This document shows, in pieces, positions 1-34,352 of a stretch of 34,352 bases of DNA; position 1 is the stretch's first letter, and each line of letters starts with the position of its first letter. Made by a program: the position numbers and the translations under genes. Below the pieces are notes generated by a model that saw only the letters and a list, made by a program, of their open reading frames with translations, made no database searches and was not told the origin of the DNA. Location of the stretch: the NCBI GenBank assembly GCA_018240895.1, contig JAFEEX010000015.1:1-34352 (forward strand). The letters run 5' to 3'. The DNA is from Pseudomonadota bacterium. GTDB taxonomy: Bacteria; Pseudomonadota; Alphaproteobacteria; Sphingomonadales; Sphingomonadaceae.

Positions 1-467
1 GCCATCTGCTTGCCCGGCAAGGCATCAAGGGTGAAGCGGGCCGAAACTTCGGACACACGCCCTGCACCCTTGGTCACCACCACCAGGTTGATGATCATCA
101 GGATCGCGAAAACGAACAGGCCAACCGCGAAATTGCCGCCGATCAGGAACGCGCCGAAAGCCTCTATCACATGGCCCGCCGCCGCCCCGCCCTGATGGCC
201 GTTGACCAGCACCACGCGGGTCGATGCGACGTTCAGTGCCAGCCGCAGCAGGGTCGCGAACAGCAGGACCGAAGGAAAGGCAGAAAAGTCGAGCGGCTTT
301 TCGGCGTTAAGCGCTGCCATCAACACCGCGACTGACAAGGCGATGTTGATCACGAAAAACACGTCGAGCAGCACTGCCGGGACCGGAACGACCATCAGGC
401 AGATCAGCGCAAGGATGCCCCCCGGCAGGGCCAGCGCGGAGGGGTTGATCCGGGCCAGAAGTCTCAC
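1..467 (-). CDS. flhA: Flagellar export gate protein FlhA (N-terminal part, cut by window edge)
   Basis: FlhA is the large inner-membrane gate subunit of the flagellar type III export apparatus. Only the first 155 codons are present; the rest lies beyond the left edge. The product opens with a hydrophobic block (about residues 12-52), then FPSVLL followed by TLLRLALNVASTR (65-84), more membrane segments, and the FHIPEP-family signature region VTKGAGRVSEVSARF (131-145) followed by LDALPGKQM. These are hallmark FlhA sequences. The start is GTG at 467-465, which overlaps the stop of the upstream transglycosylase gene by 4 bp (GTGA), so translation is probably coupled. It shares the sigma-54-type promoter at 1328-1343. 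Identity is sure; completeness cannot be judged. Confidence 0.95.
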   Translation of the reverse strand, partial: MRLLARINPSALALPGGILALICLMVVPVPAVLLDVFFVINIALSVAVLMAALNAEKPLDFSAFPSVLLFATLLRLALNVASTRVVLVNGHQGGAAAGHVIEAFGAFLIGGNFAVGLFVFAILMIINLVVVTKGAGRVSEVSARFTLDALPGKQM

Positions 468-1288
468 AGCCCCAGCGCCTTCAACTGGCCATAGGCGGCG
501 CGAACATGAGCGGGGGCAGCGGCGGCCCCGCCAAAGGTCGCGGCCAGGGTTTCAGCCATCGTTGGGCGGTGCGATGCTGGAGCCACCCCTGCGGGAACCG
601 AAGGGGAAAAGCCGGCATTGACGCCAGGCAGCCCGTTGCTGGCCCACCCTGCCGCCAATGGGGCAAGCGAGGTGTCTTGGTCCATCGCCCCGGCAACCTT
701 GGTCCGGATCAATCCCATCACCTCACCCAGCGAGCGCGGCGCGCCACTTTCGGCGAAGAAGATCGCCCGGTTGGCACCCGCCGCCTTGGGGAGCAACGCC
801 GCAGCCGATTGGGAGGGATCGGTCGACAGGGCGGACAGGAACCGCCCTGCCCCGTCCGCGCCCAGAAAATGCGCCAGATACAATTCGGCCGCGTCAGGTT
901 CGCGCCCCAGCGCTCCACGCAAGGCTTCGGCATTGTCACCCGCCAGCTCGGCCGCCATCGCCGCGGATGCGCCCGGATCGAACCGCAGGGCCATGGCCTG
1001 CGCGCGGGATGCAGCATCGCCGCCAAGCGCCGCCTGCTGCGCCCAGCCCAGGCCGTGTTCCGCTCCGTGCCGCGCCAGGGTCTGCAACCACGTTGCGCTG
1101 GTGAACTGATACAGCCCCGCCGCGCTGCTGGTTGCGGCGCGCGCCGCCGGGTTCAATCCGGATTCGATCCGCGCCTGGGCCAGCAGGTATGAAAAATCCA
1201 CCCCGGTCGCCTGCGATGCGCGGGCAATCGCCGCGCCAACATCGGCGCGGACATTTGACTGGACGGCATTTATGGTTGGCTCGCTCAA
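464..1288 (-). CDS. SLT-type lytic transglycosylase, flagellum-associated
   Basis: This is a 274-residue peptidoglycan lytic transglycosylase of the SLT/lysozyme-like fold. Residues 31-90 carry the family pattern: an alpha-helix with the catalytic Glu (ARIESGLNP, Glu42) followed by AAGLYQFTSATW. The rest is Ala-rich, with a conserved-looking AELYLAHFLGADGAGRFL segment. No clear signal peptide is seen, so export may use the flagellar or another route (inference). The likely job is opening the cell wall for the rod: FlgJ in this cluster is a short form without a muramidase domain, and this enzyme may replace it. The start is TTG at 1288, chosen because GGGAG lies about 6 bases upstream. It follows a perfect sigma-54-type promoter and overlaps flhA by 4 bp. 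Confidence 0.85.
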   Translation of the reverse strand: MSEPTINAVQSNVRADVGAAIARASQATGVDFSYLLAQARIESGLNPAARAATSSAAGLYQFTSATWLQTLARHGAEHGLGWAQQAALGGDAASRAQAMALRFDPGASAAMAAELAGDNAEALRGALGREPDAAELYLAHFLGADGAGRFLSALSTDPSQSAAALLPKAAGANRAIFFAESGAPRSLGEVMGLIRTKVAGAMDQDTSLAPLAAGWASNGLPGVNAGFSPSVPAGVAPASHRPTMAETLAATFGGAAAAPAHVRAAYGQLKALGL

Positions 1289-1327
1289 GCCCGGCTCCCG
1301 ATGCTACAGTGTCATCGGCAACTGTTC

Positions 1328-1343
1328 AGCAAGCACCGTGCCA
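1328..1343 (-). promoter_or_regulatory. Sigma-54 promoter of the transglycosylase-flhA unit
   Basis: On the minus strand the sequence reads TGGCACG-GTGC-TTGCT, a full match to the -24/-12 consensus TGGCAYRN4TTGCW. It sits in the 57-bp gap between the flgN stop and the TTG start of the transglycosylase gene, about 40 bases before that start. It would let this pair be transcribed separately from the flgM-flgN genes upstream. Confidence 0.8.
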
Positions 1344-1345
1344 GT

Positions 1346-1705
1346 TCAGCCCTTCACCCCGGCATAAGTGTAAGGGGACGACGCGTTCATCCCTGCGCGG
1401 TAAAGCGCCGGGCTGCCGGTAAGGGCATCAAGCCGGGCCGCAACATTGGCGGCTATCAGGTTGCGAACCTGGCGGTTTACCTCGTTCAGGCGCTTGGCCG
1501 CATCAAGCAGTCCGCGGCATTCATCGTCTATCACCAGCTCGTCCGCAAAGGGGCCGGTAACGTCAAGCGTGCCGCACAGCGCGATCTTGTCCTGCACGCA
1601 GCCAATGATCGCGTCCAGGTCCAGCCCGGCAAGCGCCTGCCGCTCTGCTTGAAGAACGGCAATCATCTGCCGCAGGTTCTCACGCATTTCGCCGGGAATG
1701 TTCAT
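1346..1705 (-). CDS. flgN: Flagellar export chaperone FlgN-like protein
   Basis: This is a 119-residue, mostly helical protein, the usual size for FlgN, the cytosolic chaperone that carries hook-filament junction proteins FlgK and FlgL to the export gate. Heptad-like helices run through residues 5-35 (MRENLRQMIAVLQAERQALA) and 60-95 (CRGLLDAAKRLNEVNRQVRN). FlgN proteins vary greatly in sequence, so the call rests on size, helical pattern and direct linkage to flgM, a classic gene pair. Its ATG overlaps the flgM stop by 4 bp. The two substrates, flgK and flgL, are both encoded in the divergent operon. Confidence 0.75.
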   Translation of the reverse strand: MNIPGEMRENLRQMIAVLQAERQALAGLDLDAIIGCVQDKIALCGTLDVTGPFADELVIDDECRGLLDAAKRLNEVNRQVRNLIAANVAARLDALTGSPALYRAGMNASSPYTYAGVKG

Positions 1706-1992
1706 TTCCGCTCCCTCAGCAGCAGTCCTGCTGCGATCATTGCATCGGCAACCCTGGTGGGGATCACCGGATATGTACCCTGTTCGATCGCACGGCGGAT
1801 CGCGGTGACACGATCGGCATCAATCGGCGCTTCGCCCGGATCGAGCGCCGCCCCGCGCACAACCGTGGACTGCGGTGTGATTGAAGCGTGGCCATTGGCG
1901 CCAGCGCGCACAGCGCCTTCGTTGCGCGGTGCGATTGAACCTGTCACACGTTGAGGCGGGGTTACTCCGCCGGGAAATTCGATGGGTGGCAT
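1702..1992 (-). CDS. flgM: Anti-sigma-28 factor FlgM
   Basis: FlgM binds sigma-28 (FliA) in the cytoplasm and blocks late flagellar transcription until it is exported through the finished hook. The 96-residue product has a disordered N-terminal half rich in Pro, Gly and Ala. Its C-terminal half has the typical pattern: IDADRVTAIRRAIEQGTYPV (about 57-76), then TRVADAMIAAGLLL. This matches the sigma-binding helices of FlgM. The start is ATG with GAGGAA upstream. A sigma-28-like promoter (2024-2050) lies just before it, consistent with the known autoregulation of flgM in other bacteria. Confidence 0.9.
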   Translation of the reverse strand: MPPIEFPGGVTPPQRVTGSIAPRNEGAVRAGANGHASITPQSTVVRGAALDPGEAPIDADRVTAIRRAIEQGTYPVIPTRVADAMIAAGLLLRERK

Positions 1993-2023
1993 GGTGCCGT
2001 TCCTCGGATCTGTTACCCTGCGA

Positions 2024-2050
2024 AGAACGGCTGGGACACGCCGGATTTAA
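2024..2050 (-). promoter_or_regulatory. Sigma-28 (FliA)-like promoter of flgM-flgN
   Basis: The minus strand reads TTAA-N15-GCCGTTCT, with the last base of the -10 element 31 bases before the flgM start codon. The pattern TTAA-N15-GCCGYTCT recurs with the same spacing before fliC and fliD, and resembles the enterobacterial FliA consensus TAAA-N15-GCCGATAA. Confidence 0.6.
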
Positions 2051-2075
2051 GGGCGGCCGGCAAGCATCTGCCGGT

Positions 2076-2558
2076 TCACGGCAATTCAATACCGACCAGG
2101 CCGGGACGGATAACGCGGGCGCGCAGCGGGGCGGCCCCGCCACTGGCCGGGCGTACTTTCACCCAGGCACCGATTGCGGCGCTTTCCAACGCTTCGCCTG
2201 GCTGGGACACCGTGAAGCTGCCGTCCCCGGCTATGATCGTCACCGCGTCGCCGCGCATCACGGCGGGCCCAGTCTGTTGCCCAGTCTGTTGCGCGGTCTG
2301 TGCACCACCAAGCGACACGAACAGCTTCCATCCGCCCGGAGCCGGGCAACCGATTTCAACAGTATCCTGCCGCGTTCCGTACCAGCGCAGTGCCAACGGG
2401 CGAGCGCAGGCGGCCAGCCGTAGGCGCCGGTCAACTGGCACACCCGCCTGTCCGGCAAAGTCGGCAACGGCGCGGTCAATCGCCGCAAGATCGGCAAGTG
2501 GCTGCGCAATCGCTGGGACTGGGCCCAGCAATAACGGCAAGGCAAGAACATATCTCAT
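2076..2558 (-). CDS. flgA: P-ring assembly chaperone FlgA
   Basis: FlgA is a periplasmic chaperone that helps FlgI form the P ring around the rod. The product has 160 residues, shorter than the roughly 220 of enterobacterial FlgA. It starts with a signal peptide (residues 1-18, hydrophobic core, AIA cleavage site). The C-terminal SAF-like domain (from about residue 93) contains MRGDAVTIIAGDGSFTVSQPG, then AAIGAWVKVRPASG and RARVIRPGLVGIEL, typical of the family. Cys51 and Cys75 could pair in the periplasm. The ATG overlaps the stop of the upstream membrane protein gene by 4 bp. The client FlgI is encoded in the divergent operon. Confidence 0.88.
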   Translation of the reverse strand: MRYVLALPLLLGPVPAIAQPLADLAAIDRAVADFAGQAGVPVDRRLRLAACARPLALRWYGTRQDTVEIGCPAPGGWKLFVSLGGAQTAQQTGQQTGPAVMRGDAVTIIAGDGSFTVSQPGEALESAAIGAWVKVRPASGGAAPLRARVIRPGLVGIELP

Positions 2559-2983
2559 CGGCGAAGCTCCATCGGATTGGCAGGGTCGTGCTCACCCAGC
2601 AAACTGCGTGCCATCCGGGCGTCCTGGTCATAGGTCAGCGCGGCATAAGGCTCTCCCGATCCGCCCGGTTCGATCACCAGCCGCGCCGGACGCCCCGCCG
2701 TGCGGACCAGCGACAGCGCTTGCCCGGCGGAATCGAGCGGGGCCACCACGGTCAATCGCAGGCGCGGGTCCGCCCCTTGGACGGCCAGCCACAATGCCAG
2801 CGGCGGTGCCTTGTCCCCGCTCCGCCACACAGCCACCGGTTCACCCAGCGCGGGAAGCACTGGCGGTGGCGCGGTGGCCAGTGTTGCCGGTGCATCACGC
2901 AAGGCAGCGGCAGTGATCATGAACAGGATCAGCGACAAGTCGGTCATTACGTATTGCCAGCCGGTTCCGGCCCGCGCCTTCAC
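2555..2983 (-). CDS. Small single-pass membrane protein, possible MotB/ExbD-like partner
   Basis: I do not recognise a named family. The 142-residue product has a short N-terminus, one hydrophobic segment (about 15-28, DLSLILFMITAAAL) and a soluble remainder of about 110 residues, presumably periplasmic. An Asp (Asp15) sits at the start of the membrane helix, in the context VMTDLSLILF. This recalls the proton-carrying Asp at the head of the helix in MotB and ExbD. There is no OmpA-like peptidoglycan-binding domain. The start is GTG, overlapping the stop of the MotA/ExbB-like gene by 4 bp, and the stop overlaps flgA. The tight coupling supports a two-subunit complex, but the stator role is inference. 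Confidence 0.6.
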   Translation of the reverse strand: MKARAGTGWQYVMTDLSLILFMITAAALRDAPATLATAPPPVLPALGEPVAVWRSGDKAPPLALWLAVQGADPRLRLTVVAPLDSAGQALSLVRTAGRPARLVIEPGGSGEPYAALTYDQDARMARSLLGEHDPANPMELRR

Positions 2984-3627
2984 GCGGCCAACCCTTTGCC
3001 GCGTGGAGGTACAGCGTCGGCAATCTGCCCGGCCAGCCAGTCGATCACGTCCTGCCGCGCGGTTTCCTCTTTGGCCGCCGCGCGCTCTATCAACCTGGCC
3101 AGCGGCGCAAGCACCAGATTGGCCGCCAGCAAGCCATACAGCGTTGTGACCACGGCCATTGCGATTGCACCGGTGAAGGCCCCGCGTGCCAGACCGTCAG
3201 CGGGGAGCTGGCTCAGGGCGATCAGAGTTCCCGCCAGCCCGAACACCGGCGCAAGCTCCGCAGCCTGCGACACGGTCCGTACCGCCCGCTCGCTTTGAAC
3301 AAGCCGGCGCAGCTTGTGCGTCTCGTGCCGGTCAAGCAGCGCGACAAGCGATCGGGATTCGATCAAGGCCCCGGTGGCTTCCTCAAATTCGCTGTCCGCA
3401 TAGTGGTGCGGCGCAGCACGATAAAGCCCGTCCCGGCGGATGTCCTGCACCTGGGCGGCCAGTTCCGCGCGGGTCGCATCCACGTCGAAACCGCTGCCGC
3501 ACAACCGCGTCAGCCGGATCATCGTCGTTCGGCAATCGCCAATCCCGCAGCGCAGCACGGTGGCCACCGCTGTTCCGCCAAGCACGATCGCCGCCGACGG
3601 ACCATCGATCAGGGTCATCCAGTTCAT
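2980..3627 (-). CDS. MotA/TolQ/ExbB-family proton-channel protein (short form)
   Basis: This 215-residue inner-membrane protein belongs to the MotA/TolQ/ExbB ion-channel family. The two C-terminal helices carry the family pattern: AAELAPVFGLAGTLIAL (about 122-138) and AIAMAVVTTLYGLLAANLVL (154-173). The N-terminus begins directly with a MotA TM2-like segment (DGPSAAIVLGGTAVATVL, 8-25), so the usual first helix is missing and the topology is three-helix. The cytoplasmic loop (30-120) is charged. It is distinct from the full-length MotA at 11839-12702. The start is supported by a strong AAGGAGGA about 10 bases upstream. Its partner may be the next gene. It might drive rotation or another envelope process. 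Confidence 0.8.
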   Translation of the reverse strand: MNWMTLIDGPSAAIVLGGTAVATVLRCGIGDCRTTMIRLTRLCGSGFDVDATRAELAAQVQDIRRDGLYRAAPHHYADSEFEEATGALIESRSLVALLDRHETHKLRRLVQSERAVRTVSQAAELAPVFGLAGTLIALSQLPADGLARGAFTGAIAMAVVTTLYGLLAANLVLAPLARLIERAAAKEETARQDVIDWLAGQIADAVPPRGKGLAA

Positions 3628-3652
3628 TGTGCCGCGTCCTCCTTTCCAGCGA

Positions 3653-3679
3653 AGAACGGCAACGGTGGGGCGTTTTCAG
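3653..3679 (-). promoter_or_regulatory. Weak sigma-28-like promoter of the MotA-like/flgA operon
   Basis: The minus strand reads CTGA-N15-GCCGTTCT, followed by TCGC. The -10 part and the next four bases are identical to the flgM promoter, but the -35 part matches poorly. The last -10 base lies 25 bases before the ATG, leaving room for the strong ribosome-binding site at 3638-3646. Confidence 0.4.
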
Positions 3680-3682
3680 TTT

Positions 3683-3720
3683 CCGGCGAAACTTTGCCGG
3701 CATCCGGCAGAACATTGCCG
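3683..3720. promoter_or_regulatory. Cluster of GCCGG/CCGGC half-sites, possible enhancer
   Basis: Between the divergent operons lie CCGGC (3683), TGCCGG-CAT-CCGGCA (3695-3709, a perfect inverted repeat) and TTGCCG (3715). The inverted repeat centre is about 60 bases upstream of the flgB -24 element. That position suits binding by a sigma-54 activator such as the FlbD-like protein encoded here. The assignment is inference. Confidence 0.4.
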
Positions 3721-3762
3721 CCAGTCACTACGCCCGAACCAGAAATGCGCCGATTCTGCATT

Positions 3763-3778
3763 TGGCACGACGTTTGCT
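3763..3778 (+). promoter_or_regulatory. Sigma-54 promoter of the flgB operon
   Basis: The sequence TGGCACG-ACGT-TTGCT matches the -24/-12 consensus TGGCAYRN4TTGCW at every defined position. A transcript starting about 12 bases later would have a 5' leader of roughly 37 bases containing AAGGAGG (3814-3820) before the flgB ATG. Confidence 0.88.
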
Positions 3779-3826
3779 GCATGGCGCTTGCTGAATGAGT
3801 CGGCACGCAACCCAAGGAGGGCCATC

Positions 3827-4174
3827 ATGGCCGAAAGCCTGTTTGGAATTCACGCCGCCGCACTGGAACTGCGCAGCCAGCGCATGGGGCTGATCACGTC
3901 CAACATCGCCAATGCTGCAACCCCCGGGTACAAGGCGCGCGACATTGATTTCGCCGCCGCGCTCAAAGCCAGAAGCGAAGGCCTGGGCAAGAACCAGGCC
4001 ATAGCGGGCAACACCCAATACCGCGTCCCGGTCATGCCCAGTCTTGACGGCAACACCGTTGAAATGGCGACAGAGCAGACAGCGTTCGCCGAAAACGCCG
4101 TGGGTTATCAGACAACGCTCAGCTTTATTCGCGGGCGGGTCGATATGCTGACCCGTGCGCTGAAGGGCGATTGA
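3827..4174 (+). CDS. flgB: Flagellar rod protein FlgB
   Basis: FlgB is a proximal-rod subunit that sits next to the MS ring. The 115-residue product shows the rod-protein N-terminal motif LRSQRMGLITSNIANAATPGY (about 17-37) and a C-terminal helix (NAVGYQTTLSFIRGRVDMLTRAL) expected to pair with it in the D0 coiled coil. The ATG at 3827 is preceded by AAGGAGG at good spacing. An in-frame extension upstream would run through the promoter, so the internal start is right. The gene opens the long plus-strand operon and overlaps flgC by 4 bp (TTGA). Confidence 0.95.
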   Translation: MAESLFGIHAAALELRSQRMGLITSNIANAATPGYKARDIDFAAALKARSEGLGKNQAIAGNTQYRVPVMPSLDGNTVEMATEQTAFAENAVGYQTTLSFIRGRVDMLTRALKGD

Positions 4175-4581
4175 CGGTGGGCGCGCAACTGTCGCTGTTC
4201 GGTCTGGCCCAGCGGGCCATGTCGGCCCAGCTCGTGCGGATGAACGCCGCGTCCTCCAACCTGGCCAACGCCGGAACCGTTTCGGGCACAGAGGCTGACG
4301 CTTATCGCCCTGTCCGGGCGGTTTTTGCCGAACAGCTCGACAAGGGCAGCGGTCTGTCCACCGTGCGGGTCAGCGGCGTGATGCGCGAAAGCGCTGCGCC
4401 GGTGAAGGAGTACCAGCCCAATCATCCGCTTGCTGACGCCGAAGGCAATGTCTGGACCGCACCTGTCGATGAGAATGCCGAGATGGTCGAGATGCTCGAC
4501 GCATCGCGCCAGTACCAGAACCTGGTTGAGGCGCTGTCCACCGCCAAGCAGTTGATGCTCGACACACTGCGTCTGAAATAA
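4171..4581 (+). CDS. flgC: Flagellar rod protein FlgC
   Basis: FlgC is a proximal-rod subunit. The 136-residue product is the usual length, with LVRMNAASSNLANAGTV near residue 22 and the C-terminal pattern VDENAEMVEMLDASRQYQNLVEAL, then KQLMLDTLRL, as in other FlgC proteins. The start is TTG at 4171, sharing TTGA with the flgB stop and preceded by GAAGGG. A GTG two codons later (4177) is a possible alternative and would change little. It is translationally coupled to flgB. Confidence 0.95.
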   Translation: MTVGAQLSLFGLAQRAMSAQLVRMNAASSNLANAGTVSGTEADAYRPVRAVFAEQLDKGSGLSTVRVSGVMRESAAPVKEYQPNHPLADAEGNVWTAPVDENAEMVEMLDASRQYQNLVEALSTAKQLMLDTLRLK

Positions 4582-4595
4582 TTCGGGAGAATGAA

Positions 4596-4868
4596 ATGAC
4601 CATCAGTTCAGTTACCGCCAATGCGGGTTCTGCCCCATCGGCAAATGTGCAGCGCAACGCTTTGGGGCAGGCCGATTTTATCCGCCTGATGACCACCCAG
4701 ATGAAGATGCAGGATCCCACCGATCCGGTCGATAACAAGGAGATGATCGCCCAGATGGCGCAGTTCTCCTCGCTGTCAGGGATCGAGAACGTCAATGCGA
4801 CGCTGAAGGCCATGTCCGCCCAGCTCGATGCGCTGATCGCCGCCCAGACCCCCAAAACCACTGCTTAA
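4596..4868 (+). CDS. flgD: Hook-cap scaffold FlgD, very short form
   Basis: FlgD caps the growing hook and guides FlgE assembly. The product has only 90 residues, against about 230 in enterobacteria. It contains the conserved N-terminal block: LGQADFIRLMTTQMKMQDPT (about 24-43), then PVDNKEMIAQMAQFSSLSGIEN. After that it stops, so the C-terminal Tudor/FnIII-like domains of typical FlgD are absent. The stop codon is clean, flgE follows 12 bases later with its own GGAGAA, and no remnant of the missing domain is visible. It therefore looks like a natural short form and not a fresh frameshift. Confidence 0.9.
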   Translation: MTISSVTANAGSAPSANVQRNALGQADFIRLMTTQMKMQDPTDPVDNKEMIAQMAQFSSLSGIENVNATLKAMSAQLDALIAAQTPKTTA

Positions 4869-4880
4869 CGGAGAACACGC

Positions 4881-5693
4881 ATGTCGTTCTACACCTCGCT
4901 TAACGGCCTCAAGAATGCGCAGACCGAATTGTCGGTCATCGCCAACAACCTGGCCAATGCCGAAACCACCGGTTTCAAGAAAAGCCGTATCAATTTTGCC
5001 GACATCGTGTCGAGCTCATCCTCGACCAATCCCAAGCTGGTCAAGGGGATCGGCTCTACCGTGCAGTCGATCGATCAGAATTTTTCGCTCGGCCCGATCC
5101 AGCAAACCGGATCGTCGCTCGACATGGCCGTCAATGGCGAGGGGTTTTTCACCAAGGTCAACCCGATCACCGGCAAGACCTTCTATACCCGCAACGGCAA
5201 CTTCTCGCTGGATGGGGCCGGGTTCGTAACGGATGTGCAGGGAAGCCGGTTGCAGGTGCTGCCGGTGGATGCGGCGGGCAATGTAACATCCCTGACCCCG
5301 GTTGATGCCCAGGCACCCGTCACCAACGCCGCTGGATCGGATTTTGTCGGCATCACCGTGAAGGTCGATGGTTCGATGATGGCCAGCTATGCCGATGGCA
5401 GCGTCAATTCGATCGGCAAGGTCGCGCTGGCAGGCTTTGTCTCGCAGGGCGGACTGCTGCAGATCGGCGGTCAGGACTGGCAGGCAACCGGCATATCGGG
5501 GCCGGCCAGCTATGATCAGCCCGGTGCGGAGCGGTTCGGCAATATCCTGTCAGGCAGCCTTGAACAGTCCAACGTCGACATCGCCGAGGAAATGGTCGGG
5601 CTGATTACCGCCCAGCGCTATTTCCAGGCCAATGCCAAGGCGATCGACACCGCGACCCAGCTTTCACAGACCATCGTGAACCTGCGGACATAA
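4881..5693 (+). CDS. flgE: Flagellar hook protein FlgE, short form
   Basis: FlgE polymerises into the hook, the universal joint outside the cell. The N-terminus has SVIANNLANAETTGFKKSRI (19-38), and the mid part has the family motif SSLDMAVNGEGFFTK. The C-terminus has SGSLEQSNVDIAEEMVGLIT, followed by AQRYFQANAKAI. At 270 residues it is much shorter than the roughly 400 of Salmonella FlgE and hardly longer than the distal rod protein FlgG here, so outer domain D2 is largely missing. Position after flgD and the sequence SYADGSVNSIGKVALAGF support FlgE over another rod protein. The start is ATG with CGGAGAA upstream. Confidence 0.9.
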   Translation: MSFYTSLNGLKNAQTELSVIANNLANAETTGFKKSRINFADIVSSSSSTNPKLVKGIGSTVQSIDQNFSLGPIQQTGSSLDMAVNGEGFFTKVNPITGKTFYTRNGNFSLDGAGFVTDVQGSRLQVLPVDAAGNVTSLTPVDAQAPVTNAAGSDFVGITVKVDGSMMASYADGSVNSIGKVALAGFVSQGGLLQIGGQDWQATGISGPASYDQPGAERFGNILSGSLEQSNVDIAEEMVGLITAQRYFQANAKAIDTATQLSQTIVNLRT

Positions 5694-5742
5694 CTGTGAC
5701 CGCTCCTGAGCGAGCCCCCGGCAGACAACGGAGTTCAAAACC

Positions 5743-6483
5743 ATGGACCGCCTGATCTGGACTGCGGTTACCGGCATGAATGCGTCGATGGCGCAGCAGC
5801 GGATGATCGCCAGCAACATGGCCAATGCGCAGACCACCGGCTTTCGGGCCGAGGTGATGGCCCAGACGCCGATGACGCTGGAAGGGCCAAGCGTGGAAGT
5901 CCGCGCGATGAACGATCCCGCCGTGCGCGGGGCAAGGATGGACCCCGGTGCGATAACCCAAACCGGACGCGCGCTCGACGTGGCGCTGGCGGGGGACGCC
6001 TTGCTGACGGTTCAGGCACAGGACGGCAGCGAGGCCTACACCCGGCGCGGCGATCTTTCGCTTTCGCCAGGCGGATTGCTGGTCAACGGGGATGATGTGC
6101 CGGTTCTGGGCGAGGCCGGGCCGATTACGGTGCCGCCGGGCAGCAATGTCAAAATTGCCGAAGACGGCGCGGTCCTGGCCCGCGACCCCGCCGATGATGC
6201 GGCCCCGCCGCAAGTCCTGGGCCGGCTCAAGCTGGTTTCATGGCGCGGCAGCCAGATCACCAAGGGGATTGACGGACTGTTCCGCGTGCCCGGCGGCGGT
6301 GCTTTGCCGCAGGATGCCGAGGCCCGCCTCACCCCCGGCGCGCTTGAGCAGTCCAACGTCAAGACCACCGAAGTCCTGGTCGAAATGGTCGAGGCCCAGC
6401 GCCTTTACGATATGCGCACCAAGCTGGTCGCCACCGCCAAGGAACTGGACGAAGGCGGCGCAAGCCTGATGCGGATCGCGTGA
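5743..6483 (+). CDS. flgF: Flagellar rod protein FlgF
   Basis: FlgF is a rod subunit between the proximal rod and FlgG. The 246-residue product is the normal size. It has QQRMIASNMANAQTTGFRAE near residue 18, GRALDVALAGDALLTVQ in the middle, and the C-terminal block LTPGALEQSNVKTTEVLVEM, then VEAQRLYDMRTKLV. All are characteristic of the FlgF/FlgG/FlgE group, with FlgF chosen by length and order. It follows flgE after 49 bases. A repeat-rich spacer separates it from flgG. Confidence 0.94.
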   Translation: MDRLIWTAVTGMNASMAQQRMIASNMANAQTTGFRAEVMAQTPMTLEGPSVEVRAMNDPAVRGARMDPGAITQTGRALDVALAGDALLTVQAQDGSEAYTRRGDLSLSPGGLLVNGDDVPVLGEAGPITVPPGSNVKIAEDGAVLARDPADDAAPPQVLGRLKLVSWRGSQITKGIDGLFRVPGGGALPQDAEARLTPGALEQSNVKTTEVLVEMVEAQRLYDMRTKLVATAKELDEGGASLMRIA

Positions 6484-6489
6484 ACACAG

Positions 6490-6590
6490 ACCCCTCCCCT
6501 GAAAGGGAAGGTGGCAGCCCACGGGGCTGATGGAGGGGTATCCCCATCAGCCATGACACCCCTCCGCCCCGTTGGGGCACCTCCCCCACA
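6490..6590. repeat. Palindromic REP-like element between flgF and flgG
   Basis: This 133-bp spacer holds several nested inverted repeats. AGCCC-ACG-GGGCT overlaps a larger stem (6525-6552) in which GGCTGAT pairs with ATCAGCC and, inside it, GGGG pairs with CCCC around TAT. A further stem GCCCC-GTT-GGGGC follows at 6566-6578, flanked by CACCCCTCC and CACCTCCCC. Such G/C-rich intergenic palindromes are common dispersed repeats in sphingomonad genomes. It may cause partial termination or mRNA stabilisation inside the operon. Confidence 0.65.
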
Positions 6591-6616
6591 GGAGGAGGAA
6601 CGAGAAGGAACAAGCA

Positions 6617-7405
6617 ATGCCCACATCTGCAATGCACGTCGCCCGCACCGGGCTGGAAGCGCAGGACGCGCGGATGCGCGTTATCGCCAACAACCTCGCC
6701 AATATCAGCACCACCGGCTTCAAGCGCGATCGCGCCAATTTCGCCACGCTGGCCTATCAGGACGTGCGCGTTGCCGGCCAGCAAAGCTCAAGCGAAACGG
6801 CCTATGCCACCGGGCTTAACCTGGGCACGGGGGTTTCGGTGCAATCGACATCGTCGATCACCACGCAGGGCACGCTCAATTCCACTGGCAATGCGCTTGA
6901 CCTTGCGCTTGATGGCGACGGCTATTTTCAGGTGCAAATGCCCGGCGGAAGGCTGGGCTATACCCGGGCGGGCAATTTCACCCGTTCCGCCGAAGGACAA
7001 CTCGTAACCGCGCAAGGTTATGCCGTGCAGCCGCCGATCGCCATTCCCGAAGGGGCAAGCGCGATCACCGTTGGCAGCGATGGGACGGTTTCCGCCGTCA
7101 CTGCGGGAAGTTCCACCCCAACCGAGCTTGGCCAGATCACCACGGCCAGCTTTGCCAATTCGGCCGGCTTGCAAGCCATTGGCGACAACTTTCTGGGCGA
7201 AACTGCGGCCAGCGGCCCGGCCCAGGTCGGCGCGGCAGGCGATGCCGGACGCGGGCAGATCCGCCAGGGAATGCTGGAGGCATCCAACGTCAACGTGGTG
7301 GAAGAACTGGTCGACATGATCGAGTGCCAGCGCGCCTATGAGGTCAATTCCAAGATGATCTCCTCGGTTGACGAGATGCTGCGCAACGCCAATCAAACGC
7401 TGTGA
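6617..7405 (+). CDS. flgG: Flagellar distal rod protein FlgG
   Basis: FlgG forms the distal rod that passes through the P and L rings. The 262-residue product matches the family length closely. Its N-terminus MPTSAMHVARTGLEAQDARM is followed by VIANNLANISTTGFKRDRA. It has GNALDLALDGDGYFQVQMPG near the middle and a C-terminus IRQGMLEASNVNVVEELVDM, then IECQRAYEVNSKMI. The ATG at 6617 was chosen because the FlgG homology begins there and AGAAGGAA precedes it; an upstream TTG in the same frame would add only repeat-derived sequence. Its stop overlaps the flgH GTG. Confidence 0.96.
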   Translation: MPTSAMHVARTGLEAQDARMRVIANNLANISTTGFKRDRANFATLAYQDVRVAGQQSSSETAYATGLNLGTGVSVQSTSSITTQGTLNSTGNALDLALDGDGYFQVQMPGGRLGYTRAGNFTRSAEGQLVTAQGYAVQPPIAIPEGASAITVGSDGTVSAVTAGSSTPTELGQITTASFANSAGLQAIGDNFLGETAASGPAQVGAAGDAGRGQIRQGMLEASNVNVVEELVDMIECQRAYEVNSKMISSVDEMLRNANQTL

Positions 7406-8094
7406 GGGCGCCGATGCTTTCTCCCGCACATCCGTTCAGGCAGGGCGCAGTCGGGTTGCTTGGCTGTGCTTTGCTGGCCGCGCCCGCACACGCCGATCCG
7501 AAGCCCCAGCCCGGTTACGAGGCGGCGTTGCCCCAGCCGGCCGCCGCCGCTCACCCGGCCGATGGTGCAATCTTCAACGCCGCCGCCGGCTATGCCCCGC
7601 TTACCGCTGGCCACCGCGCCCGCGCGGTGGGTGATCCCGTCACCATCCTGTTGGTCGAGAATACCTCTACAGCCAAGTCCGCCGGATCAAAGACCGACCG
7701 GGGTGGGAGCTTCGGCGTTACCCCCCCCACCTCCGGTCCGCTGTCATTCCTGAACCCCAATGCCCTTAAAGCCGGCGGCACTTCGTCGTTCAAGGGACAG
7801 GGAAATGCCGCGCAGACGAGTACGCTCGCCGGTGAGGTTTCCGTCACCATCGCCGAAGTCCGCGCCAACGGCACGGCTCTGGTCCGCGGAGAAAAGCGAA
7901 TGTTGCTGAGCCAGGGGCAGGAATGGATCCAGTTTTCAGGCATCGTGCGTCTGGCCGATCTGGATGCCGACAACCGCATCGCCTCCGGCCGGGTCGCCGA
8001 CGCGCGGATTGAATATTCGGGCAACGGATCGGTCGGGCGGGCCAGCCGCCAGGGCTGGCTGTCAAAATTCTTCAGCGCGATTTCGCCGTTTTGA
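7402..8094 (+). CDS. flgH: Flagellar L-ring protein FlgH
   Basis: FlgH forms the L ring in the outer membrane. The product is 230 residues. A signal sequence is present; LLGC at residues 19-22 could be a lipoprotein box with Cys22 modified, as expected for this lipoprotein family, while AHA at 29-31 is an alternative signal-peptidase I site. Core FlgH motifs are clear: RARAVGDPVTILLVENTSTA (about 72-91), a Gly/Ser-rich section, STLAGEVSVTIAEVRANGT, LVRGEKRM and IQFSGIVRLADLDADNRI. The start is GTG overlapping the flgG stop; an ATG four codons later is possible. A run of eight C (7721-7728) lies inside the gene. Confidence 0.94.
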   Translation: MRAPMLSPAHPFRQGAVGLLGCALLAAPAHADPKPQPGYEAALPQPAAAAHPADGAIFNAAAGYAPLTAGHRARAVGDPVTILLVENTSTAKSAGSKTDRGGSFGVTPPTSGPLSFLNPNALKAGGTSSFKGQGNAAQTSTLAGEVSVTIAEVRANGTALVRGEKRMLLSQGQEWIQFSGIVRLADLDADNRIASGRVADARIEYSGNGSVGRASRQGWLSKFFSAISPF

Positions 8095-8105
8095 AGGGGG
8101 TGGAG

Positions 8106-9251
8106 ATGTCAAACCTTACACGCCGCCCTTACTTCGACAGGCTCAGCCTGAGCTTGCCAAAGGCCGCGCGCCGCCTTTCGATCATGGCTCTCCTGATCCT
8201 TGCCCAACCCGCCCACGCCGAGCGCGTTCGCGACCTGGGCACATTCCAAGGCGTTCGTTCCAACCAGCTGACGGGCTATGGCGTGGTTGTTGGCCTCAAC
8301 GGCACCGGCGATGACAGTCTGGAATATGTCACCCAGGCGATGAAAGGGGTGTCTGGCCGGGTTGGCGTGCAACTGCCCGCCGGGGTCAACCCCAGCCTGA
8401 AGAACGCCGCCGCCGTGATGATTACGGCCGATCTTCCCGCTTTCGCCAAACCGGGGCAACGGATCGACGTCACCGTTTCAGCCCTGGGCAAGGCCAAGTC
8501 GCTGCGCGGCGGGGCCTTGATCTTGACGCCGCTTTATGGCGCGGATGGCCAGATCTATGCGATGAGCCAGGGCAATCTGGCGGTTGGCGGCCTGGGGGTT
8601 TCCGGCGCGGACGGATCAAAGCTGACCGTCAACATCCCCACCGTCGGCCGGATCGCCGATGGCGCGAGTGTTGAACGTGCGGTCGCCACCGGCTTTGACA
8701 GCGGCGATACGCTGCGCTGGAACCTTTTCCAGGCCGATTTCCTTACCGCGACGCGGGTGCGCGACGCCATCAACCGGCGCTGGCCGGGCAGCGCCAGCAT
8801 CGACGATGGCGTAACCCTGTCCCTGCGTCTGCCCAGCGGAGCCGATGCGCGCGCCAGCCAGATTGCCGCGATCGAAATGCTGGACGTTTCCCCCGCCGAA
8901 GCCCCGGCGCGGGTGATCGTCAACAGCCGCACCGGAACCGTGGTGATCAACAGCGCCGTTCGCCTTTCCCCCGCCGCGATCAGCCACGGCAAACTGACCG
9001 TGCGGATCGAAGAAAAACCGGCGATTATCCAGCCCGCCCCCTTCAGCCAGGGCCAGACAGCCGTGCAACAGAGCAGCACTATTTCCGCCGAGGAAGAGGG
9101 CCGCCACGTTGCCCTGTTCAAACCCGGCGCATCGCTGGCCAAACTGGTTGATGCGCTTAACGCACTGGGGGTCAGCCCTTCTGATCTGGTGGCGATTCTG
9201 GAAGCGCTCAAGCAGGCAGGCGCGCTCAAGGCCGAAATGGTGGTGCTGTGA
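8106..9251 (+). CDS. flgI: Flagellar P-ring protein FlgI
   Basis: FlgI forms the periplasmic P ring around the rod. The mature protein starts after AHA (residue 38) with ERVRDLGTFQGVRSNQLTGY, then GVVVGLNGTGDD, the invariant FlgI start. Later blocks include LPAGVNPSLKNAAAVMITAD, RIDVTVSALGKAKSLRGG and the C-terminal DLVAILEALKQAGALKAEMV. From the ATG at 8106, preceded by AAGGGGGTGG, the protein has 381 residues. The n-region of its signal peptide is long and unusual because codons 9-17 come from a CTTCGACAGGCTCAG-type repeat (8131-8155). The chaperone gene flgA is in the divergent operon. Confidence 0.95.
   Translation: MSNLTRRPYFDRLSLSLPKAARRLSIMALLILAQPAHAERVRDLGTFQGVRSNQLTGYGVVVGLNGTGDDSLEYVTQAMKGVSGRVGVQLPAGVNPSLKNAAAVMITADLPAFAKPGQRIDVTVSALGKAKSLRGGALILTPLYGADGQIYAMSQGNLAVGGLGVSGADGSKLTVNIPTVGRIADGASVERAVATGFDSGDTLRWNLFQADFLTATRVRDAINRRWPGSASIDDGVTLSLRLPSGADARASQIAAIEMLDVSPAEAPARVIVNSRTGTVVINSAVRLSPAAISHGKLTVRIEEKPAIIQPAPFSQGQTAVQQSSTISAEEEGRHVALFKPGASLAKLVDALNALGVSPSDLVAILEALKQAGALKAEMVVL
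8131..8155. repeat. Dispersed palindromic repeat inside the flgI signal peptide
   Basis: The stretch beginning ACTTCGACAGGCTCAG continues CCTGAGCTTG and contains the palindrome GCTCAG-C-CTGAGC (8141-8153). It resembles the short repeat found in many sphingomonad intergenic regions. Here it is read in frame as YFDRLSLSL in the FlgI signal peptide. Confidence 0.55.
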
Positions 9252-9556
9252 ACCGGGTTTCCGCTCCATCCCTGCCGCTTGGCACCCTGCCGCAGAGCCA
9301 CGGCGCCCCGCGCGATCAGCTGGCCAGGGCGGCTCAGCAGTTCGAAGCGATTTTCGTGCGGCAAATGCTGGCCGAGGCGCGCAAGACCAGCTTCGACGAT
9401 CCGCTGTTTGGCGGACAAGGGCTGGATACCTTCCGCCAGATGCAGGACGAACGGTTCGCCGATCTGGCCGCCCAGCGCGGCGCATTCGGGATCGCCAGGC
9501 AGATCGAGGCGCAGCTTGCGCCCACATCGGGGAAGGCAGCGCCGGATGGCCTCTGA
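9248..9556 (+). CDS. flgJ: Rod-assembly protein FlgJ, rod-binding domain only
   Basis: FlgJ caps and helps build the rod. The 102-residue product contains only the N-terminal rod-binding domain: RAAQQFEAIFVRQMLAEARK (about 26-45), then FGGQGLDTFRQMQDERFADL, then AQRGAFGIARQIEAQL. The C-terminal muramidase domain found in gamma- and betaproteobacterial FlgJ is absent. A separate SLT transglycosylase gene at 464-1288 may supply that activity. The start is GTG, sharing GTGA with the flgI stop. The 3' end overlaps flgK by 11 bp. Confidence 0.9.
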   Translation: MNRVSAPSLPLGTLPQSHGAPRDQLARAAQQFEAIFVRQMLAEARKTSFDDPLFGGQGLDTFRQMQDERFADLAAQRGAFGIARQIEAQLAPTSGKAAPDGL

Positions 9557-10883
9557 TCTTTTCACCATCGGTTCCAGCGGCGTAAGGGCGGCGCGAACCG
9601 CACTGGACATTACCGCGCAGAACATCGCCAATGCCGGAACGGATGGCTATGTCCGCCGTTCAGTGCGGCTTTCCGAACTCGCTTCGGCCGGCGGATGGAA
9701 CCGGGTGGGCGATCTTTCGCTGTCCGGTGTGCGCGTTGACGGGATTGCGCGCAATGCTGACCTGTTCCGCCAGACGGAAGTGCGCCGCACCGGATCGGAT
9801 GCGGCACGGGCCAAGGCTGAGCTGGCCGGATTGCAAAGCGGGGAAGCCGCGCTTGAGCAATCGAAGCTTTACCCCGCGCTGACCACGTTCGAGGCATCGT
9901 TGCAGCGACTGGCAACCGATCCGGTCGACCCGTCGCTGCGCGCCGCCGCGATGGAGGACGCGCGCACCCTTACACGCACGTTCAACATCGCGGCGCAAGG
10001 GCTTGATCAAGCAGCACAAGGGCTGCGGTTTGAAGCGGGCGACGGGGTGGAACAGGTCAACCGCGCTTCAACCGAGCTGGCCCGGATCAACCTGCAACTC
10101 GCCCGCACCCAGCCCGGCACCAGCGATCAGGTTTCGCTGCTGGACCGGCGCGATACGCTGCTGCAATCGCTGTCGGGCTTTACTGACCTGACCACCAAAT
10201 TCGCCGCCGACCAGACTGTTGAGGTGCGGATCGGCGGAAGCGGCGGCCCACAACTGGTCAGCGGCGGCACCGCCAGTTCCATGGCCATGGCCACTGCCGC
10301 AGACGGCACTGTTTCCTTTACCCTTGGCGCAGCCGCCGTGGTCCCCTCTGCGGGATCGCTCGCAGGCCAGGCCCAGGCGCTGGTGGCATTGCGGGACAAT
10401 CGCACCACGCTTGACAGCATTGCCGACACACTGAGTGCAGCCGCCAATGCCGTGCAGACCGGCGGAACCGCGCTGGACGGCTCTGCCGGGCAACCGCTGT
10501 TTTCAGGCAGCGGTGCGGGGGGAATAACCCTGGCCATCGCCACCGGCGCGCAGCTTGCCACCGCCCCGGCGGGTGCAAACGCGGGAAGCCGCGACCCCGC
10601 CAATCTGGATGCGCTGCGCGGCGCGCTTTCAACCAGCGCCATCGCTGACCGGACAGACAGCCTGCTGTTCACCGCCTCCAGTGCAGTCCAGGGCCGCAAG
10701 ACCACCAGCGACGCGCTGGACAGCATTGCTTCATCAGCCCGGCTTGCGCTTGATAGCCAGGCCGGCGTCGATCTGGATCAGGAGGCGGTCAATCTGGTGC
10801 GCTTTCAACAGGCGTTTCAGGCCAGCGGCAAGGCGATCCAGGTGGCATCGACCATTTTCGACACCCTGCTGTCGTTAAAGTAA
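9546..10883 (+). CDS. flgK: Hook-filament junction protein FlgK (HAP1)
   Basis: FlgK is the first junction protein between hook and filament. From the ATG at 9546 it has 445 residues, shorter than the roughly 550 of Salmonella. The N-terminus DLFTIGSSGVRAARTALDIT is followed by AQNIANAGTDGYVRR. An internal FlgK block reads SDQVSLLDRRDTLLQSLSGF, and the C-terminus GVDLDQEAVNLVRFQQAFQA is followed by SGKAIQVASTIFDTLLSL. The middle is Ala/Gly-rich. The reading frame extends far upstream without a stop, but the homology starts at this ATG, within the end of flgJ. Its export chaperone is probably FlgN (1346-1705). Confidence 0.94.
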   Translation: MASDLFTIGSSGVRAARTALDITAQNIANAGTDGYVRRSVRLSELASAGGWNRVGDLSLSGVRVDGIARNADLFRQTEVRRTGSDAARAKAELAGLQSGEAALEQSKLYPALTTFEASLQRLATDPVDPSLRAAAMEDARTLTRTFNIAAQGLDQAAQGLRFEAGDGVEQVNRASTELARINLQLARTQPGTSDQVSLLDRRDTLLQSLSGFTDLTTKFAADQTVEVRIGGSGGPQLVSGGTASSMAMATAADGTVSFTLGAAAVVPSAGSLAGQAQALVALRDNRTTLDSIADTLSAAANAVQTGGTALDGSAGQPLFSGSGAGGITLAIATGAQLATAPAGANAGSRDPANLDALRGALSTSAIADRTDSLLFTASSAVQGRKTTSDALDSIASSARLALDSQAGVDLDQEAVNLVRFQQAFQASGKAIQVASTIFDTLLSLK

Positions 10884-10897
10884 GGCGGAGACGAACC

Positions 10898-11812
10898 GTG
10901 CAATCTGTCAGCACTAGCAGCTTTTATGATCGGTCCAGCACCACGCTTGCAGGCCTGCGCGCCCGCGCCGAAGATTTGCAGGGGGCAATCGGCAGCGGCC
11001 AGCGGCTGAATGTCGGATCGGACGATCCGGTTGCCGCGGCGCGGCTGCGCAGCCTGTCCCGCGCAGAAGCGTTTTCCGCAATCGATGTAACCAGCGCCAA
11101 CCGCGCGTCATCCGATCTGCAATTGACCGATTCGGCCCTGAGCAGCATTTCCGAAACGATAATCCGGGTACGGGAACTGGCCACTCAAGCCGCGAACGGT
11201 GTGCTCAGCGCCGGACAGCGCGCCGGAATCGCCAGTGAACTGGAGCAAATCCAGGGCGACCTGGTGCGTCTCGCCAACACCCGTGACAGCTCCGGCCATG
11301 CGCTGTTTGGCGGAGAGGCAGCCGGCCCGGCCTATACCACCGATGCCGCCGGCAATGCGCTTTATGCCGGCACCGCGAATGCCGGTCAGGTCGACCTGGG
11401 TGACGGGCAAAGCGTAACCCGGGGCGTCACCGGCCCCGAGGCATTCCACTTCACCGGCCAGGCGGGGCCAACCAATCTGTTTGCCATAGTTAAGGGTCTG
11501 GCAGATGCGCTGAACGGCGGAGCGGCCGACCCGGCACAGGCCGCGCGCGATGCGCTGGCCCCGCTCGACACCGGGCTGGAAACGGTCACCACTGCCCAGA
11601 CCGTGATCGGCGCGCGGCTTAACTGGATCGATCTGACCGACACCAGACGCACCGTGATATCGGAACAGCAGGTCAGCGAGCAGGCCGATCTTGGCGGTAC
11701 CGACATTGCCGAAACGGTCACCCGATTGCAGCAGACCATGACCGTGCTCGAAGCCAGCCAGGCCAGCTTTACCAAGCTTGCGGGCCTGTCGCTGTTCGAT
11801 CTGCTGCATTGA
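10898..11812 (+). CDS. flgL: Hook-filament junction protein FlgL (HAP3)
   Basis: FlgL is the second junction protein, linking FlgK to the filament. The 304-residue product is the usual size and is flagellin-like at both ends. The N-terminus includes SSTTLAGLRARAEDLQGAIG, GQRLNVGSDDPVAAARLRSL and a helix with LQLTDSALSSISETIIRVRE, then LATQAANG. The C-terminus includes ADLGGTDIAETVTRLQQTMT, then VLEASQASFTKLAGLSLFDL. The start is GTG at 10898 with AAGGCGGAG upstream, 14 bases after the flgK stop. Confidence 0.94.
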   Translation: MQSVSTSSFYDRSSTTLAGLRARAEDLQGAIGSGQRLNVGSDDPVAAARLRSLSRAEAFSAIDVTSANRASSDLQLTDSALSSISETIIRVRELATQAANGVLSAGQRAGIASELEQIQGDLVRLANTRDSSGHALFGGEAAGPAYTTDAAGNALYAGTANAGQVDLGDGQSVTRGVTGPEAFHFTGQAGPTNLFAIVKGLADALNGGAADPAQAARDALAPLDTGLETVTTAQTVIGARLNWIDLTDTRRTVISEQQVSEQADLGGTDIAETVTRLQQTMTVLEASQASFTKLAGLSLFDLLH

Positions 11813-11838
11813 CCGGCAGCGCTTGGGGACTTTGAATC

Positions 11839-12702
11839 ATGTTTGCAGCAATCGGCATCGTCATTCTTCTGGTCATGGTGTTTGGCGGTTTCGCCATAAC
11901 CGGCGGAGCGCTGGGCCCGGTGATGGAAGCCATTCCGCATGAAATGCTGATCATCCTTGGCGCGGCCGCGGGGGCGCTTGTTACCGGCAACAATATGCAC
12001 GGAATCAAAGCGTTCTTTGGCGGCTTTGCCAAGGTGATCAAAGGACCGAGGCATACCAAGGCGGATCACATTGATGCGATTGTCCTGACCACCCGGCTGA
12101 TGAAACTGCTGCGCGCCGAAGGGCCTGTGGCGCTGGAAAGCCACGTTACCGAACCGGAAAATTCCGCCCTGTTCGGCGAGTTCCCCCGCATCCTGGCCAA
12201 CAAACCGTTGACCGCGCTGATCTGCGACACGCTGACCCTGATCGTCGTTTCTTCCGGCACGCTGGAAACCCACGCGGTTGAGGAAGTGATGGACAATGCG
12301 ATGAAAACGCACTTCCACGAATTGCACGAACCGCAGCACGCATTGCAGAACCTGGCCGACGCCCTGCCCGCGCTGGGAATCGTTGCCGCCGTGCTGGGCG
12401 TGGTCAAGACCATGGGTTCAATCGACAAGCCACCACCGGTGCTGGGCGGGATGATCGGATCGGCGCTGGTCGGCACCTTTATGGGCGTGCTGCTGGCCTA
12501 TGGCATCGTTGGCCCGATGGCGAGCCGACTGAAACAGGTGATCGAGGCGGACGAGCAAATCTTCCACGCGGTCAAGCAGGTGTTGATCGCCAGCCTTCAC
12601 GGATGGCCGCAGCCGCTGGTAGTGGAAAGCGCGCGCTCCGGCCTTGGCCACGATTTCCGCCCTGGCCTGTCAGAGCTGCTGGACGCCCTGAGGGCGCGCT
12701 AA
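11839..12702 (+). CDS. motA: Flagellar motor stator protein MotA
   Basis: MotA is the inner-membrane stator subunit that, with MotB, converts ion flow into rotation by acting on FliG. The 287-residue product has the four-helix layout: two N-terminal helices (about 3-21 and 33-50), a long cytoplasmic loop with RLMKLLRAEG and VMDNAMKTHFHELHEPQHAL, and two C-terminal helices with ADALPALGIVAAVLGVVKTM and GGMIGSALVGTFMGVLLAYG. The prolines expected in the channel helices are present. It is followed four bases later by motB and sits at the end of the flgB operon. It differs from the short MotA-like protein at 2980-3627. Confidence 0.96.
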   Translation: MFAAIGIVILLVMVFGGFAITGGALGPVMEAIPHEMLIILGAAAGALVTGNNMHGIKAFFGGFAKVIKGPRHTKADHIDAIVLTTRLMKLLRAEGPVALESHVTEPENSALFGEFPRILANKPLTALICDTLTLIVVSSGTLETHAVEEVMDNAMKTHFHELHEPQHALQNLADALPALGIVAAVLGVVKTMGSIDKPPPVLGGMIGSALVGTFMGVLLAYGIVGPMASRLKQVIEADEQIFHAVKQVLIASLHGWPQPLVVESARSGLGHDFRPGLSELLDALRAR

Positions 12703-12706
12703 TCCC

Positions 12707-13549
12707 ATGGCGAGCAAATCAGCGCCGGGGAACAATGAACTGCCCCCTCCGATTATCGTCAAGAAGGTAACCGTTGTTGCCGCCGGCCACCACGGCGGAG
12801 CCTGGAAAGTGGCCTACGCCGATTTCGTCACCGCAATGATGGCGTTTTTCCTGCTGTTGTGGTTGCTGGGTGCAACCACTGAAAAACAGCGCAAGGGCAT
12901 AGCTGATTATTTCACCCCTACCCTGGTCAAGCTGAGGGAACAGAGCGCCGGATCAAACGGTATGCTGGGGGGGGCATCGATCACCGATGTTGACAATTAC
13001 CCCAACCGTGCCGGCCAGACCGGCAACAAGGCCATGACTATCCCCCTCGATGCAAGCGGCGGCCCGCGTGAGGGGGCCGCACAGATAAAGCGGATGCAGG
13101 CCATGCAATCACGCCTGGCCGCAAAGATCGCCAGCAATGCCAGGCTTTCGCGTCTGGCCCGGCAAGTGCGGATGGTTGACACGGCCGAGGGGATCCGGAT
13201 CGATCTGGTCGACGATGCCGACTTTTCGATGTTCCAGCTGGGCACCACCGTGCTTACGCCAGAGGCGGCGGAACTGATCAAGGCGCTTGGCGCGGTGATT
13301 TCGCCGGAACCGGGGCAGATCTCGATCCGCGGCCATACCGATGCGCTGCCCTGGAACGGCGGGCCTAGCGCCAACAACTGGTCGCTGTCCGCAGGCCGGG
13401 CCGAAGCGACGCGCCAGGCCTTGCTGCGTCAGGGAATTGGCGAGGCGCGCTTCCGCCGGATCGAAGGCGTCGCCGACCGTGAACCGCTGATCCGCGACGA
13501 TCCGCTCGATCCGCGCAACCGCCGTATCTCGGTGCTATTGATGCATTGA
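12707..13549 (+). CDS. motB: Flagellar motor stator protein MotB
   Basis: MotB anchors the stator to peptidoglycan and carries the proton-binding residue. The 280-residue product has a cytoplasmic N-terminus with PPPIIVKKV, then HHGGAWKVAYADFVTAMMAF, whose Asp39 corresponds to the essential proton-carrying Asp of MotB, followed by one membrane helix. The periplasmic OmpA-like domain is clear: ISIRGHTDALPWNGGPSANN, then WSLSAGRAEATRQALLRQGI and DPLDPRNRRISVLLMH. A run of eight G (12967-12974) sits in the linker between helix and OmpA domain. Confidence 0.96.
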   Translation: MASKSAPGNNELPPPIIVKKVTVVAAGHHGGAWKVAYADFVTAMMAFFLLLWLLGATTEKQRKGIADYFTPTLVKLREQSAGSNGMLGGASITDVDNYPNRAGQTGNKAMTIPLDASGGPREGAAQIKRMQAMQSRLAAKIASNARLSRLARQVRMVDTAEGIRIDLVDDADFSMFQLGTTVLTPEAAELIKALGAVISPEPGQISIRGHTDALPWNGGPSANNWSLSAGRAEATRQALLRQGIGEARFRRIEGVADREPLIRDDPLDPRNRRISVLLMH

Positions 13550-13573
13550 CCGATTGCTGCGACACGGCGGTTC

Positions 13574-14254
13574 ATGCGCATCGCCTTTTTGCTGTTCCCC
13601 GGCATCACCCAGCTTGACCTGACCGGTCCGGCCCAGTTCCTGTCACGCCTGCCCGGCGCGACGGTCGATCTGGTCTGGGCCAGCCGCGATCCGGTTGCGA
13701 CCGATTGCGGCTTTGCAATCATGCCGACAGCAACCTTTGCCGATCTGCCGCAAGTCGATATTCTGTGTGTGCCGGGCGGTATGGGCGTGGCCGATGTGAT
13801 CGACCATGATGACGCGCTGGACTGGGTCCGCAGCGTTGGCGCCGGAGCGCAATGGGTCACCAGCGTCTGTACCGGATCACTGGTGCTGGGCGCGGCCGGA
13901 CTGCTGAACGGGTTCAGGGCGACGACACACTGGGCATGGCTGGATATGCTGGCCACGTTCGGGGCCACCCCCGTCAGCGCGCGCACCGTGTTTGACGGTA
14001 ACCGCGTTACCGGCGGCGGGGTGACTGCGGGGATCGATTTTGCCTTGGCGCTGATTGCCCGGATTGCCGGGGATGATACCGCGCGGGCGGTGCAGCTTTC
14101 GCTGGAGTATGACCCCTCCCCACCCTTCGACGCGGGATCGCCGGACAAGGCCGGTCCTGATCTGGTGGCGACCTATGCCCGGCGGGCTGACCGGCTGGCG
14201 CCCGATCGCAAGGAACGCCTGACCGCCGCTGCCCGCCGCCTGGGCTTTGCCTAA
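13574..14254 (+). CDS. DJ-1/PfpI family protein, isonitrile hydratase-like
   Basis: This 226-residue cytoplasmic protein has the DJ-1/PfpI (class I glutamine amidotransferase-like) fold. The N-terminus AFLLFPGITQLDLTGPAQFL and the nucleophile elbow VTSVCTGSLVLGAAGLL (Cys99) are typical, with VDILCVPGGMG before it. The order and motifs are closest, as far as I can judge, to isonitrile hydratases and related hydrolases, but the substrate cannot be told from sequence. It starts 24 bases after motB with no terminator between, so it is probably read as the last gene of the flagellar operon. No flagellar role is known for this family. It may simply be a passenger. Confidence 0.85.
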   Translation: MRIAFLLFPGITQLDLTGPAQFLSRLPGATVDLVWASRDPVATDCGFAIMPTATFADLPQVDILCVPGGMGVADVIDHDDALDWVRSVGAGAQWVTSVCTGSLVLGAAGLLNGFRATTHWAWLDMLATFGATPVSARTVFDGNRVTGGGVTAGIDFALALIARIAGDDTARAVQLSLEYDPSPPFDAGSPDKAGPDLVATYARRADRLAPDRKERLTAAARRLGFA

Positions 14255-14255
14255 C

Positions 14256-14290
14256 AAAAAATGGCCCGGCGGTGAGGGAACCGCCGGGCC
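14256..14290 (-). terminator. Rho-independent terminator of fliC (possibly bidirectional)
   Basis: An 11-bp perfect stem, GGCCCGGCGGT and ACCGCCGGGCC with a 6-base loop (14263-14290), lies between the convergent ends of the DJ-1-like gene and fliC. On the minus strand it is followed at once by a run of six T (14261-14256), the standard form for terminating fliC. On the plus strand the following bases are less T-rich. Confidence 0.9.
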
Positions 14291-14327
14291 AGCCTTTCAG
14301 CGACAGGTTAGTGAATTGACCGCTTCC

Positions 14328-15155
14328 TTAGCGCAGAAGCGAAAGCACGTTCTGCTGGCTCTGGTTGGCCTGGGCAATCATCGCGGTCGATGCCTGGTTC
14401 AGGATCTGGGCCTTGGCCATTGCCGTGGTTTCCGATGAATAGTCCGCATCCTCGATCCGGCTGCGCGCATCAGACAGGTTGGTGACATTGTTGGTCAGAT
14501 TGTTGACCACCGATTCAAGCCGGCTCTGTCCGGCACCCAGCGTGGCGCGTGCGCCAGAAATGGTGTCGATCTCGGTCCCGATCGTGCCCAGCAGCGCATT
14601 GGCCGTCGTAGCCGAAGAAACGTCATAGGAACCCGCTGCACCGCCATTCGCGGCCAGGGTTGTGAGGTTGGCCATGGTGAGATTGACCGTATCGGCGCCG
14701 TTCGCCCCTGTCTGGATCTTGACCGTGGCCGTCGAGCCATCAAACAGTTTGACCCCGTTGAAGCCGCTGTTCTGGATGACCTGATTGATCTGCGAAGTCA
14801 GCTCATCGACTTCCTTCTGCATATAGGTGCGGTCCGTCGCGTCCTGATAGGTGCCCGATGCCGACTGCACCGCAAGTTCGCGGACACGCTGCAACATATT
14901 GGTCACTTCGTTGAGTGATCCTTCCGCAGTCGAGGCAAGGCTGATGCCGTCGTTAGCATTGCGGATCGCCTGCCCCATGCCGCGCACCTGCGAGGTCATC
15001 GAAGAGGCGATGGCAAGGCCGGCGGCATCGTCCTTGGCGCTGTTGATTCGTTTGCCGGTCGACAGACGCTCCATTGCAGTGCCCAGCATCTTGCCGGCGG
15101 CATTTGAAGCATTCGCGGCGCGGATCGCGCCGATGTTGGTGTTGATCACGCTCAT
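14328..15155 (-). CDS. fliC: Flagellin
   Basis: This is the filament subunit, 275 residues. Both conserved terminal regions are complete: [20 protein letters not shown] at the start with [40 protein letters not shown] and [16 protein letters not shown]; and at the end [20 protein letters not shown], then [20 protein letters not shown], then VLSLLR. The central variable region is short (roughly 120-185), giving a small flagellin. The start is ATG with GGGAG upstream. It is alone on the minus strand between two plus-strand operons, with its own sigma-28-like promoter and a strong terminator. No second flagellin is seen in the window. Confidence 0.97.
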
Positions 15156-15216
15156 GTAGAAACTCCCGTGGCTTGGTCCCGTAACGGCAAGCGGGTTTGG
15201 ACCGCTGCCGGGGACA

Positions 15217-15243
15217 AGAGCGGCGGAAGGGAACGAAAGTTAA
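15217..15243 (-). promoter_or_regulatory. Sigma-28 (FliA)-like promoter of fliC
   Basis: The minus strand reads TTAACTTT-N11-GCCGCTCT, close to the enterobacterial FliA consensus TAAAGTTT-N11-GCCGATAA and sharing TTAA-N15-GCCGYTCT with flgM and fliD. The last -10 base is 61 bases before the fliC ATG, giving a 5' leader of about 55 bases with a GGGAG ribosome-binding site. Confidence 0.65.
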
Positions 15244-15257
15244 GGCAGGCGCCGATC

Positions 15258-15280
15258 GTCACGGGCAAATCCACCGTGAC
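15258..15280. promoter_or_regulatory. Inverted repeat between fliC and the activator gene
   Basis: GTCACGG and CCGTGAC form a perfect 7-bp inverted repeat with a 9-base spacer. It lies 15 bases upstream of the fliC -35 element and about 130 bases before the activator ATG, in the only divergent spacer of this part of the cluster. It may be an operator; the binding protein is unknown. Confidence 0.4.
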
Positions 15281-15408
15281 TTGGTTGCAACGCCATCGAG
15301 AGGGAGGTGCGCAGTTAGGCATTTCCCCTTGCCCTTAAATTACCGCTCCTTTTGTCGTTTCCCGCGCAAACAGCCCTTCGAAACTTGGTTAATCGGGGGA
15401 ACATCCAC

Positions 15409-16662
15409 ATGACTGCTTTGGCCTTCAGCGATACCGTCGCACGGCAGTTCGCTCCGCTGGTCCACCGTGCTTCGGCAATTGTCGGGGCCGCGCACTGCGC
15501 CGCCGCGCCAATGGTGCGGATGGCGAGCGATCCCGTTCCGGTCGGCCCCGGCCCCTGCATCACGCTTGAGCGCGCGGCCCGCAGCAGCCTGCGCCGTGAC
15601 GGTGCGCGCGGCCGCCTTACCCTTGCCTGCGCGGATCCCGCCAGCGAAGCCGCGCTGGCGGCGCTCATCGCCGCGCTGGCGGCGCCGGGGACGCCGATCG
15701 CCGCCGATCCCGAAAGCCTTTCGGTTCTCGCCCTGGCAGAGCGCCTTGCCGCCAGCGACATCCCGGTTCTGATCAATGGCCCGACCGGCACCGGCAAGGA
15801 AGTGCTCAGCCGCTTCATCCACGCCCGCAGCCCGCGCGCCGCGGGTCCGTTCGTGGCGGTTAATTGCGCCGCCATGCCTGAGGCGATGCTGGAAGCCCTG
15901 CTGTTCGGCCACCGGAAAGGATCCTTCACCGGCGCGACCGAGGCGAGCGAAGGTTTCTTCCGCGCGGCTGACGGGGGAACCCTGCTGCTGGATGAAATCG
16001 CCGAAATGCCCCTCGCGCTTCAGGCCAAACTGCTGCGCGCATTGCAGGAAGGAGAAGTTGTGCCGATCGGATCGACCCAGCCGATCAAGGTCGATGTCCG
16101 GATCATTGCCTGCGCCAACCGCGATCTGCCGACCGAAGTGGCAGAGGGACGTTTTCGCGCTGACCTGTTCTACCGCCTGAACGTGTTCCCGCTTGCGCTG
16201 CGCCCCTTGCGCGAACGCGCCGAGGATATTGCCCCGCTGGCATTCGCGCTTGTCCTGCGCCACTGCGCGCCCGGCAAGAACCTGCCCTGGATATCCGATG
16301 CCGCGCTGGCCATGCTGCGCCTGCACGGCTGGCCCGGCAATGTCCGCGAGCTTGAAAACGTCATGCGCCGCGCCCTGCTGCTGGCCGATGGCGATGCAGA
16401 GATTACGCCGGCCCACATCGTATTCGATCAGCCCGCGCGGCTGATTTTCGCTGAAAGTACGGCGGCGGAGGCACCCGCGCGGCACAGGCTGTCCAACATC
16501 GTGCAGCTGTCCGAATCGCGGGCCATCATGCAAACCCTTGATCAATGCGGCGGCAGCCGGGTGGCGGCCGCACGGCAGCTTGGCATATCAGAGCGCACCC
16601 TGCGCTACCGCCTTGCCGCATTTCGTGAAGCCGGGCTTCCCGCCGCCGGAGCCGCGCGATGA
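15409..16662 (+). CDS. flbD: Sigma-54-dependent flagellar transcription activator (FlbD/FleQ-like)
   Basis: This is an enhancer-binding activator that opens sigma-54 promoters. From the ATG at 15409 (GGGGGA upstream) it has 417 residues. The AAA+ domain holds Walker A GPTGTGKE (124-131), the sigma-54 contact loop GSFTGA (171-176), Walker B GGTLLLDEIAEMP (189-201), and DLFYRLNVFPLALRPLRERA with the arginine residues of the family. The C-terminal Fis-type helix-turn-helix is at about 383-405. The first 100 residues do not show a receiver domain, so control is probably not by phosphorylation. It is the first gene of the fliE-fliS operon and overlaps fliE by 4 bp. The gene name is by analogy with Caulobacter and is not certain. 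Confidence 0.88.
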   Translation: MTALAFSDTVARQFAPLVHRASAIVGAAHCAAAPMVRMASDPVPVGPGPCITLERAARSSLRRDGARGRLTLACADPASEAALAALIAALAAPGTPIAADPESLSVLALAERLAASDIPVLINGPTGTGKEVLSRFIHARSPRAAGPFVAVNCAAMPEAMLEALLFGHRKGSFTGATEASEGFFRAADGGTLLLDEIAEMPLALQAKLLRALQEGEVVPIGSTQPIKVDVRIIACANRDLPTEVAEGRFRADLFYRLNVFPLALRPLRERAEDIAPLAFALVLRHCAPGKNLPWISDAALAMLRLHGWPGNVRELENVMRRALLLADGDAEITPAHIVFDQPARLIFAESTAAEAPARHRLSNIVQLSESRAIMQTLDQCGGSRVAAARQLGISERTLRYRLAAFREAGLPAAGAAR

Positions 16663-17030
16663 GCGGGATTGGCGGCATTGGCCCGGGCGGGGGTATCCAG
16701 CAGATACTGGCGCTGCGTCAGCAGATCCTGGACCGGTCGCAACTGCTCCAACAGCTTCACGCCCCGGCTTCGGGCGCGGGTATCTCCACCGCGCCCGAAG
16801 CCAACCCCGCCGGCGGCTTTACTGACGCGCTGAGCCACGCGATCAGCAGCGTCAATGCCAGCCAGGGCCGGGCCGAAGCGCTGAGCAGCGCTTACGAAAA
16901 GGGCGAGGTTACCGATATCGCCCAGGTCATGCTTGCCCGGCAGGAGGCCGGCATAGGGTTTGAGGCAACGCTCCAGGTCAGGAACCGGCTGCTGTCCGCG
17001 TACCAGGACATCATGCGGATGGGGGTGTGA
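16659..17030 (+). CDS. fliE: Flagellar MS ring-rod junction protein FliE
   Basis: FliE joins the MS ring to the rod. The 123-residue product is the usual size. The N-terminus is Gly/Gln-rich and variable. The C-terminal half has the family pattern GGFTDALSHAISSVNASQGR, then AEALSSAYEKGEVTDIAQVM and ARQEAGIGFEATLQVRNRLL, ending with AYQDIMRMGV. The ATG shares ATGA with the activator stop, so it is translationally coupled to it. Confidence 0.95.
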   Translation: MSGIGGIGPGGGIQQILALRQQILDRSQLLQQLHAPASGAGISTAPEANPAGGFTDALSHAISSVNASQGRAEALSSAYEKGEVTDIAQVMLARQEAGIGFEATLQVRNRLLSAYQDIMRMGV

Positions 17031-17034
17031 TTGA

Positions 17035-18636
17035 ATGGCTGACCTGATTCCAACCGCCGCCGCCCTGCCGCCGCCGCTTGGCGCCGGTTCCGCGCTGGAC
17101 CGGCTGCGCGCACTTGGCTCTCAGCCCGCGGTCCGGCGCGCGCTGCCCTGGTTTCTGGGTGCAGGCGCGATCGGTTCGGCGATCCTCGCCTATGCCCTGC
17201 TGGCACCCGCCCCGCAGCGCCTGCTCTATGCCCAGCTTAATGACAGTGAGCGCGCAGAGGTGGCGGCAAGCCTGGACAAGGCGGGCATCGCCTATTCCAT
17301 CGCGCCGGACACCGGGGCAATGAGCGTCAGTGAACCCGATCTTTACAAGGCGCGGATGCTGGTTGCATCGGACGGGGCGCTAGCCAGCCCGGATGCCACG
17401 GCCGCGCTCGACAGCTTGCCGCTGGGTGCCAGCCGGGCGCTGGAGGGCGAGCGCCTGCGCGCGGCGCGCGAACACGAACTGATGCTGACCATCCAGCAGA
17501 TCGACGGGGTCGAAGGGGTGCGTGTTCACCTGGCCGAGGCGGAAAAATCAGTCTTTGTGCGTGAGGATACGCCCGCAACCGCCTCGGTCATGCTGCGCAT
17601 GGCAAGGGGGCGTCAGCTGGCGCAAAGCCAGGTTGCGGCAATCGTCAATCTTGTCGCCGGATCGGTGCCGGGCCTCTCCGCCGATGCGGTGCGGGTGGTG
17701 GATCAAAGCGGACGGTTGCTGTCGCAAGGCGGCGGACCGGAGGCTGACCGGTTTGAACTGCAGCGCCGTTTTGAGGAAAAGCTGCGCGGTCAGCTTGATC
17801 AGTTGCTGACCCCGATGCTGGGCAGCGGCAAGTTCACCAGCGAAATCCAGGCCGAACTCGACATGGATCAGGTGACATCGGCCAAGGAAAGTTATGACAA
17901 GGACGGCGTGCTGCGCAGCGAAACGGCGGAGCAATCGCAAACCAGCGGAACGGCAGGCAGCGCGGGCGGCGTCCCCGGCGCGCTGTCCAACACGCCGCCG
18001 CCGGCAACCACGCTGCGCACCGGCGCTCCGCAATCCACCGCGCCAGCCGCCGCCCCGTCCCCGGCGACCAACGGCGAATCCAGCACCGCCCGGCAATACG
18101 AGCTGGGCCGTCAGGTTTCAGTCGCCAATGCCACCCCGGGACGGCTGAAGCGCCTGTCGGTTGCTGTGGCGATCAGCCAGGAAGCCATGAAGAAAGGCAA
18201 GGCCGCCGATCTCGACCAGATCAAGGCGCTGGTTGCCGCCGCGGTTGGTGCCGATCCGCAACGCGGCGATCAGGTAACGGTAATGACGCGGCCGTTCGAG
18301 CCAGTCGATGCCGCAGCATTGCCATTCTATGAAGCGCCGTGGTTTGCCATGGTGGTGCGCAGCGCCGTGGCGCTGATCGCGGTTTTGCTGATCTTGCTGA
18401 TCGGCGTGCGCCCCCTGATCCGCGCGCTGCGGCGCGACAAGACTGCCCCGGGCGACGCCGTTGCAACGGCGGACGGCGGCGCGTCCCCGATCTCGCCCCA
18501 CGGCGCGATCGATGCGGCGCTGCTTGGCCGCCAGGTCAGCCTGGCCCAGCGGATCGTGGAGGAAAAGCCCGATGACGCCCTGGTAGCCCTGCGGCATATG
18601 CTCGCCGCCGCCCCTGCGGCCGAGACCGCATCATGA
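17035..18636 (+). CDS. fliF: Flagellar MS-ring protein FliF
   Basis: FliF forms the MS ring in the inner membrane, the base on which the motor and export gate assemble. The 533-residue product is normal in length. It has a first membrane helix at about 39-57, periplasmic YscJ-like and MS-ring domains (LNDSERAEVAASLDKAGIAY, REHELMLTIQQIDGVEGVRV, HLAEAEKSVF), a Pro/Ala-rich linker, and a second helix at about 436-458 (MVVRSAVALIAVLLILLIGV). The C-terminal tail has AAALLGRQVSLAQRIVEEKP-type sequence and AALRHML-type ending expected for the FliG-binding segment. The ATG is 4 bases after fliE, and the stop overlaps fliG by 4 bp. Confidence 0.96.
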   Translation: MADLIPTAAALPPPLGAGSALDRLRALGSQPAVRRALPWFLGAGAIGSAILAYALLAPAPQRLLYAQLNDSERAEVAASLDKAGIAYSIAPDTGAMSVSEPDLYKARMLVASDGALASPDATAALDSLPLGASRALEGERLRAAREHELMLTIQQIDGVEGVRVHLAEAEKSVFVREDTPATASVMLRMARGRQLAQSQVAAIVNLVAGSVPGLSADAVRVVDQSGRLLSQGGGPEADRFELQRRFEEKLRGQLDQLLTPMLGSGKFTSEIQAELDMDQVTSAKESYDKDGVLRSETAEQSQTSGTAGSAGGVPGALSNTPPPATTLRTGAPQSTAPAAAPSPATNGESSTARQYELGRQVSVANATPGRLKRLSVAVAISQEAMKKGKAADLDQIKALVAAAVGADPQRGDQVTVMTRPFEPVDAAALPFYEAPWFAMVVRSAVALIAVLLILLIGVRPLIRALRRDKTAPGDAVATADGGASPISPHGAIDAALLGRQVSLAQRIVEEKPDDALVALRHMLAAAPAAETAS

Positions 18637-19646
18637 CCGCGCCGGCGCTGGTCGATGCCGAACGCGCAGCGGTGATGGTGATGCTGCTGGACGAGGACCA
18701 GGCCGCAGCGATCCTGCGCGAACTTGGACCTGATGAGCTGCGGCTGCTGGGCGAAAAGATGATCGCCCTGGGCGATATCGGCCCGGAACAGATTACCCAG
18801 GCGATCAGCGGCTTTGTTGACAATTCCCAGCGTCAGGGCATCCCGGCGCACGGCCGGACCGACCGGGTCCATTCGCTGATGCACCGCGCCGTGGGTGAGG
18901 TGAAGGCAGACAGCCTGATGCAGCGCATCCTGCCGCCGGAAGCAGAGGTAGGCCCCGCCCTGCAACTGGCGCGCTGGCTTACCCCGCAGGCCTTGATCCC
19001 GCTGGTTCGCGATGAACATCCCCAAGCGCTTGCGGTGCTGCTGGTTCAGCTTGATCCCGATGTGGCCGCCGCCGTGCTTCATGCCTTGCCCGCCGATCAG
19101 CAATCGCAGGTGGTTCACCGGGTCGCCACGCTGGGGCAAGTCGCGCCCGATGCGCTGACCATTCTGGAAAGCGCGCTGGAGCAGCGCATTACCCAAAGCC
19201 ACGGCAAGGCGGCTTTGACAATGGGCGGCCCGCGCGACGCGGCAGAGATTATCAACCGTGCCGGCAAGGCGGCGGAAAAGCGCATTCTTCCCGACATTAC
19301 CCGGCGCGACAAGGTGCTGGCCCGGCAGATCGAGGCAGAGATGTTCAAGTTCGAACACCTGTTCGCGCTGGATGCCCAGGCCATGGGCACCCTGCTGCGC
19401 GAGGTGGAGAGCGAGACCTTGATCGACGCGCTGAAGGGCACGGCCGAGGAACAGCGCGAAGCCTTCTTCCGCGCGATGTCGAGCCGCGCCGCCGACGGCG
19501 TGCGCGACGAAATCGAGGCACGCGGGCGCTTGAAACTGGCCGAAGCGATCGAGGCGCAAAAGCAGATGGTGGCAATTGCCCGCCGGCTGGCCGGCGAAGG
19601 CCTGATCCAGTTTGGCAATGGCGGCGGGGGGGACGATTATGTCTGA
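18633..19646 (+). CDS. fliG: Flagellar motor switch protein FliG
   Basis: FliG is the C-ring protein that receives torque from the stator. The 337-residue product has N, middle and C domains. The middle domain shows DEHPQALAVLLVQLDPD with the conserved EHPQ patch (128-131). The C domain shows LLREVESETLIDALKGTAEE and RAMSSRAADGVRDEIEARGR, with the charged torque-helix residues, and ends QKQMVAIARRLAGEGLIQF. The ATG overlaps the fliF stop by 4 bp. Near the end a G7 run (19626-19632) also serves as the Shine-Dalgarno-like sequence for fliH, whose start lies within this gene. Confidence 0.96.
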   Translation: MTAPALVDAERAAVMVMLLDEDQAAAILRELGPDELRLLGEKMIALGDIGPEQITQAISGFVDNSQRQGIPAHGRTDRVHSLMHRAVGEVKADSLMQRILPPEAEVGPALQLARWLTPQALIPLVRDEHPQALAVLLVQLDPDVAAAVLHALPADQQSQVVHRVATLGQVAPDALTILESALEQRITQSHGKAALTMGGPRDAAEIINRAGKAAEKRILPDITRRDKVLARQIEAEMFKFEHLFALDAQAMGTLLREVESETLIDALKGTAEEQREAFFRAMSSRAADGVRDEIEARGRLKLAEAIEAQKQMVAIARRLAGEGLIQFGNGGGGDDYV

Positions 19647-20205
19647 CCTGCCCTTCGTGGACCTGGCCCGCAGCAGCGGCTTTGTTGCTGACCCGCGGTT
19701 TGTGCTGTTCGTGCCGGACAGCGCTGCGGATGCTGCGGACCCGCTACAGACGGCCTGGGATGATGGCTTTGCCGCCGGTCAGGCGCAGGCCGAGGCCGCA
19801 GCGCACCAGCGCGCGGCGGACGAGGCGGCGGCGCAACAGCGCATCGAACTTTCGCTATCCCGGCTGAATGACCAGTGCGAAGAGGAACTGCGCCGCAAGC
19901 TGATCGAAACCGTGGAGGCACTGTGCGAGGCATCGCTCGCGCCCTTGGCAATCGATACCGATGCGCTTGCCGCACGGGCCGAACGCGCCGCCGCGATGCT
20001 GTCGCGCGCCGACGATGACCGGGTGCTGCGGCTCAACCCCGATGATCTTGCACTTGTCGCCGCGCGTTTGCCGCCCGGCTTGGAACTGCTTCCCGATCCG
20101 GCGCTTGAACGCGGGGCTTTGCGCCTTGAAGGCAGCCACGGCGGCATCGAGGACGGCCCCGGCCATTGGCGGAGCGCGATTGCCCAGGCGCTGGCCCAAT
20201 GCTGA
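19639..20205 (+). CDS. fliH: Flagellar export ATPase regulator FliH
   Basis: FliH binds the ATPase FliI and helps dock it at the export gate. From the ATG at 19639 it has 188 residues. The pattern fits FliH: an N-terminal segment, WDDGFAAGQAQAEAAAHQRA leading into a long Ala/Glu-rich helix (about 46-85), and a C-terminal domain with LRLNPDDLALVAARLPPGLE and LERGALRLEGSHGGIEDGP, the last resembling the C-terminal FliH/YscL/V-ATPase E-subunit motif. Sequence conservation is modest; position between fliG and fliI is decisive. It overlaps fliG by 8 bp and fliI by 7 bp. Confidence 0.88.
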   Translation: MSDLPFVDLARSSGFVADPRFVLFVPDSAADAADPLQTAWDDGFAAGQAQAEAAAHQRAADEAAAQQRIELSLSRLNDQCEEELRRKLIETVEALCEASLAPLAIDTDALAARAERAAAMLSRADDDRVLRLNPDDLALVAARLPPGLELLPDPALERGALRLEGSHGGIEDGPGHWRSAIAQALAQC

Positions 20206-21527
20206 AGTTGTTTGGCCCGTTGCTGGACTGCATTGCCCGGACATCGATCGACCTTTCGCCCGGGCGCTACGGCCTTGTCGCGGCCTGCGATGGTGGACTG
20301 CTGGAAGTCACAGGGCTGGCCGCGCCGATTGGTGCATTGTGCAGGGTGGCCCACGGATCAGCCGCACTGACTGCCGAAGTGATCGGCTTTCGCAATGGCC
20401 GCTCGCTGATGATGATGCTGGGCGATACAGTGATGCTGCGCCCCGGGGCGCGGGTCCGTATGGAAGGGCGACCCGGCCGACTGGCGGTTGGCGATGCCTT
20501 TCTGGGCCGCGCGGTGGACGGCGAAGGCAAACCGATCGACGGCGGGCCGCCTCTTCACGCCCGCGAATTCTGGCCGGCGGGGGGCATCCGCACCGCCGCG
20601 CTTGATCGCAGCCCGGTGCGCCAGCCGTTCGATACCGGGGTGCGCGCGCTCAATGCCCTGACCACTTTCGGGGTGGGCCAGCGCATCGGCATCATGGCCG
20701 GATCCGGGGTCGGCAAATCGGTGCTGCTCGACATGATAGCAACCGGGGCTGAGGCCGAAATCGTGGTGGTGGGCCTGATCGGCGAGCGCGCGCGCGAGGT
20801 GTCGGATTTCGTCGAGCGCCACATGACCGGGGCAAAGCGCGCCCGCACCGCGGTTGTGGCGGTGCCGGCTGACCATGCCCCCAACCTGCGGCTGCGCGGC
20901 GCCTTGCTCGCCACCAGCCTGGCCGAATATTTCCGCAGCCAGGGCCGGCAGGTTCTGCTGATCATGGACAGCCTGACCCGCGTGGCCCATGCCGCGCGCG
21001 AGATTGCGTTGCTGCTGGGTGAACCCGGCGCGGCGCGCGGTTATCCTCCGTCAGCGCTTGCCACCATCACCAAGCTGGTGGAACGCGCCGGCAATTCGGC
21101 GGCCAGCCAGGGCGCGATCACCGGGATCTACACCGTGCTGGCTGATGGCGACAATCAGGACGACCCCGTGGTCGACACCGCGCGGTCAATCCTTGACGGC
21201 CATGTCGTGCTCAGCCGCGATCTGGCCCAGCGCGGCCAATATCCCGCGATAGACGTCGCGGCCTCGCTAAGCCGGGTGATGAGCGATATCGTCACGCCGG
21301 AGCACAACCGGCTGGCGCGGGAATTTCGCGCCTTGTCCGCCGGTTATGAGGCAAACCGCGATTTGGTTCTGATGGGTGCCTACCGCCACGGCGCGGACCC
21401 CGGGGTTGATCGGGCCATTGCCATGCACGATGCGCTTTCGGCCTTTGTTGCGCAGCCCGCCGGCAGCATGGTTTCGCTTGCCGCTTCGGTCCAGGCCCTG
21501 ACCGCGCTGCTGACGGATGAAGGCTGA
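20199..21527 (+). CDS. fliI: Flagellum-specific ATPase FliI
   Basis: FliI is the cytoplasmic ATPase of the export apparatus, related to the F1 beta subunit. From the ATG at 20199, near the end of fliH, it has 442 residues, the usual size. Walker A is AGSGVGKS (167-174), preceded by TFGVGQRIGIM. Further signatures are VVVGLIGERAREVSDFVERH, the Walker B region VLLIMDSLTRVAHAAREIAL, then LLGEPGAARGYPPSAL, and GAITGIYTVLADGDNQDDPV, then DTARSILDGHVVLSRDLAQR. The C-terminal SAGYEANRDLVLMGAYRHGA is also typical. The fliJ start lies inside its 3' end. Confidence 0.97.
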   Translation: MLKLFGPLLDCIARTSIDLSPGRYGLVAACDGGLLEVTGLAAPIGALCRVAHGSAALTAEVIGFRNGRSLMMMLGDTVMLRPGARVRMEGRPGRLAVGDAFLGRAVDGEGKPIDGGPPLHAREFWPAGGIRTAALDRSPVRQPFDTGVRALNALTTFGVGQRIGIMAGSGVGKSVLLDMIATGAEAEIVVVGLIGERAREVSDFVERHMTGAKRARTAVVAVPADHAPNLRLRGALLATSLAEYFRSQGRQVLLIMDSLTRVAHAAREIALLLGEPGAARGYPPSALATITKLVERAGNSAASQGAITGIYTVLADGDNQDDPVVDTARSILDGHVVLSRDLAQRGQYPAIDVAASLSRVMSDIVTPEHNRLAREFRALSAGYEANRDLVLMGAYRHGADPGVDRAIAMHDALSAFVAQPAGSMVSLAASVQALTALLTDEG

Positions 21528-21942
21528 ACGCGCGCGCTTTCGCCGGCTGCAACGGCTGGGAAAAGTCCGCGCGATTGCCCGGCAAGAGGCGGCGCGTGAA
21601 GCGGCGCGGGCCGAAGGAACCCTGGCCCAGCTTGAGGCCCTGGCCGAGCGCACCCACCGCCTGACCGAAGACTATCGCGGACGATGCGGCGAAACCGATG
21701 GACTGGCGCTGCGCCAATTGCAGCATTTCGCCAGCGGGCTTGGCACCGTTGCCGCCGCCACCACCGCCGATGTCACTCAGGCCCGCGCGGTGGCCGATCG
21801 GCTGCAGCACGGACTGGCCCTTGCTGAACGGCGCAGCGCCGCAGTCGAAGATCGCGTCAGGGCGCACGCACAGGCGCTGAACGGTCAGCAAGAACCGCAA
21901 TCGCACGGCGCGCGCCAGCCACTTGGCACGGCTCTTGAATAG
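21517..21942 (+). CDS. fliJ: Flagellar export protein FliJ
   Basis: FliJ is a small coiled-coil protein that acts with FliI and FlhA as a general export chaperone. The product has 141 residues and is almost wholly helical and rich in Arg, Ala, Gln and Glu, with heptad-like stretches at about 5-50 (RARFRRLQRLGKVRAIARQE) and 85-120 (ARAVADRLQHGLALAERRSA). It overlaps fliI by 11 bp. The call rests on size, coiled-coil composition and its place between fliI and fliK, since FliJ sequences are weakly conserved. Confidence 0.82.
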   Translation: MKAERARFRRLQRLGKVRAIARQEAAREAARAEGTLAQLEALAERTHRLTEDYRGRCGETDGLALRQLQHFASGLGTVAAATTADVTQARAVADRLQHGLALAERRSAAVEDRVRAHAQALNGQQEPQSHGARQPLGTALE

Positions 21943-21976
21943 TATCCCGTGCCATCCCGGCATCAGGATACCAGCA

Positions 21977-23242
21977 ATGAATTCCTTCTCCGTCCTCCCG
22001 ATCAAGACGCTGCCTTCCGCCGGAGTGGACAGCGCCGTGCCGGCATCGGCAGATGCCGCGACCGGGGCGGATTTCGCGGAAATCCTTGCCGTGGCCCCTC
22101 CGGGCGGCCGGACCACGGCGGCAGTGCCTCCTGCAACGATACCTATCTTGCCAGCCGAGCCGCAAACTGCGGGGATCACGGCAGATGCGGCAAATGCCGG
22201 CAAGGATTTGCCGCCCGCCTTGCCGTCAGCCCCTGATCCGGCAGGGACCGCAGCTTCGCCCACCATTTCAAGGCAGCGGTACCCTGTTGCCGCAAAGATC
22301 GCCTCAATTGATCCTGCGCCGACATCGAAGGACCAGTACGCCTTGCAGAATGTCGCGGAGCCGCAAGCCACCGACGACTTGCCTGCGCCGACCGCCGATC
22401 CGGTTCCGGTCAGCCTGAGCGTCACCCTTACGGCACCGCCAAGCGATCCACTGCCTTCCCCCAGCTTCAGCGCCGCGAAGGACAATGCCGTGGGTTCCGC
22501 CCCGCGTCTGGAGCCTGTGCCGCTCTTCATCCAACCGCAGTTACCTTCAGTCCGTGGGCTGCCCATCAGTGACCAAACGGCTGCCCCGCAAGCGGCTCTG
22601 CAACCGCAGGCTGCACCGCCCGCCGCCGCACCTTCAATCGCGCTAACCTTGAAGGTCGAACCCGCCCCGCAAAGCGCGCCGGTCGTCGCAACGGCAGTGG
22701 TCCTGAACGTCAGCCGGGCCGCCATGCCAGCAGCCGACCAGGAAGATGCCGCCATCGCCATTCCCATAACCCCGTCGACAGGGCCGTCCCACGCAGCCGC
22801 GCAACCCCCGGCAAGCGCGGTGACAACGCCGGCCCCGGCAATCAGCAGTCCACACGATTTCGCCGCACTGATCGACCGTATCGCCGCCGCGCGTGAGGCT
22901 GCCCTGCCCCAGATCGTGACCATGGCCATGTCTCACGCCGATTTCGGCCCGGTGCGGATGCAGTTCCGCCATGAGGACGGCGGGTTGAATGTCACCCTTG
23001 CCAACGCCGATCCCGACTTTGCCCGCGTGGTGGCTGCTGCCCCGCCGCCGGCACCGTCCGCCCCGGCCAGCGATGGCGGGAACCTTTCGGGCCAGCGCCG
23101 CGAAGCCGAAACGGCGGGATTTTCGCAGGGCCGCAGCCAATCACCCCCGGATCGGCGCGACGAGCGGCCTGGGCGAAGCAGCACCGCCGACCCGCACCGC
23201 AGCCCGGCCAAGCCCGCTGAAAAGAGCGGAATCTTCGCCTGA
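21977..23242 (+). CDS. fliK: Flagellar hook-length control protein FliK
   Basis: FliK measures the hook and triggers the export switch through FlhB. From the ATG at 21977 it has 421 residues. Residues 1-300 are very rich in Pro, Ala, Thr and Ser and look disordered, as expected for the ruler part. The C-terminal Flg_hook-type domain appears as AALIDRIAAAREAALPQIVT, then MAMSHADFGPVRMQFRHEDG, then GLNVTLANADPDFARVV. A basic, Pro-rich tail follows. A TTG 18 codons upstream in frame is possible but adds sequence without support. An imperfect sigma-54-like site (21924-21939) lies just before this ATG. Confidence 0.85.
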   Translation: MNSFSVLPIKTLPSAGVDSAVPASADAATGADFAEILAVAPPGGRTTAAVPPATIPILPAEPQTAGITADAANAGKDLPPALPSAPDPAGTAASPTISRQRYPVAAKIASIDPAPTSKDQYALQNVAEPQATDDLPAPTADPVPVSLSVTLTAPPSDPLPSPSFSAAKDNAVGSAPRLEPVPLFIQPQLPSVRGLPISDQTAAPQAALQPQAAPPAAAPSIALTLKVEPAPQSAPVVATAVVLNVSRAAMPAADQEDAAIAIPITPSTGPSHAAAQPPASAVTTPAPAISSPHDFAALIDRIAAAREAALPQIVTMAMSHADFGPVRMQFRHEDGGLNVTLANADPDFARVVAAAPPPAPSAPASDGGNLSGQRREAETAGFSQGRSQSPPDRRDERPGRSSTADPHRSPAKPAEKSGIFA

Positions 23243-23272
23243 TAATCCAAACACCGAGCCAAGGACTTTTCA

Positions 23273-23866
23273 ATGAGCGACAAAGATGGAAACGACCCCA
23301 AGCCGAAAAAGGGCAAGGGTCTGGCAGTCAAGGCAGGCATCGGCCTGGTGCTGGTTGCGGCAGGCGGCGGGGGGACATTCGCCCTGGTGCGCAGCGGCCA
23401 TATCGGCGATGCCAAGGCCGCCAAGCGGGACGATACCCCGCAACTGATCCGCAAAGGAGAGGCGGATCCTTATGCCCCCAAAGGCGAAGGTAAGGAAGGC
23501 GAAGGGGCAGCAGCCGCATCCGATGTGGAAGGGGAAGGCGGCAGCGAATATCGCACCAGCTATTACAATTTTTCCGAGGATTTCACCTCAAACCTGAAGA
23601 ACTCGCCGGCGCTGGTGCAAATGAGCCTGGCCTGCTCCACGCACCGTGACGGGCGCGTGCTGATGTGGCTGAAGAAGCACGAACTGGCGATCCGCAGCGA
23701 AATTCTGGTCACGCTTGCCGATACGCCGGAGGAAGACGCCTTCACCCCCGAGGGCAAGCTGCGCCTGCAAAAACGGCTGACCGCCACGATCAACCGCGTC
23801 CTGACCCAAACCGAAGGCTTCGGCGGCGTCGATCAGGTCTATTTCAAGACGTTCCTTGTCCAGTGA
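23273..23866 (+). CDS. fliL: Flagellar basal body-associated protein FliL
   Basis: FliL is a single-pass inner-membrane protein that surrounds the stator and stabilises it. The 197-residue product has a basic N-terminus (DPKPKKGKG), one membrane helix at about 18-40 (AVKAGIGLVLVAAGGGGTFA), an acidic Gly/Glu-rich linker, and a C-terminal periplasmic domain with SYYNFSEDFTSNLKNSPALV, KKHELAIRSEILVTLADTPE and LTATINRVLTQTEGFGGVDQ, ending VYFKTFLVQ. That ending is typical of FliL. The start is ATG after AAGGAC. It overlaps fliM by 4 bp. Confidence 0.94.
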   Translation: MSDKDGNDPKPKKGKGLAVKAGIGLVLVAAGGGGTFALVRSGHIGDAKAAKRDDTPQLIRKGEADPYAPKGEGKEGEGAAAASDVEGEGGSEYRTSYYNFSEDFTSNLKNSPALVQMSLACSTHRDGRVLMWLKKHELAIRSEILVTLADTPEEDAFTPEGKLRLQKRLTATINRVLTQTEGFGGVDQVYFKTFLVQ

Positions 23867-24750
23867 AGCCCGAACGCGCCTTTGTCGCTGAGCGTCCGGT
23901 CGCCCAGCACTGCGCCGAATTGCTCCGGCGCGGCCCGGAGCCCGTTGATCTGCTGCCCGATCTGGCGCGGATGGGAGAGCGGCTGGCCAAAGCGCTTGGC
24001 CCGGCGCTCGCCACGCTTTGCGGGGGCGAGGTGCCGGAACTTGCCGTCAAGCAGCCGCGCGATGTGAGCGAGACGGATCTGATCCAGACGCTCGGTCCGA
24101 TCGCCGCCAACGCCCTGTTCTCCACCGGCGTTCCGGGGGTCAACCTGCTCGCCTCGGCGGAAGGCCGCGCGGTGTTGCAGATTGTTGACCGGGCTTTCGG
24201 CGGCACGGGCCAGGTGCCGGAAAATCTGCCTGCATCTTTCCCGCCCTCGGTCGAACTGATGGTTCACCGGATCGAAAACCTGATCGGTGGGGCGCTGGCA
24301 GCCGCCCTGGGGCTGGACGCAGCCGCCGCGCCGCAGGTGCAGCGCCGGGCCAATCGCTTTGCAGACCTTTCTCCCTGGCCCGCCGGAGCACGCATTGCCC
24401 TGCTGGCGATCGAAGTCACCGGGACGCAAGCCGCGTCGTGGCTGCTGACACTGGCGCTGCCGCTGGCGATGCTGCCGAAATTGTTCGGTCAGGGTTTCAG
24501 CGCCACACCGGCCCGATCCCCCGCCAATCCCGCCGCAACACCCTTTGCCGCCGTTCCGCTGTCGCTGCGCTCTGTGCTGATCGACATGAAGGTGCCGCTA
24601 ACGGTCGTTTCGGCGCTGGAAGTCGGCGCGGTGCTGCCCGTCGCGGTTGCCCGCGCGGTCCCGCTCGACGTGGCGGGAGAGATCGTCGCGCACGGCACCG
24701 TCGGCGCGCAGGATGACCGCGTTGCCATCAAACTTACCCATATTGCCTGA
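23863..24750 (+). CDS. fliM: Flagellar motor switch protein FliM, lacking the N-terminal CheY-docking motif
   Basis: FliM is the middle C-ring protein and normally the target of phosphorylated CheY. The product, from the GTG at 23863 (GTGA overlap with fliL), has 295 residues against about 334 in E. coli. The middle domain contains VNLLASAEGRAVLQIVDRAF, then GGTGQVPENLPASFPPSVEL. The C-terminal SpoA domain contains KVPLTVVSALEVGAVLPVAV. The N-terminus has no counterpart of the conserved LSQAEIDALL peptide. An in-frame extension into fliL exists but is Arg-rich shadow sequence. Identity is supported by order before fliN and the SpoA domain; overall it is a divergent FliM. Confidence 0.85.
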   Translation: MKPERAFVAERPVAQHCAELLRRGPEPVDLLPDLARMGERLAKALGPALATLCGGEVPELAVKQPRDVSETDLIQTLGPIAANALFSTGVPGVNLLASAEGRAVLQIVDRAFGGTGQVPENLPASFPPSVELMVHRIENLIGGALAAALGLDAAAAPQVQRRANRFADLSPWPAGARIALLAIEVTGTQAASWLLTLALPLAMLPKLFGQGFSATPARSPANPAATPFAAVPLSLRSVLIDMKVPLTVVSALEVGAVLPVAVARAVPLDVAGEIVAHGTVGAQDDRVAIKLTHIA

Positions 24751-24764
24751 AGGACCACTGCCCC

Positions 24765-25037
24765 ATGACCATTCACACCCGCGGCTTCGACCTTTTGAGG
24801 GAAGTCGACGTGCGCCTTTCCGTGGAACTTGGCCGCACGGAAATGAAATTGAAGGACGTTCTTGCGCTGGGGGAGGACAGCATCGTCATGCTTGACCGGC
24901 TGACTGACGAATTGCTTGAAGTTCACGTCAACGGCAAGCTGATTGCCCGGGGCGAAATCATTTCTCAGGGCAACAGGTTTGGCCTGCGCATTGTTGAAAT
25001 GGCTGGCGGCGGCAGTCCGGCGGAAGGGGCGGCGTGA
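24765..25037 (+). CDS. fliN: Flagellar motor switch protein FliN
   Basis: FliN forms the bottom of the C ring and docks the FliH-FliI complex. The 90-residue product is essentially one SpoA domain: LLREVDVRLSVELGRTEMKL, then KDVLALGEDSIVMLDRLTDE, then LLEVHVNGKLIARGEIISQG and NRFGLRIVEM. The order of motifs matches short FliN proteins. The start is ATG, 14 bases after fliM with AAGGACC upstream. Its stop overlaps the fliO start region (GTGATG). Confidence 0.95.
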   Translation: MTIHTRGFDLLREVDVRLSVELGRTEMKLKDVLALGEDSIVMLDRLTDELLEVHVNGKLIARGEIISQGNRFGLRIVEMAGGGSPAEGAA

Positions 25038-25306
25038 TGGTGTGGTACGTCATCAAGCTGCTGGTTCTGCTGCCGCTGATTGCCGGCCTCGCCTGGGGCA
25101 GCCTGAAACTGGCGCAGAAGGCGCAAAGCCGGCTGGCCGCCTCCCCCGGTGGGGCACGGCGGATGCGGGTAATTGAAACCACAATGCTCTCGCCCACGCT
25201 GAAGCTGGCGGTAATCGAATTTCACGGCCGCGAGATTCTCGTCTCCGCCTCTCGCGCGGGGCTGACCCGGCTGGCCGAAGCCCCGGCGCTGGGAGAGGAC
25301 GAATGA
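25037..25306 (+). CDS. fliO: Flagellar export component FliO
   Basis: FliO is a small inner-membrane protein that helps FliP assemble. The product has 89 residues from the ATG at 25037, or 90 from the GTG just before it. A membrane helix covers about 3-22 (WYVIKLLVLLPLIAGLAWGS), followed by a basic cytoplasmic part with RRMRVIETTMLSPTLKLAVI, then EFHGREILVSASRAGLTRL, the conserved FliO beta-rich segment. GGAAGGGG sits 8 bases upstream. It overlaps fliP by 4 bp. Confidence 0.9.
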   Translation: MVWYVIKLLVLLPLIAGLAWGSLKLAQKAQSRLAASPGGARRMRVIETTMLSPTLKLAVIEFHGREILVSASRAGLTRLAEAPALGEDE

Positions 25307-26103
25307 GCGCCGCACCCAGCCGCCGCCCTGCCGGAGAAGGTGGAGCGGTCCGCCGGTTGGTAAAGATCGCTGTGGCGCTGCTTGCCCTGGCCGCCCCGGC
25401 ACTGGCCCACGCCCAAAGCGCGATTCCCTCCGCGCTCGACCGGGCGTTCGGCGCGGCAAGCGGGACGCAGGGGTCCGGATTGTCACTGTCGCTCCAGCTT
25501 CTGCTGATGATGGGGCTGCTGACGATCCTGCCCGGGCTGATCCTGATGATGACCAGCTTCACCCGGATTCTGGTGGTGCTTTCCATACTCCGCCAGGCGC
25601 TGGGCCTGCAGCAGAGCCCGCCCAACCAGGTGCTGATCGGACTGTCGCTGTTCCTTTCACTGTTCGTTATGGCGCCCACGCTTGACCGGGTGAACACCCA
25701 GGCGATCGCGCCCTATGCCGCCGGAACAATAAGCGGCGAACAGGCGATAGCCAGCGGCGGCATGGCATTCCACGCCTTCATGATCCGCCAGACCCGGCAA
25801 AAGGATCTGGCGCTGTTCGCCGAAATGGCCAAGGCGCCAAAATTCGCCCGGGCGGAAGATGTGCCCTTCTCCATCCTCTTGCCGGCCTTCGTCACCAGCG
25901 AACTCAAAACCGCGTTCCAGATCGGCTTCATGCTGTTCCTGCCGTTTCTGGTGATCGATCTGGTGGTTGCATCGGTGCTGATGAGCCTGGGCATGATGAT
26001 GATGAGCCCGACGATCGTTTCATTGCCGTTCAAGCTGCTGCTGTTCGTGCTGGTTGATGGCTGGGCCTTGCTGATGGGCAGCCTGGCCGCGAGTTTCGGC
26101 TGA
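25303..26103 (+). CDS. fliP: Flagellar export gate protein FliP
   Basis: FliP is the core subunit of the FliPQR export channel. The 266-residue product has a signal-peptide-like N-terminus (about 20-37, cleavage near AHA), then LSLQLLLMMGLLTILPGLIL, MMTSFTRILVVLSILRQALG and LQQSPPNQVLIGLSLFLSLF, all FliP hallmarks. The C-terminal part has LLPAFVTSELKTAFQIGFML, then FLPFLVIDLVVASVLMSLGM and PFKLLLFVLVDGWALLMGSL. The ATG overlaps the fliO stop. The fliQ gene follows after 30 bases. Confidence 0.97.
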   Translation: MSAAPSRRPAGEGGAVRRLVKIAVALLALAAPALAHAQSAIPSALDRAFGAASGTQGSGLSLSLQLLLMMGLLTILPGLILMMTSFTRILVVLSILRQALGLQQSPPNQVLIGLSLFLSLFVMAPTLDRVNTQAIAPYAAGTISGEQAIASGGMAFHAFMIRQTRQKDLALFAEMAKAPKFARAEDVPFSILLPAFVTSELKTAFQIGFMLFLPFLVIDLVVASVLMSLGMMMMSPTIVSLPFKLLLFVLVDGWALLMGSLAASFG

Positions 26104-26133
26104 TGGCGGATTGCAACCCGGAAAGCCCGCCAC

Positions 26134-26406
26134 ATGGATGATCCCGCCGTCCTTCTTTCGCTGGCCGACAGGATGCTGTGGGTCACGGCGCTGGTCGCCG
26201 CGCCGGTGCTGCTGGCCAGTCTTGCGGTCGGGCTGGTCGTCGGCGTGATCCAGGCGGCCACCTCGGTAAACGAACAGACCCTTACCTTCGTCCCCAAGCT
26301 GGCGGTGATCGCCGTGGTGCTGGTTGTGCTGGGCGGAGCGATGATGGGGTTGATCAGCGATTTCCTGACCGAAATCTTCGCCCAGATTGCCGGGATCGGC
26401 CATTGA
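26134..26406 (+). CDS. fliQ: Flagellar export gate protein FliQ
   Basis: FliQ is a two-helix inner-membrane component of the export gate. The 90-residue product shows the first helix at about 15-38 (VTALVAAPVLLASLAVGLVV), then GVIQAATSVNEQTLTFVPKL, the invariant FliQ core, and a second helix (AVIAVVLVVLGGAMMGLISD). Length and motifs are standard. It shares TTGA with the fliR start. Confidence 0.96.
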   Translation: MDDPAVLLSLADRMLWVTALVAAPVLLASLAVGLVVGVIQAATSVNEQTLTFVPKLAVIAVVLVVLGGAMMGLISDFLTEIFAQIAGIGH

Positions 26407-27185
26407 TCGGGATCGATTTCGGTTTCGGCCCGGTTGAAGGCGAGCTGTGGCGGCTGGTCTTTGTGATGACCCGGATCAGCGCCGCACTGGTGGCCGCGCC
26501 GTTCTTTGGCGCTGCCGGCGTGCCAATGCAGCTTCGGGTCGGCATAGGCGCGGCAATGGCCGTGCTGGTCTGCGCCTGGATTCCGATAGCGGTGCCGCCT
26601 GCCTTGCTCTCGCTGCCCGGCTTGCTGACACTGGCGGGTGAGGCTGTGATCGGCCTGTCGCTCGGCTTCGTCCTGCAACTGTCCTTTGCGGCGCCGATCA
26701 TCGCCGCCGAGCAAATCGGCGCGGCCATGGGGATGAGCATTGCAACCAGCGCCGATCCGGTCAGCGGCGCGCATTCTCCCGCACTGGGGCAATATTTCAC
26801 CGTCATGCTGACGGTGATATTCCTGGGCCTGGGCGGACATCTCGCCTGGCTGCGGCTGGTGATCGAAAGCTACACGGTGTTCCCCCCCGGCGGCAACTGG
26901 CTTGCCCCTGATCGCCTGACCATGCTGACCGGATTTGCCAGCGAAATGTTCGTGGCGGCCGTGGCGATTGCCCTGCCGGTGACGCTGGTGCTGTTGCTGA
27001 TGCAGATGCTGACCGGGGTGATTGGCCGATCTGCCCCGGCGCTCAATCTGGTCGCGCTGGGCCTGCCGGCAGGCGTGCTGGCGGGGCTTGCCGCGCTGAT
27101 CGCCGCTGCCCCCCTGCTGGCTGACCAGCTTGGCGACCTTTCGACGCAGGCGCTGACTCAGGCAAGCGCACTGGTTGCGCGATGA
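26403..27185 (+). CDS. fliR: Flagellar export gate protein FliR
   Basis: FliR completes the FliPQR export channel in the inner membrane. From the TTG at 26403 (TTGA overlap with fliQ) it has 260 residues, the family length. Typical sequences are LVFVMTRISAALVAAPFFGA near residue 18, then GVPMQLRVGIGAAMAVL, GEAVIGLSLGFVLQLSFAAP, QIGAAMGMSIATSADPVSGA and a C-terminal region with ALPVTLVLLLMQMLTGVIGR. The long in-frame extension upstream is a shadow of fliQ. No ATG or GTG gives a better N-terminus. It overlaps flhB by 4 bp. Confidence 0.94.
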   Translation: MIGIDFGFGPVEGELWRLVFVMTRISAALVAAPFFGAAGVPMQLRVGIGAAMAVLVCAWIPIAVPPALLSLPGLLTLAGEAVIGLSLGFVLQLSFAAPIIAAEQIGAAMGMSIATSADPVSGAHSPALGQYFTVMLTVIFLGLGGHLAWLRLVIESYTVFPPGGNWLAPDRLTMLTGFASEMFVAAVAIALPVTLVLLLMQMLTGVIGRSAPALNLVALGLPAGVLAGLAALIAAAPLLADQLGDLSTQALTQASALVAR

Positions 27186-28312
27186 GCGGGGAGAAAACCC
27201 ACGCACCAACCGAAAAACGCCTGCGCGATTCCGCGCGCAAGGGCGATGTTCTGCGCAGCCGCGATCTTGCTGCAGCGGTCGCCATGCTGGTCGGTGCCGG
27301 GTGGCTGCATTTCGCCGGCCCGTGGCTGCTTGGCCGCCTGGCCGCCGCGCTGCGATCAGGCCTGCGCTGGGACCGCGACGCGATTGAGCACTTTGCCCCC
27401 GCGTCGCTGCTCGCCAATCTGGCCTGGGCGGCGCTGCCCCCGGTGATGGTGCTGGCGGCGGGCATATCGCTGGCCGTGATGACGGTGCAGCTTGGCCCGG
27501 CAAACGGGCGCTGGGTCGCCGCCAATCTGGCCCCCAAGCCCTCGCGCATCAACCCGGCCTCTGGCCTGCAACGGATGTTTGGCGCATCGGGCTGGATCGA
27601 GGTGGGCAAGGGTGCGGCCAAGGTCACGCTGCTGGGTGCGCTGGCGTGGTATTGGGGCATCCATCACATCCCTGCCCTGTTTTCCAAGGCCGGCGGCAGC
27701 TCGCTGTATGGCCAGCTTGCAGCAGCGTGGCAGGCCCTGACCGGTCTGCTGTTCTTGCTGACGGGCGGATTGCTCGCCATCGCCCTGTTCGATTTTCCGA
27801 TCCAGTGGCTGCGCCGTTATCGCCGGCTCAGGATGAGCCAGCAGGAGATCCGCGACGAGCACAAGGAAAGCGAGGGGTCGCCCGAGCGCAAGGCCGCGAT
27901 CCGTCAGCGCCAGCGCCAGTTCGCCAGCGGCGCGGTGGCCAAGGCGATGCGCGAGGCGCAGTTCGTGCTGACCAACCCTACTCATTTCGCGGTGGCCATG
28001 GCCTATGATCCGCAGAAGGCATCGGCCCCCATCGTTCTGGCCAAGGGTCGCGGCGACAAGGCGGCGGCGATGAAGCAACTTGCCGCAGAACTGGGCGTGC
28101 CGGCGATGGAATATCCGGCACTGGCGCGATCGGTCTATTTCACCACGCGCGAAAACCAGGTGATCCGTGAAGAGCTTTACGCCGCAGTGGCTGCGGTGCT
28201 GGCCTTCGTCCTTTCTTTGCGGCGCGGAGACAGTCCCACCGCACCGCCGGTGGAGGTGCCGATTGCGCTGCGTTTTGACGCCGAAGGGCGGCTTGATCCC
28301 GCAATGGCTTAA
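27182..28312 (+). CDS. flhB: Flagellar export switch protein FlhB
   Basis: FlhB sets export substrate specificity, changing from hook to filament proteins after self-cleavage. The 376-residue product starts EKTHAPTEKRLRDSARKGDV, as in the family, and has four membrane segments in the first 210 residues. The cytoplasmic domain includes MSQQEIRDEHKESEGSPERK, and the self-cleavage motif NPTH is intact at 265-268, with the SKIP-type helix region around AVAKAMREAQFVLT before it. The C-terminus extends past the usual end by about 15 residues. Its TAA stop forms part of the predicted fliD promoter. Confidence 0.97.
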   Translation: MSGEKTHAPTEKRLRDSARKGDVLRSRDLAAAVAMLVGAGWLHFAGPWLLGRLAAALRSGLRWDRDAIEHFAPASLLANLAWAALPPVMVLAAGISLAVMTVQLGPANGRWVAANLAPKPSRINPASGLQRMFGASGWIEVGKGAAKVTLLGALAWYWGIHHIPALFSKAGGSSLYGQLAAAWQALTGLLFLLTGGLLAIALFDFPIQWLRRYRRLRMSQQEIRDEHKESEGSPERKAAIRQRQRQFASGAVAKAMREAQFVLTNPTHFAVAMAYDPQKASAPIVLAKGRGDKAAAMKQLAAELGVPAMEYPALARSVYFTTRENQVIREELYAAVAAVLAFVLSLRRGDSPTAPPVEVPIALRFDAEGRLDPAMA

Positions 28313-28335
28313 CCTGCGCCGCGTGTCGCCGTTCT
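28309..28335 (+). promoter_or_regulatory. Sigma-28 (FliA)-like promoter of fliD-fliS
   Basis: TTAA (28309-28312, overlapping the flhB stop codon), a 15-base spacer, then GCCGTTCT (28328-28335). It matches the flgM promoter in both boxes and spacing. Only 7 bases separate the -10 box from the fliD ATG, so the predicted transcript would start at or next to that ATG. Confidence 0.6.
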
Positions 28336-28342
28336 TTCCGGC

Positions 28343-29764
28343 ATGACCGCATCCTCTGCAACCAGCTCGATCGTTTCCACCCTGGGGGCTGGCAGTGGCA
28401 TTGACATGGCCGCCCTGGCAACCGGTCTGGCCCAGGCGCAATTTGCTGGTCGGGTCGATCGCAACTCAGCGCAGGCCGATGCGGTGGACCGGCAAATTTC
28501 TGCGGCGTCGGCGCTGAAAAATCTCGTGACGCAAATGGTTAGCGGGATTAGCGACCGCATCCGCACCGGCGATATGGCCCGCCAGCCGATCATCGCCAAC
28601 ACCAGCGTTGCCGCTGTCAGTCGGGGTGCTGGCGCGGGCAGCGGCAGCTATTCGCTTGAAGTGACGGCGCTGGCCCGGGCGCAGACCCTGACCAGCCCGG
28701 CTTTCACAGCCGTTAACACGCCGGTCGGGTCGGGAACGCTGACGCTCCGCTTCGGGGCAATCAATGGCGGCACATTTTCCGAAAGCACCGGCAAGCCGCC
28801 GGTTTCCATCGCGATCCCTGCCGGCGCAACCCTGGCAGACACCGCCGCCGCGATCACTGCATCGGGGGCCGGCGTCAGCGCATATGTAGCAAACGGTGCA
28901 GACGGCGCGCATCTGATGCTGAAGGGGCAGGACGGCGCAGCCAGCGGCTTCATCATCGAAGCGTCCGAAACCCCCGGCGATCCCGGATTGTCCGCCCTGG
29001 CGTGGAATCCGGGCGGGGATCCTGCACGATTGCTGGCCGGTGCCGGTGACGCCGCCTTCACATTTGATGGCCTGGCAATGACTGCCCCGTCCAACACCAT
29101 CACGGACATTGCGCCGGGACTGTCGCTGTCCCTCAACAGTGTAAATCCCGGCGCGCCCACCACCATCCGGTTCAACGATCCTTCAAACAGCGTCACCAGC
29201 TTCATGACCGACCTGACCGCTGCACTCAATGAAGTGGCGGCGGAGCTTAACAAGGACATCGCGCCCCAGGGCGGTGACCTGAACCGCGATGACGGCGCGC
29301 GCCTGCTGCGCCGGACGCTGAGTGCGCTGGCCGGCACAACGGTTATGCCCAATGCCGCCCCGGGCGAGCCGGCCACGCTGGCCGATCTGGGCCTTGCCAC
29401 CAATCGCGACGGAACATTCCGTCTGGATACCGCGCGGCTCACCGCCACGCTCAAATCCTCCCCGACCGGGGCCTCGGCGATGTTCACCACCGGACTGTTC
29501 GGCGTTCTGGCAACGTTCGACAAGCTGGGCCGCGCTGCTACGACCACGGCCAGCACCGGATCGCTGGGCGGTTCGCTTGCACGCTACACCGCGCTGAAAA
29601 GCAAATTGGGGACCGAAAAGACCACGCTGGCCGATGCCCAGGAAAAGCTGCGCAGCCAATTGGTCACCCGCTTCGCCGGGGTGGACAGCCGCGTCGGCAC
29701 CTCGCGTTCGACATTGTCGTTCCTGCAAAACCAGATCGCCGCGTGGAACGCGCAGAAGGGTTGA
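28343..29764 (+). CDS. fliD: Flagellar filament cap protein FliD (HAP2)
   Basis: FliD caps the filament tip and folds incoming flagellin. The 473-residue product has the conserved N-terminus with SSIVSTLGAGSGIDMAALAT, an Ala-rich helical region, and SGSYSLEVTALARAQTL (about 95-111) as in FliD_N domains. The C-terminal domain shows FMTDLTAALNEVAAELNKDI, LADLGLATNRDGTFRLDTAR and FLQNQIAAWNAQKG. No Shine-Dalgarno sequence precedes the ATG; the upstream bases are pyrimidine-rich (GTTCTTTCCGGC). This fits the near-leaderless transcript implied by the promoter at 28309-28335. fliS follows immediately. Confidence 0.94.
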   Translation: MTASSATSSIVSTLGAGSGIDMAALATGLAQAQFAGRVDRNSAQADAVDRQISAASALKNLVTQMVSGISDRIRTGDMARQPIIANTSVAAVSRGAGAGSGSYSLEVTALARAQTLTSPAFTAVNTPVGSGTLTLRFGAINGGTFSESTGKPPVSIAIPAGATLADTAAAITASGAGVSAYVANGADGAHLMLKGQDGAASGFIIEASETPGDPGLSALAWNPGGDPARLLAGAGDAAFTFDGLAMTAPSNTITDIAPGLSLSLNSVNPGAPTTIRFNDPSNSVTSFMTDLTAALNEVAAELNKDIAPQGGDLNRDDGARLLRRTLSALAGTTVMPNAAPGEPATLADLGLATNRDGTFRLDTARLTATLKSSPTGASAMFTTGLFGVLATFDKLGRAATTTASTGSLGGSLARYTALKSKLGTEKTTLADAQEKLRSQLVTRFAGVDSRVGTSRSTLSFLQNQIAAWNAQKG

Positions 29765-29765
29765 C

Positions 29766-30137
29766 GTGCATCTGCTCCGCTCTCCGCAAGAGGCCTATCG
29801 CCAGGTCGATTTCGATGCCCGCGTTGCCGGTGCCAACAGCCGGCAACTCGTGTCGCTGTGCTATGAGCAACTTCACTGCGCGCTCGGCAGTGCGCTGTGG
29901 GGTGATGAGCACGGCGATCCCGCGCTCAAAAGCCGGGCGCTGACCCGGGCGCTGACCGCGCTGACCGCCTTGCAGATGGGCATTGATCCCGCAGCCACCC
30001 TCGCCCCTGCCCTGACCCAGTTTTACCGCGCCGCCCATGCGGCGCTGCTCGATTGCGTTCCCCATTTCGATGTTGATGCGGTGATCCGAATTCGGCACGA
30101 CTTTGCCGAAGTAGGCCAAACCCTCGCAGCGGATTGA
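29766..30137 (+). CDS. fliS: Flagellin export chaperone FliS
   Basis: FliS binds the flagellin C-terminus in the cytoplasm and prevents early polymerisation. From the GTG at 29766, two bases after the fliD stop codon starts to end, the product has 123 residues, the family size. The N-terminal AYRQVDFDARVAGANSRQLV, then SLCYEQLHCAL, corresponds to the FliS pattern in which a Tyr/Gln-rich start leads to a helix with LV and LYE-type residues. The remainder is a helical bundle with RALTRALTALTALQMGID. It is the last gene of the operon. Confidence 0.9.
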   Translation: MHLLRSPQEAYRQVDFDARVAGANSRQLVSLCYEQLHCALGSALWGDEHGDPALKSRALTRALTALTALQMGIDPAATLAPALTQFYRAAHAALLDCVPHFDVDAVIRIRHDFAEVGQTLAAD

Positions 30138-30223
30138 TCAGTCCGCATCTATCTCCGATTTGGATCAAACTTCTCACCCTGATCCGCAGTCTTGCGGGAT
30201 GCAAACGATACAAAATCTCCGTT

Positions 30224-30246
30224 CCGGCTCGTGCTGCACAAGCCGG
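30224..30246. other. Hairpin in the spacer after fliS
   Basis: CCGGCT and AGCCGG pair, and inside them GTG pairs with CAC around CTG, with one C/A mismatch. No T run follows, so it is not a standard terminator. The remaining 160-bp spacer between fliS and the regulator gene shows no further gene or clear promoter to me. Confidence 0.35.
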
Positions 30247-30297
30247 ACAGAAATCAACGGGTTATCGCCTAGGCATTGAACACTAAGGATAAATGCG

Positions 30298-30900
30298 ATG
30301 CGCCACAGCGAAGTAGTGATTCTGATTGATGCTGATTTCCGCCGCCGTGCCGCAGTTTCGCATCTTCTCGCCGACACCGATATTCACGTCGAACCGTTTG
30401 AAGACGTTACAGAACTTGCACAGCGCTGGCCGCGTGACGGGGTGGTTCTGGCGCACGACAAGGGCGGTACGGTCCGGCACCTGATCGACCAGATGAGTGA
30501 GGATGCCAATTGGTTGCCGCTGATCGCCTTTGCAGAAGAGCCGGGGACCACGCGCGTTGTCCAGGCAGTTCTGCACGGCGCGGTCGATTATCTGGAATGG
30601 CCATTTGGTGAAACCGAGGTACGCACCGCTTTGGCGATTGCAGAAGAAAGCCGCGATGCCTGGGGCAATGTCAGGCTGCGCGAGGCCATGGCGCGCAGCC
30701 GAATCCGACGCCTGACCCCGCGTGAACGAGAGGTGCTGGCCGGGGTGGCTGATGGACTGTCCAACCGATTGATCGGTGAACGCCTGTCGATCAGCCCGCG
30801 CACCGTGGAAATCCACCGCGCCAATATGCTCAACAAAATGGGTGCAAACCACACATCGGAAGCAATCCGCATCGCGATAGAGGGATCGCTGGTCAGTTGA
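30298..30900 (+). CDS. LuxR/FixJ-type response regulator with degenerate receiver
   Basis: This 200-residue DNA-binding regulator has an N-terminal CheY-like domain and a C-terminal LuxR helix-turn-helix. The HTH is canonical: RRLTPREREVLAGVADGLSN, then RLIGERLSISPRTVEIHRAN, then MLNKMGA. In the receiver, acidic Asp11 and Asp13 and a candidate phosphoacceptor Asp54 (LAHDKGG) remain. The conserved Thr/Ser position appears to be Ala or Phe (IAFAEE), and the conserved Lys is replaced by Trp101 (YLEWPF, where YLEKPF is usual). Signalling by phosphorylation is therefore doubtful. The start is ATG with AAGGAT upstream. It lies just after fliS and may regulate motility, but the sequence does not prove that. 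Confidence 0.88.
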   Translation: MRHSEVVILIDADFRRRAAVSHLLADTDIHVEPFEDVTELAQRWPRDGVVLAHDKGGTVRHLIDQMSEDANWLPLIAFAEEPGTTRVVQAVLHGAVDYLEWPFGETEVRTALAIAEESRDAWGNVRLREAMARSRIRRLTPREREVLAGVADGLSNRLIGERLSISPRTVEIHRANMLNKMGANHTSEAIRIAIEGSLVS

Positions 30901-30958
30901 TATGCGGTGTGCGGGCTGAAGCGCACCTGTCATATCGAATGTGCCGGGCACCCCTCAT

Positions 30959-30987
30959 CCGGACCAGCGCTCCTGCCACTGGTCCGG
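30959..30987. terminator. Hairpin between convergent genes, possible terminator
   Basis: CCGGACCAG and CTGGTCCGG form a perfect 9-bp stem with an 11-base loop, between the end of the LuxR-type gene and the end of the minus-strand gene at 31015. No T run follows on either strand, so termination is only suggested by position. Confidence 0.45.
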
Positions 30988-31014
30988 GCAAGCTCATCCC
31001 GACCAACCCCGGTA

Positions 31015-31440
31015 TCAGTTGAACCGCAGATGGGGCGCGGGTGCCGGGGTTTTGCGGACCGGGCTTTCCACCGCCTGGGCCAGGGCAACAGCCAGCGCCC
31101 CGATCAACGCCAGGGCAGCGCTTGCCCCTTCGGCGCTCGTCTCGTGAACCTGGCGGGCAAGAACCACAGTGGCCAGATGCCGCCCGCCGGGCGCGTAGGA
31201 AAGCATATAGCCTGCACGCCGTTCCACCATCGCAAGCGCCGCAGCGTCATGCGCATGGGCCTCCAGCATCATCTCTACCCGCTGGCGCTGTGACGGCGGC
31301 ATGGCCCCGATGCCCAGCAACGCCGCCGCATCGCGCAGCAGGCCGCCTGCCTCATCCGCCTCTGCCAAAGCACAAGCAATGCCCAGATCCATCAGCGCCG
31401 AATGGCGCGCCGTGACACGATCGATCCCGGTTTTGTCCAT
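31015..31440 (-). CDS. Hypothetical Ala-rich protein
   Basis: I do not recognise this 141-residue product. It is rich in Ala and Glu and looks mainly helical, with ALMDLGIACALAEADEAGGL near the start and a hydrophobic stretch AALALIGALAVALAQAV (about 107-123) that could be a buried or membrane-associated helix. The start at 31440 was chosen because CAGGAA lies about 7 bases upstream; a longer version beginning at 31524 has no such support. It converges with the LuxR-type gene and is separated from the TonB-receptor gene by a terminator-like hairpin. Codon use looks like that of its neighbours. Confidence 0.6.
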   Translation of the reverse strand: MDKTGIDRVTARHSALMDLGIACALAEADEAGGLLRDAAALLGIGAMPPSQRQRVEMMLEAHAHDAAALAMVERRAGYMLSYAPGGRHLATVVLARQVHETSAEGASAALALIGALAVALAQAVESPVRKTPAPAPHLRFN

Positions 31441-31547
31441 GGGTAATTCCTGATCCGCAGCGCGCCAACTGTCAATCGTGGGCGGGTCCAGACAAGATGG
31501 TCCGTGGCCGGAATCAGCCAGCACACCGATTTCACGTCACAAGCAAA

Positions 31548-31569
31548 GGCCCGGACTTTCGTCCGGGCC
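31548..31569 (-). terminator. Terminator-like hairpin after the TonB-receptor gene
   Basis: GGCCCGGAC-TTTC-GTCCGGGCC is a perfect 9-bp stem with a 4-base loop, 40 bases past the stop codon of the minus-strand receptor gene. On that strand it is followed by TTTGCTTG, a weak T run. The rest of the 31441-31609 spacer shows no other feature that I can support. Confidence 0.7.
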
Positions 31570-31609
31570 CCGCCTTGCGCATTCCCTCCCAGGAGTGCTT
31601 TGGTAATCC

Positions 31610-34352
31610 TCAGAATTTCACGCCCGCAGTGACGCCATAGCGGCGCGGTTCGAGCGTGAAGACGTTGGTGTAAAGACCCGACGATTGATCAGTTACATAC
31701 AGACCGGTAATCGCGGTATTTTTGGTCAGGTTCTGAACCCACGCACGCAGCGACCATGCTTTGTCAGGCCCGCTGAGTTCGATCTGCGCGTTGACCTGGC
31801 TGTAGCTCTTGACGGCGTTGACCGAGCTGTTGAACACGCTGCCTTGCGACTTGCCAGTGTAGATATAATCGACACGCGGGGTCAAAGTCATCGCGCCCAG
31901 CGGCAAGGCGTACTGAATGCCGGCCGAGAACTTGTAGTCGGGCGCACCAGGCAGCTTGTTGCCGATTATGTTGGTGGGAATACCGGCGGCGTAGACCGAT
32001 ACTCCACCGAGCGCGGCCGGGTCAATTTTAAGCGGGCCGAGCGCAGCCAAGTTGAACGCACCCTTTGCCGCAGCGTCAAGCGCCGCGCAAACGCTGAAGG
32101 CTCCCGTCGACGCAATGCCGCCACCTGCCGGGAATGCTGTAGTTGGTTGCAGCCCGGCGCCGGCCTTGAGCCCCGGAACAACTCCGAGATTAATCAGAGT
32201 ATTAACCCCATTAACAAACGTGTTAACACCAGCAACACTTCCAGAAGTTGACGCAACCGCGCAGTTCGCGCCGTTGGTGATGTCCTTGATGATCACCGCA
32301 TCGGATCGCCCACCACCAAAGTCGCGTGGGTTCGCCATCGGGTTCGGGGTATTCGTTACCTCGGTATGAAGATAGCTGGCGTTGGCGTTGATCGTCAATT
32401 CGGGGGTCGGCCGAAGCACGGTTTCAAGCTCAAGCCCATAGATCTTTGCATCGACATTGTCGTTGACTGACGAACGCGACACGATGCGTGAAAGCTGCAG
32501 CCCCTTATAGTCGTAGTAGAATCCGGTAAGATTCAATGTCATCAGACCATTTGCGAAGGTATTCTTCGAACCGATTTCAAACGCATTGACGTATTCAGGC
32601 GTGAAGGTCGTCGGAACCGCCGCAACCGGTGAAAGTGGCGGATTGATCCCGCCAGACTTGTAACCGCGCGAATAGGAAATGTAGAGCAGGTTATTGCGGG
32701 TTATGTTCCAGTCCAGCACCGCGCGGCCGGTAAACTTGCCGAACGAAACCGATGCATTTGCCCACGATTCACAATTCGCCGCCGATCCGATTGCGCCAAC
32801 CGGGCTTCCTGCCGGACAGACAGTCGTCGGATCCGCATCGTACTGCGCCGCAAACGGCGAGGACCAGGCGCTAGTGGAACCAAACGGCGTAAGGAAGCTC
32901 GCCAGCGTCGTGCGAGCGCTCACTTTCTTCTGGTCGTGGTTATAGCGCAAACCAAGGGTCAGTTTCAGCGTATCGCTGAACTTATAGTACGCCTCGCCAA
33001 ACAAGCCGTATGATTTCAGGCGATAATTGTCAGTGTTGTTGCGATAGTACGGCGTTGCCAGATAGCTTGGTGGCAAACCGCCGCCCAAGGCACTGAGCGT
33101 TCCGACAACACCGGTGAAATAATCGATGCCGAACGAATTAATGTAGTAGCTGTTCTCATCCATATCCATGGAGGCATAGATACCACCGAGCAGGAAGTTG
33201 AACTTTCCATCCCATTTCGACGATATAATTGCTTCGGTTGACCAGGCGGTATCCGTCTGGTTGGACCGGTCAAAATCCTGCGGCGTGGCCGAGCATATCT
33301 TGTGCCCGCCGAAAGAGCCGGTTCCGGTTACTTCGGGCAGCGATGTGCAAATTACGCCAGCCGGACCATTCGGGATCAGGGCGTTTGCAACCGGCCCCAG
33401 ATACGAAGCCAAAGCGGCACCACCCCCGCCTCCGGCAAGGAACGCAAGCGTGTTCAGCGCGGGCTGATAGATCGCGCGATTCTGGACCGACAGGTTATAG
33501 TCCTGTTCCGAATCGACCCGCGTGTCCTGATAGTTGGCATCAATCTTGAGATTGAGCCCGCCACCCAATTCCTGGTTGATGGAACCCTGCATGATGAATT
33601 CGCTGGTGCGATATTTTGGCGTGAAATCGGTATTCACCGTCCGGTAATCTGCCGGGTTGACCACGCCGGCATAGGGATCAGCGCCATAAAGGTCGCCAAG
33701 CGCCAGCCCCGTGGGGAGCCCGCGGGCTGCGAAGAACTGCTTGGACGTCAGCACACCCACAAACGAGGTATTGGCGTTGGTGGTCGAAAAGTCCCGGCTG
33801 CCGTTAAGGCATCCCAGCACACCGGTTGGGTCGCGCTGACAGAGTTGCTTCTGAATGCGCATACGGCTGTCCTTCTCGTAGAAGTACTGCCCCATCAGGT
33901 CAATCGTGGTGGTGGGAGTCGGTTCAACCCGAAGTGAAGCGCGCAGACCGTACATATCGCGGTCATCGATCTTCGAATTGTCGAACAGGTTCTTGGTGTA
34001 GCCGTCACGTTTGAGATAGAAGCCGGCTACGCGCACCGCCGCCTGATCACCCAGCGGCACGTTGACCATGGCTTTCGCCTTGATACCGTTGTAATTGCCA
34101 TATTCGCCTTCAGCACTGGCGGCAAACCCGGTCAGGCTGGGACGCGCGGTGCGGAAGTTGACCACGCCCGAAGTCGCGTTGCGGCCATACAGGGTGCCCT
34201 GCGGCCCGCGCAGCACTTCGATCTGCGCCATGTCATAAAATTCGCCTTCGAACAGACGGGTGTTGAACAGCGGCGCGTCATTGTAGTGGATCGCGGTGGC
34301 GCTGTCGCAGGTCGTGCCCACACACAGATCGCCGATGCCGCGGATCGTGAAG
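31610..34352 (-). CDS. TonB-dependent outer-membrane receptor (N-terminus beyond window)
   Basis: This is a beta-barrel receptor that imports a substrate using TonB energy. About 914 residues are visible; the signal peptide and start of the plug lie past the right edge. The first visible residues FTIRGIGD belong to the plug domain, followed by GEFYDMAQIEVLRGPQGTLY, then GRNATSGVVNF, the classic plug signature. The barrel has many alternating strands (YISYSRGYKSGGINPPLSPV) and ends with YGVTAGVKF, a terminal Phe as required for barrel insertion. Two very long loops each hold a Cys pair. The substrate is unknown. Base composition is visibly less GC-rich than in the flagellar genes. It is not part of the flagellar system. 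Confidence 0.93.
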   Translation of the reverse strand, partial: FTIRGIGDLCVGTTCDSATAIHYNDAPLFNTRLFEGEFYDMAQIEVLRGPQGTLYGRNATSGVVNFRTARPSLTGFAASAEGEYGNYNGIKAKAMVNVPLGDQAAVRVAGFYLKRDGYTKNLFDNSKIDDRDMYGLRASLRVEPTPTTTIDLMGQYFYEKDSRMRIQKQLCQRDPTGVLGCLNGSRDFSTTNANTSFVGVLTSKQFFAARGLPTGLALGDLYGADPYAGVVNPADYRTVNTDFTPKYRTSEFIMQGSINQELGGGLNLKIDANYQDTRVDSEQDYNLSVQNRAIYQPALNTLAFLAGGGGGAALASYLGPVANALIPNGPAGVICTSLPEVTGTGSFGGHKICSATPQDFDRSNQTDTAWSTEAIISSKWDGKFNFLLGGIYASMDMDENSYYINSFGIDYFTGVVGTLSALGGGLPPSYLATPYYRNNTDNYRLKSYGLFGEAYYKFSDTLKLTLGLRYNHDQKKVSARTTLASFLTPFGSTSAWSSPFAAQYDADPTTVCPAGSPVGAIGSAANCESWANASVSFGKFTGRAVLDWNITRNNLLYISYSRGYKSGGINPPLSPVAAVPTTFTPEYVNAFEIGSKNTFANGLMTLNLTGFYYDYKGLQLSRIVSRSSVNDNVDAKIYGLELETVLRPTPELTINANASYLHTEVTNTPNPMANPRDFGGGRSDAVIIKDITNGANCAVASTSGSVAGVNTFVNGVNTLINLGVVPGLKAGAGLQPTTAFPAGGGIASTGAFSVCAALDAAAKGAFNLAALGPLKIDPAALGGVSVYAAGIPTNIIGNKLPGAPDYKFSAGIQYALPLGAMTLTPRVDYIYTGKSQGSVFNSSVNAVKSYSQVNAQIELSGPDKAWSLRAWVQNLTKNTAITGLYVTDQSSGLYTNVFTLEPRRYGVTAGVKF

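Follow-up and report, generated by a model that had tools for sequence, protein, structure and literature searches.

A reduced second stator-type gene pair beside flgA in the Sphingomonadaceae, probably an accessory ion-driven unit of the flagellum

In the flagellar gene cluster of the sphingomonad studied here, two small overlapping genes (gene 1 and gene 2) directly upstream of flgA probably specify an additional membrane motor of the MotA/MotB type, driven by ions and forming part of the sphingomonad flagellum. Comparisons at the level of protein sequence showed that the pair descends from a PomAB/MotCD-type flagellar stator and not from ExbBD/TolQR, and the best reading of its overall shape is a second stator-type unit reduced towards an Exb/Tol-like form, whose job we infer. 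Because a complete MotAB is encoded in the same cluster, such a unit would be an accessory. An accessory ion-driven unit is favored since the residues of the ion machine are kept, the parts for wall-anchored torque are reduced stepwise, and canonical MotA is present in nearly all genomes that carry gene 1.

In the accessible text of PMC12505986, flagellar stators (flagellar ion transporters, FIT) are defined by a four-helix fold, an expanded cytoplasmic domain (at least four helices), a plug with a linker, and an OmpA-type domain, and a four-helix A subunit with an anchored B subunit is proposed as diagnostic of them. A family-wide pair of flagellar ancestry that breaks the four-helix and anchor rules and yet is under selection makes both these rules and the minimal parts of a rotary motor testable. 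The words sphingomonad, TM1, and flgA are absent from the accessible main text of PMC12505986, and no description of a sphingomonad pair lacking TM1 was found in the titles and abstract openings of the open-licence PMC papers that literature searches matched.

Genomic setting and distribution

The window is the whole stretch of DNA that was analyzed (34,352 nucleotides). A sequence-only reading had placed a 215-residue and a 142-residue protein, overlapping by 4 bp, at 2555..3627, and these coordinates, gene lengths, and overlap were reproduced. The features are as follows, with sigma-54-type sites scored against what we take to be the consensus.

2980-3627, (-): gene 1, 215 aa, MotA/PomA-type A subunit without TM1
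2555-2983, (-): gene 2, GTG start, 142 aa, B-type subunit
2980-2983, (-): stop/start overlap of gene 1 and gene 2, 4 bp
2939-2941, (-): Asp15 codon of gene 2 (putative ion carrier)
2076-2558, (-): flgA (P-ring chaperone gene), directly downstream of gene 2; ChapFlgA match above cut-off
464-1288, (-): SLT transglycosylase gene, downstream of flgA, flgM, and a FlgN-like gene
11839-13549, (+): canonical complete motA-motB, same cluster; context, separate from the gene 1/gene 2 pair
2598-2613, (-): sigma-54-type site, perfect match, inside the end of gene 2, ~40-55 nt before flgA
3763-3778, (+): sigma-54-type site, perfect match, in the divergent region beside gene 1, towards flgB
1328-1343, (-): sigma-54-type site, perfect match, just before the SLT transglycosylase gene

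Gene 2 and flgA also overlap by 4 bp, and downstream of flgA follow flgM (FlgM match above its cut-off) and, in the same run, a FlgN-like gene with a weak match below the FlgN cut-off. The earlier statement that the pair is joined to flgA, flgM, and flgN holds as adjacency, but flgA has a candidate promoter of its own inside gene 2. A full set of flagellar genes alongside had also been described correctly: flgB to flgL were read from the sequence on the strand opposite to the pair, with the complete motA-motB. The canonical MotA (287 aa) carries PF20560 and PF01618 (with the MotA_N domain), and MotB (280 aa) carries MotB_plug and OmpA. At the edge of the flagellar cluster, a 903-aa open reading frame (31610-34321, minus strand) looks, by eye, like a TonB-dependent receptor.

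The sigma-54-type site at the end of gene 2 before flgA recurs, with at most two mismatches, in 126 of 157 loci (1.2 expected), and the one towards flgB in 154 of 162 (1.75 expected). Sites towards gene 1 were seen in only 7/162 loci (1.75 expected); both the 157- and the 162-locus counts contain repeated genomes. As sigma-54 sites rarely face the pair, its expression class seems to differ from that of flgB-L and flgA, and in general the pair seems to be bracketed by predicted sigma-54 promoters while using neither. Given the candidate promoter inside gene 2, flgA, though adjacent, need not depend on the transcript of the pair. The site before the SLT transglycosylase gene suggests that this gene is a separate flagellar transcription unit. 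Repeated CGGCAA/TTGCCG half-sites lie between gene 1 and flgB (3627-3827), and in the same region in relatives; they probably bind an activator or repressor of the sigma-54 flagellar cascade and resemble what we take to be FlbD-type sites.

Among 397 Sphingomonadaceae genomes, gene 1 was found in 176 (E<=0.001) and FlgI in 263. Gene 1 was present in 174/263 FlgI-positive genomes and in 2/134 FlgI-negative ones (G199 and G283; the two lists were compared by hand), with a Fisher p of 6e-42 that overstates independence because the genomes are related. In each of the 34 genomes with coordinates compared, the distance between gene 1 and flgI is 4.4-5.7 kb. The weakest of the 176 matches were checked in part only, with 20 distant loci fetched, and flgA lies immediately downstream of the pair in 20/20 of these, so the conservation beside flgA that the sequence-only reading had proposed as a check was borne out. 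When 20 flagellar loci from 19 FlgI-positive, gene-1-negative genomes were inspected, 5 did carry gene 1, and the scan is therefore an undercount; in the other 15, of which 8 have a detectable flgA, gene 1 was not seen. About two thirds of the sampled flagellated Sphingomonadaceae (174/263, undercounted as above) thus carry a second motor-type pair.

Canonical MotA is strong (E 3.3e-69 or better, hand comparison) in 173 of the 176 gene-1 genomes, and the pair is therefore not needed as sole stator. Two others, G283 and G521, have weak MotA matches only and are fragmented assemblies. A sole-stator role was considered for G179 (locus L201), which has gene 1 and no MotA match, and was rejected because this looks like a decaying cluster: the fetched sequence has flgB and flgF broken across frames and yielded no flgK, flgL, motA, or motB after flgI, though it still contains flgA and the gene 1/gene 2 pair.

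At locus L169 (G163), a degenerate gene 1 that has lost its Pfam match stands upstream of flgA, and the partner is gone; the TM3 Thr and the TM4 motif have disappeared from its sequence, and G163 still has FlgI and MotA. Both genes are lost at L202 (G247, labeled g45 as is L169), where flagellar genes, including flgA, flgI, and flgH, and MotA and MotB sequence remain. Since the pair is absent or degenerate in these flagellated lineages and at the 15/20 loci above, it is dispensable there.

Ancestry and architecture of the two subunits

Gene 1 matches Pfam MotA_ExbB above the cut-off (E 4.8e-10) and also matches NCBIfam models, with scores under NCBI's own cut-offs; together with the PDB matches, these group it with stators of the PomA/MotP/MotC type. 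PF01618 has 4 or 5 members in each of the 11 Sphingomonadaceae genomes checked, canonical MotA and gene 1 among them, and the genomes used for the tree were seen to encode ExbB/TolQ-type members too. In this tree (79 rows), ExbB/TolQ split from all others with support of 100/100, and gene 1 proteins grouped with the PomA-type and MotA1-type stators, which places the A subunit in the flagellar clade and outside the ExbB/TolQ grouping of the GIT class. Among solved structures, PomA is the nearest (8bri and others, E 3e-20), and the 10 PDB sequences among the matches listed (E up to 0.01) are all MotA/PomA, with no ExbB or TolQ chain among them. PomAB/MotCD-type stators form the TGI4 class of flagellar ion transporters in the accessible text of PMC12505986.

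The absence of the first MotA helix, noticed in the sequence-only reading, was confirmed: gene 1 starts just before TM2, its profile alignment to PomA begins at PomA residue 28, and upstream of its start the open frame extends for only 16 further codons. Hydrophobic stretches lie at residues ~12-30, 125-143, and 150-180, with ~95 residues between those of TM2 and TM3. Because the automatic hydropathy count of helices is noisy (1 to 7 segments), loss of TM1 was judged from the alignment and the N-termini. Without TM1, gene 1 does not have the four-helix 'square fold' of the flagellar stator membrane domain; a three-TM A subunit with a compact periplasmic B domain, as in ExbBD/TolQR, is what the pair presents at the sequence level.

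Outside the family, TM1 is present. In the first sample, 71 of 89 same-genus genomes (the window's own included) matched gene 1, the weakest at E 4.5e-33; 148 genomes were searched and 122 matched in all, and the 51 matching genomes from outside the genus, which represent other families of the order, gave weak matches (E ~1e-7 to 1e-15); those of them that were fetched encode four-helix proteins. At the order level, a four-helix PomA-type protein stands upstream of a sigma-54-activator-like gene in 19/19 matched loci, and flgA was not detected in the fetched flanks of any of these; nor was it found in the short flanks of 26 class-level loci outside the family. A TM1-like helix was seen in 19/19 order-level and 26/26 class-level loci (22 of the latter in one scan, and L229, L244, L249, and L250 in a separate check). 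As all 45 of these other-family relatives keep TM1, the TM1-less form is, in this sample, confined to the Sphingomonadaceae. The short proteins were not all together in the best tree, and repeated loss of TM1 was therefore considered; it was set aside, since a single short clade was not rejected (AU p 0.394), and a single loss, being simpler, is preferred.

The gene 2 product has a single N-terminal hydrophobic helix, which bears a W-x5-D motif like that of MotB; a short linker joins this helix to a compact periplasmic domain. An ion-binding Asp in the B helix is a defining feature of flagellar stators, and gene 2 has it: the one-helix protein with Asp15 described earlier stands, and Asp15 is kept in 125/125 scorable partners in an alignment of 126 distinct ones, as expected of a residue that orthologues should share on the earlier reading. 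In the 75 rows of a further set (A4), Asp15 is likewise kept in 75/75, and W9, D15, L20, and F21 are invariant. Both sets were chosen by position and not by motif, whereas set A2 is not counted as evidence for the Asp because it was built with a pattern requiring it. The count leaves out L169, which has no partner, and L025, L063, and L116, for which the wrong frame had been chosen, and L015 is gapped at the Asp column owing to a late start; the pattern-based search behind A2 shows the Asp in L015 and L025. L101 was left out of A4 because of a possible frameshift. At this locus (9629-10191), gene 2 is seemingly split over two frames, with either a frameshift or an assembly error being possible.

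The periplasmic domain of the window protein has no recognizable family. Searched against Pfam and NCBIfam with E up to 1, gene 2 matched no model, those of ExbD, MotB_plug, and OmpA included, so that it shows neither the OmpA-type peptidoglycan-binding domain of flagellar stators nor membership of the ExbD/TolR family. Of the earlier likening of its layout to MotB/ExbD, the likeness to ExbD is one of layout and not of family, given the 100/100 separation of gene 1 in the tree and the missing ExbD match of gene 2. More distant partners are less reduced. In set A5, with 22 other sphingomonad partners of 145-176 aa, the OmpA-type Arg (R119), a residue that binds peptidoglycan in OmpA-like domains, is invariant (22/22). 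When 10 of these distant partners were scanned, 6 exceeded the Pfam cut-off for MotB_plug and 4 that for OmpA, and NCBIfam MotD or MotB-type models matched 9, under NCBI's own cut-offs.

Profile comparison linked the two ends of this range through the intermediates L161-L167, which matched the C-terminal domain of the window clade at 86% (E 4.7e-6) and the 15 remaining partners at 92% (E 6.6e-7), with controls (reversed; FlgA) below 1%. A direct comparison of the window-clade domain with the OmpA-bearing partners failed (0.4%), and the link therefore runs only through this chain. The most plausible reading of the C-terminal domain of gene 2 is that an OmpA-like domain has eroded past detection by Pfam, and the earlier statement that gene 2 has no OmpA-like domain is right as far as Pfam detects but overlooks this probable remnant. 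The series from OmpA-bearing through intermediate to eroded partners offers a natural experiment on a stator changing its job.

Compared with known systems, the pair is most like PomAB/MotCD: the closest sequences to gene 1 are of this type, the ion-path residues are conserved, and gene 2 partners in relatives match MotD and PomB. It differs in that the sphingomonad A subunit is without TM1, the B subunit is without the long linker and, in the window clade, without a detectable OmpA/peptidoglycan-binding domain, and the pair stands upstream of flgA in addition to a complete MotAB. With ExbB-ExbD/TolQ-TolR it shares three A helices (by alignment), a short linker, and a compact periplasmic B domain; however, gene 1 falls outside their clade, gene 2 is without a Pfam match, and the Exb/Tol-like layout looks convergent on this evidence. 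The canonical MotA1-type MotAB of the same cluster belongs to the same superfamily and flagellar locus, but has the longer MotA with MotA_N and MotB with plug and OmpA, and sits on a separate branch of the tree. The MotAB and MotCD pairs of the dual-stator bacteria Pseudomonas aeruginosa and P. putida are both described as stators in the accessible text of PMC11633141 and PMC9765564. The sphingomonad arrangement resembles these systems in having two MotAB-type pairs for one flagellar motor. Both Pseudomonas pairs are of the standard build, with four TM helices and OmpA.

Conservation and selection

The putative ion path of gene 1 was scored in 67 short rows, made up of three groups with the window protein left out. 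The TM3 Pro is present in 67/67 and the TM3 Thr in 66/67, and the two Thr of TM4 in 59/67 (first) and 64/67 (second). The sites that we take to be rotor contacts, the equivalents of PomA R88 and E96, are less well kept. The R88-equivalent Arg occurs in 23/67 short rows overall (12/20 in Novosphingobium, 8/22 in the intermediate set labeled 'ery', and 3/25 in the distant short rows) as against 19/19 PomA-type rows. The E96-equivalent acid is found in 3/20 Novosphingobium, 14/22 'ery', 23/25 distant short, and 16/19 PomA-type rows. The 'ery' set comprises L118-L140 and includes five same-genus loci (L118, L119, L120, L122, and L123). By this measure, the two rotor-contact charges of a flagellar stator are not consistently retained in the short proteins.

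Co-occurrence of the two genes, which the sequence-only reading had named as a check, was confirmed: a partner with a start codon in the 4-bp-overlap position was found at 145 of 162 gene-1 loci and in 115 of 127 distinct pairs, although the script favored that start wherever present. Since most loci have the overlap-position start and Asp15 is invariant, the pairing of gene 1 with gene 2 exceeds chance. Median pairwise dN/dS was 0.13 for gene 1 and 0.19 for gene 2 (25 pairs, two being duplicates of the same genomes), which indicates, at the sequence level, that purifying selection acts on both genes. The helix is the most constrained part of gene 2, with a median dN of 0.03 as against 0.13 in the domain that follows. 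Mean-field DCA of 123 paired rows (with Meff 100) showed no excess of couplings between TM3/TM4 of gene 1 and the helix of gene 2 (1 of the top 80 pairs, as against 3.6% of all pairs), a null that is uninformative because those columns hardly vary. L169 lost the channel residues together with the partner, so selection appears to hold these residues elsewhere, which suggests that partner and channel residues are retained together.

Proposed function and alternatives

The idea of a second stator or stator accessory, raised from the sequence alone, fits these results: the pair is linked to the flagellum and is of PomAB/MotCD-type stator descent, and a full MotAB is encoded alongside it. In the mechanism that we favor, an A subunit that, to judge from the alignments, has lost TM1 would work with a B subunit cut down to a helix that a short linker connects to a compact, apparently OmpA-derived domain; the ion-path residues (Asp of B; TM3 Pro and Thr and TM4 Thr of A) are kept. 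By analogy with other superfamily members, the complex would contain five A and two B subunits (5:2), and ions passing Asp15 would drive rotation of A about B. With less certainty, the pair could serve as an auxiliary stator in lineages that retain the OmpA-type Arg and the rotor-contact acid, and in Novosphingobium it might be an unanchored, low-torque energizer or modulator at the flagellar base and not the main torque generator. The poorly kept R88-equivalent Arg, the near loss of the acid in Novosphingobium, and the undetectable OmpA anchor all argue against ordinary torque generation.

A more specific version is offered tentatively, as a possibility about which we are doubtful. Within one family, a stator may have been converted stepwise into an Exb/Tol-like, unanchored ion-driven machine, with TM1 and the long linker lost first and then, in Novosphingobium and its neighbors, the recognizable anchor and the rotor contact. 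Such a machine would drive or adjust some process at the flagellar base that is not ordinary rotation.

It is unlikely, in our view, that the pair energizes periplasmic flagellar assembly, with ion flow letting the gene 2 domain act on FlgA/FlgI, the rod, or peptidoglycan during building of the P and L rings, in the manner of TolQR/ExbBD. For the ring-assembly role raised in the sequence-only reading, the support is the adjacency to flgA. The position of flgA directly downstream in 20/20 distant loci would suit such a role, as would the compact, short-linker B domain without a detectable OmpA anchor in the window clade and the acid that is mostly gone in Novosphingobium. However, a promoter-like site inside gene 2 would serve flgA alone, the flagellated L202 retains flgA, flgI, and flgH without the pair, and the OmpA-type Arg in all 22 partners and the acid in 23/25 distant rows point to stator ancestry and use.

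Quite unlikely is an inhibitory or regulatory unit, in which gene 1 or gene 2 would assemble together with MotAB, or compete with it, at the rotor, serving to brake the motor, to adapt it to load, or as an exchange partner. A pair that lacks TM1 and the usual long linker would seem hard to fit into mixed rings with the 287-aa MotA, and the rotor-contact Arg is poorly kept, even though the pair is extra to canonical MotA in 173/176 genomes, gene 1 is one of the 4-5 PF01618 members in 11/11 Sphingomonadaceae genomes, and the PomA/MotC lineage is used elsewhere for second stators (accessible text of PMC11633141 and PMC9765564).

The accessory ion-driven unit remains the reading that we prefer. 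That the pair is the decaying remnant of a former second stator, retained by position only, is highly improbable and largely refuted for most lineages: the losses of TM1, linker, and (in the window clade) recognizable OmpA domain, the degenerate, partnerless gene 1 of L169, and the flagellated L202 (g45) without both genes would fit it, but both genes have low dN/dS, the Asp is invariant, the channel residues are near-invariant, the overlap is conserved family-wide, and at L169 the channel residues went along with the partner, so that selection appears to hold them elsewhere.
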